Assembly: GCA_028280815.1 (NCBI GenBank)
Contig: JANQLC010000030.1
Span: 1 to 64,000, forward strand
Length of the DNA stretch: 64,000 nt
Origin: Flavobacteriales bacterium
GTDB lineage: Bacteria > Bacteroidota > Bacteroidia > Flavobacteriales > JANQLC01
Direction of reading: 5' to 3'
Positions 1 through 64,000 of the stretch are shown here, in pieces (positions within the stretch are counted from its first letter, which is position 1; each line of letters starts with the position of its first letter). The notes below the pieces were generated by a model. That model saw only the letters and a list, made by a program, of their open reading frames with translations, was not told the DNA's origin and made no database searches. The position numbers and the translations under genes are program-made.

Positions 1-309
1 CATCGCGCATACAGCTCGTGATAAGTCCGATCCACCCCAAGAGCAGGCACCACGGGCCGATTTCGGATAACTTTCGATTGGACATCGATTGAGGATTTAG
101 CTCGCTGCCTGCTAAGTTAAAAAAATTACCGATAGAAGCAAAACCCAAGCACCTATATAGCCGGAAAGACAAAACACGCCCATTTCAAGTGTTTAAAAAG
201 GGCACCAAAGGCACACGGGCAGACAATCCACCTCGGCCTGCGACAAGCCCCAAGGGTCCGCTCCATGCGGAGGGCTTATTTCTGTAACTTTACCCAAATT
301 TCGCGCGCA

Positions 310-2013
310 GTGGCCGATCCGAAAAGACGTACGGTAACCGCAGCCCTCCCCTATGCCAACGGGCCGATCCACATCGGACACTTGGCCGGTGTGTATATAC
401 CGGCAGACATTTACGTCCGCTATTGGCGCAACAAGAAAAGAGACGTGCTGTTCATCTGCGGTTCGGACGAGCACGGGGTAGCCATCACCATAAAGGCCAA
501 AAAGGCGGGTCAAACGCCCCAGGAAGTCGTGGATACCTACCACGCCAGCATCCAAGCGTCCTTGGCGGACTTCGGCATCTCTTTCGACCATTACACGCGC
601 ACCTCTGCGCCCATTCACCGCCAAACCGCATCGGATTTCTTCTCGAATCTATATGAGAAAGGCGTGTTTAAGACAAAGACTTCTAAACAATACTTCGATG
701 AGGAAGCACAGCAATTTCTCGCCGACCGCTACATCGTGGGGACTTGCCCCCATTGTGGCTCTGCCCATGCGTATGGGGATCAATGCGAAAATTGTGGCAG
801 CTCGCTCAGTCCGGAAGAATTGATCAACCCGCGCTCAGCGCTCAGCGGTGCCACACCCGTGCGCAAAACCACCCAGCATCATTACCTGCCGTTAGAACGC
901 TACGCGGACTGGCTGCGAAAATGGGTTTTGGAAGAACACGCGGATTGGAAGACCAATGTATCTGCACAAGTGAAATCCTGGTTGGATACCGGACTAAAGC
1001 CACGCGCCGTCACCCGGGATTTGGATTGGGGCATTCCCGTCCCCTTGCCCGGTTTGGAAAACAAGGTGCTCTACGTCTGGTTTGAGGCCCCGATTGGCTA
1101 CATCTCTGCCACCAAAGAATGGGCGAAAAAAACGGGAAGAGACTGGACACCTTACTGGTGCGATACAGATACGGAGCTAACCCACTTTTTGGCGAAGGAC
1201 AACATCGTCTTTCACTGCATCATCTTTCCGAGCATGCTCAAGGCGCATGGGGGGTTCATCTTGCCAGCCCAGGTGCCGGCCAATGAATTTTTAACCCTGG
1301 AAAACCAAAAGATATCGACCTCGAAGAACTGGGCGGTCTGGCTGCCGGACTACCTGCGCGACTTTCCAGGGCAGCGAGATGCATTGCGCTATGCGCTCAC
1401 GGCCAACATGCCCGAAACCAAAGACAACAACTTTAGCTGGAAGGATTTTCAAACCAAAAACAACGCCGAGTTGGTAGGGATATTGGGGAATTTCATCAAC
1501 CGGGTCGTCGCGCTCACGCACCAGTATTGTCGAGGTATTGCACCTGGGGTTACGAGCCGATTCAGCGAACTCGACCGTTTGAAATTGCTCCCAAAAGAAA
1601 TCGGAGGTTTTATCGAACGCTTTGAATTTCGAAATGCACTGCGGTCATTTATGGAACTGCCGCGCATGGGAAACGCATTTCTACAGGAACAAGAACCCTG
1701 GAAAAAGATAAAAACACAGCCCGAAGCGGTTGAAGACAGCATTTACGTAGCCCTGCAAATCGCAGCGGCAATCGCCTATTTAAGCGAACCCTTTTTACCC
1801 CATACAGCTGAGAAATTAAAGGACATACTCCATTTAAAAGCGCTGAGCTGGGATGAGGTGGCTGCGGCCGATTTGATCCCCAAAGGGCGCCCCATCGACA
1901 AGGCGCAGCTGCTCTTTCGGAAAATAACAGTTTCGGAAATCGACGCCCAAATGGAAAAGTTGATGGGAACCCAGCGGGAAAATACCACTACCCCCCTCAG
2001 AGCGGAGCGATAA
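310..2013 (+). CDS. metG: Methionyl-tRNA synthetase
   Basis: Charges tRNA-Met with methionine in the cytoplasm. The class I signature HIGH is at residues 21-24 counted from the GTG at 310, after the family-typical ALPYANGP. A zinc knuckle (CPHC then CENC) lies in the connective region, and the second class I signature appears as KISTSKNW, the form usual in Bacteroidota. The frame stays open upstream to an ATG at 265, but homologs start just before the KRRTVTAALPY segment and a promoter-like TAACTTTA lies at about 286-293, so GTG 310 is preferred. The protein ends after the anticodon-binding helical domain at about 567 residues and lacks the C-terminal tRNA-binding (EMAPII-like) domain of the longer MetG form of about 680 residues. 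The function is secure; the start is less so. Confidence 0.95.
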   Translation: MADPKRRTVTAALPYANGPIHIGHLAGVYIPADIYVRYWRNKKRDVLFICGSDEHGVAITIKAKKAGQTPQEVVDTYHASIQASLADFGISFDHYTRTSAPIHRQTASDFFSNLYEKGVFKTKTSKQYFDEEAQQFLADRYIVGTCPHCGSAHAYGDQCENCGSSLSPEELINPRSALSGATPVRKTTQHHYLPLERYADWLRKWVLEEHADWKTNVSAQVKSWLDTGLKPRAVTRDLDWGIPVPLPGLENKVLYVWFEAPIGYISATKEWAKKTGRDWTPYWCDTDTELTHFLAKDNIVFHCIIFPSMLKAHGGFILPAQVPANEFLTLENQKISTSKNWAVWLPDYLRDFPGQRDALRYALTANMPETKDNNFSWKDFQTKNNAELVGILGNFINRVVALTHQYCRGIAPGVTSRFSELDRLKLLPKEIGGFIERFEFRNALRSFMELPRMGNAFLQEQEPWKKIKTQPEAVEDSIYVALQIAAAIAYLSEPFLPHTAEKLKDILHLKALSWDEVAAADLIPKGRPIDKAQLLFRKITVSEIDAQMEKLMGTQRENTTTPLRAER

Positions 2014-2057
2014 AACCACAACTTCGATCGGCGTTAACCCATAGCGCGTTTTTGCCA

Positions 2058-2669
2058 CTATGTAATTTCACTCGAATCGCGGATTTCTACCCCATGGGCT
2101 AGCAAATCGTCTAGGGCTTTTTCAAGGCCGGTCTCAGCTATGGATCGAGTTAAATCCAAAAGATAATGGGTTTTAAAGCCCAATCTATTGGCATCCAATG
2201 CCGTGTAATAGACACAATAATCCCCTGACAAACCACAAACGCACACCTCAGCAATGTCCAAGCCTTTCAAGTAACCATCTAAGCCGGTCTGGCTTTTGTG
2301 CTCGTTATCAAAAAACCCACTGTAGCTATCGACTTCAAGGTGCATGCCCTTCCTGAAAATCGCATGGATTCGCTTTTGGTTTAACTTGGTTGAAAAGCGT
2401 GCGCCAAAGCTGCCCTGAACACAGTGATCAGGCCAGAGGACTTGTGTTCGATCACCCCAGGGGATCACGTCAAGGGGCTTCTGGCCCTCGTGCTGGGAGG
2501 CGAAGCTCTTGTGATTATACGGATGCCAATCCTGCGTAGCTACCACGCAATCAAATCCCTTCATGGCCCGGTTGACCCCCCTGATGATTCTGTCGCCCTT
2601 CGCAACGGCAAGCGAACCACCTGGCAAGAAATCATTCTGAATGTCCAAGACGATTAAAGCTCTTTTCAC
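2058..2669 (-). CDS. pncA: Nicotinamidase (PncA-type isochorismatase fold)
   Basis: Hydrolyses nicotinamide to nicotinate in NAD salvage. The catalytic Asp is in LDIQNDF near the N-terminus, metal ligands are in DWHPYNHKSF, the catalytic Lys is in FRKGMH and the nucleophile Cys is in GDYCVYYTALDA. Length (about 203 residues) is normal. I chose the GTG at 2669, giving VKRALIVLDIQNDF as N-terminus; an in-frame ATG at 2699 would add ten residues without family similarity. The gene is convergent with metG and has its own TATATTTG promoter box upstream. Confidence 0.93.
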   Translation of the reverse strand: MKRALIVLDIQNDFLPGGSLAVAKGDRIIRGVNRAMKGFDCVVATQDWHPYNHKSFASQHEGQKPLDVIPWGDRTQVLWPDHCVQGSFGARFSTKLNQKRIHAIFRKGMHLEVDSYSGFFDNEHKSQTGLDGYLKGLDIAEVCVCGLSGDYCVYYTALDANRLGFKTHYLLDLTRSIAETGLEKALDDLLAHGVEIRDSSEIT

Positions 2670-2811
2670 AACTGAGAATTTACCACCTGTACGCAACAAA
2701 TATAGGAACCCCTTCCTCGGCGCTCACCCATTTTATAGGCAATCCCTTCCCGATATTTTCCATCGAGAAATAACACCGTTGTAGCCGGTGTCATCGGGGT
2801 CCTACCGCTCG

Positions 2812-2819
2812 CAAATATA
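2812..2819 (-). promoter_or_regulatory. Bacteroidota -7 box upstream of pncA
   Basis: TATATTTG on the minus strand, matching the TAnnTTTG consensus, about 140 bp upstream of the pncA start and pointing at it. No clear -33 TTG at the expected distance, so confidence is moderate. Confidence 0.45.
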
Positions 2820-2995
2820 AGGATTTAATATCGCTTCACCTCCGTTCATTCGGGTTTTCGCTTTTGGCTTGACGAGAGGCGTATGAACCGCCCCAGCTTG
2901 GAGGGCTAACCATACAGCTCTCGAGCAGCGGGATAAATGTCGGACCAAACACCAATAGCGGTTGCACAGCCGATAGGGCTAAAGTAAAAATCCAC

Positions 2996-3003
2996 TACAT
3001 TTG
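2996..3003 (+). promoter_or_regulatory. Bacteroidota -7 box for the TonB-like gene
   Basis: TACATTTG ends only four bases before the ATG at 3008, so the transcript would be leaderless or start inside the first codons, or the true start is further downstream. No -33 TTG at the usual 17-23 bp spacing was found. Confidence 0.45.
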
Positions 3004-3007
3004 TGAC

Positions 3008-3805
3008 ATGGCTACCACGCGCTCAGCAGAATCCAGACGGCGGAGATATGCTTGGGCAATCGCCTTGGGCGCACACCTGGTCCTTTTGATCCTCTTGGCT
3101 TTTGTCGGTTTCTCCAGTCGTCCCACCGCCCAGCCGCATCCCATCGCCATCGCATTCCCCCAGCCCAAAGCGATCGAAAAGCCCGTGGAAAAAGTCGAAA
3201 AACCCATGGAGAAAAAGAAAGGGGAAAAAACCAAAACACCCAAAGCGATAGAAGCGGTAAAAACCCATCGCCCTTCCAAGGAGGGAATTAAAACCGTCGA
3301 GCAATTGTTAGAAGAGACCCCACCGGTCAAAGCGAGTCCTATCAAGGAGCCGAAGGCGACCGCCTCCGATGCGAAGAATGACAACACCACCGCCGGCACC
3401 CAACCGGGACGCACTGCGAAGAAGGCTTTTGGAAAAGGCAATGCCAAGCCCGTGCACCCCAGCGCGTATTCGGGCAAAAGCACCGTGTCTTATCTCTTGC
3501 CAAACCGAACGGCTATCCGCATTGCCAACCCGGTTTACACCTGCATTCGGGGTGGCGTGGTCGTGATCGACATCCGGGTCAACCGGGGTGGGGCGGTTAC
3601 CCATGCAGCCATCGACAAAAGCCGAAGCCATACCACCGACCGCTGTCTTTGGGACGCCGCATTGGCTTATGCCAAGCGATCGCGGTTCAACGCCAATCCC
3701 AAGGCGCGCCGTTCACAACCGGGATACATCACCTACCAGTTCCAGCCGAACGGGTCTGCTGATCGGACTTCCTCGCTTTCAACGCCGCTTGAGAAGTCAA
3801 GGTAA
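3008..3805 (+). CDS. TonB-like energy-transducer protein
   Basis: Predicted inner-membrane protein spanning the periplasm to energise outer-membrane receptors. It has a short basic N-terminus, one membrane helix at about residues 14-35, a Lys/Pro/Glu-rich periplasmic linker (repeated EKPVEK-type units, about 40-160) and a C-terminal TonB-like fold at about 165-250 with the conserved pattern of a strand (GVVVIDIRVNRGG), a helix containing CLWDAALAYAKRSRF and a final strand ending GYITYQF. It stands alone; no ExbB/ExbD partners are adjacent. Its 3' end overlaps the convergent secreted-protein gene by 77 bp, unusually long. It may be a TonB paralog with a dedicated receptor elsewhere. Confidence 0.8.
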   Translation: MATTRSAESRRRRYAWAIALGAHLVLLILLAFVGFSSRPTAQPHPIAIAFPQPKAIEKPVEKVEKPMEKKKGEKTKTPKAIEAVKTHRPSKEGIKTVEQLLEETPPVKASPIKEPKATASDAKNDNTTAGTQPGRTAKKAFGKGNAKPVHPSAYSGKSTVSYLLPNRTAIRIANPVYTCIRGGVVVIDIRVNRGGAVTHAAIDKSRSHTTDRCLWDAALAYAKRSRFNANPKARRSQPGYITYQFQPNGSADRTSSLSTPLEKSR

Positions 3806-4388
3806 TCGAGTCAAAAAAGCGACTCGCATTTCGCAGGTCAAATAAGCGATCCCCATTGGAATAGACGGCGGCCAAATACATTCGGTTGTCTACAAAAAAA
3901 GCCTCGGCGCGCATCGTCAAACTGAGGGGCGCCGCGCGCGCATAGTAATCGGCTACCATGGCCGGATAGGGCAGTGAGTCCACGCTGTAAAAATTTTTGA
4001 ACACCGCTGTAACCGCCTGAGGCTTGTCAAAAATATAGTTGAGCGAAACGGCTATTTCAGCTATGCCCTGGATCAAGGCACTGGTGCGTACGGTTTTATC
4101 ACCCAATTGGGCGGTATCGCTCACGCGGATTAAGAACAGGTAATTCATCCGGTAATCCCGATATTCCATCTGAACGGTTCGGGTTTTTCCCCTGTCGAGA
4201 TGCTTGTGCGCCTCGATGAAGGGTTTGGCTGGAAACTGTATTTGATACGAGCTATCCCGTACCGTATACCAATGATCCTGGCTAAAACCCAGGCGGGCAA
4301 AAAGCGATAGGAACAGAAACAAAAGCGCTTTCACAACTTTAAAATACGCGCCTTTCACGCCGAGGAAAAACGCATTTAAACCGGACAC
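3729..4388 (-). CDS. Secreted protein of unknown function
   Basis: A signal peptide is visible (KALLFLFLSLFARLGFS followed by QDHWY), so the mature protein of about 180 residues is periplasmic or exported. The ATG at 4388 overlaps the end of tsaB by 13 bp; a GTG at 4334 would place the start right before the signal peptide and is a good alternative. I recognise no catalytic motif. The rest is a mixed alpha/beta sequence with many aromatic residues and ends FFDSITLTSQ, resembling small periplasmic Bacteroidota proteins encoded next to tsaB. Translational coupling to tsaB is likely. Confidence 0.65.
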   Translation of the reverse strand: MSGLNAFFLGVKGAYFKVVKALLFLFLSLFARLGFSQDHWYTVRDSSYQIQFPAKPFIEAHKHLDRGKTRTVQMEYRDYRMNYLFLIRVSDTAQLGDKTVRTSALIQGIAEIAVSLNYIFDKPQAVTAVFKNFYSVDSLPYPAMVADYYARAAPLSLTMRAEAFFVDNRMYLAAVYSNGDRLFDLRNASRFFDSITLTSQAALKARKSDQQTRSAGTGR

Positions 4389-5056
4389 TTGAGCGGAATA
4401 GCCACAAAATCCTTGAGGTAATAGGGTTCGAAGTAAGCGAGGTCTTCAAACGAATCATTTACAAATCTGTCGTATGCCAGGGTGACCATATGTGCCGCAG
4501 AGGGGTATGGAATGTCCAAAAAATGCGCCTGTGGCATTTGAATCACCCCCCGGGCCTTGGCCACGCCATCCCCCAAAAAATAAAGGGGTCGGTGAAATTC
4601 AGAAAAGCTATCCGGCCGCAAGACGACTGCCTTTGTCTCTGTGCGGGCTGTGAGATCCGGGTTGTAAACCCGCGCATATACCTCTGCCCGACGGGCATCG
4701 AGCAAGGGGATGATCGAAGCACGGGAATCCGATATACCGCTCGCAGCCCGTGCCAAAACCGTCAAGGTAGGGATGGCGATGAGTGGCATGTCGAGCGCAT
4801 AGCAAAGCCCTTTGGCAGCTGCCACGCCTATGCGCAAGCCCGTATAAGAGCCCGGTCCCTGGCTCACTGCAACCGCCGATAGGTCTCGAAAAGCCAAGCC
4901 GTGGGTGCCCATAAGCGCTTTGATAAAAATGTGCAAGCGTTCATCGTGTACGTATTTTTCGCCCGCCCATTCCTCCGTTCCGAGGAGCACGCCATCCCGG
5001 GCCAGACTGACGGAGCAATTTCGAGTCGCGGTTTCCAAATGCAGGAGTAAAGCCAT
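4376..5056 (-). CDS. tsaB: tRNA threonylcarbamoyladenosine biosynthesis protein TsaB
   Basis: Scaffold paralog of TsaD in the complex that makes the universal t6A37 modification of ANN-decoding tRNAs. N-terminus LLLHLETATRNCSVSLA and the conserved segment VSQGPGSYTGLRIG followed by AKGLCYAL are diagnostic of the ASKHA-fold TsaB family. Length (226 residues) is typical. It lies eight bases downstream of the TolC-like gene and overlaps the following secreted-protein gene, so the three may be cotranscribed. Confidence 0.95.
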   Translation of the reverse strand: MALLLHLETATRNCSVSLARDGVLLGTEEWAGEKYVHDERLHIFIKALMGTHGLAFRDLSAVAVSQGPGSYTGLRIGVAAAKGLCYALDMPLIAIPTLTVLARAASGISDSRASIIPLLDARRAEVYARVYNPDLTARTETKAVVLRPDSFSEFHRPLYFLGDGVAKARGVIQMPQAHFLDIPYPSAAHMVTLAYDRFVNDSFEDLAYFEPYYLKDFVAIPLKCPV

Positions 5057-5063
5057 GCTCGTA

Positions 5064-6422
5064 TCAATTCAAAGGGATGCCTGCATAAAAGTCTAAGATT
5101 TTCAATTTAAAAAAGCAATCGTATCTCGAGCGCACCCCATCAGCTCTCGCTTTCACCCATTTGTTCTTTGCCTGATTGAAATCAAAACTGCTCACAGCCC
5201 CTACCGCAAAGCGCTTCCTCTCGTATTCAAAGGCTTGCTGAGCAGCTACTTCTGTTTTTTGTGCCGCCTGGTAAGCCCTATAAGCCGCCTTGGCTTCCGT
5301 ATAGGCCTTCTCAATGTCCTGGCGCAGGTCATTCTCGGTTTGCTGCAAATCCAATTCCGCCCGTAACGCCTCTATCTCAGCACGCCCTACAGCTTCCTTC
5401 GTCTGCAATCGGTTGAATAGGGGAATGGCGAGTGAAAGGCTTACCCCATAAGACTTGTTATCGCCCAGCTGACTGAGAAAGTCCGTATCCCTAGCGCTTC
5501 CCGCTCTAACCCCCTTTCCCAAGACATCGGAATAAAAAGAAGAAAGCCCTAATTCTGCAGTAAGGCTAGGCATATAAGCCGCCTTCGCGATTTCTATGCC
5601 CTTTTGCGCGCTTCGCACCTGGAGTCTCTTACTCTTGACTTCAGGCCAACCAACCGAAGCTTTCCTATAGATTTTTTTGGGGTCATACACCGATAGGACA
5701 TCATCGGGAATCGCAAATTCCATATCGGCCAACTGAAAATCAGCTGCATCATCGAGCTGCAAGAATTGCGCCAGGCTTAACCGACTGATGTCATAACCAT
5801 TTTGAGCCTCGGTTAGGTGTTGCGAATCGACTGCCAAATCGCTTTGCACATCGTACACAGCACTGGACGGCAGATCATCGGCCGCAACCCGTTTTTCCAC
5901 CTGACTGAGCTGATCCCTGTCGATCTGCAACTGGGCTTCGTCGATCTGAATCAAGGCCTTGTTATATAAGATCTGCAAATAGGCGTCGGTTATGGAAAGC
6001 GCTATATCGTCTCGGGTCGCATCCGCGTCAAACTCGCTCACCTCTTTATTGATATTCGCCCTTCTCAGCGCTTTGACATTTCTAAGCCCATCGAAGAGCG
6101 TTACCGAAGCACCGATATCGAGATTTATACTTTGGACGTTATGGCTCACCCGGTTATCGGTCTTGAGGTCGATGGATGTGCCAAAGCTATACCCATTTGA
6201 TGCTGTTGCATGCAAACTGGGAAGGAAGTTACCGAGTGCTTCTCTCCTATACGATTCTTGCGTTTCAGTATGCAAACGCGCCTTTTTGACCACTGTGTTG
6301 TTCGCATAGGCGTAGTCTATGCAGTCGGACAAGGTCCACCTCTTCTGTGCGTGAACCACGGGGGAAAAAAAGAGGAGCCAAGCCGCAAAGGCGAGGGCAG
6401 TCGTGGAACACCTCGTCTTCAT
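5064..6422 (-). CDS. TolC-family outer-membrane efflux channel
   Basis: Outer-membrane factor of a tripartite efflux or type I secretion system. Signal peptide MKTRCSTTALAFAAWLLFF ending VHAQ sets the start at 6422; the frame is open to 6464 but those residues precede the signal peptide. The mature protein opens with WTLSDCIDYAYANN, the usual TolC repeat start, and shows two internally homologous long-helix regions with heptads, each with a short beta segment. No inner-membrane pump or membrane-fusion gene is adjacent, so its partner is elsewhere. About 452 residues, normal for the family. Confidence 0.9.
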   Translation of the reverse strand: MKTRCSTTALAFAAWLLFFSPVVHAQKRWTLSDCIDYAYANNTVVKKARLHTETQESYRREALGNFLPSLHATASNGYSFGTSIDLKTDNRVSHNVQSINLDIGASVTLFDGLRNVKALRRANINKEVSEFDADATRDDIALSITDAYLQILYNKALIQIDEAQLQIDRDQLSQVEKRVAADDLPSSAVYDVQSDLAVDSQHLTEAQNGYDISRLSLAQFLQLDDAADFQLADMEFAIPDDVLSVYDPKKIYRKASVGWPEVKSKRLQVRSAQKGIEIAKAAYMPSLTAELGLSSFYSDVLGKGVRAGSARDTDFLSQLGDNKSYGVSLSLAIPLFNRLQTKEAVGRAEIEALRAELDLQQTENDLRQDIEKAYTEAKAAYRAYQAAQKTEVAAQQAFEYERKRFAVGAVSSFDFNQAKNKWVKARADGVRSRYDCFFKLKILDFYAGIPLN

Positions 6423-6482
6423 CTCAACGATGACACATACACCGAGCCGGGCTGAAAGGCGCAAAATGGGTCAGCATGCGAA

Positions 6483-6710
6483 TCAAGTCCTTTGATTTTT
6501 ATGATGGCGATACCAGATAAAGGCTGCCATGCCCATGGCGATATAAGGAAAGGCCATCAGGTAAACGATGCCGGTATTCAGGCCACCGGCCATGGCATTC
6601 CCGCTGCGCAGGGCAGACTCGGCAGTCGCTCGACACATGGCACACTGGGCTGTCAGACGCATGGAAAAGCCCAGTAGGAGTACAAAAAATGCCCACCCTT
6701 TCTCTCTCAC
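6483..6710 (-). CDS. Small membrane protein with CAMC motif, oxidase-cluster associated
   Basis: 75 residues: a signal-like N-terminus ending LTAQ, then CAMCRAT (a CxxC pair right after the processing site), then GIVYLMAFPYIAMGMAAFIWY as one membrane helix and a basic tail. Small proteins of this plan are commonly encoded beside DUF420 and SCO genes in Bacteroidota oxidase clusters, so a role in copper or heme handling during oxidase assembly is a reasonable inference. I know no experimentally defined function. Confidence 0.75.
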   Translation of the reverse strand: MREKGWAFFVLLLGFSMRLTAQCAMCRATAESALRSGNAMAGGLNTGIVYLMAFPYIAMGMAAFIWYRHHKNQRT

Positions 6711-6740
6711 CCCACAAAGGTATGAAATACCGGCAACACG

Positions 6741-7283
6741 CTAGTAATAGGGACGCATAAACAGATATACCAGCACGCCCGTAACCGCCACGTACAGCCA
6801 AATGGGAAGTGCAATTCGAGCGATTTTCCGATGCCTTACATATTCCTTGCTCAGGGCTCGATACATGCTAAACAGGGCGAGGGGCACGACAAAAGCAGCT
6901 AAGACGATATGGGTGGCCAAGATGAAGAAATAGGCGTACCGCACCCAACCCCTACCGCCAAAATGGGCGGGTTCCGCACCGAGCTTTGAGATGACATAGG
7001 ACACCAAAAACACAACCGAAAGCGCAAAGGCCAGCAGCATACTGACTTTATGCGCATTTGGCCTCCCATTCTTGATAAAAGCATAACCCAAGGTGAGCAA
7101 AACCGCCGTGCTCCCGTTTAAGACCGCGTGAAAAAGCGGTAGAACACCGAGCAGTTTCCCCACTGGGTTATACCGCTCGGGCAAATACATCAAAGCCACC
7201 ACCAAAAGGGGTACTACAAGGGCTAAGCCCATGATAATCGGTATGAAAATCCGGTCGCGTTTGGAGCGGTCGGGCTCACGCAT
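6741..7283 (-). CDS. DUF420 integral membrane protein
   Basis: Multi-helix membrane protein of about 180 residues (four to five hydrophobic segments), of the DUF420/YozB family that accompanies heme-copper oxidase genes and is thought to aid heme insertion or assembly. Histidines in membrane helices (FHAVLNGSTAVLL, NAHKVSMLL, ATHIVLAAFVVPLALF) are candidate heme ligands. The ATG at 7283 overlaps the SCO stop by 8 bp and gives a sensible N-terminus (MREPDRSKRDR); the longer frame to 7427 is antisense read-through and was rejected. Confidence 0.85.
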   Translation of the reverse strand: MREPDRSKRDRIFIPIIMGLALVVPLLVVALMYLPERYNPVGKLLGVLPLFHAVLNGSTAVLLTLGYAFIKNGRPNAHKVSMLLAFALSVVFLVSYVISKLGAEPAHFGGRGWVRYAYFFILATHIVLAAFVVPLALFSMYRALSKEYVRHRKIARIALPIWLYVAVTGVLVYLFMRPYY

Positions 7284-7875
7284 CGAACAGGGTTTGAATA
7301 TCCCTTTCCAAGCGGGCGATATCCTCGGGCTCCATGCCATCGTAAAGCACCGGGTTGCCCAGGGCATCTCGGGTCGCGCGCATATTTCCCTTTTTATCGA
7401 TGAGGATAAGGTATTGTGTATGCACAAAGCCGCCCGGCGCCGAGGTGTCCGGTTGGGCGGCTACAAAATAACCCTTCGTAGCCAAGTCGTATATCGCCTT
7501 AGACGCACCGGTCAGGAAATTCCAGTTTTTGGATGTGACACCCAGATTTTGTGCATAGCGATGCAGCACGGCTGGTGTATCGGTCTTGGGATCCACCGTA
7601 AAGGAGGCAATGCCAAAGTCGGCACGGCCCTTAAACCGATTTTGAACGCCGACCATATGCCTGTTCAAGACCGGACATATCGTTGGGCAGCTGCTAAAGA
7701 AAAATTCCACCACATAGACCTTATCCTTGTAAAACTCATCTGTGATGGTTTTTCCCGACTGGTTTGTAAAGCGAAAAGAAGGGGCCTCACCCAAGACCAT
7801 CAAATCAGCGCTCCGCTTGGCGCAAGCCAAGGGGAGGAACAACAGGACGGCTGTGATTAAAATGCTGTGTTTCAT
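7276..7875 (-). CDS. SCO1/SenC family copper chaperone (lipoprotein)
   Basis: Thioredoxin-fold copper chaperone for the CuA centre of cytochrome oxidase. A lipobox LPLAC (Cys18) predicts membrane anchoring. Copper ligands are visible: Cys63 and Cys67 in SSCPTICP and the downstream His in FVHTQYLILID. The start ATG overlaps the stop of the upstream gene by four bases (7872-7875), indicating coupling. 199 residues, typical length. Confidence 0.93.
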   Translation of the reverse strand: MKHSILITAVLLFLPLACAKRSADLMVLGEAPSFRFTNQSGKTITDEFYKDKVYVVEFFFSSCPTICPVLNRHMVGVQNRFKGRADFGIASFTVDPKTDTPAVLHRYAQNLGVTSKNWNFLTGASKAIYDLATKGYFVAAQPDTSAPGGFVHTQYLILIDKKGNMRATRDALGNPVLYDGMEPEDIARLERDIQTLFDA

Positions 7876-8546
7876 GGCTCTTTCAATTTATACTTGTTAT
7901 ACTTGTCGTTTTTCTTGAGTTTCAACCGGTATTCGGCCAACAATATGTGTATATCATCTTTTAGTTCGCTGCTCAGCATAGACACGTTGGAAGCGTCATA
8001 GGCTTGAATCGAGCCGTATTTTTCATCTTTGACCCTGCCGCGCAGGGCTAAATCCTCGTCGAGAAGCAAGACGAAGTGGCTTCCGCAGCCCGGGTTCATC
8101 GCCAAAGGGGGGGGCAAACGCTTTAAATCAGCGCTTAGCTGCACACAGGGTTTCACATAGACCGGCCAGTTGTCCGGTGGCTCTCCATGGAGGGTTACCA
8201 AGTCTTTTTGCAGCCTTTCCTTTGCTGAATCACTGGTGACAAAGCTCACCATTTGAAAGCTCTTCACCCGTCTATAGGGGTGGTACACCTTGTCGTACAG
8301 CCCAGCCATTATGCGCCGGTTTTCAGCATCCGCATTGCCGTTGAATACCAATACGCTCACCTTATTCCTGAAATCGGATTCCGAAAAGCCAGGGCCGGTC
8401 AAGCGCAGCCCAGGATTGGGATCGACCACCGGCAGGGTGGTGATTCGGTTTTTGTCTTTTGAAATGATGAGCAGTGCAAAATAAAGCAAGAAGGGGAGCA
8501 GCAAGATGCTGAACAATATACCCCGTTGTTTTATCGACTTCCACAT
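7872..8546 (-). CDS. Membrane-anchored thioredoxin-like protein in oxidase cluster
   Basis: An N-terminal anchor helix (ILFSILLLPFLLYFALLII) followed by about 190 soluble residues. The region VSVLVFNGNADAE... resembles the first strand and helix of a thioredoxin/SCO fold but lacks a CxxxC pair; single cysteines occur in VKPCVQ and NPGCGSH. It lies between subunit IV and SCO and is coupled to SCO by a four-base overlap, so it probably works in oxidase assembly. ATG 8546 is preferred over 8576, which would overlap subunit IV. Confidence 0.7.
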   Translation of the reverse strand: MWKSIKQRGILFSILLLPFLLYFALLIISKDKNRITTLPVVDPNPGLRLTGPGFSESDFRNKVSVLVFNGNADAENRRIMAGLYDKVYHPYRRVKSFQMVSFVTSDSAKERLQKDLVTLHGEPPDNWPVYVKPCVQLSADLKRLPPPLAMNPGCGSHFVLLLDEDLALRGRVKDEKYGSIQAYDASNVSMLSSELKDDIHILLAEYRLKLKKNDKYNKYKLKEP

Positions 8547-8550
8547 GGAA

Positions 8551-8874
8551 CTACAAGCCCAGGATTTCTCGTACATGGCTGGATTCCACCAACAAGATGA
8601 AGATCAAGTAAGGCAACAGGATGTACAAGGGCAAGGTAATGGTCAGCCTCAAATTGCTGTACTCGTACTTCACATGCATAAAGAACCAGACGATGCAATA
8701 GGCTTTGTAAAGCGTCAAGAGAATAAAGGTCAAATTCAGCAGACTGATCAGCCCCGAAAACAGTTTCAGCTCCAAAAATTCAGGCCGGTAAATCCCCAGG
8801 AGTACCTCGGCTAGGGTGACGATGCTCAGTGTGATAAACACTTTCCAAATTGCCGTTATCGTCTGGTCCGCCAT
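8551..8874 (-). CDS. Cytochrome c oxidase subunit IV-type protein
   Basis: 107 residues with three hydrophobic helices, the plan of the CyoD/CoxD (prokaryotic subunit IV) family. It includes the conserved segment KAYCIVWFFMHVKYEYSNLR between helices two and three. Sits directly downstream of subunit III, as in other Bacteroidota oxidase clusters. Confidence 0.85.
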   Translation of the reverse strand: MADQTITAIWKVFITLSIVTLAEVLLGIYRPEFLELKLFSGLISLLNLTFILLTLYKAYCIVWFFMHVKYEYSNLRLTITLPLYILLPYLIFILLVESSHVREILGL

Positions 8875-8893
8875 AAGCCATTCACTAAAAAGG

Positions 8894-9805
8894 TCAAATC
8901 AGATAAAAGAAGGTAAAGACAAACACCCAAACCAAATCCACAAAGTGCCAATACAAACCCACTTTTTCAAGCATTTCGTAATGTCCGCGCCGCTCATAAG
9001 TGCCGAGCAAGACATTGAGAAAAACGATGAGGTTGAGCAGCACACCGGTAAAGACGTGAAAGCCGTGAAAGCCCGTGATAAAGAAGAAGAAATCAGCAAA
9101 CTGAGGCAATCCATATTCATTTTCCACCAAGTTGGCGCCCCGCACGACCGCCTTCGCCTGGGCGAAAACCGCATCCCCTTGGCTGTGGGGCAAGACACTT
9201 CGGTTCAAGATGCGCAATTGCACCCCTGGGTTTGCCTCAAAGGCGCGCTTCAGTTGGGGAAGGGTCGGGGTGGCCGCTCGGCCTTCTCCAACGAGGGAAA
9301 CCTTTTCATACACCGGCCCGCCATTCCGCATGCCCTTCGGTTTAACGAAATGGACGATGGAACCGTCTTTCAACTGTAGTGCACCGGCTTCGCCTTTTAT
9401 GAAGTGGTACCACTCCCAGGTTTGGGAGCTCAAGAATACCCCGCCGCCGAGAATCGTCAAAAAGAGGTAGAGCACCACTTTATTTTTCAACATCTTGCGT
9501 CCGGCATCCACGGCCAGCACCATGGTAACGGATGAAAAGATCAGGACAAAAGTCATAAACGCCACGTAAATCATGGGGTATCCACCACCCAAAAGCGGAA
9601 CATGTGAAAAGACCTCATCGGGTTCAGGCCAGGAATCGGCAAATTCAAACCTCGAAAAACCATATGCCGTGAGAAAACCGGAAAAGGTAAGCGCATCGGA
9701 CAGGATGAAAATCCACATCATCAATTTGCCGTAGCTGACGCCCATCGGGCGCCGGCCTCCGCGCCATAAGGTCCTGATCGAGATCGCTTGGGTATGGGCT
9801 TGCAT
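8894..9805 (-). CDS. Cytochrome c oxidase subunit III (long form)
   Basis: Structural subunit of a heme-copper oxidase. The C-terminal half carries family hallmarks: FFFFITGFHGFHVFTGVLLN, RRGHYEMLEKVGLYWHFVDLVW and VFTFFYLI. The N-terminal half has two helices (MMWIFILSDALTFSGFL). Between them about 95 polar residues (roughly 125-215) form a loop; a loop of this kind is found in the Bacteroidota long form. 303 residues. Confidence 0.93.
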   Translation of the reverse strand: MQAHTQAISIRTLWRGGRRPMGVSYGKLMMWIFILSDALTFSGFLTAYGFSRFEFADSWPEPDEVFSHVPLLGGGYPMIYVAFMTFVLIFSSVTMVLAVDAGRKMLKNKVVLYLFLTILGGGVFLSSQTWEWYHFIKGEAGALQLKDGSIVHFVKPKGMRNGGPVYEKVSLVGEGRAATPTLPQLKRAFEANPGVQLRILNRSVLPHSQGDAVFAQAKAVVRGANLVENEYGLPQFADFFFFITGFHGFHVFTGVLLNLIVFLNVLLGTYERRGHYEMLEKVGLYWHFVDLVWVFVFTFFYLI

Positions 9806-9842
9806 AGGGAAAGAGTCAGCGCGGTCTAATCACGCGCCAAAT

Positions 9843-10415
9843 TTAGCGAACAAAATATAAAAACAGGCACAAAAACATCCACAGGCCTGCCAAAAAATGC
9901 CAGAATAGCAAGCCGAGCTCAAAGCCCAGGGTTTTACCCGGTTCGTACTGGTGACGCCAGGTCTTTATCGTTATAAAAGTCAATGCGATAATACCGCCCA
10001 CCACATGGGCGAGATGGGCTACGACCAACACATACATAAAGGATCCGGCGATGTTGCTCTGGGCGCCGGTAAAGTAAATGCCCGATCGAATCAACTGTGC
10101 AAAGCCGAGAAATTGGGAATACATGAAACCCAGGCCCAAGAAAAGCGCTGCAGTCACATATAGTCCACCGCGCATATCGCGCCCCCTCTTTAAAGCTGCA
10201 TAAGCGAGCTGCAAACTCACACTGCTCAGCAGGATCAGCGAGCTGCTGACAAATAGCTGTGGGGGAAAGGGGATGCGCTGCCAGTCCCTGCCGGCCATGC
10301 GCACCAAATAGCCGCTCGTCAGCCCGGAAAAAAACATGAAAATACTGACCATGCCCGCATAGAGCAGGGGTTTCTTTTGCCGCTGTGCCTGGGTTAGTTC
10401 GCGCATCTGACCCAT
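9843..10415 (-). CDS. Second cytochrome oxidase subunit III-like protein (short form)
   Basis: 190 residues, five membrane helices, with subunit III-type features such as YVLVVAHLAHVVGGIIAL and LLFWHFLAGLWMFLCLFLYF. Bacteroidota often encode two adjacent subunit III paralogs, as here. The start overlaps the end of ctaB by about 22 bp, so the genes are coupled; an ATG at 10406 is a possible alternative start. Confidence 0.88.
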   Translation of the reverse strand: MGQMRELTQAQRQKKPLLYAGMVSIFMFFSGLTSGYLVRMAGRDWQRIPFPPQLFVSSSLILLSSVSLQLAYAALKRGRDMRGGLYVTAALFLGLGFMYSQFLGFAQLIRSGIYFTGAQSNIAGSFMYVLVVAHLAHVVGGIIALTFITIKTWRHQYEPGKTLGFELGLLFWHFLAGLWMFLCLFLYFVR

Positions 10416-11347
10416 TTATCGACCACATAGATGAGCTGCACGACCGGCAGGTAAACCACACTCGCCAGCAAGAGGTTTCGGGCAGACTTCGAGTCCCTTC
10501 GCTGGAGCAGACGCAGCGAAAAGCCGAAGAAAATCGCACCGCAAACGATCAGCCAAAGCGCAGCCTGAGCCGATAGGTGCAAACGCCCCGTCCATCCCAG
10601 CGCAGGCCAAACGGATACCGGAATCACGCTAAAGCTATAAAGGGCGATCTGCCTAGCGGTAGCCCGATCCCGGCTGCCGGAAGGCAGCAAACGATAGCCG
10701 GCTCGCTCGTAATCGGCAAAGGCTAGCCAGCCTATCGCCCAAAAGTGGGGAAATTGCCATAAAAACTGTATTAAAAATAAGGCGCCCGGTTCAACACTGA
10801 ACGAATGGCTAGCCGCTACCCACCCCAACATATAGGGAATGGCACCGGTAAAAGCACCGACAAAAACAGACCAGGGCGTCACCGCTTTTAGGGGTGTATA
10901 GGCAAAGACGTATAAGATGATGCTGACAAAGGCCCAAATGGCCGCCTGAAAGCTGAGGCAGAGCAACAGGGACAAACCCGCAAGGGTCAGGAGCAGACCG
11001 AGATAAAAAGCCGCGGTAACCGACACGCGGTTAGTGGGCAAAGGGCGATTTCGGGTGCGGTGCATCAGCCCATCCCTATCGCACTCGATGATCTGATTGA
11101 AGACATTGGAAGCTCCCACCATTAAATAACCGCCTGAGAGGAGGAGGAAGAGGTTTTCAACACCCACTGAATCAACGGCGAGCAAATAGCCGGCTACAGC
11201 GGAAAAAACGACGCTTATGGACAGACGCGCCTTGGTGAGTTGCCCAAAATCACGCCAAATAGCGTGCACAACGGTATGACCTGCAACCGATTTTTGCCCT
11301 GCCCTTTGCCGGGGTTTACAAGGTTCCATTCGAATCGGGGTTGGCAT
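10394..11347 (-). CDS. ctaB: Protoheme IX farnesyltransferase (heme O synthase)
   Basis: UbiA-family prenyltransferase that adds a farnesyl group to heme b to give heme O. The first Asp-rich motif is in FNQIIECDRDGLMHRTRNRP and the second region in FADYERAGYRLLPSG. There are about nine membrane helices in 317 residues. First gene of the leftward oxidase cluster; the subunit I and II genes often found next to it are absent. Confidence 0.93.
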   Translation of the reverse strand: MPTPIRMEPCKPRQRAGQKSVAGHTVVHAIWRDFGQLTKARLSISVVFSAVAGYLLAVDSVGVENLFLLLSGGYLMVGASNVFNQIIECDRDGLMHRTRNRPLPTNRVSVTAAFYLGLLLTLAGLSLLLCLSFQAAIWAFVSIILYVFAYTPLKAVTPWSVFVGAFTGAIPYMLGWVAASHSFSVEPGALFLIQFLWQFPHFWAIGWLAFADYERAGYRLLPSGSRDRATARQIALYSFSVIPVSVWPALGWTGRLHLSAQAALWLIVCGAIFFGFSLRLLQRRDSKSARNLLLASVVYLPVVQLIYVVDKWVRCAN

Positions 11348-11504
11348 ACGGAGCAGAAAACGGGATTAGCACAATATTATGCTATTTTAGTTTAAAAATG
11401 ATATATCATGTGATTTGCTGTCCAATTTTAGACCCATTGCTTTCACACGCGCAGTTTCCGATTCTATGAACACAGGGTTGAGCGGTCAAATGCAAGGCGC
11501 AGCA

Positions 11505-12263
11505 TTACTTCTCTTTTGCCTCTTCTTTTCCTCTTATCCCTTCTCTCGCGAGCATGGCTGCAGCTGAAGAAGTGCCGATACGCTGTACGCCCAACTCGAC
11601 ATAGCGCTCGGCATCCTTTCGGCTTCGAATCCCCCCCGAGGCTTTTACCCCGAGGGGACCGCTGTTTTCGACCAAGATCGCTACCCCGCCCAGCGTAGCT
11701 CCGTTGGGCATCCCCGCTGGGGTTTCATAGCAACCGGTAGAAGATTTTACAAAGACCTGCGCAGCTCGGTTTCGGCCAAAGTTGGATACGACCACATCGC
11801 GAATCACGAGCGTGAGGTTTTTGATTTGCGACTTGGAGAGCGCAGCGATTTCGACGATCCACTTACAGGTCTTACCCGCGTTTAGACAGATTCGGGTGCC
11901 TTGGTAAACCTCTTCCTTGACCTTGTCGTGATGGCCTGCTTTATACGCCTTGTAATCGATGACAAAGTCCAACTCATCCACGCCTATTTGGATCAATCGC
12001 TTCGCCTCATCGAGCTTTTTGGCGATCGACGCCGTGCCTCTGGGGAAATCAACTACCGAGACGACGCGTACGGCAGACTTGGATTCATCCACCATTCTAC
12101 GCGCCAAACCGACGTGTTTCGGACGCAGTACAACAGCTTTAAACCCTGTTTTTACGGCCTCTTGAACCAAGCTCGCAGCGGCTTCTCTATCGGCTTTTAC
12201 GGAAATCCCCGCCTCCTGGGGCAGCTTCAAATACGTGCTGTCGATAAAAGGTCTGAGATCCAT
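11505..12263 (-). CDS. deoC: Deoxyribose-phosphate aldolase
   Basis: Cleaves 2-deoxyribose-5-phosphate to glyceraldehyde-3-phosphate and acetaldehyde in deoxynucleoside catabolism. The Schiff-base lysine lies in FVKSSTGC and the second lysine with phosphate-binding GG in VKASGGIRS; the catalytic Asp is in ELDFVIDY. 252 residues. The sequence ends in a charged tail (KEEAKEK). It has its own promoter box and probably does not belong to the ctaB cluster 157 bp downstream. Confidence 0.94.
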   Translation of the reverse strand: MDLRPFIDSTYLKLPQEAGISVKADREAAASLVQEAVKTGFKAVVLRPKHVGLARRMVDESKSAVRVVSVVDFPRGTASIAKKLDEAKRLIQIGVDELDFVIDYKAYKAGHHDKVKEEVYQGTRICLNAGKTCKWIVEIAALSKSQIKNLTLVIRDVVVSNFGRNRAAQVFVKSSTGCYETPAGMPNGATLGGVAILVENSGPLGVKASGGIRSRKDAERYVELGVQRIGTSSAAAMLAREGIRGKEEAKEK

Positions 12264-12280
12264 AAGCCGATTCTAGGCTG

Positions 12281-12288
12281 CAAAGGTA
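12281..12288 (-). promoter_or_regulatory. -7 box for deoC
   Basis: TACCTTTG on the minus strand, 18 bp before the deoC ATG; matches TAnnTTTG. Confidence 0.6.
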
Positions 12289-12352
12289 AAAATCAAAGAG
12301 ATACCCTGTGCCGCTTACATGAACCGGCGTTCGCTCCACACCCCCCATCATT

Positions 12353-13513
12353 TCAAATACGGCTTTTAAATGGAAAGCGCATCCGGTAAATCGCTTTCAC
12401 TTCTCTATACAACAGCGCCTCAAGCGCAGCTATATTTTGCTTTTCACGAGCGGAAACAAATACCGATGGCGCTTGCAGGCGTCCCATCCAGCTGCGATTC
12501 CAATCGGCTGTTGCCAACCCTTCATCTCGCGCTACACGCTTGCAATCATCGATCTTATTAAAAACCCCAATCACGGGTTTATCCGCCGCATTTACCTCGG
12601 CCAAGGTCGTGTTCACCGCTGTGATCTGCGCTTCAAAATCGGGGTGCGAGATGTCTATCACATGGAGGAGCAAATCCGATTCGCGCAGCTCGTCCAAGGT
12701 GGATTTAAACGACTCGATCAACTGTGTGGGCAGCTTTCGGATAAAACCCACGGTATCGCTGAGTAAAAAGGCCAGGTCTTTGATCACCACCCTGCGCACG
12801 GTGGTATCGAGGGTGGCAAAGAGGGCGTCTTCGGTAAAAACCGAAGTGTCAGCAACAGAATTCATAAGGGTGGATTTCCCCACATTGGTATAACCCACGA
12901 GGGCGACGCGGACGAGCTTAGACCGATTCTTTCGCTGTGCGATTAGTTGCCGATCTATGGATTGCAATCTCTTCTTTAAGCCAGCGATTTTATCGCGGAT
13001 GACACGGCGGTCTGTCTCTATCTCGGTTTCTCCCGGGCCACGCATCCCGATACCGCCGCACTGGCGTTCTAAGTGCGTCCACATCCTCGTAAGCCGCGGC
13101 AATAGGCATTCGTACTGCGCCAATGCGACTTGGGCGCGCGCATACGAGGTGCGCGCGTGCTGCGCAAAGATGTCGAGTATCAGGCCCCTGCGATCCAGCA
13201 CTTTAACATCGAGATATGTCTCTATATTTCGAAACTGGCTCGGTGAGAGCGCATCGTCAAAAACGGCTGTGTCGACGCGGTGAAGACGGATGAATTGACG
13301 CAGTTCATCCAACTTACCCCTGCCGATAAAAGTCTTGGGATCAGGGCGATTCAACTTTTGGGTAAACCGCCCCCATACGCTTGCCCCGGCCGTCCCGCAC
13401 AAAAACGCCAACTCATCCAAATATTCTCTGGATTTATCGACCCCTTGCTGCTGTGTAATAAGCCCGACCAATACCGCTCTCTCGTCGTACTTCTCGCCCT
13501 TTTGCAAAACCAT
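12353..13513 (-). CDS. hflX: Ribosome-associated GTPase HflX
   Basis: Splits or rescues stalled 70S ribosomes. The N-terminal HflX domain contains the family segment ILDIFAQHARTSYARAQ and a Gly-rich loop (GGIGMRGPGETEIETDRR); the G domain has G1 (GYTNVGKST), G3 (DTVGFI) and G4 (NKID). 386 residues. A few hundred bases upstream is the end of the Tricorn-type protease gene; cotranscription is possible but unproven. Confidence 0.95.
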   Translation of the reverse strand: MVLQKGEKYDERAVLVGLITQQQGVDKSREYLDELAFLCGTAGASVWGRFTQKLNRPDPKTFIGRGKLDELRQFIRLHRVDTAVFDDALSPSQFRNIETYLDVKVLDRRGLILDIFAQHARTSYARAQVALAQYECLLPRLTRMWTHLERQCGGIGMRGPGETEIETDRRVIRDKIAGLKKRLQSIDRQLIAQRKNRSKLVRVALVGYTNVGKSTLMNSVADTSVFTEDALFATLDTTVRRVVIKDLAFLLSDTVGFIRKLPTQLIESFKSTLDELRESDLLLHVIDISHPDFEAQITAVNTTLAEVNAADKPVIGVFNKIDDCKRVARDEGLATADWNRSWMGRLQAPSVFVSAREKQNIAALEALLYREVKAIYRMRFPFKSRI

Positions 13514-13613
13514 ATCCCCGTGCGCTAAACTATGAGATGAGCGACCGGCTTAGCATTCCGCATGCATGGCAAACGCCCGTGAAACAGAGGACTACGAGAT
13601 CCGTCGAACTGCG

Positions 13614-16600
13614 CTATTTCAACGCTTTCAGCAAGGCTGTAACGGCCGCCTCCAACTGGGTGTCTCTGCCGTTTAAAAAGGCTGCATAGGGTAAGGGAAC
13701 CCGAATATCCGGCTCCAATTCTAGATTTTCTGTCGGTCGGCCCTGCTCGCCTATGGTGGCAACCATGGGGATACCAAACAAGAGGGTCGGATCGATTTGC
13801 CACTCCCACCATACCGCTGTTCCGGTACCCGCCACCGGCATGCCCACCAATTTGCCAATGCCGTTTTGCTTATATACATAAGGAAAGAGAAAAGCGTCGC
13901 TGTAATTGCCTTCACTCATGAGGACAATGCTCGGCTTGGTCCAGCGATAGGAGGGTTCTCCGCCTTTTAACACATGACCCTGCGGCGCCCATTTCAAATA
14001 TCGCTTACCGCTCAAAAAGGTATTTAAATCATCGTGCAGGTTACCGCCACTGTTAAAACGCGTATCGACAACCAATGCTTTTCTATCTCTGTTTTTCCCC
14101 AAAGCATTTTCATAAACATCTCTAAAACTGCGGTCATTCATCTCGTGAACGTGGACATAGCCGATCTGACCGCCGCTCAAAGAATCGACCATTTTTGCCA
14201 TGGTCTGCGTCCATCGCTTATACATCAGATTCCGCTCCGTTCCCATGGAAACGGGCTTAACGGTGACTGCAAAGCGCGAACCGCCACGCTTAATCGTCAA
14301 CAGGACGTTTTTACCTTCTATGTTATTCAAGTATTTATTCGGGTTTTCATCGGCTTTAATGGTCTTTCCATCGATCTTTGTGATGATGTCGCCCGCTTTT
14401 ATCTCGCTTCCGGCCTTGTCGAGCGGACCACCGTGTATGACTTCGCTTATCCGAATGCCCGGGCCGGTATAGCGCTCATCGTATAACAAGCCGAGCGAAG
14501 CAGTCCGATCACCGTGATGACTGCTCGGATAATAACGAGCGCCGGTATGGGAGACGTTGAGCTCGCCCAACATCTCGCTCAACAACACTTGAAAGTCGTA
14601 ATTGTTTTTGATATGTGGCAAAAACGCTGCATAAGCATCGCGATACATCTTCCAATCGATGCCATGCAGGCTGGGGTCGTAGACCTTTTTGACCACCTGC
14701 CTCCAAATGTGGTCGAAGATGTATTTGCGTTCCGCAGCGGCATCGACTACCATATTCCCGCCTAAATCTATATTTTCAACCCTACCACTTTGGGCATTGA
14801 CTCGAACCAGCCTACCGTGGTTGCTCAAAAATAAGGTCTTCCCGTCATCGCTGATCTGAATGCCGCTCGGGGAGCCGCCGAGTTTGGCCAGGATTTTAGT
14901 CCTTCTCGTCCTCGGCTCGGTTACCCAAAGGTCAAATCCCTTTTCAAAGGCAGATAGGTAATAGACTTTACTCGCATCTCTGTTTAAAACGTAATCGCTG
15001 ATATCGGAACTGTTGATGGTCAGCCTGATTTTGCGGGCGTTGAGGTTTTTCAAATCAAAAACCAATCGCTTTGCTTTTTTTGCTTCCTCCTTGGATTTTT
15101 TATCCGCCTGATGTGCATCTTTTTTGTCTTTCTTCCCTTTCTTTTCCCGCTCTTTCAAAAGCGCAAAATCCGCCTTGCTCAATCTATAGCGATCATAAGC
15201 CTCACGGTTGAAAAACACCGCATAAACATCTGATTGGCTACCTCCATTTTCGGCGAGCGATCGCTCACCGTTGCGACTGGTCAAATAGGTCATCACCTTC
15301 CCGTCCAGGGCCCATTTGGCATCGCGCTCCCCAAACCCGCCGTTTACGGGATAGATGATCGCTCCGCTACCGTCGGCTTTGATCAACGCGGTATTCTCAA
15401 ACGAATCGTATCCCTTTTCATCGTCGACCAACAGCCATCTGCTGTCCGGACTCCACGCAAAACCCCAGTCACCATCGCGGTAAGAGTAATTATGCCCTGC
15501 TGGTAAAACCGTTTTCGTCTGCTCGGTATGGAGGGTTAAAACCTTTAGGATATTTCGCTCATAGACAAAGGCAACTTTTTTGCCATCCGGCGAATAGCGC
15601 GGCTGAAATTCTTCCGCATCGGTTGCGATAAGGGGCTCTATATGCAAAACCGTCGAAGCGTAAAAATACTTTTCTTTTGGTCGGGCTAAGGTGACTTTAT
15701 AAATGTTCCAGCTCCCGTCGCGTTCGCCGGAAAACAAGAGGGTTTTGCCATCCGGCGACCAATCGATCATGCGCTCTTGTTCGGGCGTATGGGTGATGCG
15801 TTTGGTTCTGGAATCAGATACGCCGGTGACGAATACCTCTCCTCTGCTGACAAAAGCCAGTTCCTCACCGTTGGGGCTTACAGCAAATTTGGTTAGGGTT
15901 TTGACCTTTGCGTGTTTTCTGGGGTAAAGGGCAGCATCCATTACGCTTACCGAAAGTTTTTGAGGTTTGTTTCCAGCGCTAAGCGTGTACAAGTCTCCTT
16001 TCCAGGTAAAGGCCAAGGTATTATCCCTTGAAACACTCAAATAGCGAACTGGGAAATCGGTAAATGCGGTGAGTTGCTGCTCAGCGCCATCCGTTAGATC
16101 GCGCCTATACAGGTTTTGGGTACCGTCTTTTTCGCTTAAATAGTATACGTGCCGATCATCCGAATCGAATACGGGCTCTCTGTCCTCGCCCTTGAAATCG
16201 CTTATCCGCTTATACGTATTGGCTTGGATATCATACAGCCAAATATCTCGCGTGACGGAGGAGGTATGGTGTTTTCTCCAGGGATCTTCATATCCCTTTC
16301 TGTCTTCAAAAACAACTTTGGATCCGGTCGCATTATAGTGCGCTTCTTCAGCCCCAGCAGCGCTCAGCAAAAGGGGTTGCCCCCCCCTTACGGGTACGGT
16401 ATATAGATTGTGAAAGAGATGCGTACTCGGAAATCGCACGCTCTTCGCGGGTGCTGCCCGGCCGCTGCCGAAGAGTACGCGACTGTCATCTAAGGTAAAA
16501 TCAAAGGGGTAATCCGCTGCGCTGTGGTAGGTGATCCGCACTGGGGTGCCGCCCGCAGATGGCAGGGTATACACATCGAAATTGCCGCATCGATCACTGG

Positions 16601-16844
16601 CGAAAGCCAGGGTTTTGCCGTCGTGACTCCAAACCGGACGCATGTCATACGCATCGCCCGTGGTAAGGGCAACAGCGGTTCCGCCCTTGGCGCTGACGCG
16701 GTATAAATTACCCTTATAACCGAAAACAATGGTTTTCCCATCTGGAGAAATGGCGGGATGACAAATCCACCGCGCCTTCTCTTGTGCCCGTAACGATAGG
16801 GCGGAAAAAAAACACATCGCAGCGATCCAAACGCATTTTTTCAT
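13614..16844 (-). CDS. Tricorn-type S41 protease with beta-propeller
   Basis: Large secreted protease. Signal peptide MKKCVWIAAMCFFSALSLRA sets the start at 16844. There follow PD40/WD40-like propeller blades to about residue 650 (repeated units such as SPDGKTIVFG, SHDGKTLAFAS, SPDGKKVAFV), a Lys-rich insert (EREKKGKKDKKD), a second propeller-like region, a C1 helical domain, a PDZ domain at about 775-850 (GGPLDKAGSEIKAGDIITKIDG) and the S41 catalytic domain with the nucleophile Ser in EGNYSDAFLFPY. About 1076 residues. Related to archaeal Tricorn but periplasmic; likely degrades peptides. Confidence 0.92.
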   Translation of the reverse strand: MKKCVWIAAMCFFSALSLRAQEKARWICHPAISPDGKTIVFGYKGNLYRVSAKGGTAVALTTGDAYDMRPVWSHDGKTLAFASDRCGNFDVYTLPSAGGTPVRITYHSAADYPFDFTLDDSRVLFGSGRAAPAKSVRFPSTHLFHNLYTVPVRGGQPLLLSAAGAEEAHYNATGSKVVFEDRKGYEDPWRKHHTSSVTRDIWLYDIQANTYKRISDFKGEDREPVFDSDDRHVYYLSEKDGTQNLYRRDLTDGAEQQLTAFTDFPVRYLSVSRDNTLAFTWKGDLYTLSAGNKPQKLSVSVMDAALYPRKHAKVKTLTKFAVSPNGEELAFVSRGEVFVTGVSDSRTKRITHTPEQERMIDWSPDGKTLLFSGERDGSWNIYKVTLARPKEKYFYASTVLHIEPLIATDAEEFQPRYSPDGKKVAFVYERNILKVLTLHTEQTKTVLPAGHNYSYRDGDWGFAWSPDSRWLLVDDEKGYDSFENTALIKADGSGAIIYPVNGGFGERDAKWALDGKVMTYLTSRNGERSLAENGGSQSDVYAVFFNREAYDRYRLSKADFALLKEREKKGKKDKKDAHQADKKSKEEAKKAKRLVFDLKNLNARKIRLTINSSDISDYVLNRDASKVYYLSAFEKGFDLWVTEPRTRRTKILAKLGGSPSGIQISDDGKTLFLSNHGRLVRVNAQSGRVENIDLGGNMVVDAAAERKYIFDHIWRQVVKKVYDPSLHGIDWKMYRDAYAAFLPHIKNNYDFQVLLSEMLGELNVSHTGARYYPSSHHGDRTASLGLLYDERYTGPGIRISEVIHGGPLDKAGSEIKAGDIITKIDGKTIKADENPNKYLNNIEGKNVLLTIKRGGSRFAVTVKPVSMGTERNLMYKRWTQTMAKMVDSLSGGQIGYVHVHEMNDRSFRDVYENALGKNRDRKALVVDTRFNSGGNLHDDLNTFLSGKRYLKWAPQGHVLKGGEPSYRWTKPSIVLMSEGNYSDAFLFPYVYKQNGIGKLVGMPVAGTGTAVWWEWQIDPTLLFGIPMVATIGEQGRPTENLELEPDIRVPLPYAAFLNGRDTQLEAAVTALLKALK

Positions 16845-16897
16845 GGGTCTAAGTTTTGTTACATCAAATGGACTCGGTCGCAATCTCAGATGCGGGG

Positions 16898-16905
16898 CAA
16901 AGGTA
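16898..16905 (-). promoter_or_regulatory. -7 box for the Tricorn-type protease
   Basis: TACCTTTG on the minus strand, about 53 bp upstream of the chosen start; matches TAnnTTTG. Confidence 0.5.
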
Positions 16906-17070
16906 CACAATGTATGCATCCAGACTCTGCGCCTCGCGGATGTTTACTCCCCATGGCGTTGAGCCAAAACTGAAAGCCTGTCAAATTTGGTGCCATCCGA
17001 TAGACAAATACCAGCTCCCGCCAGGCACGCACAACCATTCCGCTCTTACTATAGAGCGCGCGCTCAGGCC

Positions 17071-17116
17071 GCTGTGACTAACCGGTAAATACAAGGTTTC
17101 GATAGCCGTTCACAAC
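17071..17116 (-). repeat. Solitary CRISPR-repeat-like sequence
   Basis: Read on the minus strand these 46 bases start GTTGTGAACGGCTA and end TTAGTCACAGC, aligning without gaps over the full length of the CRISPR repeat at 59.5-60.6 kb with 32 of 46 identical bases by hand count. It sits in the 490-bp space between sdhB and the protease gene, oriented like both, 42 kb from the array. The -7 box is not preserved (TGTATTTA). The rest of this intergenic space shows nothing I recognise. Confidence 0.7.
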
Positions 17117-17335
17117 AAAATAGCGCACGGGGCTACACAACGGGTAAAGGAAAACCTAAGCTTTAACTATATGACGCATTTGAAAAACAGCCATCATGCG
17201 CGCGGTGCAAGCCGCTGTAAATACCCTGGCCAAAGGGACAACCGGCTTTTGTATATTGAAAAACTGCGATTTTAACCGCCTGCTATGCGTCCGCCGGTCG
17301 TTCTCGTTTGGGCTGCAGGCCCCTGAGCAAGGGGG

Positions 17336-18127
17336 TTAAGTCTGCTCTCGCGATGTCAATACGGCATGCCCGTATTCGCGATTCATCCGTGCGATGTGTT
17401 TCAAAGCGATTCCCTTGGGGCACTCGACTTCACAGGCACCCGTCACAGAGCAATTCCCAAAGCCCTCTGCATCCATTTGGCGCACCATATGTTGGACCCG
17501 GCGTTTCCGCTCGATCTGTCCTTGGGGCAAATGCGCGAGGTGGGACACTTTGGCCGCTGTGAAAAGCATGGCGGAACTGTTTTTACAAGTGGCTACACAA
17601 GCACCGCAGCCGATGCAGCTCGCCGCATCAAAGGCCTGGTCTGCATCCTGCTTATTGACCGGAATGCTATCCGCATCCTGGGTATTTCCAGAGGTGTTTA
17701 CGGAGATGAACCCCCCCGCCTGCAACACGCGGTCCAAGGCGCTCCGATCGACGATTAAATCCTTGATGACTGGAAAGGCACGCGAACGCCAGGGCTCGAC
17801 GTAAATGGTATCCCCATCGCGAAAGCTGCGCATGTGCAATTGACAAGTCGTAATGCCGCGCGAGGGGCCGTGTGCCCGGCCGTTGATATACAAGGAGCAG
17901 ATGCCACAGATGCCTTCCCGACAATCGTGGTCAAAGGCTACGGGTTCTCTTCCGGCTTCGATCAAATTCTCGTTCAACACATCGAGCATCTCGAGGAAGG
18001 AACTGGCGGTAGAAATGCCCTTTACGCGATGGGTTTCAAATCTGCCCCGGGCTTTGGCGTGTTTCTGCCGCCAAATTTTTAGGGTTAACGACAGACTTTT
18101 TCTAGCTGCCATAGTCGTCTTTCTCAT
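17336..18127 (-). CDS. sdhB: Succinate dehydrogenase iron-sulfur subunit
   Basis: Electron-transfer subunit of complex II. [2Fe-2S] cysteines are in CREGICGIC plus a downstream Cys (GITTCQLH); [4Fe-4S] and [3Fe-4S] ligands are in [11 protein letters not shown] and [15 protein letters not shown]. 263 residues. Last gene of the sdhCAB operon, 5 bp after sdhA. Confidence 0.95.
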
Positions 18128-18132
18128 AGTCT

Positions 18133-20154
18133 TTATTTGTAGGAGCGCGTCTTCAGTTCTACATTTTCAAATGCGAGCGGTTCCTTGTGCAGCGCTTCCC
18201 GATTGATGTCGGCACCCTGGTAGGCCCAGGCAGACACATAGGCGTAGTCCCCATCGTTGCGCAGCGCTTCGCCTCCAGGCGTCTGGTGTTCTACGCGAAA
18301 GTGTCCCCCACAGGATTCGTCTCGGTCTAAGGCATCGATAGCCATCAACTGTCCCAGCTCCAAAAAATCGGCTACCCGGCCTGCTTTTTCCAACTCGGGG
18401 TTTAAGTCATCGGCCGAACCCGGCACGCACACCGATTTCCAGAAGGATTCGCGAAGCTGTTGAATCTCGGCAATCGCTTCGCGCAGGCCCGCCGCGCTGC
18501 GCGCCATGCCCACCTTATTCCACATGACCTCACCCAATTTTTTGTGAAAGTAATCCACGGTATGCGCGCCTTTATTGGATAGCCATCTTTCGATTCGCTC
18601 GCGTACCCCGCACGACGCCTCATCGAATTCGGGGGTGTCCGTCGGAATGGGTCCGGTGCGGATGTCGTCAGCCAGGTAGTTCGGCAGCGTATAGGGCAAG
18701 ATGAAGTAGCCGTCTGCCAAGCCTTGCATCAGTGCCGATGCGCCCAAGCGGTTGGCACCGTGATCGGAGAAGTTGGCCTCACCGATGACAAAGCAGCCGG
18801 GTATGCTGGACATCAAGTCGTAATCCACCCACAAGCCGCCCATGGTGTAGTGGACAGCCGGATAGATCTTCATGGGTGTTTCATAAGGGTCTGCGCCGGT
18901 GATCTGCCGATACATATCGAACAGATTCCCATATTTGTCGGCTATCCACTTTTTACCGAGCGCCCTGATTTGCACTGCCGAAGGGTTCTCCATGCCCGCC
19001 TCGTAGGCGCGCTCTGTGCCCCGCCGCTGAATCTCGGTAGAGAAATCCAAAAATACCCCTTCTTTCGCATCGTTGTCTTCAATGCCATAGCCCGCATCAC
19101 AGCGCTCTTTGGCCGCACGTGAGGCCACATCTCGAGGGGCGAGATTGCCAAAGGCCGGGTATCGCCGCTCGAGGTAGTAATCGCGGTCTGCCTCTTGGAT
19201 ATCCGCAGGCTGGCATCTGCCTTCGCGGGTGGCCTGGGCATCGGATCGCTTTTTGGGCACCCAGATCCTACCGGAGTTTCGCAGCGACTCGGACATCAGG
19301 GTTAGTTTGGACTGAAATGGGCCGTGCACCGGGATGCAGGTCGGGTGAATCTGTACGAAACCGGGATTGGCAAAATAAGCACCCCTCTTGTGCACCTTCC
19401 AGATGGCCGAACAATTGGAGCCCATCGCATAGGTGGAGAGGAAATAGACATTGCCATAGCCCCCCGAGGCGAGGACTACCGCATGGGCGGCATGGCGTTC
19501 GATGGCCCCGGTCACCAGATTTCTCGCTACAATGCCCCGAGCCTTGCCGCCCACCAAGACGAGGTCCAACATCTCGTGGCGGTTGTACATCGAGACGCGT
19601 CCCTTGGCGATTTGCCGGGACAGGGCTTGATAGGCGCCCAAGAGCAGTTGTTGGCCGGTTTGACCCTTGGCGTAAAAGGTGCGCTTCACCTGTACGCCCC
19701 CAAAGGAGCGGTTGTCCAGCAGGCCCCCGTACTCGCGCGCAAAAGGGACGCCCTGGGCCACGCATTGGTCGATGATCTGTCCCGATAACTGTGCCAATCG
19801 ATACACATTGGCCTCTCGAGAGCGGTAATCCCCGCCCTTTATCGTATCGTAAAACAAGCGATAGACCGAATCGTTGTCCCCCTGATAATTTTTGGCTGCA
19901 TTGATCCCGCCCTGGGCGGCGATGGAATGGGCACGGCGCGGGGAATCCTGATAGCAAAACGATTTGACTCGGTAACCCAATTCCGCGAGCGTAGCAGCCG
20001 CCGAAGCCCCGGCCAAGCCGGTGCCGACTACGACGATGTCGATTCGATCGCGGTTGTTGGGCGCTACCAACCGATAACCGGCTTTGGCGCGATCCCACTT
20101 TTCAGCGAGCGCGCCCTCGGGCAGATGTGGATCAAAATGGGGCATGCGATGCAT
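18133..20154 (-). CDS. sdhA: Succinate dehydrogenase flavoprotein subunit
   Basis: Oxidises succinate to fumarate with covalently bound FAD. The Rossmann motif is [20 protein letters not shown]; the FAD-attachment His is in [14 protein letters not shown]; the substrate region includes QIHPTCIP and [14 protein letters not shown]. 673 residues, typical of the Bacteroidota form. It starts on the base before the sdhC stop, in a tight operon. Confidence 0.96.
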
Positions 20155-20862
20155 TTATATCTGGTCGAGCACAAAGCGAATGTACAGCGGAATGAAAGCG
20201 AAGAGCAAGGGTACGACCACGGCAAAGGCGGCCCCGAGGCGCTTGATCAGTCCATCATACCTGGGGTGGCTCAGACCCAAGGATTGAAAAGCTGCGGCAA
20301 AACCATGTGAGAGGTGGAAGGCGAGAATGAGCATGGAAAAGGCGTAAAAGAGCACCAACCACAATCCGTATTGGGCATCTTGAAAGGTTTGGATGGTAAC
20401 GGTGTACAGGTCTTGAATCCGCTCCGCATGGTTGGCAATAATGTAGGTTTCTATGGGCCCGAAATGCACCTTCGCCCAAAAATTGATCAGGTGAATGACG
20501 ATAAATGCCCCGATGAGCGTCCCCAACAGCGCCATGTTTCGCGAAGACCAGCTGCTATTGGCCGCGGGTTTGTTTTTCGCATAGCGCACTTTACCCCTTG
20601 CCCTTCGGTTTTGAATCGTTAAGACAATCCCGTCGATGATGTGTAAGAGAATGCTGGTGTAGGTGAGGTAGGATAGGATTTTTACGACCGGGCTGTGGGT
20701 CATAAATGCAGCGTACAGGTTAAATCGGTCTTTTGCCCTTTGACCCAACGGCAGCAGAAGCTGTAGATTGCCGGCGAGATGACCGATGAGGAACAGGATT
20801 AAAAACAAGCCCGTAGCAGCCATCCAGTACTTTTTCGCCAGAGAGGACTTTCCCATACCCAT
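20155..20862 (-). CDS. sdhC: Succinate dehydrogenase cytochrome b subunit
   Basis: Five-helix membrane anchor (SdhC/FrdC fused type of Bacteroidota) binding heme b and quinone. Heme-ligand histidines are expected in FLIGHLAGNLQL, SILLHIIDGIVL, FIVIHLINFWAKVHFG and LAFHLSHGFAAAFQSLG. The ATG at 20862 was chosen because the promoter box is at 20885-20892, immediately upstream; the frame is open to 20979 but that would put the promoter inside the gene. No separate sdhD, as expected for this type. Confidence 0.92.
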   Translation of the reverse strand: MGMGKSSLAKKYWMAATGLFLILFLIGHLAGNLQLLLPLGQRAKDRFNLYAAFMTHSPVVKILSYLTYTSILLHIIDGIVLTIQNRRARGKVRYAKNKPAANSSWSSRNMALLGTLIGAFIVIHLINFWAKVHFGPIETYIIANHAERIQDLYTVTIQTFQDAQYGLWLVLFYAFSMLILAFHLSHGFAAAFQSLGLSHPRYDGLIKRLGAAFAVVVPLLFAFIPLYIRFVLDQI

Positions 20863-20884
20863 CCAAACGCTTTTTGATACATTG

Positions 20885-20892
20885 CAAATATA
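20885..20892 (-). promoter_or_regulatory. -7 box of the sdhCAB operon
   Basis: TATATTTG on the minus strand, with a TTG 17 bp further upstream; both fit the Bacteroidota sigma-factor consensus. It lies 22 bp before the sdhC start and decides that start. Confidence 0.7.
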
Positions 20893-21194
20893 AGGCTTAC
20901 AGCCGTTCCCAAGCGGGATGATAGCACCTGTACAGCTATTTAAACCCGATCTAAATCGAGAAGGATCCGACTCTGTCACACATTCCTCCTCTTGTTTTTA
21001 ACCCTTATAGGGTGATTCCAGAGTTACGATATACGCATGAGAAATGATGCGTAAATTCCCTGTTGTGCCGCAAGAGCGATTCGTTCGACTTATTCTGAAC
21101 ATTATTTGTATATTGCAACACAGTGAGGGCCAGCAGAAGCTGAGTCACAAAGAGCAGCCGAGAAAAATAAGGAGAAAGTAAATCTCGAAAAAGG

Positions 21195-23957
21195 ATGCAA
21201 GCTTCGGTGAAACCCTTGTTTGTAAAAGACAATGGGGCAACGCGTGCTATCAAATATCGAAGCGATAGCGCAATCTTTGCCCATGCGCAAAAGTACACTG
21301 CATTGAAAGGTGCGCTCTGCTTAATAACGGTATTATTTTCATTAAATGCATTTGCACAAGATTACTACATTACTACTTCCGACCTCAATCTAAGAGCAGG
21401 AGCAGGAGTAAATTACAAATCTTCGACTGTTATTTCAAAAGGTGACACAGTGAGATCACTTGAAGGCACCAGTGGCTATTGGGTGAGAATTCAGCACCAT
21501 GGAAACGTAGGGTACTCAGCAAAACAATACCTACAAAAGATACAAATCGATAAAGCCGGACAAGAAAGAGAAATCGAGGAAGAATCGGAAAGCGGTTCTT
21601 TTTCGCTATTTTTAATCGGGGCAGCGATTTTTGTCATAGGTGTCTTAATCCAAGTAGGTAGAAATTACAAGCGCATTAAAAGACAAAAGAGAAAGAGGGT
21701 CAAACAACCCATATATCAGAGAGAGAAATGGCAGGCGATAAAAAATTATGCCCGAGCTGGAAGTCAAATCCACTTAATCGTAGAAAGGAAAAATTTCGAC
21801 CGCATCCAAAACCAGCTGAGCATGGCGGGTTGCCATAACATCACTCCGATAAGTGACAAGAGAATCAACCAGGATATCCCTTATTTGGATTCTTGGATTA
21901 AAAGCGAATACAATACCGAGTGGGAAACATACCTCGTCCCCTACCTGTACAATCTCGATTACTACTTGAAACTAATCCGCTTAAGAGGAAAGGTCAAAGT
22001 GCTTTGTTACAGTCAGATAGAATCTCACGAGCATGTGACACACGACAATCATAAAAATACCAGTTCAGACGAAACCCTTATCGATGTGAATTCGGAAAAG
22101 CTCGACTTAACCATAAAACCTTCAATCCAAAATGATGAAACACAGTTAGAGCCTCCGCCTCGCGAGCATGTGACACACGACAATCATAAAAATACCAGTT
22201 CAGACGAAACCCTTATCGATGTGGATTCGGAAAAGCTCGACTTAACCATAAAACCTTTAATCCAAAATGATGAAACACAGTTAGAGCCTCCGTATTGGAG
22301 CCACACTTATGTTCACTCATACGATGAGATAAATCGTGCTTCAAAAGCACAAAAGGAATTCTATTTTCACCTTAGAGAAAACGTTCTCAATGGTGAATTC
22401 GTAGATATTAGAGGCAATACAAACTATGCATTCATCCTGTACTTCGATTTATTAAATCAGTATGAAACCCATCAGGATATCGAGTTACTTGAAGAACAAT
22501 TTAAACTTTTGGGGCAGGTTTGCCCTAAAACAAAAAGCTATTCTTCGATGTCCTTGCAGGGCTTATTACGAAAGAGAACGGATTCACATTCGATAGATAA
22601 ATTAAACGCCCTACAAAAGCCGAGCTATCAACTTGAGCACGGACACTCAGATTACGACCCAGATGCTTACAAATTAGGAAAACATTACAAAGATAAGCTG
22701 GGATTAAGCAAACAAGAGGCTGCATGGCTAAATAAGTTTTGGAATCATTCAAATATTTTCACATCTATTGAAGGGTGTTGTATTGCCACCATAAAACAGT
22801 ACATACTGATATTGAAAAGATTAAATAAAGAGCTCGAGCTTCAAAACACATCAATTGCCAAAGAAGTGGATTATTTTAAAGAAAAAATATTTGAAGTAAA
22901 AGAATTTGCAGACCCATATTACGGTAAATCATATATGAAGCGACGAGTTGAATCCGAAATATACTTAACCATCTTTAAACGAGTAGAAAACGCTGTAAGG
23001 GAATTCTATGGACACAAACGCAAAGTAGGACGTAATCCACACTATGAATTTGATGGCCAGTTTGAGGGTCGCATTGGAAATCGTGTTGACGAGTTAATAA
23101 CCCAATATCAAGGAGAGATTCTACCACCAGACATCGAAACACAAATAGAACTAAACGCAGAAAATGTCAATCGTTGGAAGATTGAATTTACAGCGCTAAA
23201 AAATCAATTTCAAAAAGAGGAAAAAAGTAAGTTCATCGATGGGATTAGAAATATAGAAAAAACGAACCAAAAGAATCGCAATATTGAAAATATCTTTATC
23301 GAAGCTTCAAAACTCATTGCAAAGTATGACAGAGTTCAATCTTTAAAATACTATGCGCAATACATATATTACGATCTAAAATCGAATAAGTTTGACAACA
23401 AGCCATTGACCCAAGCCGTACAAAAATCCTTGTTTAAAACGCAAGGACAAATCGATGATTTCAAAAGGATTATCGCTGAATTAATCCAAACATCAGATAT
23501 CGATAAAGCCTTGCATGAAATTGCCCGGATTTATATGCCGAAGAGAAAGAAAATTGTACTCGACAAGTCGGCGATAAAAGAAGCTGAGCAAAAGTACGAT
23601 GACACAGTTGAATTGTTAAACGAATACCTCGATGTTGAATCAGAGAAAACGAACATCGGAAATTTAGAAAATGAAGAAGTTGAAGTTGTACCCATGGCAA
23701 ATAACTCTATTTTAATTTCTGAGATTAGACTTGGAAAACCGCAAGAAGAATTAATAAAGAAGATTACAACCCACTCATTTGAAATCCTTCAGGGTGAAGT
23801 AGATCGATTCGCTATTGAAAATAGAATGTTTAAGAACCAACTGATCGATAGTATAAATGAAGCTTGTGAGGCGTTTCTGGATGGCGAAGCGTTAATTGAG
23901 GAAGACGGTGAAAATTATGTAATCGAAGAATCTTATTATAAAGCAATAGCAGTGTAA
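21195..23957 (+). CDS. SH3-TM-TerB_N/TerB_C protein of a putative defence island
   Basis: First gene of a three-gene AT-rich cassette. Order of parts: signal peptide or N-terminal helix (ALCLITVLFSLNAFA), bacterial SH3 domain at about 55-115 (LNLRAGAGVNYKSSTVISKG), one membrane helix at about 135-155 (LFLIGAAIFVIGVLIQVG), a linker with a perfect-length 45-residue tandem duplication, a TerB_N-like domain (about 360-560, FYFHLRENVLNGEFVDI) and a C-terminal TerB_C-like domain ending DGEALIEEDGENYVIEE. TerB-type domains occur in tellurite-resistance and phage-defence gene neighbourhoods. The start could instead be TTG 21303, directly before the signal peptide. GC is far below the flanking genes, indicating transfer. 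Confidence 0.8.
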   Translation: MQASVKPLFVKDNGATRAIKYRSDSAIFAHAQKYTALKGALCLITVLFSLNAFAQDYYITTSDLNLRAGAGVNYKSSTVISKGDTVRSLEGTSGYWVRIQHHGNVGYSAKQYLQKIQIDKAGQEREIEEESESGSFSLFLIGAAIFVIGVLIQVGRNYKRIKRQKRKRVKQPIYQREKWQAIKNYARAGSQIHLIVERKNFDRIQNQLSMAGCHNITPISDKRINQDIPYLDSWIKSEYNTEWETYLVPYLYNLDYYLKLIRLRGKVKVLCYSQIESHEHVTHDNHKNTSSDETLIDVNSEKLDLTIKPSIQNDETQLEPPPREHVTHDNHKNTSSDETLIDVDSEKLDLTIKPLIQNDETQLEPPYWSHTYVHSYDEINRASKAQKEFYFHLRENVLNGEFVDIRGNTNYAFILYFDLLNQYETHQDIELLEEQFKLLGQVCPKTKSYSSMSLQGLLRKRTDSHSIDKLNALQKPSYQLEHGHSDYDPDAYKLGKHYKDKLGLSKQEAAWLNKFWNHSNIFTSIEGCCIATIKQYILILKRLNKELELQNTSIAKEVDYFKEKIFEVKEFADPYYGKSYMKRRVESEIYLTIFKRVENAVREFYGHKRKVGRNPHYEFDGQFEGRIGNRVDELITQYQGEILPPDIETQIELNAENVNRWKIEFTALKNQFQKEEKSKFIDGIRNIEKTNQKNRNIENIFIEASKLIAKYDRVQSLKYYAQYIYYDLKSNKFDNKPLTQAVQKSLFKTQGQIDDFKRIIAELIQTSDIDKALHEIARIYMPKRKKIVLDKSAIKEAEQKYDDTVELLNEYLDVESEKTNIGNLENEEVEVVPMANNSILISEIRLGKPQEELIKKITTHSFEILQGEVDRFAIENRMFKNQLIDSINEACEAFLDGEALIEEDGENYVIEESYYKAIAV
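22028..22297 (+). repeat. Tandem 135-bp duplication inside the TerB-domain gene
   Basis: Two head-to-tail copies, 22028-22162 and 22163-22297, with only a few differences. Each encodes a 45-residue acidic unit beginning REHVTHDNHKNTSSDE and ending DETQLEPP. The high identity suggests a recent duplication; the unit lies in the linker between the membrane helix and the TerB domains. Confidence 0.9.
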
Positions 23958-23960
23958 GTT

Positions 23961-25274
23961 ATGGCAGTGAGAATAAAAGCAAAAGAAGCAACGGCAATTA
24001 TTAATTCCCTTTCGGGTGGCGTAGTGCCAAGGATTGGTGTGCAGCATATCGCTGTCGGTAGAAAGCTGGAAATCGAAGCATTCACATCAGCGCTCGACGA
24101 TGTTAAAAGCGGGCATAGTATGGTTAAGTTTTGGATTGGAGATTTTGGTTCAGGGAAATCGTTTATGCTTCATCTGCTAAATTGCATTGCTACAAAACAA
24201 AAATTTGTCGTTGCAAATGCTGATTTCACACCGGATAACAGGCTTTATTCGAATGATGGGAAAGCAGTTGCATTGTACAGCGCTATAATGGATCATGTCG
24301 CCATTCCAATCAAACCAGAAGGAGGCGCATTACCTACTTTACTCGACAAATGGATTGAACGAGCAGTTTCTAAAACAGCACAGCGGAACAACATCTCGAT
24401 TACTGAAATCAGGGAAGAGAGATACTTGAATCTCATTCGGGAAAATATCATGCAAACCGTAAGAGAATTTACAGAGACTGGCGGACTTGATTTTGGAGTA
24501 GTCGTGATTAAGTATTATGAAGGTTATATCAAGGATGATGCGTATTTAAGACGAAGTGCTCTAAAATGGTTAAAAGGGGAATACAGGACAAAAACAGAAG
24601 CGAGACAAGATTTAGGGGTGCGAGAAATAGTGAATGATTGGAACTATTACGATATGCTCAAAAATTTTTGCAGGTTGTTTGTCAGTATGGGATATAGTGG
24701 CTTTATGATCAATCTCGATGAAGCGATTAACCTTTATAAAATATCGACAGCCAATATGAGGGCGAAAAACTACGAAAAGATTTTAACCCTATTCAATGAT
24801 TGCTTTCAAGGTAAGGTTCCAAACTTGTTTCTAAACTTTGCCGGCACAAAGGAATTTTTAAAAAATGAAAGAAGGGGCCTATTCAGTTACGACGCCCTTA
24901 AAACCCGCTTAGAAACAAATAAATTTGAAACCGCTCAATACCGTGATTTGGCACAGCCGGTAATTGAGTTGGTTCCCTTAAATCACAATGAGATATTTGT
25001 TTTATTAAATAAACTAAAAAATATTTTTGATACAAATTTCAATGTAGATATCCATATCACTGATGTAGACATTCGGATGTTTATGGAAGCCATGTTTAAC
25101 AAACCAGGCGCAGATGAGTTTTTGACCCCGAGGGAGGTTATTCGTGAGTTCTTAGGTATCCTTAGCATACTGAGACAACATCCGGAAGCCGATAAGTCAA
25201 CACTGATCTCGGACATTGAAATATCGGATGAACGACCAGCGGAAACCGATCTCGATTCCATCGAAGAATTCTAA
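23961..25274 (+). CDS. BrxD-like P-loop ATPase (DUF2791 family)
   Basis: 437 residues with Walker A GDFGSGKSFML at about residue 57 and Walker B GFMINLDEA at about 250, and the general sequence plan of the BREX ATP-binding protein BrxD. Starts three bases after the upstream stop and ends one base into the helicase start codon, so the three genes form one translational unit. BrxD is known from type 2 BREX loci together with the helicase BrxHII; here no pglX, pglZ or brxC is present, so this is not a BREX locus but a compact relative. Its partner role is inferred. Confidence 0.85.
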   Translation: MAVRIKAKEATAIINSLSGGVVPRIGVQHIAVGRKLEIEAFTSALDDVKSGHSMVKFWIGDFGSGKSFMLHLLNCIATKQKFVVANADFTPDNRLYSNDGKAVALYSAIMDHVAIPIKPEGGALPTLLDKWIERAVSKTAQRNNISITEIREERYLNLIRENIMQTVREFTETGGLDFGVVVIKYYEGYIKDDAYLRRSALKWLKGEYRTKTEARQDLGVREIVNDWNYYDMLKNFCRLFVSMGYSGFMINLDEAINLYKISTANMRAKNYEKILTLFNDCFQGKVPNLFLNFAGTKEFLKNERRGLFSYDALKTRLETNKFETAQYRDLAQPVIELVPLNHNEIFVLLNKLKNIFDTNFNVDIHITDVDIRMFMEAMFNKPGADEFLTPREVIREFLGILSILRQHPEADKSTLISDIEISDERPAETDLDSIEEF

Positions 25275-27436
25275 TGTCGTATAAACTCCTATCGGAACCC
25301 ATAAGGAAATACATCCGCGATAAGCATTGGAAATCCTTACGCCGGATTCAGGCTGCAGCAATAGAAAAAATAATTACCACTGACAACAATTATATACTCG
25401 CATCCCGAACCGCATCAGGAAAAACAGAAGCCGCATTTTTGCCCATTCTTTCAAAAGCAGATTTTAATCAAGCAGGTGTTCAAGTTCTCTATATTTCCCC
25501 ATTAATCGCACTGATAAACGATCAGTTTTTTAGAATAGCGGATTTGTGTAAAGACCTCGAAATAAAGATCACTAAATGGCATGGAGAAGCAAAAAAATCA
25601 TTAAAAATAAGACTTATAAAAAATCCCAACGGCATGGTTCTGATTACTCCTGAATCATTGGAAGCCATGTTTGTAAATGCGCCTTATAATGTTTCTACCC
25701 TTTTTGGAAACCTCAAGTATATCGTGATTGACGAATTACACTCGTTTTTGGGTACAGACAGAGGTTTGCAATTGATGTCTTTGTTGTCGCGGATTCAGCA
25801 GGTAAATAAATCACAAATTACCACCATTGGATTGTCAGCGACGATTGGGGATGAGAATTATATGGAAGCGAAGAGATTAACTGGAAATATTTCAAAAACA
25901 AAAGTTTTACTTGACAGGGCAAAAAAAGAGACAGAAGCCCAATTCAAATACTTCAAAAATGTTACCGCTGAATTGCCTCTCAATTTACTCAAAGATCTGT
26001 ACAGGGAGACGCGTTTAAACAAAACCCTCATCTTTCCAAATAGCCGGGGAAGAGCTGAAGAAATAGCTGTAAAACTTCGTAAAATATCGGATAAAGCAAA
26101 CGGACATAAGTATTATTACTCGCATCATTCTTCAGTAGATAAAGAGATTAGGGAGCATATAGAACACTTTGTCAAAAGCGACGAGCGATTCAATTTTTGT
26201 ATTTCGTGTACTTCTACTCTGGAACTCGGTATAGACATTGGTATGGTAGATAAAATCGTTCAGATAGATTCTACACGTTCCGTTTCTTCATTTGTCCAAA
26301 GAATTGGTCGCAGCGGTAGAAGGGAAGGAGAAAAAAGCGTTGTAACCATTTATGCAACCGATAAATGGAGTTTGCTACAATCCTTAGCGTGCTGGGTTTT
26401 GTACAAAAAGGGATTTGTCGAGTCAATCAAAACAGCGGAAAAGCATTATGACATTTTATTACACCAGCTTTTATCAATAGTAAAACAGCTTTCCGGCTGC
26501 TTCAAGGCTGATTTAATTAAAAGATTAAAAATGAATTTTGCTTTTCAAACCATTGAAGAACAGGAGCTGAGTACAATAATTGACGAAGCGATTCAATCGG
26601 ATTATTTAGAAATTGTTCAACGTGAAGTAATCTTGGGTATCGAAGGAGAAAACATCGTTAACTCAAGGGAGTTTTACAGTGTATTTAAGCCTGAGTCAAA
26701 CTTTAAAGTGATCTTCTCAGGGAAAAAAATCGGAGATATCCCTTTATCTACACAGGTGAAAATTGATGAAAATATTTTCCTCGCAGCAAAAATATGGAAG
26801 ATTAAAGACATCCATGCAAAAGGCAGAAAGATCAGCGTAATTCCGGCAAAGGACGGTAAAAAGCCAAGATTTTATGGCGAGGGTGGAAATATCCATCCGA
26901 GAATACGGGAAGAGATGCTTCGGATATTGAAAAGCGACGAGTCCTTTTCAGAACTCGATAGCAATACCAATTCTGCCTTGGAAGAGCTGAGGTTTGATTT
27001 CAAAGGATTTCAAATTGATGATTTTGAGTATGACAAACCCACTATAAACAAAGGCGATAAGATACTCATTTATACATTTACCGGGACTAGAGTAAACGAG
27101 AGTTTACGCTTTTTAATTAATCTAACCGGACACAAGGAGGCTTCGCTGCATGATCGTGGGAATTCTTTGGAGCTGTATATCAATATTTCTGATTTCAAGG
27201 AATTGGTAGAAAAAGTAAACAAAGCGTATGATGAAATCGATGATCATTTGAAATTAGCGGTCGAAGAAAACGAATCATTGTGGAGATTACATTTGCCCAA
27301 GTGGGGATCGTATTTGTCAACGAGATATAAATGTGAAATTTTAAAAGAGAGATATTTTGATTTTGAAACAGCCATTGACCTGATCAACAACATCAAATTA
27401 GTTGAGCGTGAAAAAATCAACCATTTATCTGATTAA
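25274..27436 (+). CDS. DEAD/DEAH-box superfamily II helicase
   Basis: 720 residues. Helicase motifs in order: Q-like region (RIQAAAIEKI), motif I SRTASGKTEAAFLP, motif Ia/Ib (YISPLIALINDQ, LITPESLE), motif II DELHSF, motif III GLSATIGD, motif IV region (TLIFPNSRGRAEEIA), motif V (STLELGIDIG) and motif VI QRIGRSGRR. The C-terminal 300 residues have no motif I can name. The closest named group is the Lhr/BrxHII-like helicases. It follows the BrxD-like ATPase with a one-base overlap; the two probably act together on DNA. Confidence 0.88.
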   Translation: MSYKLLSEPIRKYIRDKHWKSLRRIQAAAIEKIITTDNNYILASRTASGKTEAAFLPILSKADFNQAGVQVLYISPLIALINDQFFRIADLCKDLEIKITKWHGEAKKSLKIRLIKNPNGMVLITPESLEAMFVNAPYNVSTLFGNLKYIVIDELHSFLGTDRGLQLMSLLSRIQQVNKSQITTIGLSATIGDENYMEAKRLTGNISKTKVLLDRAKKETEAQFKYFKNVTAELPLNLLKDLYRETRLNKTLIFPNSRGRAEEIAVKLRKISDKANGHKYYYSHHSSVDKEIREHIEHFVKSDERFNFCISCTSTLELGIDIGMVDKIVQIDSTRSVSSFVQRIGRSGRREGEKSVVTIYATDKWSLLQSLACWVLYKKGFVESIKTAEKHYDILLHQLLSIVKQLSGCFKADLIKRLKMNFAFQTIEEQELSTIIDEAIQSDYLEIVQREVILGIEGENIVNSREFYSVFKPESNFKVIFSGKKIGDIPLSTQVKIDENIFLAAKIWKIKDIHAKGRKISVIPAKDGKKPRFYGEGGNIHPRIREEMLRILKSDESFSELDSNTNSALEELRFDFKGFQIDDFEYDKPTINKGDKILIYTFTGTRVNESLRFLINLTGHKEASLHDRGNSLELYINISDFKELVEKVNKAYDEIDDHLKLAVEENESLWRLHLPKWGSYLSTRYKCEILKERYFDFETAIDLINNIKLVEREKINHLSD

Positions 27437-27437
27437 A

Positions 27438-27620
27438 ATGGGAGCTGTGTTTTTCATCACCACTGGTCAGCTGCTATCGGCCCAAAACCAGGCCGAGGTG
27501 ATAAGGGGAAGGGTTACGGATGAGAAACACAAACCGCTTGCATTTGCAGATATTGTGATCACAAATACGTTGGGGGCACTGGTCACAGGTAAAGAAATCA
27601 ATCACATTGACAAGTGGTAG
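27438..27620 (+). pseudogene. N-terminal fragment of a carboxypeptidase-regulatory-like/TonB receptor gene
   Basis: Begins with a signal peptide (MGAVFFITTGQLLSAQ) and the opening strand of a CarboxypepD_reg-like domain (VIRGRVTDEKHKPLAFADIVI), the usual N-terminus of SusC-type receptors, then stops after about 60 residues (KEINHIDKW). The start lies next to the helicase stop. This is a truncated remnant marking the right edge of the defence island; the rest of the receptor is absent. Confidence 0.6.
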
Positions 27621-27750
27621 CTTGCTCGTCATGTCAGGCACCACCCAGCGACACTAGAAGCACCGACTGCCCGAGCAAAAAAGCTGTCGAGGCGCGCGTA
27701 TCAACCTGAGTTTCCGCCAGATCAAGGCGCTTCAATAGGTTGGCTTTAAG

Positions 27751-28152
27751 ATGAAAACAACGTTTGAAACAAAGCGCGTTTTATCCACTTTCAACACGCA
27801 TGCTGACGGATGGGATCAAAAGAGCGCTTATATTGCCGAAAAAGTAGGAGAGAGCCGCAGGCTTTTCCGATTGCTAGACAGACTGGTGAAAGATCGGGAT
27901 CGCATTTTGGATATGGGTTGCGGCACGGGAAAGCTGGGTACTCATCTGAAACAAATCGCAGCCAATACGAGATTGGTATCCGCTGACACATTTCGATTGG
28001 GATGCTCAGAAGGGCACAGCAGAAGGGGCATGCTCAGAAAGCTATTCAAATTGGAAGCTATAGTGCTTTGTTGCAATGCGATGCAAATGGACGGGAACCG
28101 TTGTGAATGGCTACCGGAATCTTATATTTGCTTAACAGTCATAGTTGATTGA
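27751..28152 (+). pseudogene. Truncated SAM-dependent methyltransferase
   Basis: The first 75 or so residues are a normal class I methyltransferase start (FNTHADGWDQKSAYIAEKVG, then the SAM-binding motif I ILDMGCGTGKLG). After NTRLVSAD the frame no longer resembles the family, and the last residues are encoded by a CRISPR-repeat-like sequence at 28100. The C-terminal two thirds of the enzyme are missing. Probably a dead 5' fragment. Confidence 0.6.
28100..28145 (+). repeat. CRISPR-repeat-like sequence upstream of hydrolase gene
   Basis: 46 bases aligning without gaps to the array repeat with 39 identical by hand count; starts GTTGTGAATGGCTACCGG and ends AACAGTCATAGT. The embedded promoter is kept: TTG near the left end and TATATTTG at 28123-28130 with 19 bp between. 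The next gene starts 94 bp downstream in the same direction. Confidence 0.9.
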
Positions 28153-28239
28153 TAAAGATAGGGTCAAAGAAATGTATAAAACCTTTCGGTATAAGTCCAA
28201 TATCAAATAAAATAATGTATCTTTAGAAAAATTTGTAAG

Positions 28240-29250
28240 ATGAAGCGATCTGCACTTATTCCGATCCTTTTTTTAGCGGCCTTATCCTGTAATCGTAAAG
28301 AGTCGAATCCAAGTCAAAATACGATGAAACTACACCACGGAAAGAACGAGGTTTATTACAAAAATCATGGCGAGAGAATTGCTGCGTTTTTATTTATTCC
28401 TGAAGACTTCAAGGAAGGTGAAAAGAGATCAGCAATCGTCATCAATCCACCTGCGACAGGTGTAAAAGAGCAAACTACGGGCGTTTACGCAGAGCGGCTG
28501 AGCAAAAAGGGCTTTATCACTTTGGCGTTTGACCCTAGGGGGTTTGGAGAGAGTGAGGGGCATCCACAATTACAAAACCCATACAAAATAGCCGACGATA
28601 TAAAAACATCGGTGAGTTACTTGAGAGCGCTAAAAGAAGTAGATAAAGACAATATATTCAGCCTGGGCATTTGTGCAGGATCCGGTTTTGCGGCATTTGC
28701 AACGGCTTTCGACTCCAGAATCAAGGCATTAGCCCTTGTCAGTCCGTTTTTAACGACATCTGAGGAATATCTCAAAATCTTTGGTGGTTCGGCCGGACTA
28801 CGTCAAAAGCTCTTTCCCGCTGCTGCTGCTGTCGAAGATTCGTACCATCAGAAAGGTGAAGACAAGACTGATAGGATAGTTCCCATAACCGAGCGGGAAA
28901 TAGCAACGGCAAGGCCCATCCCGCTGGGCATGAGAGATTACTATTTAGCAGGCAAACCCGGAGACGTCCCAAATTGGAAGAATGAGCTCAGTCTGTTATC
29001 ATTGGGGCCGACATTGAGCTTCTCGATATACAATTTCACGAATTTTTTCGACTCCGTCCCAGTTTATATGGTGTACGGAGAACTCGCCGCTTCGGCTGCC
29101 GGTGCACAACGCTTTTACAATGCGATAAAGGGGCCGAAAGAAAAACTCGTCATTAAGGGTGCCAGACATTTTGATTTGTATTGGAAGCCCGAATGCGTAA
29201 ATCCCGCCGTAGAAGGCATATCGAGATTTCTAAAGAACCAAGTGAGCTGA
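28240..29250 (+). CDS. Alpha/beta hydrolase lipoprotein
   Basis: 336 residues. A lipobox (FLAALSC, Cys17) predicts membrane anchoring. The hydrolase core shows FDPRGFGESEGHPQ, the nucleophile elbow LGICAGSG (Cys in the nucleophile position, as in dienelactone hydrolases) and the terminal His in IKGARHFDLYW. Substrate unknown. The gene lies between two CRISPR-like repeats, 94 bp after one and 17 bp before the next, all in one orientation. It appears intact. Confidence 0.82.
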   Translation: MKRSALIPILFLAALSCNRKESNPSQNTMKLHHGKNEVYYKNHGERIAAFLFIPEDFKEGEKRSAIVINPPATGVKEQTTGVYAERLSKKGFITLAFDPRGFGESEGHPQLQNPYKIADDIKTSVSYLRALKEVDKDNIFSLGICAGSGFAAFATAFDSRIKALALVSPFLTTSEEYLKIFGGSAGLRQKLFPAAAAVEDSYHQKGEDKTDRIVPITEREIATARPIPLGMRDYYLAGKPGDVPNWKNELSLLSLGPTLSFSIYNFTNFFDSVPVYMVYGELAASAAGAQRFYNAIKGPKEKLVIKGARHFDLYWKPECVNPAVEGISRFLKNQVS

Positions 29251-29267
29251 AAGAGTGTCTCCTTCGG

Positions 29268-29360
29268 GTTGTAAATCGCCACCGGAAATGCGCAGCATTC
29301 GTGAATACAGCTGAAATTAGACGATGAATGAACAACGTTGATTTGTCTATCAGTCACAGG
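29268..29360 (+). repeat. Split CRISPR-repeat-like element (93 bp)
   Basis: Left end GTTGTAAATCGCCACCGGAA resembles the first 20 bases of the array repeat; right end TTTGTCTATCAGTCACAGG resembles its last 19; about 50 bases are inserted between, including the inverted repeat ATGCGCAGCAT and a segment ATGAATGAACAACG. The same insertion occurs in the elements at 57.0, 57.1 and 59.4 kb. It starts 17 bp after the hydrolase stop and ends 41 bp before the next methyltransferase ORF. Confidence 0.85.
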
Positions 29361-29401
29361 TGTCATATCAGCCACACTTCATTTATTAGTCAGCAGCAGA
29401 A

Positions 29402-30214
29402 GTGCAAATTATGGGAACCGATTGGACTGAGGGTCATGTGGCTAACGGCTTTGAATCGTATGACGATACACTAGGGCAATTGTTGGGCTATCCCTATGTA
29501 TACAAGGCTCTGGGCCTATCTAATTCCGCAGCGGGAAGCGGGTTGGACTATGGATGTGGTCCGGGTAAAGTGGCGGTACGCTTTGCCAAAGCGAGTCAAA
29601 AACACTTTTATGCCGTTGACGAGTCCAGCCGCATGATCGACATGGCACGTAGCGCCCACGCACACCCCTTGGTCAGCTATCGGCTTATACAAAATGACGA
29701 TTTACCATTCGTTCCAAATAATGCGCTACAGGGAGCGATGCTGTGTTTCGTGATATTGAATCTAGGCCAACGGATAAAAGGCATTTTAGATAAAATATAT
29801 AAAAAGTTAGGTCCCGGCGCCCCTCGTGTCATATTAGATACGAATCCCATCACTACGGGACTGAGATTTACGACCTTTCAGTCCGGTTTGAGGAAGCGGT
29901 GCGCCGATGGCGATAAGAGACCGGCTTGGCTGTTCTTACCTGATGGTAAAGCGCTCGAACTAACGGGTTATTTTTGGTCTCGAGCAGCTCACATCAACAT
30001 GTTTGAAGAAAGCGGATATGAGGATATAAATCTGATGCCCCCCACTTTGGCGGATTTACCCGCTGCACCACTGCGAACCATAGGTCTGTACAGCGGAATC
30101 CGCCTCGAAGATACAACCGAGTGGTCACACCCCCCCTTTCCTAGTCATCAGCGCGCACAAACCAAATTAGGCCATGGGCTAAAGTGCAATACCCGTTTAA
30201 AAATGGGTAAATAA
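29402..30214 (+). CDS. Class I SAM-dependent methyltransferase
   Basis: About 270 residues with SAM-binding motif I GLDYGCGPGKVAVRFAKAS, post-I acidic residue in YAVDESSRMIDMA, and a motif IV-like AMLCFVILNLGQ. The start may be the ATG at 29411 (MGTDWTEGHVANGFESYDD) rather than the upstream GTG. Substrate not evident. The last 30 residues (SHPPFPSHQRAQTK onward) are encoded by a sequence repeated 280 bp downstream, so the native C-terminus may be replaced. Preceded by a split CRISPR-like element. Confidence 0.75.
   Translation: MQIMGTDWTEGHVANGFESYDDTLGQLLGYPYVYKALGLSNSAAGSGLDYGCGPGKVAVRFAKASQKHFYAVDESSRMIDMARSAHAHPLVSYRLIQNDDLPFVPNNALQGAMLCFVILNLGQRIKGILDKIYKKLGPGAPRVILDTNPITTGLRFTTFQSGLRKRCADGDKRPAWLFLPDGKALELTGYFWSRAAHINMFEESGYEDINLMPPTLADLPAAPLRTIGLYSGIRLEDTTEWSHPPFPSHQRAQTKLGHGLKCNTRLKMGK
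30122..30190 (+). repeat. Direct repeat, copy 1 (about 65 bp)
   Basis: Contains CCCTTTCCTAGTCATCAGCG and resembles 30399-30461 over about 65 bases. Overlaps the 3' end of the methyltransferase gene. Confidence 0.7.
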
Positions 30215-30398
30215 TCCTAGCTCACCGGTGATAGAAAAATGCATGCATAAACCCTGTAGGACCATTTTATCAAAGCCTTAGGATAATTTGCTCACGAACA
30301 AAAGAGAGTCGAAACCCCGCAAACAGCCTTAAACTTGGACAAAAACCGATTACCAACGACAAACCCGATGAGAAAACGAGCACTTCAACTGGTCAATC

Positions 30399-30461
30399 GA
30401 GTCACGTCCCCCTTTCCCAGTCATCAGCGCCTGCAAGCCAAACGGCTTGGACTAAAGCACA
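30399..30461 (+). repeat. Direct repeat, copy 2, in intergenic space before pepP
   Basis: Contains CCCTTTCCCAGTCATCAGCG followed by CTGCAAGCCAAA. The surrounding 30215-30667 has no gene I can support; the ORF at 30335-30637 has no domain and is probably chance. Confidence 0.7.
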
Positions 30462-30667
30462 AGTCGCCCTGCTCGAGGGGAAAAACACAGGTTCGCCCCA
30501 GGCCCCACCGATCGGTGTGTTTCTCGCCCTTAGCAGTCTCTGAGTTCGCGCAGCTGTGCATGCGACGTACAACATTAGGCCTTACCTTTGGGGCGGCTTA
30601 TACCGATCTGAGTTCGTCAGGCGGCCTATGCTTGTGAATTTAATACTTTAGCAAAAAAATTCAATCC

Positions 30668-31993
30668 ATGAGATACGCGCCGATCGATCGCCAGCTCTTC
30701 GTCAAGAACAGGCGCAAATTCACCGAGCGCATGAAGCCGAAATCCCTGGCCGTCTTCCACTCCAACGACACCTATCCCATCAGTGCCGACAGCACCCTCC
30801 CCTTTCAGCAACACCGGGACCTCTTTTACCTGAGTGGCATCGACCAAGAAGAGAGCATTTTGGTACTCTTTCCCGATGCCCGGTCCGAGAAGCACAGGGA
30901 AATGCTCTTCCTGCGCCAGACCGATGCAAACCTCAGCGTCTGGGAAGGACAAAAGCTGAGCCGCACACGCGCTACTGAGCTAAGCGGTATCCAAACCGTG
31001 TATGGACTCGAAGATTTTGAAAAGCTGTTGCACAACTTGATGCCCGAGGTGGATCACCTATACCTAAACCGCAATGAGCACTACCGCGCAAGCGCCCCAA
31101 CGCAAACCCGCGAAGACCGATTTATCCAATGGGCGGAAAGGGAATACCCGCTCCACCACCGCGCGCGCAGCAACCCGATCTTGCAACACATCCGCTCGAT
31201 TAAAGAGCGAGAAGAGATCCAACTGATACAACAGGCCTGCGACATCACCGAAAAGGGGTTTCGCCGCGCGCTCCGCTTTATCCAACCCGGGGCATGGGAA
31301 TACGAAATCGAAGCCGAATACGCGCACGAATTTTTGTGCAACCGCGCTGAATTCGCCTACAGTCCGATCATAGGGAGCGGCCAAAACGCGACGGTTTTGC
31401 ACTACTTCAAAAACGATCAAGCCTGTCGAGCCGGGGACCTCGTCCTGATGGATGTCGGCTCTGCCTACGCCCACTACGCATCGGATATGACGCGATGTGT
31501 CCCAGTGAGCGGACGGTTTACAAAGCGGCAAAAAGCAGTGTACAACGCGGTTCTGCGCGTTAAGAAGGCGGCCGTCCAAATGCTGGTGCCCGGCACCGAT
31601 TGGAAGGCTTATCACCGGGAAGTCGGCCAGCTCATGACCGCGGAATTAATCGGCCTGCGATTGCTCGATCAAGCGGACGTAAAGAACGAAGACCCCGACT
31701 GGCCAGCCTACAAAAAATACTTTATGCATGGCACTTCACACCACCTCGGCTTGGATACCCACGACTACGGCCTGCTTTGGGAACCGATGGAAGCCCATAT
31801 GGTCTTCACCGTCGAACCGGGCATTTACATACCCGAAGAAAACTTGGGCATACGCTTAGAAGACGACTACGTGATTCAGGTTCATGGTGAACCCCGCAAC
31901 CTGATGCAAAACATTCCGATTGAAGCGGACGAAATCGAAGATTTGATGAACGCCAAAAGCGAAAGGGAAAAGCCACTTATCGCCAGCCGATAG
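30668..31993 (+). CDS. pepP: Xaa-Pro aminopeptidase (M24B)
   Basis: Removes N-terminal residues preceding proline. The N-terminal creatinase-like domain is followed by the pita-bread fold with all five metal ligands: two Asp in MDVGSAYAHYASDMTR, His in HGTSHHLGLDTHD, Glu in TVEPGIYIPEE and Glu in IRLEDDYV. 441 residues. Possibly cotranscribed with rnr, which starts 53 bp after its stop. Confidence 0.95.
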   Translation: MRYAPIDRQLFVKNRRKFTERMKPKSLAVFHSNDTYPISADSTLPFQQHRDLFYLSGIDQEESILVLFPDARSEKHREMLFLRQTDANLSVWEGQKLSRTRATELSGIQTVYGLEDFEKLLHNLMPEVDHLYLNRNEHYRASAPTQTREDRFIQWAEREYPLHHRARSNPILQHIRSIKEREEIQLIQQACDITEKGFRRALRFIQPGAWEYEIEAEYAHEFLCNRAEFAYSPIIGSGQNATVLHYFKNDQACRAGDLVLMDVGSAYAHYASDMTRCVPVSGRFTKRQKAVYNAVLRVKKAAVQMLVPGTDWKAYHREVGQLMTAELIGLRLLDQADVKNEDPDWPAYKKYFMHGTSHHLGLDTHDYGLLWEPMEAHMVFTVEPGIYIPEENLGIRLEDDYVIQVHGEPRNLMQNIPIEADEIEDLMNAKSEREKPLIASR

Positions 31994-32046
31994 ACCCCCA
32001 ATCAGGCCCCCTCGTTCCCGCTAGCCCGGCGGTAAGCCATTGCAAC

Positions 32047-34077
32047 ATGTCCAAAAAGAGAAGTGGAAACAGAAGCGGCGCTGCACAGCGCAAACGACAG
32101 CCGATCCACCGAGTCGAAAAAGGCAAATCCCATTCCAAGTCTCGACGGGACTACATCGTCGGCCAGGTAGACCTGACCGCTTCGGGTGCCGCTTACATCG
32201 TCAGTCCCGATCGGGCAGCAGACCTCTACGTTCCCAAGCATAAGACCAAGCATGCCTTAGCGGGGGATATCGTTTGCGCACGCATTTACAAAAGCGGCAA
32301 AAACGGAAAGTTCAAAGGCGAAATCACCCAAATCATCCAGCGCCGCCGGGAAGAATTTGTCGGCCTCTTCAAGGCATCCGGAAATGACGGTTGGGTCCAG
32401 GTGGAAAGCCGTGCCACAAAACTAAACATCCAGATCCCGAAAAGCGAACGCAACGGTGCTCGAGAGGGCCAAAAAGTCGTGGCAAAAATCACGCGATGGC
32501 CCGAGGAAGCCGAGACTCCCACCGGCCAAATCGTTCGGGTTTTGGGCAGGCCCGGCCTTCAGGCGGTCGAAATGCACGCCATCCTAACGGAGTACGGCTT
32601 GCCCTACCGATTTCCAGCGGCCGTCTTGCGTGAAGCCGAGGTGCTGCCGGCGGCAATCCCAACAGCAGAAATAGCCAAACGCCGCGATATGCGCGGGGCC
32701 CCCACCTTCACCATCGACCCCTCCGATGCGCAGGACTTCGACGATGCGGTTTCGTTTCGGCCCTTGGCAAATGGGAACTACGAAATCGGCGTTCACATCG
32801 CAGATGTATCGCACTACGTGAAAGCGGGTACGCGGTTGGATGCGGAAGCCTACCGCCGCGGCACTTCGGTCTACCTCGTGGACCGCGTGGTTCCCATGCT
32901 CCCCGAAGTACTGTCCAACGAGCTGTGCTCCCTGCGTCCCCAGGCGGAAAAGCTGTGCTTCTCCGCCATTTTTGAAATCACGGCCGATGCCGCGCTGATC
33001 GCTGAGTGGTTTGGGCGGACGGTCACATTTTCCAATCGGCGTTTTACCTATGAAGAAGCACAGGAAATCATAGAAACCGGCCGCGGCGACTGGGCCGATA
33101 CGCTCTTGACGCTCAATCGAATAGCTGGGGTATGGCGCGCGCAACGCATGCGCCAAGGGGCCTTGGAATTCGACAAAAAAGAGGTGAAATTCACCTTAGA
33201 CGATGCCGGCAACCCAACGGGGGTTCACCTCGAGGCCATGCAGGACGCCAACCGGCTGATCGAAGAGTTCATGCTGCTGGCCAACAGACGAGTCGCCCGC
33301 TTTGTAGGCCGGGAGAAGCGCGGCAAACCGAGTGGAAAAACCTTTGTCTATCGCGTTCACGAAGACCCCGATCCAGAAAAGATCGAGGCGCTCAAGCGCT
33401 TCGTCCGCACATTCGGCTATGCGCTGCAAACCAGCAACCGGCTCGCCCTATCCAAGAGCATGAACGAAATGCTACAACAGGTCAAGGACAAGCCCGAAGC
33501 CCATATGATTGAAACGCTGGCCATGCGCACCATGAACAAAGCGAAATACGATGTGGACAACCGGGTGGGACACTATGGTTTGGCTTTTGACTACTATACG
33601 CATTTCACCTCGCCGATTCGGCGCTACCCCGATATCATGGTACACCGCTTGTTGCAGCATTACCTAGCCCAAAAGGCATCCCCCCCGGCCACCGCTTATG
33701 CGGAAAAGTGCGCATACGCATCCCAAAGGGAAAAGCGAGCCAGCGATGCCGCGCGCGATTCGGTAAAATTCACACAGGTAAAATTCATGGCCAAGCACCT
33801 GGGCGAAAGCTTTACCGGTATCATATCGGGGGTTACCGACTGGGGGATTTACGTAGAGCTGCCCGATTCCCAGGCTGAAGGGCTCATCCGATTGCGCGAC
33901 ATGAAAGCCGATCGATATGTATATGACGAAGCGAATCACCGCATCAAAGGCTTGTCCTCCAAGCGGATATTTCAGCTCGGCGATCCCGTGCGCATCCGCC
34001 TTGTCAAGGCAGACCTGGCGCGCAAGCAACTGGACTTTGAAATGCTGGGCGAAACCGCCAAAGCAACACGGGCATAA
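32047..34077 (+). CDS. rnr: Ribonuclease R
   Basis: Processive 3'-5' exoribonuclease. Order: basic N-terminus (KKRSGNRSGAAQRKRQ), cold-shock domains, the RNB catalytic domain with the metal-binding Asp cluster IDPSDAQDFDDAVSF, the conserved GLAFDYYTHFTSPIRRYPD near its end, and a C-terminal S1 domain (GIISGVTDWGIYVELPD). 676 residues, slightly short because the N-terminal helix-turn-helix is absent, as in other Bacteroidota. Confidence 0.95.
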   Translation: MSKKRSGNRSGAAQRKRQPIHRVEKGKSHSKSRRDYIVGQVDLTASGAAYIVSPDRAADLYVPKHKTKHALAGDIVCARIYKSGKNGKFKGEITQIIQRRREEFVGLFKASGNDGWVQVESRATKLNIQIPKSERNGAREGQKVVAKITRWPEEAETPTGQIVRVLGRPGLQAVEMHAILTEYGLPYRFPAAVLREAEVLPAAIPTAEIAKRRDMRGAPTFTIDPSDAQDFDDAVSFRPLANGNYEIGVHIADVSHYVKAGTRLDAEAYRRGTSVYLVDRVVPMLPEVLSNELCSLRPQAEKLCFSAIFEITADAALIAEWFGRTVTFSNRRFTYEEAQEIIETGRGDWADTLLTLNRIAGVWRAQRMRQGALEFDKKEVKFTLDDAGNPTGVHLEAMQDANRLIEEFMLLANRRVARFVGREKRGKPSGKTFVYRVHEDPDPEKIEALKRFVRTFGYALQTSNRLALSKSMNEMLQQVKDKPEAHMIETLAMRTMNKAKYDVDNRVGHYGLAFDYYTHFTSPIRRYPDIMVHRLLQHYLAQKASPPATAYAEKCAYASQREKRASDAARDSVKFTQVKFMAKHLGESFTGIISGVTDWGIYVELPDSQAEGLIRLRDMKADRYVYDEANHRIKGLSSKRIFQLGDPVRIRLVKADLARKQLDFEMLGETAKATRA

Positions 34078-34080
34078 GTC

Positions 34081-34710
34081 ATGTGGGAAATCGTCACGCT
34101 GGCCATACCATTCGGTTTTATCCTGAGCCTCCTCGTGGGGCCGATGTTTTTCCTGCTGATCGAAACGAGTATCAGCAAGGGTGTGGGCGCGGCCATCGCC
34201 TTGGATATAGGGGTCGTGCTCAGCGACGCATTTTACGTCCTGCTCGCGCTCTACAGCTCCAAAGACCTGATAGAAAAAATCGAAGGCAGCCCGATCCCAT
34301 TTGCCTTTGGGGGCATGGTCTTGATCGCCTACGGCTTGACCCAAGTCGCTCAAAAAGGAAGGCTAAAGCACTCGCGCTTCCGGCTGAAAAGGATAAACCA
34401 CCTCCAACTGGTCGCCAAGGGGTTCTCAGCGAATATCGCCAATATCAGCGTTTTCTTCTTTTGGCTGGGAACCGTGACCGTCGCGCACTCTCAATTCGAG
34501 CTAAATACCGACAAAACGCTGCTGTATTTCAGCATGGTGCTCGGCACCTATTTCAGCGTAGACCTGCTCAAAATCTCTCTCGCCAAAGCCGTCCAGAAGA
34601 AGCTCACCCTGCGTCGCATCATACAACTCAAACAAATCATCGGTTTGATCTTGATCGCCTTCGGCCTGGCTTTCATCGCAAAGGCGCTCGTGCCGGCAGT
34701 GGGTTTTTAG
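34081..34710 (+). CDS. LysE-family exporter
   Basis: 209 residues, six predicted membrane helices. The N-terminal signature PFGFILSLLVGPMFFLLIETSISKGVGAA matches the LysE/RhtB exporter family, cut here to its key positions: GPMFF and the Gly/Ala-rich helix that follows. Starts three bases after rnr, so probably in the same operon. Substrate (amino acid or other small molecule) unknown. The last four bases overlap the convergent hemD. Confidence 0.85.
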   Translation: MWEIVTLAIPFGFILSLLVGPMFFLLIETSISKGVGAAIALDIGVVLSDAFYVLLALYSSKDLIEKIEGSPIPFAFGGMVLIAYGLTQVAQKGRLKHSRFRLKRINHLQLVAKGFSANIANISVFFFWLGTVTVAHSQFELNTDKTLLYFSMVLGTYFSVDLLKISLAKAVQKKLTLRRIIQLKQIIGLILIAFGLAFIAKALVPAVGF

Positions 34711-35399
34711 CCCAAAATGCCAGCCGCTTTAAGCAATACGCACCCCACCTGGGGTTGCTCGGCCACCACGGTATTGCGGTGAAAACGGCGCAGGTATTCG
34801 GCTGTAGTAGGCCCGATGGCCACAGCGATTTGCCTTTCGCCGATGCGGTTTCGCTCCAAAAAGCTCTCCACGCCGCTCGGGCTGTAAAACAGGACGACAT
34901 CGAAAGGCTCCGCCACCCTTTGCGGTGTGCGCAGGGTTCGATACACCGCTACCTCAAACACGCGAATATTCGATGTGCTGAGCACAGCTGGGAGCTCGGG
35001 TCGGCGAAGCCGACCACAGAAATAATTCAGTGCAACCACATTCGCGAACCTGGCGATCTCCAACGCCAAATCCGCAGCAGTCGGGGCGACTAGGTCCGGA
35101 CTTATCCCCTGTTCCGCCAGGGCTAATGCCGTCTGCTCCCCTACGCAAAATACCCGTTTGAAATCGCCTGGGCGCAAGGCGATCAAGGGCGCTGTAGCCC
35201 AGACCGCATTTTGGCTGGAAAAGACAGCTGGCAGCCCAGCTGCTGCCAAGTGTTCAAAATCCGATACGGAATGGTGTATCACGCTTATGAAATCGTACTC
35301 GATAAGTCGGTGCCCCGGCAGCAATGCCCGTTGTGACGGGGTTAATATTTTAGTGGAAAGGACGGTGGCCAAGCGTGGGGGATGATGGGTTAACCGCAT
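34707..35399 (-). CDS. hemD: Uroporphyrinogen-III synthase
   Basis: Cyclises hydroxymethylbilane in heme synthesis. HemD is poorly conserved, but the N-terminal half (AVFSSQNAV) and the C-terminal FYSPSGVESFLERN followed by AIGPTTAEYLR match the expected phosphate/porphyrin-binding loops. 230 residues. Single gene; other hem genes are not in the window. Confidence 0.88.
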   Translation of the reverse strand: MRLTHHPPRLATVLSTKILTPSQRALLPGHRLIEYDFISVIHHSVSDFEHLAAAGLPAVFSSQNAVWATAPLIALRPGDFKRVFCVGEQTALALAEQGISPDLVAPTAADLALEIARFANVVALNYFCGRLRRPELPAVLSTSNIRVFEVAVYRTLRTPQRVAEPFDVVLFYSPSGVESFLERNRIGERQIAVAIGPTTAEYLRRFHRNTVVAEQPQVGCVLLKAAGILG

Positions 35400-35560
35400 T
35401 CAATTTACAAAAGGCTCGTATAAGCGCAAAAAACCATTCGATTTAGCGAGCGTTCTTCTCTACACCTGATCACCCAAAGCATCTCGTCAGCACGCTCAGA
35501 TAAAAATCGACCCCATCTGCATGAACACAGCAGAAATCTCCGCTAGATCCATAAGCTGGC

Positions 35561-36997
35561 TCAACCTATTTCAGTGATTCGAATCGTATTGACCATGCCT
35601 TTTTCGCGAACCGGCATCGCAGAGAGGTTTAAGATGTAGTCCCCCTTTTGTACAATGCCTTTTTTAACTGCGATTTGGTTTACCTCCCGAATGGTTTTAT
35701 CCGTCGTATGCCACTTATCGTAATAGAAGGCATAAACCCCCCAGAGCAAGTTGAGCATCCGCAATATATTTCGGTTGTCTGTAAAGGCCAAGGTATGACA
35801 AAAGGGCCGGTGCGAGCTGAGCTGAAAAGCCGTGTATCCTGAATGGGTAAGCGTCACGATGGCTTGTGCATCGATCTGAACAGCCATTTGCGCAGCATCA
35901 TAGCAAATCACGTTGGTCAGGTATCGCTTTTTTTCAGCTGGATCGGGGTTGTGATCGGGGCGCGAAATCAGTCTGGAATCCTCTACCCGTTTGATGATCT
36001 CGACCATGGATTTGATGACTGCAACCGGATATTTGCCCACAGCCGTCTCCCCGCTGAGCATGACGGCATCGGTACCATCCATCACGGAGTTCGCCACGTC
36101 GTTCACCTCGGCGCGTGTGGGGGTGAGGGAATCGGTCATGCTCTCCATCATCTGCGTTGCAATGATGACGGGCTTGCGCGCCACTTTGGCCTTTCGCACC
36201 AGCATCTTTTGGATTAAGGGCACCTCCTCGGCGGGCATCTCGACACCGAGATCGCCACGCGCCACCATAAGCCCGTCGGCATGTGAGAGGATGCCATCGA
36301 TATTTTTGACGGCTTCGGGCTTTTCTATCTTGGCGATGATGGGAATCCGGTGGTCGGCGTGCTCGTTCAACAAGGCGCGCAGGGCCATTAAATCGGCGGG
36401 GGTGCGGACAAAGGAGAGCGCCACCCAGTCCACGCCGAGCCCCACAGCAAAAATGGCGTCCCGCCTGTCCTTTTCGGTGAGCGCCGGCAGGGAAATCTTC
36501 GTCTGGGGCAAGTTCACCCCCTTTCTGCTCCGCATGGAGCCGCCTTGGACGACCCGAGCTCGAACGAGGTCCCTTCGATTGGTGTCCACCACTTCCATGA
36601 TCAACTTGCCGTCATCGAGCAAAACGGTTTCCCCCGGGTTCACATCGAGGGGGAAACGCGCGTAGGTCATATACACTTGGCGTCGGGTTCCGAGCCGCTG
36701 CTGATTCGTGAACGAGACCGGGTCCCCGACTTTGACAAAGACGCCGTCTTTCACTTCGCCCAGGCGGAGCTTAGGGCCTTGCAAATCGGCCAACACCGCT
36801 ACATTATACCCCTTCTCTTCATTGATTTCATGCACCATTTTGACCGCCTCTTCGACGGTTTCATAATCGGCATGAGAAAAATTAATGCGAAAGGCGTTTA
36901 CGCCGAGAGATATCATTTCGGCAATGACTTCGCGCCTGTGCGTAGCAGGCCCCAGGGTGGCTACCACCTTTGTCTTTTTTCTAAACATAGACATCAA
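35561..36997 (-). CDS. pyk: Pyruvate kinase
   Basis: Last ATP-yielding step of glycolysis. Catalytic and metal residues are visible in KVVATLGPATHRREV, RINFSHADYE, AKIEKPEAVKNIDGIL (catalytic Lys), MVARGDLGVEMP and ATQMMESM; the C-terminal allosteric domain ends RITEIG. 478 residues. The ATG at 36997 overlaps the stop of the IPExxxDY gene by four bases; an ATG at 36988 (MFRKKTKV) is an equally good start. Confidence 0.96.
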   Translation of the reverse strand: MMSMFRKKTKVVATLGPATHRREVIAEMISLGVNAFRINFSHADYETVEEAVKMVHEINEEKGYNVAVLADLQGPKLRLGEVKDGVFVKVGDPVSFTNQQRLGTRRQVYMTYARFPLDVNPGETVLLDDGKLIMEVVDTNRRDLVRARVVQGGSMRSRKGVNLPQTKISLPALTEKDRRDAIFAVGLGVDWVALSFVRTPADLMALRALLNEHADHRIPIIAKIEKPEAVKNIDGILSHADGLMVARGDLGVEMPAEEVPLIQKMLVRKAKVARKPVIIATQMMESMTDSLTPTRAEVNDVANSVMDGTDAVMLSGETAVGKYPVAVIKSMVEIIKRVEDSRLISRPDHNPDPAEKKRYLTNVICYDAAQMAVQIDAQAIVTLTHSGYTAFQLSSHRPFCHTLAFTDNRNILRMLNLLWGVYAFYYDKWHTTDKTIREVNQIAVKKGIVQKGDYILNLSAMPVREKGMVNTIRITEIG

Positions 36998-37455
36998 AAG
37001 ATTAAATTGCGCTTTGACTTCAACTGCTCGGCATCGATCTCAACGGCGAGCTGCAGGCCGCCCATGGATGCCATGCGGCTTAAAATCGCTCGACCCGCTG
37101 ACTCCTCAGCCTGTACGACCTTTAAAAAGCAGTCGATCTCCTTTCGCTCTGGGATCAAGTACACTTGGCATGCATCCGCTTCAAAAAGACCAGCCGCAGC
37201 GGCTTGCTGTATCCGTGCGCGGTTTTCGACCAGGGCCCAATGCCGGCACTGAACCTCATCAAAATAAGCGTAGCGCGGATAGCAGGCCTGGGCACCCCAA
37301 CCCTCGTGGTAACAATCCAAATCCATCGCCGCTCTTCTCAGTCGAATTTGCAAAGCCCGATTCAGGTGAAACGCCAGGCGAAACGATTCCCAGTTGGAAC
37401 GAAGACCAAAGAGCAAAAAGGGCTCTTCTTTCCATTCAAAGGAAACCTTTTTCAT
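36994..37455 (-). CDS. IPExxxDY family protein
   Basis: 153-residue soluble protein of a family largely confined to Bacteroidota and named for a C-terminal motif. Here the motif reads IPERKEIDCF, with Cys replacing the usual Tyr. The N-terminal WKEEPFLLFGLRS and aromatic-rich centre (YPRYAYFDE) also fit. Function unknown. Lies between fabF and pyk and is coupled to pyk by a four-base overlap, as commonly seen. Confidence 0.82.
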   Translation of the reverse strand: MKKVSFEWKEEPFLLFGLRSNWESFRLAFHLNRALQIRLRRAAMDLDCYHEGWGAQACYPRYAYFDEVQCRHWALVENRARIQQAAAAGLFEADACQVYLIPERKEIDCFLKVVQAEESAGRAILSRMASMGGLQLAVEIDAEQLKSKRNLIF

Positions 37456-37494
37456 CCCGAGCGCGCAGTTGCTTTTCGAGCCCGTCTCGCATGG

Positions 37495-38745
37495 CTATAG
37501 GCGCTTGATCAAGATACACGCATTGTGACCGCCAAATCCAAAGGTATTGCTCATAGCGATATCCACCCTTCTTCGCTGTGCTTTGTTAAAGGTGAAGTTC
37601 AATCGGCTATCGATTTCTGCATCATCCGTAAAATGGTTGATGGTCGGCGGTATGATGCCGTGCGCCAAAGTCAGGATCAAAGCGATCAGCTCGACCGCAC
37701 CGGTAGCGCCCAACAGGTGGCCCGTCATGGATTTGGTCGAGTTGAGATTCATCTGATAAGCATGCTCAGGCCCAAAGACTTCTTCAATGGCTTTGACTTC
37801 TGTTTTATCGCCCAAAGGGGTAGAGGTGCCGTGCATATTTATGTGATCGACTTCCAAAGTGGAAACCCGCGCATCGGCTAGGGCATTTCTCATCACCGCT
37901 TTGAATCCCTCGCCTTGCGGATGGGGCGCGGTCACGTGGTGGGCATCCGCGGAAAGCCCACCGCCCACCATTTCACAATAGACTTTGGCGCCGCGCGCTT
38001 GGGCGTGTTCATACTCCTCCAAGACCAGACAGCCGGCACCTTCGCCCAGCACAAAGCCATCGCGATCCCTATCGAAGGGGCGCGATGCCGTCTCGGGGGC
38101 ATCGTTTCGCGTGGACAGCGCGCGCAGGGCATTGAATCCGCCGATTCCCGCCTCGGTTATCGCAGCTTCGGACCCCCCGCAAACAATGGCCTCGGCCTTT
38201 CCCAAACAGATGTAATTGTAGGAATCTATAATGGCATTGGCAGCAGAAGCGCAAGCTGAAACCGTGGTAAAGTTGGGGCCCTTAAACCCGTACTTCATAC
38301 TGATGTGTCCGGAGGCGATATCGGCGATCATCTTGGGGATGAAGTAGGGATTAAAACGCGGCGCCCCATCACCGCGGACAAAATCGCTGACCTCTTCCTG
38401 AAAGGTGAGCAAACCACCCACGCCGGAGCCCCAAATCACGCCGATGCGCTCTTTGTCCAGCTTGTCATCGAGCAGACCGGCGTCGGCTATGCCTTCCCGC
38501 GCAGCGACCATCGCATACTGTGAATACGGGTCTAAAGTTCTGATTTCCTTTCGCTCAAAGTGATCCGTCTCGTCAAAACCCTTTAGCTCGCAGGCAAACC
38601 GGGTTTTAAACCGAGAAGCGTCAAAACGCGTGATAGGCACAGCGCCGCTCACCCCCTGCACCAAAGCCTCCCAGTATGATCGCACGTCATTGCCTATGGG
38701 AGTCAATGCACCGAGCCCCGTCACTACCACTCGTTTCAATCTCAT
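37495..38745 (-). CDS. fabF: Beta-ketoacyl-ACP synthase II
   Basis: Condensing enzyme of fatty-acid elongation. Catalytic Cys in TTVSACASAANAI, His in NMHGTSTPLGD and His in STKSMTGHLLGATG; C-terminal NTFGFGGHNA. 416 residues. Begins one base after the acpP stop, the classic acpP-fabF arrangement. Confidence 0.97.
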   Translation of the reverse strand: MRLKRVVVTGLGALTPIGNDVRSYWEALVQGVSGAVPITRFDASRFKTRFACELKGFDETDHFERKEIRTLDPYSQYAMVAAREGIADAGLLDDKLDKERIGVIWGSGVGGLLTFQEEVSDFVRGDGAPRFNPYFIPKMIADIASGHISMKYGFKGPNFTTVSACASAANAIIDSYNYICLGKAEAIVCGGSEAAITEAGIGGFNALRALSTRNDAPETASRPFDRDRDGFVLGEGAGCLVLEEYEHAQARGAKVYCEMVGGGLSADAHHVTAPHPQGEGFKAVMRNALADARVSTLEVDHINMHGTSTPLGDKTEVKAIEEVFGPEHAYQMNLNSTKSMTGHLLGATGAVELIALILTLAHGIIPPTINHFTDDAEIDSRLNFTFNKAQRRRVDIAMSNTFGFGGHNACILIKRL

Positions 38746-38746
38746 A

Positions 38747-38986
38747 CTACTTGTTCAATATTTTCTCTATATAACTGATGGCTTGGCCTACGGTAGCGAT
38801 TCGCTCGGCTTGGTCATCGGGGATCTGAATGTCGAATTCCTTTTCAAATTCCATGATTAACTCAACCGTATCAAGTGAGTCAGCACCCAAATCATTGGTA
38901 AAACTCGCTTCGGCGGTTACCTCATTTTCATCGACACCCAGCTTGTCGACGATAATGGCCTTTACCCTTGATGCAATATCAGACAT
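38747..38986 (-). CDS. acpP: Acyl carrier protein
   Basis: 79-residue acidic helical carrier; the phosphopantetheine Ser is in [13 protein letters not shown]. The start at 38986 ([17 protein letters not shown]) was chosen because homologs start there and the promoter box lies just upstream; the frame open to 39271 is not part of the protein. Confidence 0.97.
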
Positions 38987-39024
38987 GGCTTTCCAATTTT
39001 GATTAAATTCGCCTGCAAAAGTAG

Positions 39025-39032
39025 CAAAGTTA
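39025..39032 (-). promoter_or_regulatory. -7 box of acpP-fabF
   Basis: TAACTTTG on the minus strand, 38 bp before the acpP start. Confidence 0.65.
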
Positions 39033-39349
39033 TTCCAAACCAAAAGCGGCTCGCCGAGCCGCCCAGCACAACCGATCCCAGACCGAAAGAGCAACCCGAC
39101 CCAGCCGATTAGCGGAAGGACAAAGGTAAAATCCCAATGGGGCCATGCCCCATGCACCTGTGCACAAACGCGGCGGAACGACAGCCTACAATCCACAAAG
39201 CCCGCATACGCCAACCGTAGAAAAAACCACGTAAAGGACTCGACGAGGAACCACCGAGCTAATCCGATCAACGAAACAGGCCAGCCCGCTCATGCACCAG
39301 CCAAACAGCTCGCCAAAACACCGACGAAACCAAGCCTTTTTTAACAGCC

Positions 39350-39395
39350 AAATGGAAAAACAACCCCGAGCCTTCAAACAGACCCCAAAAGAACA
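39350..39395 (+). repeat. Member of a dispersed 40-45 bp degenerate repeat family
   Basis: Contains GAAAAACAACCCCGAGCCTT followed by CAAACAGACCCC, similar to units in the intergenic spaces near 40.0-40.2, 48.7-49.2 and 55.1-55.3 kb. Lies in the 500-bp space between divergent acpP and rnhA, whose other ORFs are not convincing. Confidence 0.4.
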
Positions 39396-39472
39396 AAGCC
39401 AAAAGACAGCTGCCGCTTCCAAACCCACACAAAAGAGCCAGGCCGGGATAACAAAAAACCAAGTCTCGTCCC

Positions 39473-39480
39473 TAACTTTG
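39473..39480 (+). promoter_or_regulatory. -7 box of rnhA
   Basis: TAACTTTG, 10 bp before the rnhA ATG, so a very short leader. Confidence 0.65.
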
Positions 39481-39490
39481 AGCCCCGAAT

Positions 39491-39961
39491 ATGAAGGTGA
39501 TCGCCTATACCGACGGTGCCGCACGCGGCAACCCAGGCCCCGGCGGCTATGGGGTCTACATGTTCGTCCCAGGCACCGAGCGATCTAAACGACTATCCCA
39601 AGGGTTTCGGTTCACCACCAACAACCGCATGGAGCTCATGGCCGTTATCGCAGCACTCGAACAGGTCGAGCATCCGCCCCAAGCGGTTGAATTGTACACC
39701 GACTCCAAGTACGTGAGCGATGCGATAAACCAGTCCTGGCTGTGGCGCTGGGCAGCGGGAAATTTCAAGGGCAAAAAAAACGCAGACCTCTGGAAGCGGT
39801 TTATCCCGCTTTACGAAAAACACCGGGTCCAGATCCATTGGATCAAAAGCCATGGGGAAAATCCCTACAACCAGCTCGTAGACAAATGGGCAGTTGCCGC
39901 TTCCCGAGGAGATGCCTTAGACGTAGATCGCCATTACGAGGAGAGCCATGGAGCTTCATGA
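39491..39961 (+). CDS. rnhA: Ribonuclease HI
   Basis: Degrades RNA in RNA-DNA hybrids. The four acidic catalytic residues are seen: Asp in YTDGAARGNPGPGGYG, Glu in NNRMELMAVI, Asp in YTDSKYV and Asp in LVDKWAV. The HxxNxxxD region (HGENPYNQLVD) is present. 156 residues. Confidence 0.96.
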   Translation: MKVIAYTDGAARGNPGPGGYGVYMFVPGTERSKRLSQGFRFTTNNRMELMAVIAALEQVEHPPQAVELYTDSKYVSDAINQSWLWRWAAGNFKGKKNADLWKRFIPLYEKHRVQIHWIKSHGENPYNQLVDKWAVAASRGDALDVDRHYEESHGAS

Positions 39962-40034
39962 CGGGCTTAGAGAAAAACCGATTTTCAGGTCGAGCCCGCA
40001 GGGGCGAGGACAGGCCGCTCTTTTAGGTTGCTAC

Positions 40035-40230
40035 ACAGCGCAAAACAAAGGACGAGACCAATTTTCAACACCATTTTACATTTCTCACAGAGATAAATAC
40101 AGAAAGCCACCAGTGATTTTTCAGACTTTCGCCATTGGATTGACCTCGGAGTTGGGATTTTCAACAAATACAAGCCCTCTTTCTCAAACTGACACACAGG
40201 GCGAAAAGACAGCCCCAATCTTCAGGCATC
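40035..40230 (+). repeat. Degenerate repeat units in the 39962-40639 intergenic space
   Basis: At least three imperfect units of the dispersed family, e.g. 40166-40200 (CAAGCCCTCTTTCTCAAACT then GACACACAGG) and the stretches starting ACACAGCGCAAAACAAAG (about 40035) and CACACAGGGCGAAAAGACAG (about 40191). No coding gene supported in this 680-bp gap. Confidence 0.4.
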
Positions 40231-40608
40231 AAACCTCCGAGACCTGATAAGACCCATTCAACCTGTCCCAACACAGTCTTTAATCAGACAACGAGCAGAT
40301 TTGAAAGGCCTATAAGCCTTTGCAATCCCCATTTACACGCCCATCCGTGAGCCCGTCATAAAACACCGCCCTAGCATAAAGTCCGCTTATCCCCCTGGTC
40401 TTCCAGCAGCCATGGGGATAGGCCATAGCGGGAAGCTGAGCTCACTGTAAACGATTCGCAAACCAACTCCGACCGATCAGTTCCCACCCAAGCGCGCTAG
40501 CCTTAACCCCATGGATTAGTCGCATGGCTATCCCATCGCCCTTTTTAACCCCATATAATCATTCGATAGACTTGCGAATCACTTCAGAGAAAGGGCTTGG
40601 TTTTAACG

Positions 40609-40616
40609 TATATTTG
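40609..40616 (+). promoter_or_regulatory. -7 box of the Panacea toxin-antitoxin pair
   Basis: TATATTTG, 23 bp before the ATG at 40640. Confidence 0.6.
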
Positions 40617-40639
40617 CACCAAGGGCAAGGTCCGAGCAG

Positions 40640-41107
40640 ATGACTGAAATCAAAACACATAATCTAAGCCCATTTGACGTCGCCAATTGGTTTACCTGTA
40701 CCATCGATAGAGAGGCGGGGGACTCCATTACCCATTTAAAGCTACAAAAGTTGCTCTATTACGCCCAGGCGTGGAGTTTAGTACTCAATGGGAAAAGCTT
40801 ATTTGCCGAAGATTTTGAAGCCTGGGCACATGGTCCGGTAATACCATCCATTTACGAGCGTTATAAAGAACATGGTTTTGATGCTTTACCGCCCTGTGAA
40901 TGCGAGAACGATATAGCGGGTGAAACAGAAGAGGTGCTAAAAGAGGTTAAACGGGTGTACGGCGAGCTCAGCGGCAAAAAGTTGGAGCGGCTCACCCATA
41001 GCGAAGCCCCTGGATTGAAGCGAGAAATGGACTCGCGCCCGAAGCGAGATGCAGTACGGTTATCCCAAGGAGCGCATGCAAAGCTAATACAAGCAATTGT
41101 TGCATGA
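40640..41107 (+). CDS. Panacea-domain (DUF4065) antitoxin-like protein
   Basis: 155 residues with the Panacea/SocA-like core: THLKLQKLLYYAQAWSL, then DFEAWAHGPVIPSIYERYK. This domain serves as a versatile antitoxin in PanAT toxin-antitoxin pairs. The stop overlaps the start of the next gene by four bases, as in two-gene TA operons. Antitoxin role is inferred from family and gene pairing. Confidence 0.85.
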   Translation: MTEIKTHNLSPFDVANWFTCTIDREAGDSITHLKLQKLLYYAQAWSLVLNGKSLFAEDFEAWAHGPVIPSIYERYKEHGFDALPPCECENDIAGETEEVLKEVKRVYGELSGKKLERLTHSEAPGLKREMDSRPKRDAVRLSQGAHAKLIQAIVA

Positions 41108-41571
41108 AGCGGAAGAAGAACATACCCGATAAAGTCTCAAAAGAATCACATATAGACCGTACTGGGAAACTGACACCCGTAGAGCGGCAAGTACTCGGAT
41201 TATCCAGCCCGAGAGATGAAAAACCAGATGTCAGTTTGAAACATTATGGCCCTAAATTTCAGTGCTTTAGAGAGTGGGATAAGAGAGAACTAAAATCCTT
41301 CTCCGCCTTTGTCAAAAAACTGCGCGTCGCAACCTGGACGGACATTCACAAGCGTTCCGGCAATAGTGGGGAAAAAGTAGGATTTGGGATGGCCTACCAC
41401 AAGAATATAAAAAATACACCATTAGCAGCAGTAGCTCAAAGAATAAGCCTAGATACCGCTCGTTTCTTTGAACTTCGGGTAGGTCAAAAGGCAAGGGTGC
41501 GCGGTTTTAGATGTGTTAGCGCATTCTTTCTCGTATGCTTGGATAGAAACCACGAGATACACCCGCAATAG
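41104..41571 (+). CDS. Putative toxin partner of the Panacea antitoxin
   Basis: 155 residues, basic, no membrane segments. The C-terminal part (FFELRVGQKARVRGFRCVSA then FFLVCLDRNHEIHP) looks like the last strands of RelE/YoeB-type RNase toxins (gene pattern RxxGFR...FxxxWLDxxHxxxP), preceded by a longer unique N-terminal region. Coupled to the antitoxin gene by a four-base overlap. Toxin identity is inference from position and this local similarity. Confidence 0.65.
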   Translation: MKRKKNIPDKVSKESHIDRTGKLTPVERQVLGLSSPRDEKPDVSLKHYGPKFQCFREWDKRELKSFSAFVKKLRVATWTDIHKRSGNSGEKVGFGMAYHKNIKNTPLAAVAQRISLDTARFFELRVGQKARVRGFRCVSAFFLVCLDRNHEIHPQ

Positions 41572-41888
41572 GTCTCATATGTTGGAATAAAGTTTTCTTT
41601 TAGATATACGTGATGCACTGACGTACTTCATCAGCATGGTAATTGTGCTCAAACGCAAGCCATTCGCTTTCTTCGGGTTGTTTAGCCAGTTCTTCTAAGC
41701 GCTTCTATAATTCCATATGTCATAAAATAAAATCTCATTGATAATCAGATGTTTACGCTTTATTCCACGGTTTTCCACAGCTAGTCATTAAATGAGAATC
41801 GAGCTCGGTTTCCAAGTATTCCCGATAAGCCTCGAATCCGCATGGATCACAGGACATAGCCAAGGCACATCACAGCGATCATCGATGC

Positions 41889-42656
41889 TCAATCCCTGTT
41901 CAAAGCCCAGATGAGGCGTATGCCTTCGAGGGTGTGCAGTTTGTCAACCCGATCGAATCTGTCGGACAAATCCCGAAATACGTGGGACATGCCGCCCGTG
42001 AGGATCACCATATGGCGTCGCTGTCGCTCCGCGTTGATCCGATTGATCAGGCCTTCCACCATACTGAGGAATCCATATGCGATTCCGGACTGAATACAGC
42101 TCGTCGTATCGGTACCGATAACCTGGGACGGCACGGCGATATCGACATGGGGTAATTGGGCGGTGCTTTCCACCAAGGATTGAAGGGCTGCCTCCACGCC
42201 TGGTGCGATGACCACACCCTTGATATCGCCCCTTTTGTCGACCACCGTATGGGTGAGGGCGGTACCGAAGTCCACGATTATCGCATCCCTCTTATACAAT
42301 TGAAATGCCGCTTCTGCATTGGCGAGCAAGTCTGCACCGAGCGCTTCGCGAACGGGATTTCCAAGCGCAGTCAGACTCGTCTTGGAGCGCGTGGAGATGA
42401 CCAAGGGCTGTGTCTGGAACAAATGGTACAGTCCCGTCTGCAGGGTGGTGGTGAGCTGGGGTACGACACTCGCAATCGCTATGTGCTCGATCTGTGCGCG
42501 CTTCAAGCCGTTATGCGCCAGCATATGGCCCATCAAAACAGCGTATTCATAAGCCGATCGGTACGGAAGCGTACGGAGCGTCCAATCCGTTTCCCAGCCC
42601 GCCTTCCAAACCCCGAATCGAATATTGGAGTTTCCGATGTTTACAGCGAGTAGCAT
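41889..42656 (-). CDS. coaX: Type III pantothenate kinase
   Basis: First step of coenzyme A synthesis. ASKHA-fold motifs: N-terminal LAVNIGNSNIRFGVW, GADLLANAEAAFQLY and VDFGTALTHTVVD (substrate Asp). 255 residues. The 317-bp stretch before it (41572-41888) holds no feature I recognise. Confidence 0.94.
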   Translation of the reverse strand: MLLAVNIGNSNIRFGVWKAGWETDWTLRTLPYRSAYEYAVLMGHMLAHNGLKRAQIEHIAIASVVPQLTTTLQTGLYHLFQTQPLVISTRSKTSLTALGNPVREALGADLLANAEAAFQLYKRDAIIVDFGTALTHTVVDKRGDIKGVVIAPGVEAALQSLVESTAQLPHVDIAVPSQVIGTDTTSCIQSGIAYGFLSMVEGLINRINAERQRRHMVILTGGMSHVFRDLSDRFDRVDKLHTLEGIRLIWALNRD

Positions 42657-42691
42657 CTATCATCCGTTCTTTCAAAATTTTTCCCCACCAC

Positions 42692-43552
42692 TCAACCAAA
42701 GACCTCTTCAAAGGTATAGGTTTTATCCAAGCGCACCCCCTTTTCGGTCTGTTTGAGCATACAGACCTGCGTATGGGCATCGTGTTCAAAGAAGACGAGA
42801 TATCCGGCTTCAGCCGCTCGGTTCAAAAACTGCGCTTTTTCCCGTAGGGTTAACAGGGGGCGGGTATCGTAGCCCATCACATAGGGCAAGGGGATGTGTC
42901 CGGTAGTGGGCAGCAAATCGGCGGCGTAAACCAGGGTTTGACCCTGATAGCGGATATGTGGGATCATCTGTTTGTCCGTATGGCCGTCCACGAACAGGAT
43001 ATCGAATCCGAGGGGGGATGCGCTTAAAAAGCCCGACTCGGGCAGGGTGACGAATTCCAGCTGTCCGCTCTCCTGGATGGGTGAGATATTTTCTTTGAGA
43101 AAGGAGGCTTTTTCGCGGGCGTTGGGTTGGGTAGCCCAGCACCAATGGTCGGCATTGCTCCAAAATCGGGCGTTTTTAAAGGCCGGTTCACAAGCCGTTC
43201 GGTCGGCATTCCACCGAATCGCACCACCGCAGTGATCGAAGTGCAAGTGGGTGAGAAACACATCTGTGATATCCGCCCGAGAAAACCCCGCTTTCCGCAA
43301 CGACTTATCCAAGGAAGCATCGCCCCAGGGCGCGAAATAACCGAAGAATTTTTCACTTTGCTTGTCTCCCCACCCCGTATCGATCAAGACGAGTCGATCG
43401 CCATCCTCGATGAGCAAGCAACGCATGGCCAGCTCGATCCGATTGCAGCTGTCGGCCGGGTTGCTGCGCTGCCACAAGACTTTGGGAACCACACCGAACA
43501 TCGCCCCCCCATCCAACCTGAAAAAGCCCGCTTCTATGGGGATGAGTCGCAC
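42692..43552 (-). CDS. Metallo-beta-lactamase-fold hydrolase
   Basis: 286 residues. Binuclear zinc motif THLHFDHCGG, then the downstream ligand His in FVDGHTDKQM, Asp in YAADLLPTTGH and His in FFEHDAHTQ. The N-terminal MRLIPIEAGFFRLDGGAMFG fits the family that includes N-acyl homoserine lactonases and related metallo-hydrolases; substrate unknown. Confidence 0.85.
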   Translation of the reverse strand: MRLIPIEAGFFRLDGGAMFGVVPKVLWQRSNPADSCNRIELAMRCLLIEDGDRLVLIDTGWGDKQSEKFFGYFAPWGDASLDKSLRKAGFSRADITDVFLTHLHFDHCGGAIRWNADRTACEPAFKNARFWSNADHWCWATQPNAREKASFLKENISPIQESGQLEFVTLPESGFLSASPLGFDILFVDGHTDKQMIPHIRYQGQTLVYAADLLPTTGHIPLPYVMGYDTRPLLTLREKAQFLNRAAEAGYLVFFEHDAHTQVCMLKQTEKGVRLDKTYTFEEVFG

Positions 43553-43627
43553 CTGCTATTTTTTGAGGCGAATTTATGAAATCCCGTGCTAAAGCAGGGT
43601 GGGCTGTGGTTTTCGCCTGATTTACCC

Positions 43628-43635
43628 TATCTTTG
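43628..43635 (+). promoter_or_regulatory. -7 box of the MIP18-DUF2480 gene pair
   Basis: TATCTTTG, 19 bp before the ATG at 43655; shows that the upstream start at 43586 is wrong. Confidence 0.6.
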
Positions 43636-43654
43636 CAAACTGAGGGTTCAAGGG

Positions 43655-43975
43655 ATGAAGCACGCGGAAATGCAGCGGATCGGAGACAAGGTCGTCGCGG
43701 TGTTGAAGACGATTTACGACCCGGAAATCCCCGTCGATATATTCGAGCTCGGCTTGGTGTACGACGTGCAACTGAGCGACCAAAAAGGGGCTAAAATACT
43801 GATGACCCTCACCTCGCCCAATTGCCCAGTGGCCGAGAGCCTACCGGCCGAGGTAGCGGAAAAGGTGGAAGCCTTAGACGAGATCGACCAGGCAACAGTA
43901 ACACTCACCTTTGACCCCCCCTGGTCGCAGGACATGATGAGTGAAGCGGCCAAATTGGAATTGGGGTTTTTGTGA
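43655..43975 (+). CDS. MIP18/DUF59 family protein (SufT-like)
   Basis: 106 residues with the DUF59 core (KTIYDPEIPVDIFELGLVYD, PNCPVAESLP, FDPPWSQDMMSEAAKLELG). Family members help mature iron-sulfur proteins; the conserved Cys is in SPNCPV. Overlaps the next gene. Confidence 0.88.
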   Translation: MKHAEMQRIGDKVVAVLKTIYDPEIPVDIFELGLVYDVQLSDQKGAKILMTLTSPNCPVAESLPAEVAEKVEALDEIDQATVTLTFDPPWSQDMMSEAAKLELGFL

Positions 43976-43977
43976 CC

Positions 43978-44493
43978 ATGGCGACAGCAATCGTAAACAA
44001 AGTCGCACAAAGCGGACTGAAAATATTCGATTTGGAAGCCCTTTATCCCGATGGCAAGCGCATGCTTTTGGACATCAAAGCCTGGTTGGACGAAGGCATG
44101 GTACTGCGCGAAAGAGCATTTCGGCAACAGCTGCGCGATCACGATTGGAGCATATACCAAGGTGCCTACGTAGCCGTTTACAATTCGGCGGCTGCCCTGA
44201 TTCCCGCTTGGACCTATATGTTGGTCACCACCTTTCTGCAACCCCATGCCAAAGGCGTGGTACAAGGGGATTTAGAAGCATTGGAAAGCGCGCTCTGCTA
44301 TGCGGCGCTTCACGACTTGGACGTCTCCCCCTACCGGGACGCCCGGGTCATCATCAAGGGCTGTGCCCATAAACCCATACCGCAAGCCGCCTTTGTGGCC
44401 TTGATCCAAAAGCTACTGCCCATCAGCCAGTCCATCATGTACGGTGAAGCCTGCAGCACCGTACCGCTCTTCAAGCGAAAAAAATGCCCCTAG
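43978..44493 (+). CDS. DUF2480 family protein
   Basis: About 171 residues of a family found in Bacteroidota next to SUF/DUF59 genes. Recognisable segments: FDLEALYPDGKRMLLDIKAWL, cut here to its key DLEALYP and DIK, and the C-terminal GEACSTVPLFKRKK with a conserved Cys, plus KGCAHKPIP. Probably linked to iron-sulfur assembly by context; biochemical role unknown. Confidence 0.85.
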   Translation: MATAIVNKVAQSGLKIFDLEALYPDGKRMLLDIKAWLDEGMVLRERAFRQQLRDHDWSIYQGAYVAVYNSAAALIPAWTYMLVTTFLQPHAKGVVQGDLEALESALCYAALHDLDVSPYRDARVIIKGCAHKPIPQAAFVALIQKLLPISQSIMYGEACSTVPLFKRKKCP

Positions 44494-44556
44494 GCAACTC
44501 GGCGTTCAACCCCATCGTCAAAAAGATCAAAATCCCCACTTTCTCTATACTTTTTA

Positions 44557-44564
44557 TATATTTG
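44557..44564 (+). promoter_or_regulatory. -7 box of the S46 peptidase
   Basis: TATATTTG, 23 bp before GTG 44588; supports that start over the in-frame ATG at 44444. Confidence 0.6.
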
Positions 44565-44587
44565 GCGAAACTCTAAAACCTGTACCT

Positions 44588-46762
44588 GTGAATTTCGCGA
44601 AGGAGGTCATCCTGTTATCCGTCACCTTCCTCTCGCTGCTCCCAGTCAGCCTCAAGGCCGATGAGGGCATGTGGTTGCTCGCCCTTATCAAGCGACTCAA
44701 CTACGTAGACATGCAAAGGGAAGGCCTACAACTCACGCCCGAGGAAATCTACAGCGTAAACCATTCCAGCCTGGCGTCTGCCATTGTCAACTTTAACGGC
44801 TACTGCACCGGTGAAGTCGTATCGCCCGAAGGGCTTATCTTTACCAACCACCACTGCGGCTACGAAGCCGTTGCCGAGCTCTCCACCCAACAAAACGACT
44901 ACCTAAAAAATGGCTTTTGGGCCTATGACAAAAAAGAAGAGCTAAAACCCACATCGCTATTCGTATCCTTCTTTATACGAATGGCAGACGTGACCGATCG
45001 CATACAAGCGGGTTTGACCGCCAATATGAGTGAACAAGCGCGCCGAGACAAGATTCGCGAGTTCAGCGACCAAATCATCCGTGAAAACAACGGGGGTGGA
45101 AAGTACGGCGTAGAGGTACAATCCTTTTTCAAGGGAAACGAGTTCTATATGTTCGTTTACGAATCCTATCCCGATGTTCGCTTGGCGGGTACCCCGCCTT
45201 CATCCATTGGAAAGTTCGGCGGTGACACCGACAACTGGGAATGGCCGCGCCACACCGGAGACTTTTCCATCTTTCGGGTATATGGGGACAAAGGCGGCAA
45301 GCCGGCAGCCTATTCAGCGGATAATGTACCCTTAAAACCCAAGTACTTTCTACCGATCGATATAGGCGGCGTGAAATCGGGTGATTTTGCCATGATTTTG
45401 GGCTACCCCGGCAGTACAGACCGCTACTTGCCTTCCTGGGGTGTCGACCAGTTGGTGCACATCAGCTATCCCGCTTGGGTAGAAGCGTCCAAAAGCGCTA
45501 TGGACGTCATGAGGCGCTATATGGACCAAAACCGAAAAACCCATATCGACTACGCTTCCAGCTATTCCCAGTTGGCCAACTACTGGAAAAACCGAGCCGA
45601 AATGATCAAATCGCTTACAGCACACCAAACAGCCCGGAAAAAGCGCAAAATCGAAAGGCGATTTGCGAGGTGGGCTCGAAAAAAAGACCATATCGCCCGA
45701 TACGGCCAGGCCCTCAACATGCTCAAAGATTTTTACACCGCCTCAAACGACCATGCCATTCAGCAAAGCTACTTGCGCGGGATCATTCAGCCCAGCGAGA
45801 TGATTAAGACAGTGCTCGGACGTCGGACGAAGGCATTTTTGAAGAATAAGAACTATATGCAACAACCTGAAGCAGTCCAAAAGGCCATAAGAGACCAGAT
45901 ATACGGGAGGCTCAGAGAGCTCTACGCCAAAATGGATATGACATTGGAAAAAGACCTCTTAAAAAAGCAAATTGCGCTGTACGCGAACAGGGTAAAGCCC
46001 GAATCCCAGTTTTCGCTCCTGAGGGAAATCCAAAAGGGCGGGGCTGGCAGCATTTCGTCATACATAGACGATGCATTTGCGCATTCTCTATTCAGTTCCT
46101 TAGATCGGCTCACCGCGTTCTTACAGCACCCCGATGCGGCTGAGCTAAATCGAGACGAGCTATTCGCCCTGGCACAAAACCTGTGGAAAAAATACCACAA
46201 CCCACCGAAATCATACGTCGATAAAAAGAAAGAACGGCGGAAGGGCTATCGATTGCTCTTAAGCGGATTGCGCAAGATGTATCCGCGCAAGAAATTCTAT
46301 CCCGACGCGAATTTTAGCCCGCGGCTGACTTATGGAAAGGTGAGGCGACTGCCGAGAGACAAGCGCAACGACGCCAAGAAGAACTATTACACCACCCTCA
46401 AAGGCGTCATAGCCAAGTACAAACCCGGGAATGAGGAGTTCGACCTGCCGGCCAAGCTGATCAAATTGTATAAGGCAAAGGATTACGGACGATATGTGGA
46501 TGCCGACGGCAGTTTGCACGTCGACTTCTTAACCGACAACGATATCACCGGTGGAAACTCAGGCTCGCCCGTCATCAACGGCAAAGGGCAGCTCATCGGC
46601 CTAGCCTTTGACGGAAACTCGGAGGCCATGAGCGGTGATGTGCAATTCGACAAGAGACGACAGCGCACCATTGCAACGGATATTCGCTATGTGCTCTTTG
46701 TCATCGACAAGTATGCGGGGGCGACCAATCTGATCAGAGAGATGAAGCTCGTAAACGAATAG
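44588..46762 (+). CDS. S46-family dipeptidyl-peptidase (DPP7-like)
   Basis: Periplasmic serine exopeptidase releasing dipeptides. Signal peptide (NFAKEVILLSVTFLSLLPVS) follows GTG 44588. Catalytic residues: His in FTNHHCGYEAV, Asp in GGDTDNWEWPRHTGDFS region and Ser in TGGNSGSPVINGKG. The specificity position is Gly (AFDGNSEAMSGD), as in DPP7 for hydrophobic P1, rather than the Arg of DPP11. The Trp normally following GN is Ser here, which may alter the pocket. About 724 residues. Confidence 0.94.
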   Translation: MNFAKEVILLSVTFLSLLPVSLKADEGMWLLALIKRLNYVDMQREGLQLTPEEIYSVNHSSLASAIVNFNGYCTGEVVSPEGLIFTNHHCGYEAVAELSTQQNDYLKNGFWAYDKKEELKPTSLFVSFFIRMADVTDRIQAGLTANMSEQARRDKIREFSDQIIRENNGGGKYGVEVQSFFKGNEFYMFVYESYPDVRLAGTPPSSIGKFGGDTDNWEWPRHTGDFSIFRVYGDKGGKPAAYSADNVPLKPKYFLPIDIGGVKSGDFAMILGYPGSTDRYLPSWGVDQLVHISYPAWVEASKSAMDVMRRYMDQNRKTHIDYASSYSQLANYWKNRAEMIKSLTAHQTARKKRKIERRFARWARKKDHIARYGQALNMLKDFYTASNDHAIQQSYLRGIIQPSEMIKTVLGRRTKAFLKNKNYMQQPEAVQKAIRDQIYGRLRELYAKMDMTLEKDLLKKQIALYANRVKPESQFSLLREIQKGGAGSISSYIDDAFAHSLFSSLDRLTAFLQHPDAAELNRDELFALAQNLWKKYHNPPKSYVDKKKERRKGYRLLLSGLRKMYPRKKFYPDANFSPRLTYGKVRRLPRDKRNDAKKNYYTTLKGVIAKYKPGNEEFDLPAKLIKLYKAKDYGRYVDADGSLHVDFLTDNDITGGNSGSPVINGKGQLIGLAFDGNSEAMSGDVQFDKRRQRTIATDIRYVLFVIDKYAGATNLIREMKLVNE

Positions 46763-46783
46763 ATAATTATCAAGAACAAAGAT

Positions 46784-47305
46784 ATGCTAGGAATAAGCCG
46801 AAAAGCCAAAAGATTTACTTATATAGTTCTATTAAGCACACCTTTGTGTTTATTTACGAATTGTGCTACTATAGTTAGTAAGAGTAGATACCCCATTTCT
46901 ATCAACAGTTTCCCCTCTGGAGCAAAAATTACTATCACTGATAAAAGGGGTACTGTAGTTTATCATGGAAATACACCTTTAACTCTAAAATTAAGCGCTG
47001 CGAGTGGTTTTTTTTCAAAAGCTCGTTAGCAGGTAAAATTCGAAAAAGAAGGATATGATAGCAAAACTGTCCCGGTAGTATTTAAGTTAGATGCATGGTA
47101 TTTTGGAAATATTTTGTTTGGTGGTTTGATCGGGCTATTAATCGTTGACCCCGCAACAGGAGCAATGTATAAATTGGATACTGAATTTTTAAATGAAACT
47201 TTGGTTCAGTCAACTGCAAGTGTTCAAAAAGAAGAATTAAAAATTTATACTATAAATGAAATTCCAAATGAATGGAAGAGACATATGGTGGCAATAAGCA
47301 AATAA
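46784..47305 (+). pseudogene. PEGA-like lipoprotein gene interrupted by one in-frame TAG
   Basis: The first part has a lipobox (LCLFTNCATIVS) and a PEGA-like beta domain (SINSFPSGAKITITDKRGTVVYHG, key residues FPSGA). An amber codon at 47027-47029 stops it, but the same frame continues directly with QVKFEKEGYDSKTVPVVF, the natural continuation of a PEGA repeat, a membrane helix and a soluble end. No shift in frame. Either a fresh nonsense mutation or a readthrough site. Low GC, unlike its neighbours. Confidence 0.8.
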
Positions 47306-47323
47306 GTAATATAATCGGACAAA

Positions 47324-48175
47324 ATGAAAAACCAGCTTGTACTCGCAATGGTGATGGGCTTAAAGCTAACCACTTATGCCCAATCTCTAAGGGTGAACAT
47401 CAAAGATGTCGAGGCTGAGGTCTCCGGCCGAATAGGCGTGTCAATATCCGATACGCAGCGCGTAATATGGAATTATCGAGGAGATGAGCGCTTTCCGATG
47501 ATGAGTACGTCCAAAACGCTAGTCTGTGCCAAGTTGCTCTCTGATTTCGACCATGGCCGACTAAGCGAGCGAGATAGCAGCAAAATAGAAAGACAAAATT
47601 TGATTATCTGGTCCCCGGTTACAAAAAAATATATCGGGCAGTTCATTTCACCTAAACAAGCCTGTGAGGCGGCTATGTTGAGCAGCGACAACACGGCTGC
47701 CAATCTGGTTTTAGAAAAAGCCGGCGGGCCAAGAGCCGCGACCCATTTTTTGCGCACTTTCGGCGATCATACCACTCGGTTGGATCGTTACGAGCCCGAC
47801 CTCAACGCTTGTAAAACGGGTGATCTGCGTGATACCACTACGCCTAACGCTATGGTTACGACACTGCGTAAACTGTTATTCGGAGAAGTATTGACGTCAA
47901 GGTCTAAAGATCAGCTCAAACAGTGGATGATACATGATAAAGTTGCTGATTCGCTATTGCGTTCGGTTTTACCTTCCGGCTGGTTGATAGCCGATCGTTC
48001 TGGCGCCGGTTCCGGTTCCAGAGGTATTACCGCTATCATTTGGTCTGAAAGACGTCAGCCATTGATAATTGCCATCTACTTGGCTGAAACAGAACGCGCT
48101 ATTGATGAACAAGACAAAATTATCGCTAGAATCGGTGAAGCGATTTTTGATTCCCATAACGTAGTGCCGTTTTGA
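47324..48175 (+). CDS. Class A beta-lactamase
   Basis: Periplasmic serine beta-lactamase of 283 residues with a signal peptide ending TYAQ. Active-site elements in order: Ser-x-x-Lys at 61-64 (STSK), SDN at 121-123, the omega-loop Glu in RYEPDLN (Glu157), and RSG in DRSGAGSGSRG at the usual KTG position, as seen in carbenicillinase-like class A enzymes. All catalytic residues are present, so it looks functional. No mobile-element genes flank it within the window. Confidence 0.9.
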   Translation: MKNQLVLAMVMGLKLTTYAQSLRVNIKDVEAEVSGRIGVSISDTQRVIWNYRGDERFPMMSTSKTLVCAKLLSDFDHGRLSERDSSKIERQNLIIWSPVTKKYIGQFISPKQACEAAMLSSDNTAANLVLEKAGGPRAATHFLRTFGDHTTRLDRYEPDLNACKTGDLRDTTTPNAMVTTLRKLLFGEVLTSRSKDQLKQWMIHDKVADSLLRSVLPSGWLIADRSGAGSGSRGITAIIWSERRQPLIIAIYLAETERAIDEQDKIIARIGEAIFDSHNVVPF

Positions 48176-49536
48176 AAGCATGTCGCTAATGGTTTTTCTA
48201 CTTTAAAATATACTTACTCCAGCCATTTGTGATATTTTTCGCTCTGTGTATTTAATATTCGATACCGAAACCGGCGGATTACCACGAGGCTGCCATGCCG
48301 CTGACAGCGGATACGGATAAGCGGCCCCGCGCCATTCAAATCGCCTAGCAATTACGAGCAATTCGGAATAATACAAGACATTGCCAAAGCCTTGATACGC
48401 GCAAAAGGATCACTGCTTACCCCTACTCGTGTCGGAAAAACCGCAAACCCATGCCAAACCACTAGAGGATATAGGAGTCATTTGAAAACGCCTCATTTGA
48501 CGGGATTATAGCAACGCGTATTCAACCCAGCTCTTATGGAAGCCTCCACGCTAACGCCGACACCGAGACCAGCATCTGATGTTTTTTCGAGTCATGTGGA
48601 ACAACAGGAGCACAAACAAGCCTTGCTCCCACAATAAGGACCTGAGGTCATCAAGCGATTCAGTTTATCATCGGACAGATACGAAGGCAAAAAACAGCCG
48701 CACAAGGGGTAAGACTCAAAAAAGACAGGCTCGAAAAAGATAGGTCCACAAGAGATAGACCCACAAAAAACAGCCCTCTTTTCAAACCGACATACAGATA
48801 TAAAAAACAAATCCCGCCTTTTCAAACTGCCCCCAAGCGATTTATGCTGCGATAGGACTTTCACACAGTACAGGACAAAAAAGGAGGGGCCGTCTTTCAA
48901 GCCATCCCATAAAAACAAACGCAGCACAGCGTTGTGTCTAAGCACCGGAATCCAGTCAGAAAAAGCCTCGGTTCTCAGGTGCCGGAAAAGGATAAAACAA
49001 AAATACCCCTCGCCTTTCAGACTGCTCCAGATTAGAGCATGCGACAAAAGCCACAGCACTGACCCGACCGAATACCCATTTCTCACCCAAGCCGCACAGC
49101 GGTTCAGGATGATTGAACACGGGACAAAGTCAAAAACACAAGCCTCTTTTTCAAAATGCCATACAGAAACAAAAACTCCTTTTCAGGCCATTCCCAGGCT
49201 CTGCCACCTTTATTTCCTGTCTTTTTGTCCTTGTATTCATCGAAAATAATTTCTTTTGTATTGCCATCGAAGGATAGGTAAGCCTTTCTAAAGAAAATCC
49301 AATCATCACCTTAATACGACCCAAGCCAGTGTGATCAAAGACAAAAAAGAGGGAGAATCACCGGCTGCTGCCCACCACAGCGTTTGACTTACACCGCGAC
49401 AGGCTGGACACAGTACGGTAAAGACGTAAAAACAGATGACGCACCAAAAATATTGAGACATGGGCAAGCCCGACCCTAGGGAGGCCCGCAAATAAATCAC
49501 ATTTTTATGTACCTTGGGGCAAAAAAGAAGGATGAT
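48176..49536 (+). other. Gene-poor stretch with repeat units
   Basis: No convincing gene. The ORF on the minus strand at 48592-49086 has no domain and its codons arise from the repeat units listed separately. Nothing recognised in 48176-48700 or 49200-49500. Confidence 0.6.
48720..49200 (+). repeat. Cluster of degenerate 40-45 bp repeat units
   Basis: At least five imperfect units, e.g. about 48762-48797 (CAGCCCTCTTTTCAAACCGA), 48802-48837 (ATCCCGCCTTTTCAAACTGC), 48872-48908 (ACACAGTACAGGACAAAAAA then CTTTCAAGCC), 48994-49030 and 49124-49197 (two units). General pattern: ACACAGTACnGGACAAAA, then CC(T)CTTTTCAAACnGCC. All in one orientation. Confidence 0.5.
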
Positions 49537-49998
49537 ATGCAAAGATCCGTTCTAATAGCCTTTTTGGCCTTGTTTATCCTCATACAATTCTTTAGGCCGG
49601 AAAAAAACACAGCCCAAGGACCCAGCCCCAACGACATCAGCACGGTACTCTCCGCGCCCAAATCGGTTTTAACCAAACTGGATGCCGCTTGTTTCAACTG
49701 TCATTCCAACCATACGCGCTACCCCTGGTACGCCGAAGTGGCGCCCATCAGCTGGTGGATGGCCGGTCATATCAGAGCCGGTAAAAAACACCTGAATTTT
49801 TCTGAATTCGCAACTTATCCGAGAAAGAGGCAGCTCCACAAGCTAGAAAAGATCGCCGAAGCCATTGAAGAGGGCTGGATGCCCTTAAAGAGCTACAAAA
49901 TCATGCACCCCGAATCCGTATTAAAAAAGGACGAGATCAAAGAAATCTCAGATTGGTTACAAGCAGCCCAAGCGGATCTGCAAAAACGGACATACTGA
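49537..49998 (+). CDS. Haem-binding domain protein (membrane-anchored)
   Basis: About 153 residues: N-terminal anchor helix (RSVLIAFLALFILIQFF), then the haem-binding motif CFNCHSNHTRYPWYA, and the downstream SWWMAGHIRAGKKHLNFSEF and WMPLKSYKIMHP. Matches the small cytochrome-like haem-binding domain family common in Bacteroidota. Likely periplasm-facing electron carrier or sensor. ATG 49537 preferred over 49507. Confidence 0.85.
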   Translation: MQRSVLIAFLALFILIQFFRPEKNTAQGPSPNDISTVLSAPKSVLTKLDAACFNCHSNHTRYPWYAEVAPISWWMAGHIRAGKKHLNFSEFATYPRKRQLHKLEKIAEAIEEGWMPLKSYKIMHPESVLKKDEIKEISDWLQAAQADLQKRTY

Positions 49999-50148
49999 GA
50001 CCCGAGAAGCCCGATAAAGCGCGGCGCACAGTTAACACCGAGATACTGATTTTTTTGAAACTATTTTAAACTTCCACCAAAACTTTTTGAATTAAATTTG
50101 ACTTATTGCTGTCTTATACCTAACTTAGCAATCTAAAATCCACAAGTC

Positions 50149-50760
50149 ATAAAGGCAGTAAAGCTACTTTTAACCATCGGATTGGTGTTTGCCCTGTCGT
50201 ATGCTTGCGCACCCGATGAGGGGGAAGGGCTCATTGCCAATAAAAACCCGTTACCGGAACAAAGCATCCACAGCAGTAAGGGAAATTCCCGCCGAGATTC
50301 CAATGGTACGACTATCTCCCTAAGCAAAAACCCTTTATCCCAAGAGCTGCTTCAATCTGTGGAAAAGATTCTCAACCGAGCTGCCAAAATTAACACCGAG
50401 GAATGTGAGTTCGTCCATTTTTTCATTATATGGGATAAGCAGCAGCAAAAAATATCGATGGAATACGTAGAAATCATCGATAATCCCTGGATATTTCCAT
50501 TCCTCGATAGCGTTAGGGGCGATGGCCTCGAAAATCTGGTCGCCAACGGCCAAAGCGTTTACATAGTGACCTGCGATAAAGGATGGGAAAAAGAAGTAAA
50601 GGGAAAATTGGCTGCTGGTAGGGCTGCCTTAAAATGCTTAGACGAAGGCGGTTGTGCCACGGTATGCAGAAAGGAGCCCGATAAAGAAGGGGGATCTCAG
50701 GTTAAAACCGAGGTGCTTTACATACCCGCCGCGTTCTTTAAAAATTTTTTAAAGGAATGA
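50149..50760 (+). CDS. Putative lipoprotein, duplication copy A (start codon decayed)
   Basis: Paralog of the gene at 53978. The lipobox FALSYAC followed by APDEGEG is conserved, as are VTCDKGWEKEVKGK, CLDEGGCATVCRK and the C-terminus IPAAFFKNFLKE. At the position of the paralog's GTG start this copy has ATA (50149-50151), and its promoter box reads TAACTTAG instead of TATCTTTG, so expression may be impaired; TTG 50182 would cut the signal peptide. No known domain. About 200 residues. Confidence 0.65.
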   Translation: MKAVKLLLTIGLVFALSYACAPDEGEGLIANKNPLPEQSIHSSKGNSRRDSNGTTISLSKNPLSQELLQSVEKILNRAAKINTEECEFVHFFIIWDKQQQKISMEYVEIIDNPWIFPFLDSVRGDGLENLVANGQSVYIVTCDKGWEKEVKGKLAAGRAALKCLDEGGCATVCRKEPDKEGGSQVKTEVLYIPAAFFKNFLKE

Positions 50761-51303
50761 AGAATCCTGATAAAACAGCCAATCTCAAAATAAACAAGGC
50801 TGATTTTTCATACGAAAGTCACAAAACTTCTAAAACCAGACAAAAAGCAACACAGGACTCGCACTCCCAGCTCTAAACCGACAAAATCGTCAATACATCG
50901 ATTTCCATCCACATTACAAAAGGCGCTGCAACAGCCATCCCAGTACAACCATAGCCGCACAGCACTGAAACCTCATACTTCACCAATGAAAAGACAAATC
51001 ATCAATAATTCTCTTATTTCAGCACTTTAGTAGAGATAAGCCTCCATCGCACAACGCCACCGATCGCGTTACTGGGGGAGTAAAGTGAATTGTGTGAGAT
51101 GAGGCAAGGGTGAAAATAGATGGAAACCTAATGGAAACCTAGTAATGATAAGCAATACAGCCAAATAAGGCTGGAAACCCCAATAAAGACGAAATGCGCT
51201 AAAACCGTGTAATCTGAAATTAATTTGTGATTAACCTACATTTTGAAGCGAGAAAGCAGCCGTTTTTACCTGTAAATCCAGCTACCATAGACGAACTGTC
51301 TCC

Positions 51304-51356
51304 GGCTCTTATAGCCTGCTAAGCGACAGATAGCAGCCCTGAGTAGGGGCTTTTTT
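51304..51356 (+). terminator. Three consecutive hairpins ending in a T-run
   Basis: Stem GGCT/AGCC at 51304-51316, stem CTGCTA/TAGCAG at 51316-51336 and stem AGCCC/GGGCT at 51335-51351 followed by six T. It looks like the structured 3' end of a transcript; no gene lies directly upstream on the plus strand, so it may end an unannotated small RNA in 51065-51356. Confidence 0.45.
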
Positions 51357-52110
51357 GTGCCCGTTCTTCTCTCTCGGCTTTTTCGTCGTTAGGGTCTAAG
51401 GAGTGGGTTCAGTTTTTGCTTGTTCTTCTCCCCCGGTTTTCTCCTCTGTTTGAGCTTTGGCCTCAGCTATTGTTGTCGCTGGTTGGATAACGGCTTTTTT
51501 TGCCCGTATACCGAGATGACAGGCTTGCAGCCCAAAACCGCAAAATACCGCTTGGTCACCCATTTTGGTCACCCATATCGCAGCTGCTTTTGAGCAGTCG
51601 CGGAGTCGGGAAATGCCGCTCTTTTTTTGCTCCTATACCACCTCTCTTCTATAGTACTAAGGGAATCGCGTTTTCCCAAAAATCGGATTTTGTCTTTGAA
51701 ACGGGTCGGGATTCGTTTTTCGGATTATAGTTATAAAGAGCAGAGAAACCACAGAAGACCCAAACGGCCATAAAATAAAAGCCCATAGCATCGATCCATC
51801 AAAGGAATAACCCATGTGGTTTCGGAGCTTTATTTGAAATGGGTAGCGGATTTAAAACGGTAGCATTTAATATCATCGATAGCCATTGTCATTTTCCAGT
51901 CATGTGATCAAGACCAAAGTGGGAGCGCAAATAGTTGAGGGATAGCAAATGTAAAACTGATCTTGAAAATTTTCAATTAAACACACCCCCCTTGATCTGA
52001 GAAGGGAATGCGATGTCCCAATTTAACGAATTACTAGAAATGGACGGGGATTGCAACTGAAGCCATACCCAAGCCGGGCAGATACGGCGTTCATCTGTAA
52101 TCCTTAAAGG

Positions 52111-53631
52111 CTAATGCCGCACGACAAATGAGATCGCGCGTTGCAGGCGAGTCAAGCACTCTGCTCTACCGATTAATGCAGCGATTTCAAACAGACCTGG
52201 CCCTTGCAAGGCGCCCACCAGACTCAGTCGCAAAAGTGACTTTACCCTTCCCAAGCCCAGTCCTCGGGATCGGATCCAATTCTCAATCTGCTGTGCCAAG
52301 GCTTCGCGAGAGAACTCGCTCATCCGCGCAAATTCCCTTTCCAGAGACTGCAATATCGGTAGGGCTTCGGGCTTAAAGATGCGTTGTGCTGCCTTCTTTT
52401 CATAGGAATCCGGCGCAGCGAAAAAATAGATCCCCCCCTCAAACATATCCCTGACAAAATCCGCGCGCATGCGGGTCAAGGAAACGACCCGCTCGACAAA
52501 CCCCAGGGGCTTTTCCAGATTTTTTGTCTTCAAAATGGCCGCCAGGTCTCGCGCCAGGACAGCATCCGACTTCTCTTGCAGGTACTGGTGGTTAAACCAC
52601 ACGGCCTTACCGGGATCGAATGTGGCGCTGGACTTGTTCACCCGTTCCAATGAAAAAGCGGTTTCCAATTCTGCCAGCGAAAAGCGCTCTTGTGTCGTAC
52701 CCGGATTCCAGCCCAGCAGCGCCAATATATTGACCAGCGATTCAGGAAAATAACCGCTTTCCCGATAGCCTGCAGTCCGCTTTCCCGTTTGGGGGTCTTG
52801 CCACTCGAGCGGATAAACGGGAAAGCCGTATCGATCCCCATCGCGCTTGCTGAGTTTTCCCTGTCCGACGGGTTTTACAATTAAGGGCAGATGTGCAAAT
52901 TCGGGGGCCTTCCAACCGAAGGCTTCGTAGAGCAATTGGTGAAGCGATAGTGAGGGCAACCATTCCGCTCCGCGTATCACATGCGAGATCTGCATTAAAT
53001 GATCGTCTACGACATGGGCCAAATGGTAGGTTGGCATACCATCTGATTTGTATAAGATCTTGTCATCCAACAGGGCGCAGTCTATCTCGGATTTTCCCCG
53101 AATCAAATCACGCGTGACCACCGTGTTCCTTTCCGGCATTTTAAATCGGATCACATAAGGGTCGGTCTCTTTGCGCCGGGCCACTTCTGTAGCGCCGAGG
53201 CTCAGGCTGTTTTGCAGCTCCATCCGGTTTTTTACGCCATAGGTAAATGGTACAGCCTTCGACTCAACCGCTCGGCGCCGAGCGGTTAGCGCTTCCTGTG
53301 TATCAAAAGCGTAATACGCATAGCCGGCTACGACCAAGCGCTCGGCATAATCCGCGTACAAGTGCATGCGCTCGGACTGCCGATAGGGCTTGAAATCCCC
53401 GCCTTTCATCGGGCTTTCATCCGGTTGGATGCCACACCATTCCAAAGCCTCAGAGATGTGGTCTTCTGAACCGGGCACAAAGCGATTGCGATCCGTGTCC
53501 TCTATGCGAAGGACAAAGGCGCCGCGATTTTTTCTCGCAAAGAGATAGTTATACAGGGCGGTGCGCAGCCCACCGATATGGAGCGGCCCCGTAGGGCTAG
53601 GTGCAAAGCGAACGCGTACATCAGACATCAT
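52111..53631 (-). CDS. gltX: Glutamyl-tRNA synthetase
   Basis: Class I synthetase charging tRNA-Glu. HIGH-type motif in FAPSPTGPLHIGGLRTALYNY, cut to PSPTGPLHIGG, and the KMSKS equivalent KLSKRDGDR; zinc-free form. 506 residues with a normal anticodon-binding C-terminus. Start ATG 53631 or 53628. The 50761-52110 gap before it holds the duplicated non-coding DNA and no gene. Confidence 0.96.
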   Translation of the reverse strand: MMSDVRVRFAPSPTGPLHIGGLRTALYNYLFARKNRGAFVLRIEDTDRNRFVPGSEDHISEALEWCGIQPDESPMKGGDFKPYRQSERMHLYADYAERLVVAGYAYYAFDTQEALTARRRAVESKAVPFTYGVKNRMELQNSLSLGATEVARRKETDPYVIRFKMPERNTVVTRDLIRGKSEIDCALLDDKILYKSDGMPTYHLAHVVDDHLMQISHVIRGAEWLPSLSLHQLLYEAFGWKAPEFAHLPLIVKPVGQGKLSKRDGDRYGFPVYPLEWQDPQTGKRTAGYRESGYFPESLVNILALLGWNPGTTQERFSLAELETAFSLERVNKSSATFDPGKAVWFNHQYLQEKSDAVLARDLAAILKTKNLEKPLGFVERVVSLTRMRADFVRDMFEGGIYFFAAPDSYEKKAAQRIFKPEALPILQSLEREFARMSEFSREALAQQIENWIRSRGLGLGRVKSLLRLSLVGALQGPGLFEIAALIGRAECLTRLQRAISFVVRH

Positions 53632-53645
53632 TTGATTTTGAGCTC

Positions 53646-53653
53646 CAAAAATA
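53646..53653 (-). promoter_or_regulatory. -7 box of gltX
   Basis: TATTTTTG on the minus strand, 14 bp before the gltX start. Confidence 0.5.
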
Positions 53654-53926
53654 CGACTTCATTTCATTGAGGCTTGCGTATGGATACAGTGAAAAATCCA
53701 AACCACCCCAGAATAGCGCAGAACTGGTGAAAGATAGAAATCTCAAGTGCATTACGCTCCAGCCGATTCCAAGCCGCACATCAAAAATCAACAAGCCTTA
53801 TCTAAACTGATGGGGAGACAAAAAATGGTGTGGGCACAAATCCCCTTCGACAAAGGAGCGGGAAAAGGCGAATACTCAGCTAACACCGAGATCACATAGA
53901 TACCCATTACAGCATTTTAAATCGGA

Positions 53927-53958
53927 TTTGATTTGTTGCTTTTTTTTACTTATCTTTG
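53927..53958 (+). promoter_or_regulatory. Promoter of lipoprotein copy B
   Basis: TTTG at 53927-53930 and TATCTTTG at 53951-53958 with 20 bp between, a full match to the Bacteroidota consensus; 19 bp before GTG 53978. Copy A has the same layout (TTTG, 20 bp) but with the -7 box mutated to TAACTTAG. Confidence 0.75.
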
Positions 53959-53977
53959 TAATTTAAGGCTCAAAACC

Positions 53978-54634
53978 GTGAAATCCTTAAAGTTATTTTT
54001 AACCACCGCTTTGATATGCGCCCTGTCGTATGCTTGTGCACCCGATGAGGGACAAGGCCTCGCTGGGGATAAAGACCCTTTACCCGAACAAAGCCTCCAC
54101 AGCAGCAAAGGGGATTCCCGCAGAGATTCCAATGGGATTACCATCGCTGTAAGCCCAAAGCCCACATCCCAAGAATTGCTTCAAGCCATTGAAAAGATTT
54201 TGAACCGAGCGGCTGAAATTAAAACCAAGGGATACGAAATCGTTGATTTCAACATTGTATGGGATAAGCAACAGCAAAAAATATCAATGGAAGATGCAGC
54301 AATCCGTGACGACATCTGGGCGCTTTCATCTCTAGACATCGAGGCGGATTCCGATATCAAAGACTTGGTCGCTAAAGTTGAAAATTTAGACGCCAGCGGC
54401 AAAAGCCTTTACATCGTGACCTGCGATAAAGGATGGAAAAAAGAAGTAAAAGGAGAGTGGGCTGCCGTTCGAACCGCTAAAAAATGCTTAGATGAAGGCG
54501 GTTGTGCCACGGTATGCAGAAAGAAGCCCGATAAAGGAGAGGGATCTAAGGTCAAAACTGAGGTGCGCTGCATACCCGCCGCGTTTTTCAAAAACTTTTT
54601 AAAGGAATGGCAGGAAGAAACCCAAGACCTCTAA
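53978..54634 (+). CDS. Putative lipoprotein, duplication copy B
   Basis: About 218 residues. GTG start 19 bp after a consensus promoter; signal peptide KSLKLFLTTALICALSYAC with the lipobox Cys, then APDEGQGLAGDKDPLPEQSLHSSKG, of which APDEGQG and LHSSKG are shared with copy A. A Cys pair lies in CLDEGGCATVC. C-terminus IPAAFFKNFLKE then an extra nine residues missing in copy A. Not recognised; extracytoplasmic lipoprotein of unknown function. Confidence 0.75.
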   Translation: MKSLKLFLTTALICALSYACAPDEGQGLAGDKDPLPEQSLHSSKGDSRRDSNGITIAVSPKPTSQELLQAIEKILNRAAEIKTKGYEIVDFNIVWDKQQQKISMEDAAIRDDIWALSSLDIEADSDIKDLVAKVENLDASGKSLYIVTCDKGWKKEVKGEWAAVRTAKKCLDEGGCATVCRKKPDKGEGSKVKTEVRCIPAAFFKNFLKEWQEETQDL

Positions 54635-55105
54635 AATCTCACAAAGACAACAAAGCGACCAAATCATCAATACAAGAAGCTCCCATATTGCCCAATCCAA
54701 CACAGGCTGCATTACAAAAGAGGCCGCAGCAGCCATCCCATTACCCATAGCCGCACAAGCACCGAAATCTCATACCTTTTCATCACCCAGCAAAAGACAA
54801 ACCACCAACAAGACTCTTATTATCAACCGCTCAGTAAAGCAGACGGCATGTAAAGGGAAGCACACCTACTCTATCAGCCTCACGAGAAAATAATTTGCAG
54901 CTTTAAAAAAGTTTATACGATGCCATGCGAGCGTCCATCCCACAACGCTACCGATTGCGATGCGAAAAACAGAAAAACCGCAGAAAACCCAAACGGGTAC
55001 AAAATAAAAGAGCCCCCCCTGCATCCAGCCGCCTGAGGAGGCTCAGCCAACACAAAGAAAAGATCAAATGTGATTCCAAAACTTTATTGGAATTTTGAAA
55101 CCGGA

Positions 55106-55305
55106 ACACAGTACGACAGAAACAAAAGAACAAGTCTCTTCCCTTTAAACCGTCAAACGGGAACAGAAAAGTAAAATACACTTTTAAACCACTTCCCTCT
55201 AGAACAAAAGCGAGAAAGAAATAATCCTCTTTCCAGGTGCACACCATATAATTGACCCTAGGGTACGGAAAAGCACAAAAATGCCCTCCTTCAAAGCACC
55301 GCGCA
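55106..55305 (+). repeat. Degenerate 40-45 bp repeat units before tRNA-fMet
   Basis: Units at about 55104-55155 (ACACAGTACGACAGAAACAA, then CAAGTCTCTTCCCTTTAAAC) and about 55262-55305 (GGTACGGAAAAGCACAAAAA, then GCCCTCCTTCAAAGCACC), same orientation as those near 40 and 49 kb. The ORF on the minus strand here is not convincing. Confidence 0.45.
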
Positions 55306-55445
55306 GAAACGAGAAGTTTCACTCAAACAGCAACGAGAAAAAATAAAATGGATATGCAATCGATAAACCAGAAGAGCGCATCCTTGAAAGAATGCTCAGT
55401 TATATGACATCAGCAGTTTTGGAGTGCACCGCAAACCCCAGAGGT

Positions 55446-55472
55446 AAAAAGCCCCGCTTGTGGTGCAGGGCT
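55446..55472 (-). terminator. Intrinsic terminator after tRNA-fMet
   Basis: On the minus strand AGCCC ... GGGCT forms a stem followed by TTTTT, eight bases after the tRNA 3' end. Confidence 0.65.
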
Positions 55473-55479
55473 GGTCTCG

Positions 55480-55551
<72 letters not shown>

Positions 55552-55563
55552 ATATATGGGACG

Positions 55564-55571
55564 CAAATATA
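55564..55571 (-). promoter_or_regulatory. -7 box of tRNA-fMet
   Basis: TATATTTG on the minus strand, 12 bp upstream of the tRNA 5' end, with a TTG 17 bp further upstream. Confidence 0.65.
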
Positions 55572-55657
55572 CGACTATTTTCAATACCCAACTCCCTCAA
55601 CCTGTCCCCATCTCTTTAAGGGGCTCAACGCATCAAAATTGAAACCCAACTCGACGA

Positions 55658-55939
55658 ATGCCGAAACGGAGCGGACAATTCTCGGTAAAAATCAAACTTG
55701 CCTTTGCGGATGAAGGTCTCGCGGGTGTAAAAACAATTTACTCCGATTTTCAAAATCGCCATCCGGGAGCAGCTGAGTTTAAGGATGCAAAATCAATCTA
55801 TGAGAAAGTATATCAGCCGAAGAAGCAAAAAGAAAAATACGAACAATCTCATTTTACCCATTACAACAACAGGAATCTGGCCTCAATTTACATGGGAGCC
55901 GATGACAAATATCATTGGTTAAGACTAAAAAACAAATAA
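55658..55939 (+). CDS. Small hypothetical protein
   Basis: 93 residues, lysine- and tyrosine-rich, no membrane segment or motif I recognise. Low-GC, lying at the left edge of the repeat-separated accessory region. A short open stretch (MIVAKSGNGLNVAKDVEMF) follows at 55944-56020 and stops. May be a fragment of a larger gene. Confidence 0.35.
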   Translation: MPKRSGQFSVKIKLAFADEGLAGVKTIYSDFQNRHPGAAEFKDAKSIYEKVYQPKKQKEKYEQSHFTHYNNRNLASIYMGADDKYHWLRLKNK

Positions 55940-56087
55940 AAAAATGATAGTGGCAAAGTCTGGGAATGGATTGAATGTCGCTAAAGACGTAGAAATGTTT
56001 TTGAGGGAATTTGCCTGATGGATACTGGGGTTCTTCTCCCTTCTATAAGACCGTTAGCCTTATATTTCTCTATACCTTTGAACAAGA

Positions 56088-56133
56088 TCAGACGACGGAC
56101 GAAAAACCTCTGTATTTGCCCATCAGTCACAGG
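56088..56133 (+). repeat. Degenerate copy of the inner and right part of the split CRISPR-like element
   Basis: Aligns without gaps to 57022-57067 (inserted segment plus right end) with about 35 of 46 bases identical; ends CATCAGTCACAGG. Lies 21 bp before the ATG cluster of the methyltransferase gene, in the same direction. Confidence 0.55.
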
Positions 56134-56154
56134 TTGCTTGACAATAATAAGGCT

Positions 56155-56995
56155 ATGATGATGTCGGCCATTAAGCCCAACCTCAGTGCCATTCCAGAAA
56201 CCATGTTATGGACATTACATAATCGTGCATACGAAGCACTAAGGGATGATGGCATTTTGGATGATCCGAAGTGTTTAGAAATTTATAAATCCATCGATTA
56301 TAACTACGATCGATCTTTTGGAAAGGCAGATGGTTCTCACGGGGTACGCTCATGGTTGTTTGATAATAAAATTCGTGAATACTTAGCAGTCTATCCAGAT
56401 GGTGTAATAGTCAACTTAGGTGAAGGCTTGGAAACACAGCGTTTTCGTATTGCTACCGAGAAAGTATTATGGCTCAGTATCGACTTAGCAGAAGCTATTG
56501 CTATTCGTGAACGTTTTATTCACCCCGATATGCGCAACATTTACACATCGGCGTTAGCGCCCTAGACACAGCTTGGTTTGATGTTGTACCTGCTGGTAAA
56601 CCCGTATTTATCAGTACTCAAGGGCTATTTATGTATTTCACTAAAGAACAAGTCAGCACATTGGTAAAAGCCATTGCTGATCGCCTTCCCGGAGCATGGT
56701 TGATGTTTGATTACATACCTTGTGGATTATCAAAAAAACATCGAGTGTCAAAGGCTGGACGAAAACACCACACTATCGCACGCCCCCTATGCCTTGGGGA
56801 GTTAATCGTTCAGATATAACACCTTCCTTTAGCCATTGGCTGAAAAAACCGGTAGAGGCAAACTGCGTACCCTATTTGTTTCCGCGTAGGTGGCGACGTT
56901 GGGCTGTATTACTCATTGAAAAAATTTCGTTTATCAAAAACAAGATGCCAGGAATTGCATTTATCATTCTGCCTTCACAGCAGGAGCCTCTATGA
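56155..56995 (+). pseudogene. LCM-family O-methyltransferase with two frameshifts
   Basis: Leucine-carboxyl-methyltransferase-like enzyme, the group that includes polyketide O-methyltransferases. Frame 1 from the ATGs at 56155-56161 gives AIKPNLSAIPETMLWTLHNR and VNLGEGLETQRFR (SAM-binding VxLGxGLxT). At about 56560 the match moves to frame 3 (DTAWFDVVPAGKPVFISTQG), then at about 56740 to frame 2 (WTKTPHYRTPPMPWGVN). The end (IAFIILPSQQEPL) is 7 bp before a CRISPR-like element. Inactive unless the shifts are sequencing errors. Confidence 0.8.
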
Positions 56996-57002
56996 TTAAT
57001 GT

Positions 57003-57067
57003 GTTGTGAATACCGCTGAAATTAGACGATGAATGAACAACCTTGATATTTGCCTAGCGGTCACAGG
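57003..57067 (+). repeat. Split CRISPR-like element with internal 30-bp deletion
   Basis: Begins GTTGTGAATACCGCTGAAAT and ends TTTGCCTAGCGGTCACAGG. Relative to the 95-bp form it lacks the 30 bases between two GTGAAT sequences, as if recombination had joined them. Followed after 37 bp by the next element. Confidence 0.85.
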
Positions 57068-57104
57068 GTAGCTGCGGATAACCAAACAATAGACCTACAA
57101 CAGC

Positions 57105-57180
57105 GTTGTAATTGCTACCGGAAATGCGTAGCATTCGTGAATACCCTTGAAATCAGACGATGAATGAACAACCTTGACTT
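57105..57180 (+). repeat. Split CRISPR-like element overlapping an ORF start
   Basis: Begins GTTGTAATTGCTACCGGAAA, contains the inserted segment, and runs into the coding sequence at ATGAACAACCTTGACTTT; the repeat-derived right end is missing. Confidence 0.8.
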
Positions 57181-58153
57181 TCTCCCAAAGGGTGTGAATA
57201 TCCATCACCGTCTGGACTTCATTGATCGAAATTATTGTAAAATGACAACAAGCATCGGCGTGCAATATGTCTTTGAATCAAAAATCGATACTGAGCTCCT
57301 TAAGAAGTCACTCACTGAATTACTAAAAGAAATCCCAGCTTTGGCGGGGCGTGCCGATTTTACTGCGATGGAGGTGTCCCAGCAGAACAATGGGATGCCT
57401 TTTGTTGTGGTAAATAACCACCCTGGTACTGCAAGCGACTATGGTCAAGTCGGAAAGACTCAGCGGAACCGAACCGACTTCGTTATCGAGCCTAAAAGAG
57501 AAAAGATATATAAGTGTGCAGCGGCGTTGATGTGTGTAAAAATAAGCAACTTTGTTGCAGGTGGCTGTATTCTTGGTGTGACCGTCAGCCATGCGCTGAT
57601 GGATGCCTTCGGTTTTCATATCGTAGTTGCCCGCTGGAGCAAGATATTCAATGAGTTGAAGAAGAACGGCAGATATGTGCCGAATAACAACCACAGCAAA
57701 TTAATTTCTGGTCGCTCTCTGCTTTCCTTCGGTACCGACCGAGATAAAAAAAAGCTATTTAAAGATAGGGAAAAGGCCGGTATTCCTAAGCCCATTAACT
57801 TCAATGGAATTAGGGGTAAACTTTCCAAATATTTTTTGCTCAAAGCATTGGATCGTGTCAAACGCACAGATCGGGAACTGACCTATTTCAGTAAGGAACA
57901 GACAGGCCGCTTAAAACAGGTTGTGGCTAAGGAATCCGGTGGGCCGTGGGTTACAACCCAAGAGGCTCTCAGCGCACATCTTGCCAAAGTAATGTCAGAA
58001 CTGCGGTTTGGCGAAAAATACATCACCAAAATGCAGCTAATCAACCTCGTGAATATCCGTGGACGCGTTAATCTTGAAAACGAAGAAAAACATGCGCTGT
58101 TTGCAGGTAACGCGATGTTTGTGTACAGCACAATTGCTGATTTCAGTAATTGA
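57164..58153 (+). CDS. BAHD-like acyltransferase, probably C-terminally truncated
   Basis: 329 residues. The catalytic HxxxD motif is in VSHALMDAFGFH at about residue 145; surrounding pattern (GCILGVTVSHALMDA, TTQEALSAHLAKVMSE, LVNIRGRVN, FAGNAMFVYSTI) fits the CoA-dependent BAHD/transferase family, rare in bacteria. It stops at 58153 before the usual DFGWG region, and 58154-58457 has only broken frames, so the C-terminal part is lost. The first residues MNNLD are encoded by the CRISPR-like element; an ATG at 57241 is a possible original start. Confidence 0.6.
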   Translation: MNNLDFLPKGVNIHHRLDFIDRNYCKMTTSIGVQYVFESKIDTELLKKSLTELLKEIPALAGRADFTAMEVSQQNNGMPFVVVNNHPGTASDYGQVGKTQRNRTDFVIEPKREKIYKCAAALMCVKISNFVAGGCILGVTVSHALMDAFGFHIVVARWSKIFNELKKNGRYVPNNNHSKLISGRSLLSFGTDRDKKKLFKDREKAGIPKPINFNGIRGKLSKYFLLKALDRVKRTDRELTYFSKEQTGRLKQVVAKESGGPWVTTQEALSAHLAKVMSELRFGEKYITKMQLINLVNIRGRVNLENEEKHALFAGNAMFVYSTIADFSN

Positions 58154-58457
58154 GCCAAACGGTGCAAGCAGATGCATTCTCTACTTTAAATTCAGATTCA
58201 AGATGAGTGGACTATGGAAGATCGCCTCTCCATTCGCAACGATCGCTTATTCACTTTTTGCACGTCGAGCGCTTAACAAACTTTCCCGGCTTGTTCTTAC
58301 CACCCCATGATTTTTTGAGGGTTAAGTTTTTGGAAGCAAAGAGCTGGTCCCCGATGTCTGGACAGCTTGGCGGCATGAGCAAAGTGGAACCAGCGTTCGT
58401 ATCAACCCACCGTTCTCTTATTCCGGCTTAACCAAACCAGAGACCTATAACTAGGTT

Positions 58458-58503
58458 GTTGTAATTGGCCAACGAAATCTGATTTTTGATGAGCAGTCAC
58501 AGG
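58458..58503 (+). repeat. Degenerate CRISPR repeat, first of a two-repeat mini-array
   Basis: 46 bases, about 34 identical to the array repeat; ends GAGCAGTCACAGG. Followed by a 30-bp spacer (58504-58533), exactly the spacer length of the main array. Confidence 0.85.
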
Positions 58504-58533
58504 TTTACCCCCTTCTTTAGTGAACTTAGCTGT

Positions 58534-58579
58534 GTTGTGAATTGCTACTGGAATCTTACATTTGCCTAGCAGTTACAGG
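58534..58579 (+). repeat. Near-perfect CRISPR repeat, second of a two-repeat mini-array
   Basis: 46 bases, 43 identical to the array repeat, with the TTG/19 bp/TACATTTG promoter intact. The next 200 bp hold a short coding-like fragment (CYEATDGFKKLKKASEY) and then the ORF6N gene. Confidence 0.93.
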
Positions 58580-58784
58580 GCAAGTGCTATGAAGCTACCG
58601 ATGGCTTCAAGAAACTGAAAAAGGCGTCCGAATACTCCGATTGCGAAGTTTATGATGTGATCCTCATTAAGTCGAATTCGAGTGCGTTGGTATAGAAGAT
58701 CAAAAATGATGAAACGTTCGGGGGTCGAATCCCTCTCTTCTCGCTGAATTTTATTCGATCGCCAAACGCATAAGCAGCTAAATT

Positions 58785-59318
58785 ATGAACAAATCGCAGC
58801 TGATACAATCCAAGATATATAATGTAAACGGGCATAAGGTGTTGTTAGACTTTGATTTATCGGCATTGTACGAGGTGGAGAATCGAATTTTAAAACAAGC
58901 GGTAAGACGAAACCTTAAGCGTTTTCCGCCTGATTTTATGTTTCAACTCTCTAAGGATGAGTGGAAGGAGCTTATCACAAATTGTGACAACCTTCCCGAT
59001 AAAGTCAAATACAGTCCCGTTGCGCCGTTTGCCTTTACAGAGCAAGGCGTAGCAATGCTATCTTCTGTGCTCAACAGCGACAAAGCAATCGAGGTCAATA
59101 TAGTCATTATGAGAGCTTTTGTAACGCTTCGCCGACACCTTACGGACTATGCTGGTCTCAAAGAGCGTGTAGCGCGGCTGGAAAAAGAAATGAACCTGAA
59201 GTTTAAAGGTCTATACCAAGCGTTAAACCACTTGCTTAAAAAAGAGAAAACAATTGTGGATCGACAAAAAAGAGCAAGAATAGGTTATAAAACCGGTAAT
59301 AAGAGAAAACAAGTCTAG
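58785..59318 (+). CDS. ORF6N-domain protein
   Basis: 177 residues. The ORF6N domain, often found in phage and mobile-element DNA-binding or antirepressor-type proteins, is clear: VLLDFDLSALYEVENRILKQ (cut to LDFDLSALYEVENR), RNLKRFPPDFMFQLS and the end FAFTEQGVAMLSSVLNSDKA. A coiled-coil region (LKERVARLEKEM) and a basic tail follow. Lies between two CRISPR-like repeats, 36 bp before the second. Confidence 0.9.
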   Translation: MNKSQLIQSKIYNVNGHKVLLDFDLSALYEVENRILKQAVRRNLKRFPPDFMFQLSKDEWKELITNCDNLPDKVKYSPVAPFAFTEQGVAMLSSVLNSDKAIEVNIVIMRAFVTLRRHLTDYAGLKERVARLEKEMNLKFKGLYQALNHLLKKEKTIVDRQKRARIGYKTGNKRKQV

Positions 59319-59354
59319 TAACCGAATCAGAAGGCTTCTATATATGCGCCTAGT

Positions 59355-59449
59355 GTTGTGAATGGCTACCGGAAATGCGCAGCATTCGTGAATACCGCTA
59401 AGATCAGATAACGAATGAACAACCTTGACTTTTGCTTAGCGGTCACAGG
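59355..59449 (+). repeat. Split CRISPR-like element (95 bp) at the edge of the array
   Basis: Left end GTTGTGAATGGCTACCGGAA, about 55 inserted bases including ATGCGCAGCATTCGTGAATA, right end TTTGCTTAGCGGTCACAGG. A 29-bp spacer-like stretch separates it from the first regular repeat, so it acts as repeat zero of the array. Confidence 0.9.
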
Positions 59450-59478
59450 TCGAACTCAAACCCCGCTCTTTCAAGTCC

Positions 59479-60586
59479 GTTGTGAATTGCTACCGGAATC
59501 TTACATTTGTCTAGCGGTCACAGGCTAGCGGTGGTAAGCTTGTAGAAGGATGCGGTTGTGAATTGCTACCGGAATCTTACATTTGTCTAGCAGTCACAGG
59601 CAACTGGCCGAGGACAATTACGAAAAAGCAGTTGTGAATTGCTACCGGAATCTTACATTTGTCTAGCAGTCACAGGCGCCATCCTCATCCCATCCGTATG
59701 GCCACTGTTGTGAATTGCTACCGGAATCTTACATTTGTCTAGCAGTCACAGGCTGCGACGAGCAGATACTTATTTCTGTTGTGTTGTGAATTGCTACCGG
59801 AATCTTACATTTGTCTAGCAGTCACAGGCATCACTACACAGCGGAAGAAGAAGCGGCGGGTTGTGAATTGCTAACGGAATCTTACATTTGTCTAGCAGTC
59901 ACAGGACTACTGGGCTAACTGGTGCCGGGTATATCGTTGTGAATTGCTAACGGAATCTTACATTTGTCTAGCAGTCACAGGTAAGCCCTAGGCAGAATGT
60001 TTAACTCGGGGGTTGTGAATTGCTACCGGAATCTTACATTTGTCTAGCAGTCACAGGCTTTGTAAAAATCTTTTTTGAATAAATCTAGTTGTGAATTGCT
60101 ACCGGAATCTTACATTTGTCTAGCAGTCACAGGGCTACAATAAATAATTGGGAGTCTCTTCAGTTGTGAATTGCTACCGGAATCTTACATTTGTCTAGCA
60201 GTCACAGGTAAGAAAAGATTTGCAGTATGTTAGTGGTGTTGTGAATTGCTACCGGAATCTTACATTTGTCTAGCAGTCACAGGACAAGCAATAAAAGAAG
60301 GTGAGTCCAAAAGTTGTGAATTGCTACCGGAATCTTACATTTGTCTAGCAGTCACAGGATGAAGCAGAAGCGCCTTGCTCTAGTCTCTGTTGTGAATTGC
60401 TACCGGAATCTTACATTTGTCTAGCAGTCACAGGTACCTCTTGGTGCTCATCTGTGCCGCATTTGTTGTGAATTGCTACCGGAATCTTACATTTGTCTAG
60501 CAGTCACAGGGTGTACAAGGGATGAGAAAACAAGCCCCCGGTTGTGAATTGCTACCGGAATCTTACATTTGTCTAGCAGTCACAGG
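59479..60586 (+). CRISPR. Type II-C CRISPR array, 15 repeats, 14 spacers
   Basis: Repeats of 46 bp (start GTTGTGAATTGCTACCGG, end TCTAGCAGTCACAGG) at 59479, 59555, 59631, 59707, 59783, 59860, 59936, 60012, 60088, 60163, 60238, 60313, 60389, 60465 and 60541; spacers 29-31 bp. Repeat 1 has CGGTCA instead of CAGTCA near its end, and repeats 6 and 7 have CTAACGG; the others appear identical. The ends form an imperfect dyad (TGTGA..TGCTA with TAGCA..TCACA). Each repeat holds TTG at 2-4 and TACATTTG at 24-31, a Bacteroidota promoter pointing into the next spacer. By analogy with other II-C repeats starting GTTGT, crRNAs are read on the plus strand, towards cas2. Confidence 0.98.
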
Positions 60587-60613
60587 ATAACTCGCATAAC
60601 AAGCTGTTATCCT
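60584..60613 (+). terminator. Perfect inverted repeat closing the array
   Basis: AGGATAAC (60584-60591, using the last repeat bases) pairs with GTTATCCT (60606-60613). No T-run follows directly. It may end array transcription or be a leader/integration signal next to cas2. Confidence 0.4.
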
Positions 60614-60655
60614 GTCTGTTAGGCCTTTAGTTAGAATTAAAAAACAAGACACTTT

Positions 60656-61888
<1,233 letters not shown>

Positions 61889-61892
<4 letters not shown>

Positions 61893-62371
61893 GAGAACAC
61901 TTTAAAACCATTCCGATACAGATCGTTGGCATCATCTGCTCTCCCTTCATCTTTAATCATTTCGATAAGCCTATTGGAAGGAATGACCCCGGGCGCAAAA
62001 ACTGCGATCGCCAAAGCATTAAAGCAGGCTGCCGTTGGATCAATTTGGGAGACAAAGGCTTTTAAATCGACACCTGAGTCTAACAAGTTAGACAAGACAA
62101 CATTTTCATAGGCGGGTAAATAACCCAGCTTCTCACCCTGAAAGTAAACGGCCACTGCGAAGGCATCGTATTTATTTTGCTTCTCCCTGACCAACTGTAA
62201 AACCGCTCCCGTGCTAATATGGCTTTTCAATCTGTCAAATCGATAATACCTCAACCCCGCAACGTAGTTATCATAGATTTTAATCAGCCGATCCGCCAGC
62301 AGTGAGTTGACCGGCAGCCTGAAGCCGCCGATACTTATGCTGAGTGCTTGGATAAAATCTTTGCGTTTCAC
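61889..62371 (-). CDS. HIRAN-domain protein inside the cas operon
   Basis: 160 residues. N-terminal GGFRLPVNSLLADRLIKIYD is followed by a HIRAN domain at about 35-105 (GLRYYRFDRLKSHISTGAVL with LVREKQNKYDAFAVAVYFQG and EKLGYLPAYENVVLSNLLDS as the landmark pieces). HIRAN domains bind 3' ends of single-stranded DNA in HLTF-type fork-remodelling proteins and occur alone in bacteria. The gene abuts the cas9 stop with no gap and overlaps cas1 by four bases, so it is a true operon member. An adaptation or end-processing role is inference. Confidence 0.85.
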
Positions 62372-64000
62372 CTATTGATATTCTCCCTTTTGAACAACTC
62401 GCCCCAAATGATCCATGCGGACTTTAACGACTCCCGCCAGATGTGCTGGGCTTGTAATACGACGATACGCTTTACCCGACAGCTGTTTTTTGTTTTTCTG
62501 CATATCATCACTTATGGCTTTTGTCTCCAAATGATGCGCAAACAAGTAGTCCTTTGTCGAGATTTTTTGCACGCGGAATAGGTGCGCGCTAATCACTTTC
62601 GCATTTTTTTCATCCGTTAAATCAATGTCGGAAGGATTGAAGTCTGCAGCCGGAAAAACAAACATTTCATTTCTCTTCAAGGTGAATAAAAACTGCCAAT
62701 CGGGATGTTTGGATAACTCCCTCTTGATGACGGCTTGGCCATGTATCGCCCGTCCAGTTGCTTTTATAAGTGAAACCACCCGCTCTTGCAATTTCCCTTT
62801 CTCATCGCGATAAATCGCCACGTGGTGATTGTTGCCCGCTTGCACAAAATCCACGTCCTGCCAATCGCCTTCTTCATCTGAGATCAAATGGCCGAAGTGA
62901 TCTCTTTTTTCGCGCAAAGGTGTAGCCTTATTAACATGTGCTTCGATGGTTACACGCTTTAGGGCAATTTTTTCCTTTTTATCGAGCCAAATCGGGTTCT
63001 TATCCAAATCGGAAAAGGCTTTTTTGGGGTCTCCACCAAATTCGGATAAGCGATTTCGCAAAACCGCCTTGATCCCCTCATCTAACACTTTATCAATCTT
63101 CAAATCAGGTGTAACCTCTTTTCTAATGGTGTAAATTTCCTCGAAGCACTGCACTTCCCTCAGTGGTTTTCCCCGATACAGCATCGGCTCTCTTTTCAGC
63201 GTCTTAGCGTCAAAAGCATCTACAGGCTTATCATTGAATTTTTTCAAATGATCTAGAACCCGCATTCGCTGTGTTTTTTCTGCAATCAGCCGGGCTTGTT
63301 TCAAAGTAAACCTTTTACTTAGCTTCGTCGGCTTATCCACCAAACGCTTAACCCTGCCGTATAGGGTCTCTTCATGGAGCTGCCCGCGCGGGGTTAATTC
63401 CATCTTTTCATTCCAGCCCTCTTTCTTTTTTGTCTTATTGACATTTGGGGTGACTACTTTGTTTCTCGCCTTAAACGAAATGAGGATATCCTCGATATGC
63501 TTTTTGGCTTCGCGCCTAAAGTTGGGCATCGGGGGGATAAACCTTCGTTCTTTTCTCCCATCCTTTTCGGTAATCTTTTCCCGCATGCTGAGGATGCGCT
63601 TGTGTAGCTTATATGCCTCAGCCCTCGCATGTTCTTTCCCGTGTTTTTTGATCAGTTCTTTGATCAGTGCGGGTAAAGCAGCTTCATACCCGGCATGTAA
63701 ATTATTTAAATATTGAACGTGGCTATGCGTGGTAAACGCAACGGTCAAAGCATCCATGGCGTGATGCCGGTGGTCACTTCGTTTTGTCCAGTCGATAATC
63801 TGTTCTACTCTATTACCGTCTTTTCGCTCCATCAGCTTGGTTAAGCCCAATTCCCTATACTTGGGCAGGTTTAGCTCTTTTATAACATCGGTTAGACCCC
63901 AGTCTTGACGCAGACGATCCGTCACCTTTCCCGTGGTGGTATGAACTGTAGGCACCACTTCTTCCAACAGCTGTTTGGCTTTTTTAGTTATATAACGAGT
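62372..64000 (-). CDS. cas9: Cas9 (type II-C), C-terminal part
   Basis: RNA-guided DNA endonuclease; only about 540 C-terminal residues are in the window and the frame continues past 64000. The RuvC-III motif with catalytic His and Asp is at SDHRHHAMDALTVAF; before it comes TRYITKKAKQLLEE, typical of the segment after HNH. The rest is the topo-homology and PAM-interacting region, ending VDHLGRVVQKGEYQ-like (read VRMDHLGRVVQKG). No csn2 or cas4 is present, consistent with II-C. The tracrRNA gene was not found and may lie upstream beyond the window. Confidence 0.96.
   Translation of the reverse strand, partial: TRYITKKAKQLLEEVVPTVHTTTGKVTDRLRQDWGLTDVIKELNLPKYRELGLTKLMERKDGNRVEQIIDWTKRSDHRHHAMDALTVAFTTHSHVQYLNNLHAGYEAALPALIKELIKKHGKEHARAEAYKLHKRILSMREKITEKDGRKERRFIPPMPNFRREAKKHIEDILISFKARNKVVTPNVNKTKKKEGWNEKMELTPRGQLHEETLYGRVKRLVDKPTKLSKRFTLKQARLIAEKTQRMRVLDHLKKFNDKPVDAFDAKTLKREPMLYRGKPLREVQCFEEIYTIRKEVTPDLKIDKVLDEGIKAVLRNRLSEFGGDPKKAFSDLDKNPIWLDKKEKIALKRVTIEAHVNKATPLREKRDHFGHLISDEEGDWQDVDFVQAGNNHHVAIYRDEKGKLQERVVSLIKATGRAIHGQAVIKRELSKHPDWQFLFTLKRNEMFVFPAADFNPSDIDLTDEKNAKVISAHLFRVQKISTKDYLFAHHLETKAISDDMQKNKKQLSGKAYRRITSPAHLAGVVKVRMDHLGRVVQKGEYQ

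Follow-up and report, generated by a model that had tools for sequence, protein, structure and literature searches.

At positions 21195-27436, the window (the whole 64-kb stretch of DNA analysed, from an uncultured draft genome that is 92% complete) carries three genes that almost certainly constitute a Shango defence system, sngABC. The wider reading, in which the cassette is complete and horizontally acquired, SngA is an inner-membrane protein and the system works by the mechanism proposed below, is probable. The three ORFs are intact and lie on the same strand with near-touching ends, sngA and sngB being separated by 3 nt and sngB and sngC overlapping by 1 nt. The coordinates given for three coupled genes in the first-pass annotation proved exact. 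The cassette is also AT-richer than both flanks, as had been noted: GC is 0.37-0.39 and GC3 0.37-0.38 in sngABC, versus a GC3 of about 0.6 in the flanking core genes, left and right. The described location between sdhC and gene debris was likewise borne out, with sdhC, sdhA and sdhB to the left and fragments to the right (Table 1). The start of sngA is ambiguous between ATG 21195 and TTG 21303, the latter lying directly 5' of the signal peptide.

Table 1 Features of the sngABC locus and its downstream flank (window coordinates).
Feature	Position	Strand	Description and basis
sngA	21195..23957	+	920-aa SngA; ORF, Pfam, PADLOC, AlphaFold model
SH3_3 domain of SngA	21378..21536	+	aa 62-114, predicted periplasmic; Pfam 1.5e-9, pLDDT ~90
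TM helix of SngA	21600..21662	+	about aa 136-156; hydropathy, charge, AlphaFold model
Tandem duplication in SngA linker	22024..22292	+	135 bp, in frame; 129/135 identical, frame compared
sngB	23961..25274	+	437-aa P-loop ATPase, BrxC/BrxD family
sngC	25274..27436	+	720-aa superfamily 2 helicase
Downstream debris, outside Shango	27437..28152	+	Receptor-like short fragment, truncated methyltransferase ORF, lone CRISPR repeat
Truncated methyltransferase ORF	27751-28152	+	Part of downstream debris

All three products found their best PADLOC matches in Shango models (SngA, 7.8e-40 over aa 359-918; SngB, 1.6e-158; SngC, 1.1e-206), which upholds the earlier suggestion of a compact three-gene defence cassette. 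As in published Shango (Millman et al. 2022; Johnson et al. 2023, PMC10250203), a TerB-type SngA, the SngB ATPase and the DEAD/DEAH helicase SngC follow one another in the order A-B-C on one strand. Shango protects P. aeruginosa PAO1 from several phage families (PMC10250203), and phage protection in E. coli has been described in a report cited in that paper. The cassette is this already described system (PMC10250203), which the first-pass annotation did not name, and not a new derivative of BREX.

Scores against the BREX models of PADLOC were weaker. Gene 2 matched BrxD at 7.8e-45 and gene 3 matched BrxHI at 5.9e-130, with SngB leading BrxD by 374 bits and SngC leading BrxHI by 254 bits, and the NCBIfam model BREX_BrxD gave 156 bits on gene 2 against a cut-off of 350. 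Pfam assigned gene 2 to the BrxC/BrxD family (4.7e-139) and recognised DEAD and Helicase_C domains in gene 3. The BREX link drawn from the sequence is correct at the superfamily level: the kinship of the ATPase and helicase with BrxD and BrxH stands, although the best matches are SngB and SngC. SngC has been grouped with the BrxHI, DruE and DpdJ helicases (PMC12278908), and BrxD has been proposed as a loader of BrxHI, to which it is closely paired in BREX of type 2 (PMC12839542).

Given this relationship, the cassette might be what remains of a type 2 BREX locus, in degenerate or minimal form, that kept BrxD and BrxHI, lost PglX, PglZ, PglW and BrxC, and was joined by an unrelated TerB gene. 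The tight BrxD-BrxHI pairing, the Pfam family of gene 2 and the BrxHI match of gene 3 would fit such an origin. We nevertheless consider it very improbable in view of the lead of the Shango models, the subthreshold NCBIfam score and the finding that about 100 loci carry the identical trio as one block. In addition, the host genome (draft, 92% complete) yielded no match to PglZ and no second BrxC/D-family ATPase, SngB being its sole match, and neither PglX nor PglW turned up in the window among the genes that were annotated or scanned with HMMs. BREX membership was rejected on the HMM scores and on a genome without PglZ and without BrxC; the ATPase-helicase pair may still share ancestry with its BREX counterpart. 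Type 2 BREX and the cassette have in common a homologous, adjacent ATPase and helicase that probably act together (PMC12839542), and differ in that BrxC, PglX, PglZ and PglW are missing from the latter. The proposal that the cassette lacks the methylase and phosphatase of BREX was confirmed, for PglX in the window and for PglZ in the genome.

Each of 28 genomes of Bacteroidota relatives (G443-G470) contained a single ORF with a PglZ domain (about 515-552 aa), and the genome of the window contained none. These ORFs are presumably PorX, a response regulator of Bacteroidota that includes a PglZ domain, and PF08665 is therefore unusable as a BREX marker in this phylum.

The first-pass annotation had also assigned TerB domains to gene 1. 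TerB_C was indeed recognised by Pfam (3.9e-12), together with SH3_3, whereas TerB (PF05099) and TerB_N (PF13208) gave no match in SngA of the window. Among 66 SngA relatives, TerB and TerB_N were each recognised in only 12, and by count in none of the Bacteroidota type, while TerB_C was found in 66/66. Given that the PADLOC SngA model likewise matches 66/66 relatives, we did not take TerB and TerB_N as defining Shango. TerB domains owe their name to tellurite resistance, which could point to a housekeeping or tellurite/stress-response operon. Three matches to defence models of a tested system, a patchy distribution (SngB in 21/396 genomes of the phylum), foreign base composition and neighbouring defence genes all argue against such an operon, which we regard as a scarcely credible explanation.

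The three-gene order is conserved in other genomes. A scan with SngB returned 80 named loci at 72-85% identity, mostly from Bacteroidota with some Ignavibacteria MAGs, and further loci were drawn from whole genomes and plasmids. Over the 104 loci counted, A, B and C were adjacent in 100, with overlaps typically of 4-8 nt for most A/B junctions and 1-4 nt for B/C. Two of the four exceptions (L029 and L075) are contig ends; L111 is a plasmid copy in which SngB is interrupted and sngA is not adjacent, and L130 encodes a distant BrxC-like protein of 964 aa. The families listed in the flanks of 25 loci included Wadjet, Gabija, Hachiman, CBASS, RM, SoFic and reverse-transcriptase systems. No BREX core genes were seen among the 25 of 187 flanking families listed for these loci, at variance with the idea that such trios always sit within complete BREX loci. 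A relative of sngA was present in 441/5426 complete E. coli genomes and one of sngB on 692 plasmids; SngB relatives were not found in phage records.

SngB of the window, which shares about 36-41% identity with the proteobacterial type, contains an intact Walker A motif (GDFGSGKS, aa 60) and the sequence INLDE at aa 250. SngC carries intact helicase motifs, SGKT (aa 48), DELH (aa 153), SAT (188) and QRIGRSGR (342), as well as a weak Lhr-type winged-helix match. Walker A was retained in 103/104 SngB and DExH in 101/103 SngC sequences. A nuclease domain was not recognised in SngA, SngB or SngC, and a sequence search of SngB against solved structures returned no match.

SngA of the window consists of a signal peptide with the cleavage motif AFA|QDYY, the SH3_3 domain, a TM helix, a linker predicted to be disordered (aa 210-360, about 150 residues), a helical core (aa 366-780) and TerB_C (aa 781-918). 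The AlphaFold model showed the SH3 domain and TM helix with confidence and a disordered linker. Net charge is -5 before the helix and +10, strongly basic, after it, and from the positive-inside rule we infer that the SH3 domain is periplasmic and the TerB part cytoplasmic. SngA is very likely membrane-anchored, and the membrane-tethered SH3-TM-TerB protein predicted by the first-pass annotation is consistent with the SH3_3 domain, TM helix and TerB_C identified here. Published Shango differs in this respect from the system of the window, whose SngA is a 920-aa protein with a signal peptide, SH3_3 and a TM helix in which Pfam detects neither TerB nor TerB_N.

When the full SngA model was compared with known folds, the SH3 domain alone was matched; the best hits were bacterial SH3 domains, among them some from cell-wall enzymes of the endolysin and NlpC types. 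A bacterial SH3 domain does not necessarily bind peptidoglycan. The core alone gave nothing significant in the fold search, with loose resemblance to TPR/PCI-like solenoids at E >= 0.3. The last 70 residues were modelled as helix-strand-helix-helix-strand-strand, which by our own reading of the secondary structure would be the order of a winged helix. Matches to Lipocalin_9 and to the enterotoxin EntFM were below cut-off and were rejected, the latter being due only to the common SH3 domain.

The duplication in the linker (Table 1) doubles the sequence DETLIDV, an instance of the motif (D/E)xxxIDV that is conserved in Bacteroidota SngA. In most of these proteins the motif, usually DDSIIDV, abuts the conserved core, even at the start of the protein, and its position is independent of whatever N-terminal part precedes it. 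The IDV motif is a possible docking site.

The N-terminal part of SngA varies among relatives. In the set of 66, Pfam recognised SH3_3 in 11, TM2 in 8 and DUF805 in 1. Among 77 dereplicated SngA proteins, 58 possess an N-terminal membrane module and 19 do not; classified by a plain hydropathy threshold, which was relaxed to 1.6 in a few cases, they comprise 43 with a single helix, 11 with SH3 plus helix, 3 with TM2 without SH3, 1 with DUF805 and the 19 with none. At a strict cut-off (KD >= 1.9), an N-terminal hydrophobic segment was found in 52/76 SngA, 0/76 SngB and 0/75 SngC. Chromosomal SngA of E. coli likewise has an N-terminal hydrophobic helix, and most SH3-type SngA show a positive-inside charge pattern at the helix. 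The anchor-free proteins are mostly from Chryseobacterium, with some from Flavobacterium. Some relatives are longer (996-1325 aa: L110, L027, L067, L119 and L122), with DUF805 in L110, long insertions before the core in L027 and L067 and repeat-like stretches in L119; these extensions are possible further sensor modules.

On a tree of SngB plus SngC (52 rows), which is a quick one with several forks open, the distribution of the four classes requires 15 changes (minimum, 3) and that of the SH3 form 4, and the starred branches alone force at least 3 SH3 changes. A single clade of SH3 rows was rejected on this tree (p-AU 2.6e-10). Across the 77 relatives, repeated swaps appear to have affected the membrane part of SngA, the remainder staying constant, and the scatter of SH3 may have arisen by recombination inside sngA instead of by de novo acquisition. 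Shango itself is already known. In the open literature, which does not extend to Millman et al. 2022 and other subscription papers, we found no paper pairing Shango with a transmembrane SngA, and as far as that literature shows, the anatomy of SngA and its exchangeable modules are new.

We tentatively propose a mechanism of sensing followed by loading, the prospects of which we put a little below even. A signal peptide that is then cleaved off would direct the SH3b domain into the periplasm, a single helix would span the inner membrane, and the flexible linker would carry the cytoplasmic helical/TerB_C core. The complex that the three proteins would form could be held at the envelope by SngA, which would report a disturbance such as phage entry or peptidoglycan damage; alternatively, SngA may merely position the complex where phage DNA enters. 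In the order of events that we envisage, SngB, an ORC/Cdc6-like ATPase, would then load or activate the SngC helicase, which would track along incoming DNA and dismantle or stall it. What finally stops the phage might be unwinding, stalling or exposure of the DNA to host nucleases.

In its more general form, which we offer with somewhat greater reserve, Shango would be an envelope-sensing defence in which SngA is a modular receptor: swappable heads (SH3b, TM2, DUF805 or a bare helix) would be combined with a constant core and the SngB-SngC pair, and SH3b would read peptidoglycan at phage entry. The N-terminus of SngA could instead be a mere anchor that raises local concentration at the inner membrane face, its modules being interchangeable, non-sensing tethers. 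In the commonest class (43/77) the module is just a helix, without any outer part, and the tree's count of at least 15 module changes around an unchanging core is also what such a tether would predict, whereas SH3 and TM2 have been repeatedly gained or kept where a bare helix would suffice, and some SngA proteins have no anchor at all. Given that 19/77 SngA proteins are anchor-free, SngB/SngC chemistry cannot depend on an anchor in all systems. Because these anchor-free systems show that the DNA machine is usable without an anchor, a plain tether is nearly as likely as sensing, and we regard it as a serious possibility.

Cell killing by membrane proteins is common among defence systems, and SngA, being membrane-anchored in most systems, might be a toxic abortive-infection effector, with SngB and SngC on phage DNA triggering envelope damage and cell death. 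A single tether helix with a soluble core, and its absence from the anchor-free proteins, are unlike a pore former, and we consider this role improbable.

The sensing arrangement would resemble Zorya by analogy only. In Zorya, a membrane complex that binds peptidoglycan through its periplasmic part is coupled to proteins that act on DNA in the cytoplasm (PMC11890865); an envelope part plus DNA-acting proteins is what Shango would share with ZorAB and ZorCD/ZorE, whereas it appears to lack the MotAB-like motor and no nuclease was recognised in it. The PADLOC Zorya models gave no match to the three proteins. Hachiman (HamAB) also uses a superfamily 2 helicase as its DNA-acting subunit (PMC12278908), but pairs it with a nuclease, and SngC falls in another helicase group, with BrxHI, DruE and DpdJ. 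If envelope sensing is correct, Shango would stand beside Zorya among envelope defences, and the presence of a TerB protein in a DNA helicase system would be explained; if the membrane part is a plain tether, the finding would be of modest interest. Shango is common, and a mostly membrane-bound TerB subunit with exchangeable modules offers a testable handle in terms of localisation and phage specificity.

The same contig contains a type II CRISPR-Cas locus, at 59479-60586 and 60996-62371 and, in contig coordinates (G000:C15), at 62933-66652 (minus strand) and 74464-74811. An array of 15 repeats of about 46 nt is accompanied by another, shorter array (5 repeats, at 74.5 kb), by Cas1 (PADLOC Cas1_II, 1.8e-105) with an adjoining HIRAN-domain gene, and by an intact Cas9-family ORF of 1437 aa that spans the window end. 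Solitary degenerate copies of this CRISPR repeat were found at 28100-28144 (plus strand) and 17072-17116 (minus strand), with 6 and 13 mismatches of 45, respectively; shuffled repeats searched against the same 104 kb never did better than 16 mismatches. These two repeats are in opposite orientation, flank the sdh-Shango block and lie far from the arrays. Two more off-array repeats (12 and 3 mismatches) at 58458-58578, about 1 kb before the array, could be an array remnant or a tracrRNA anti-repeat. Just upstream of the array, 58785-59318 (plus strand) encodes an ORF6N-domain protein that matches the PADLOC candidate family PDC-S05 (3.7e-52), and a class A beta-lactamase-like protein (Beta-lactamase2, 3.6e-35) is encoded at 47324-48175 (plus strand).
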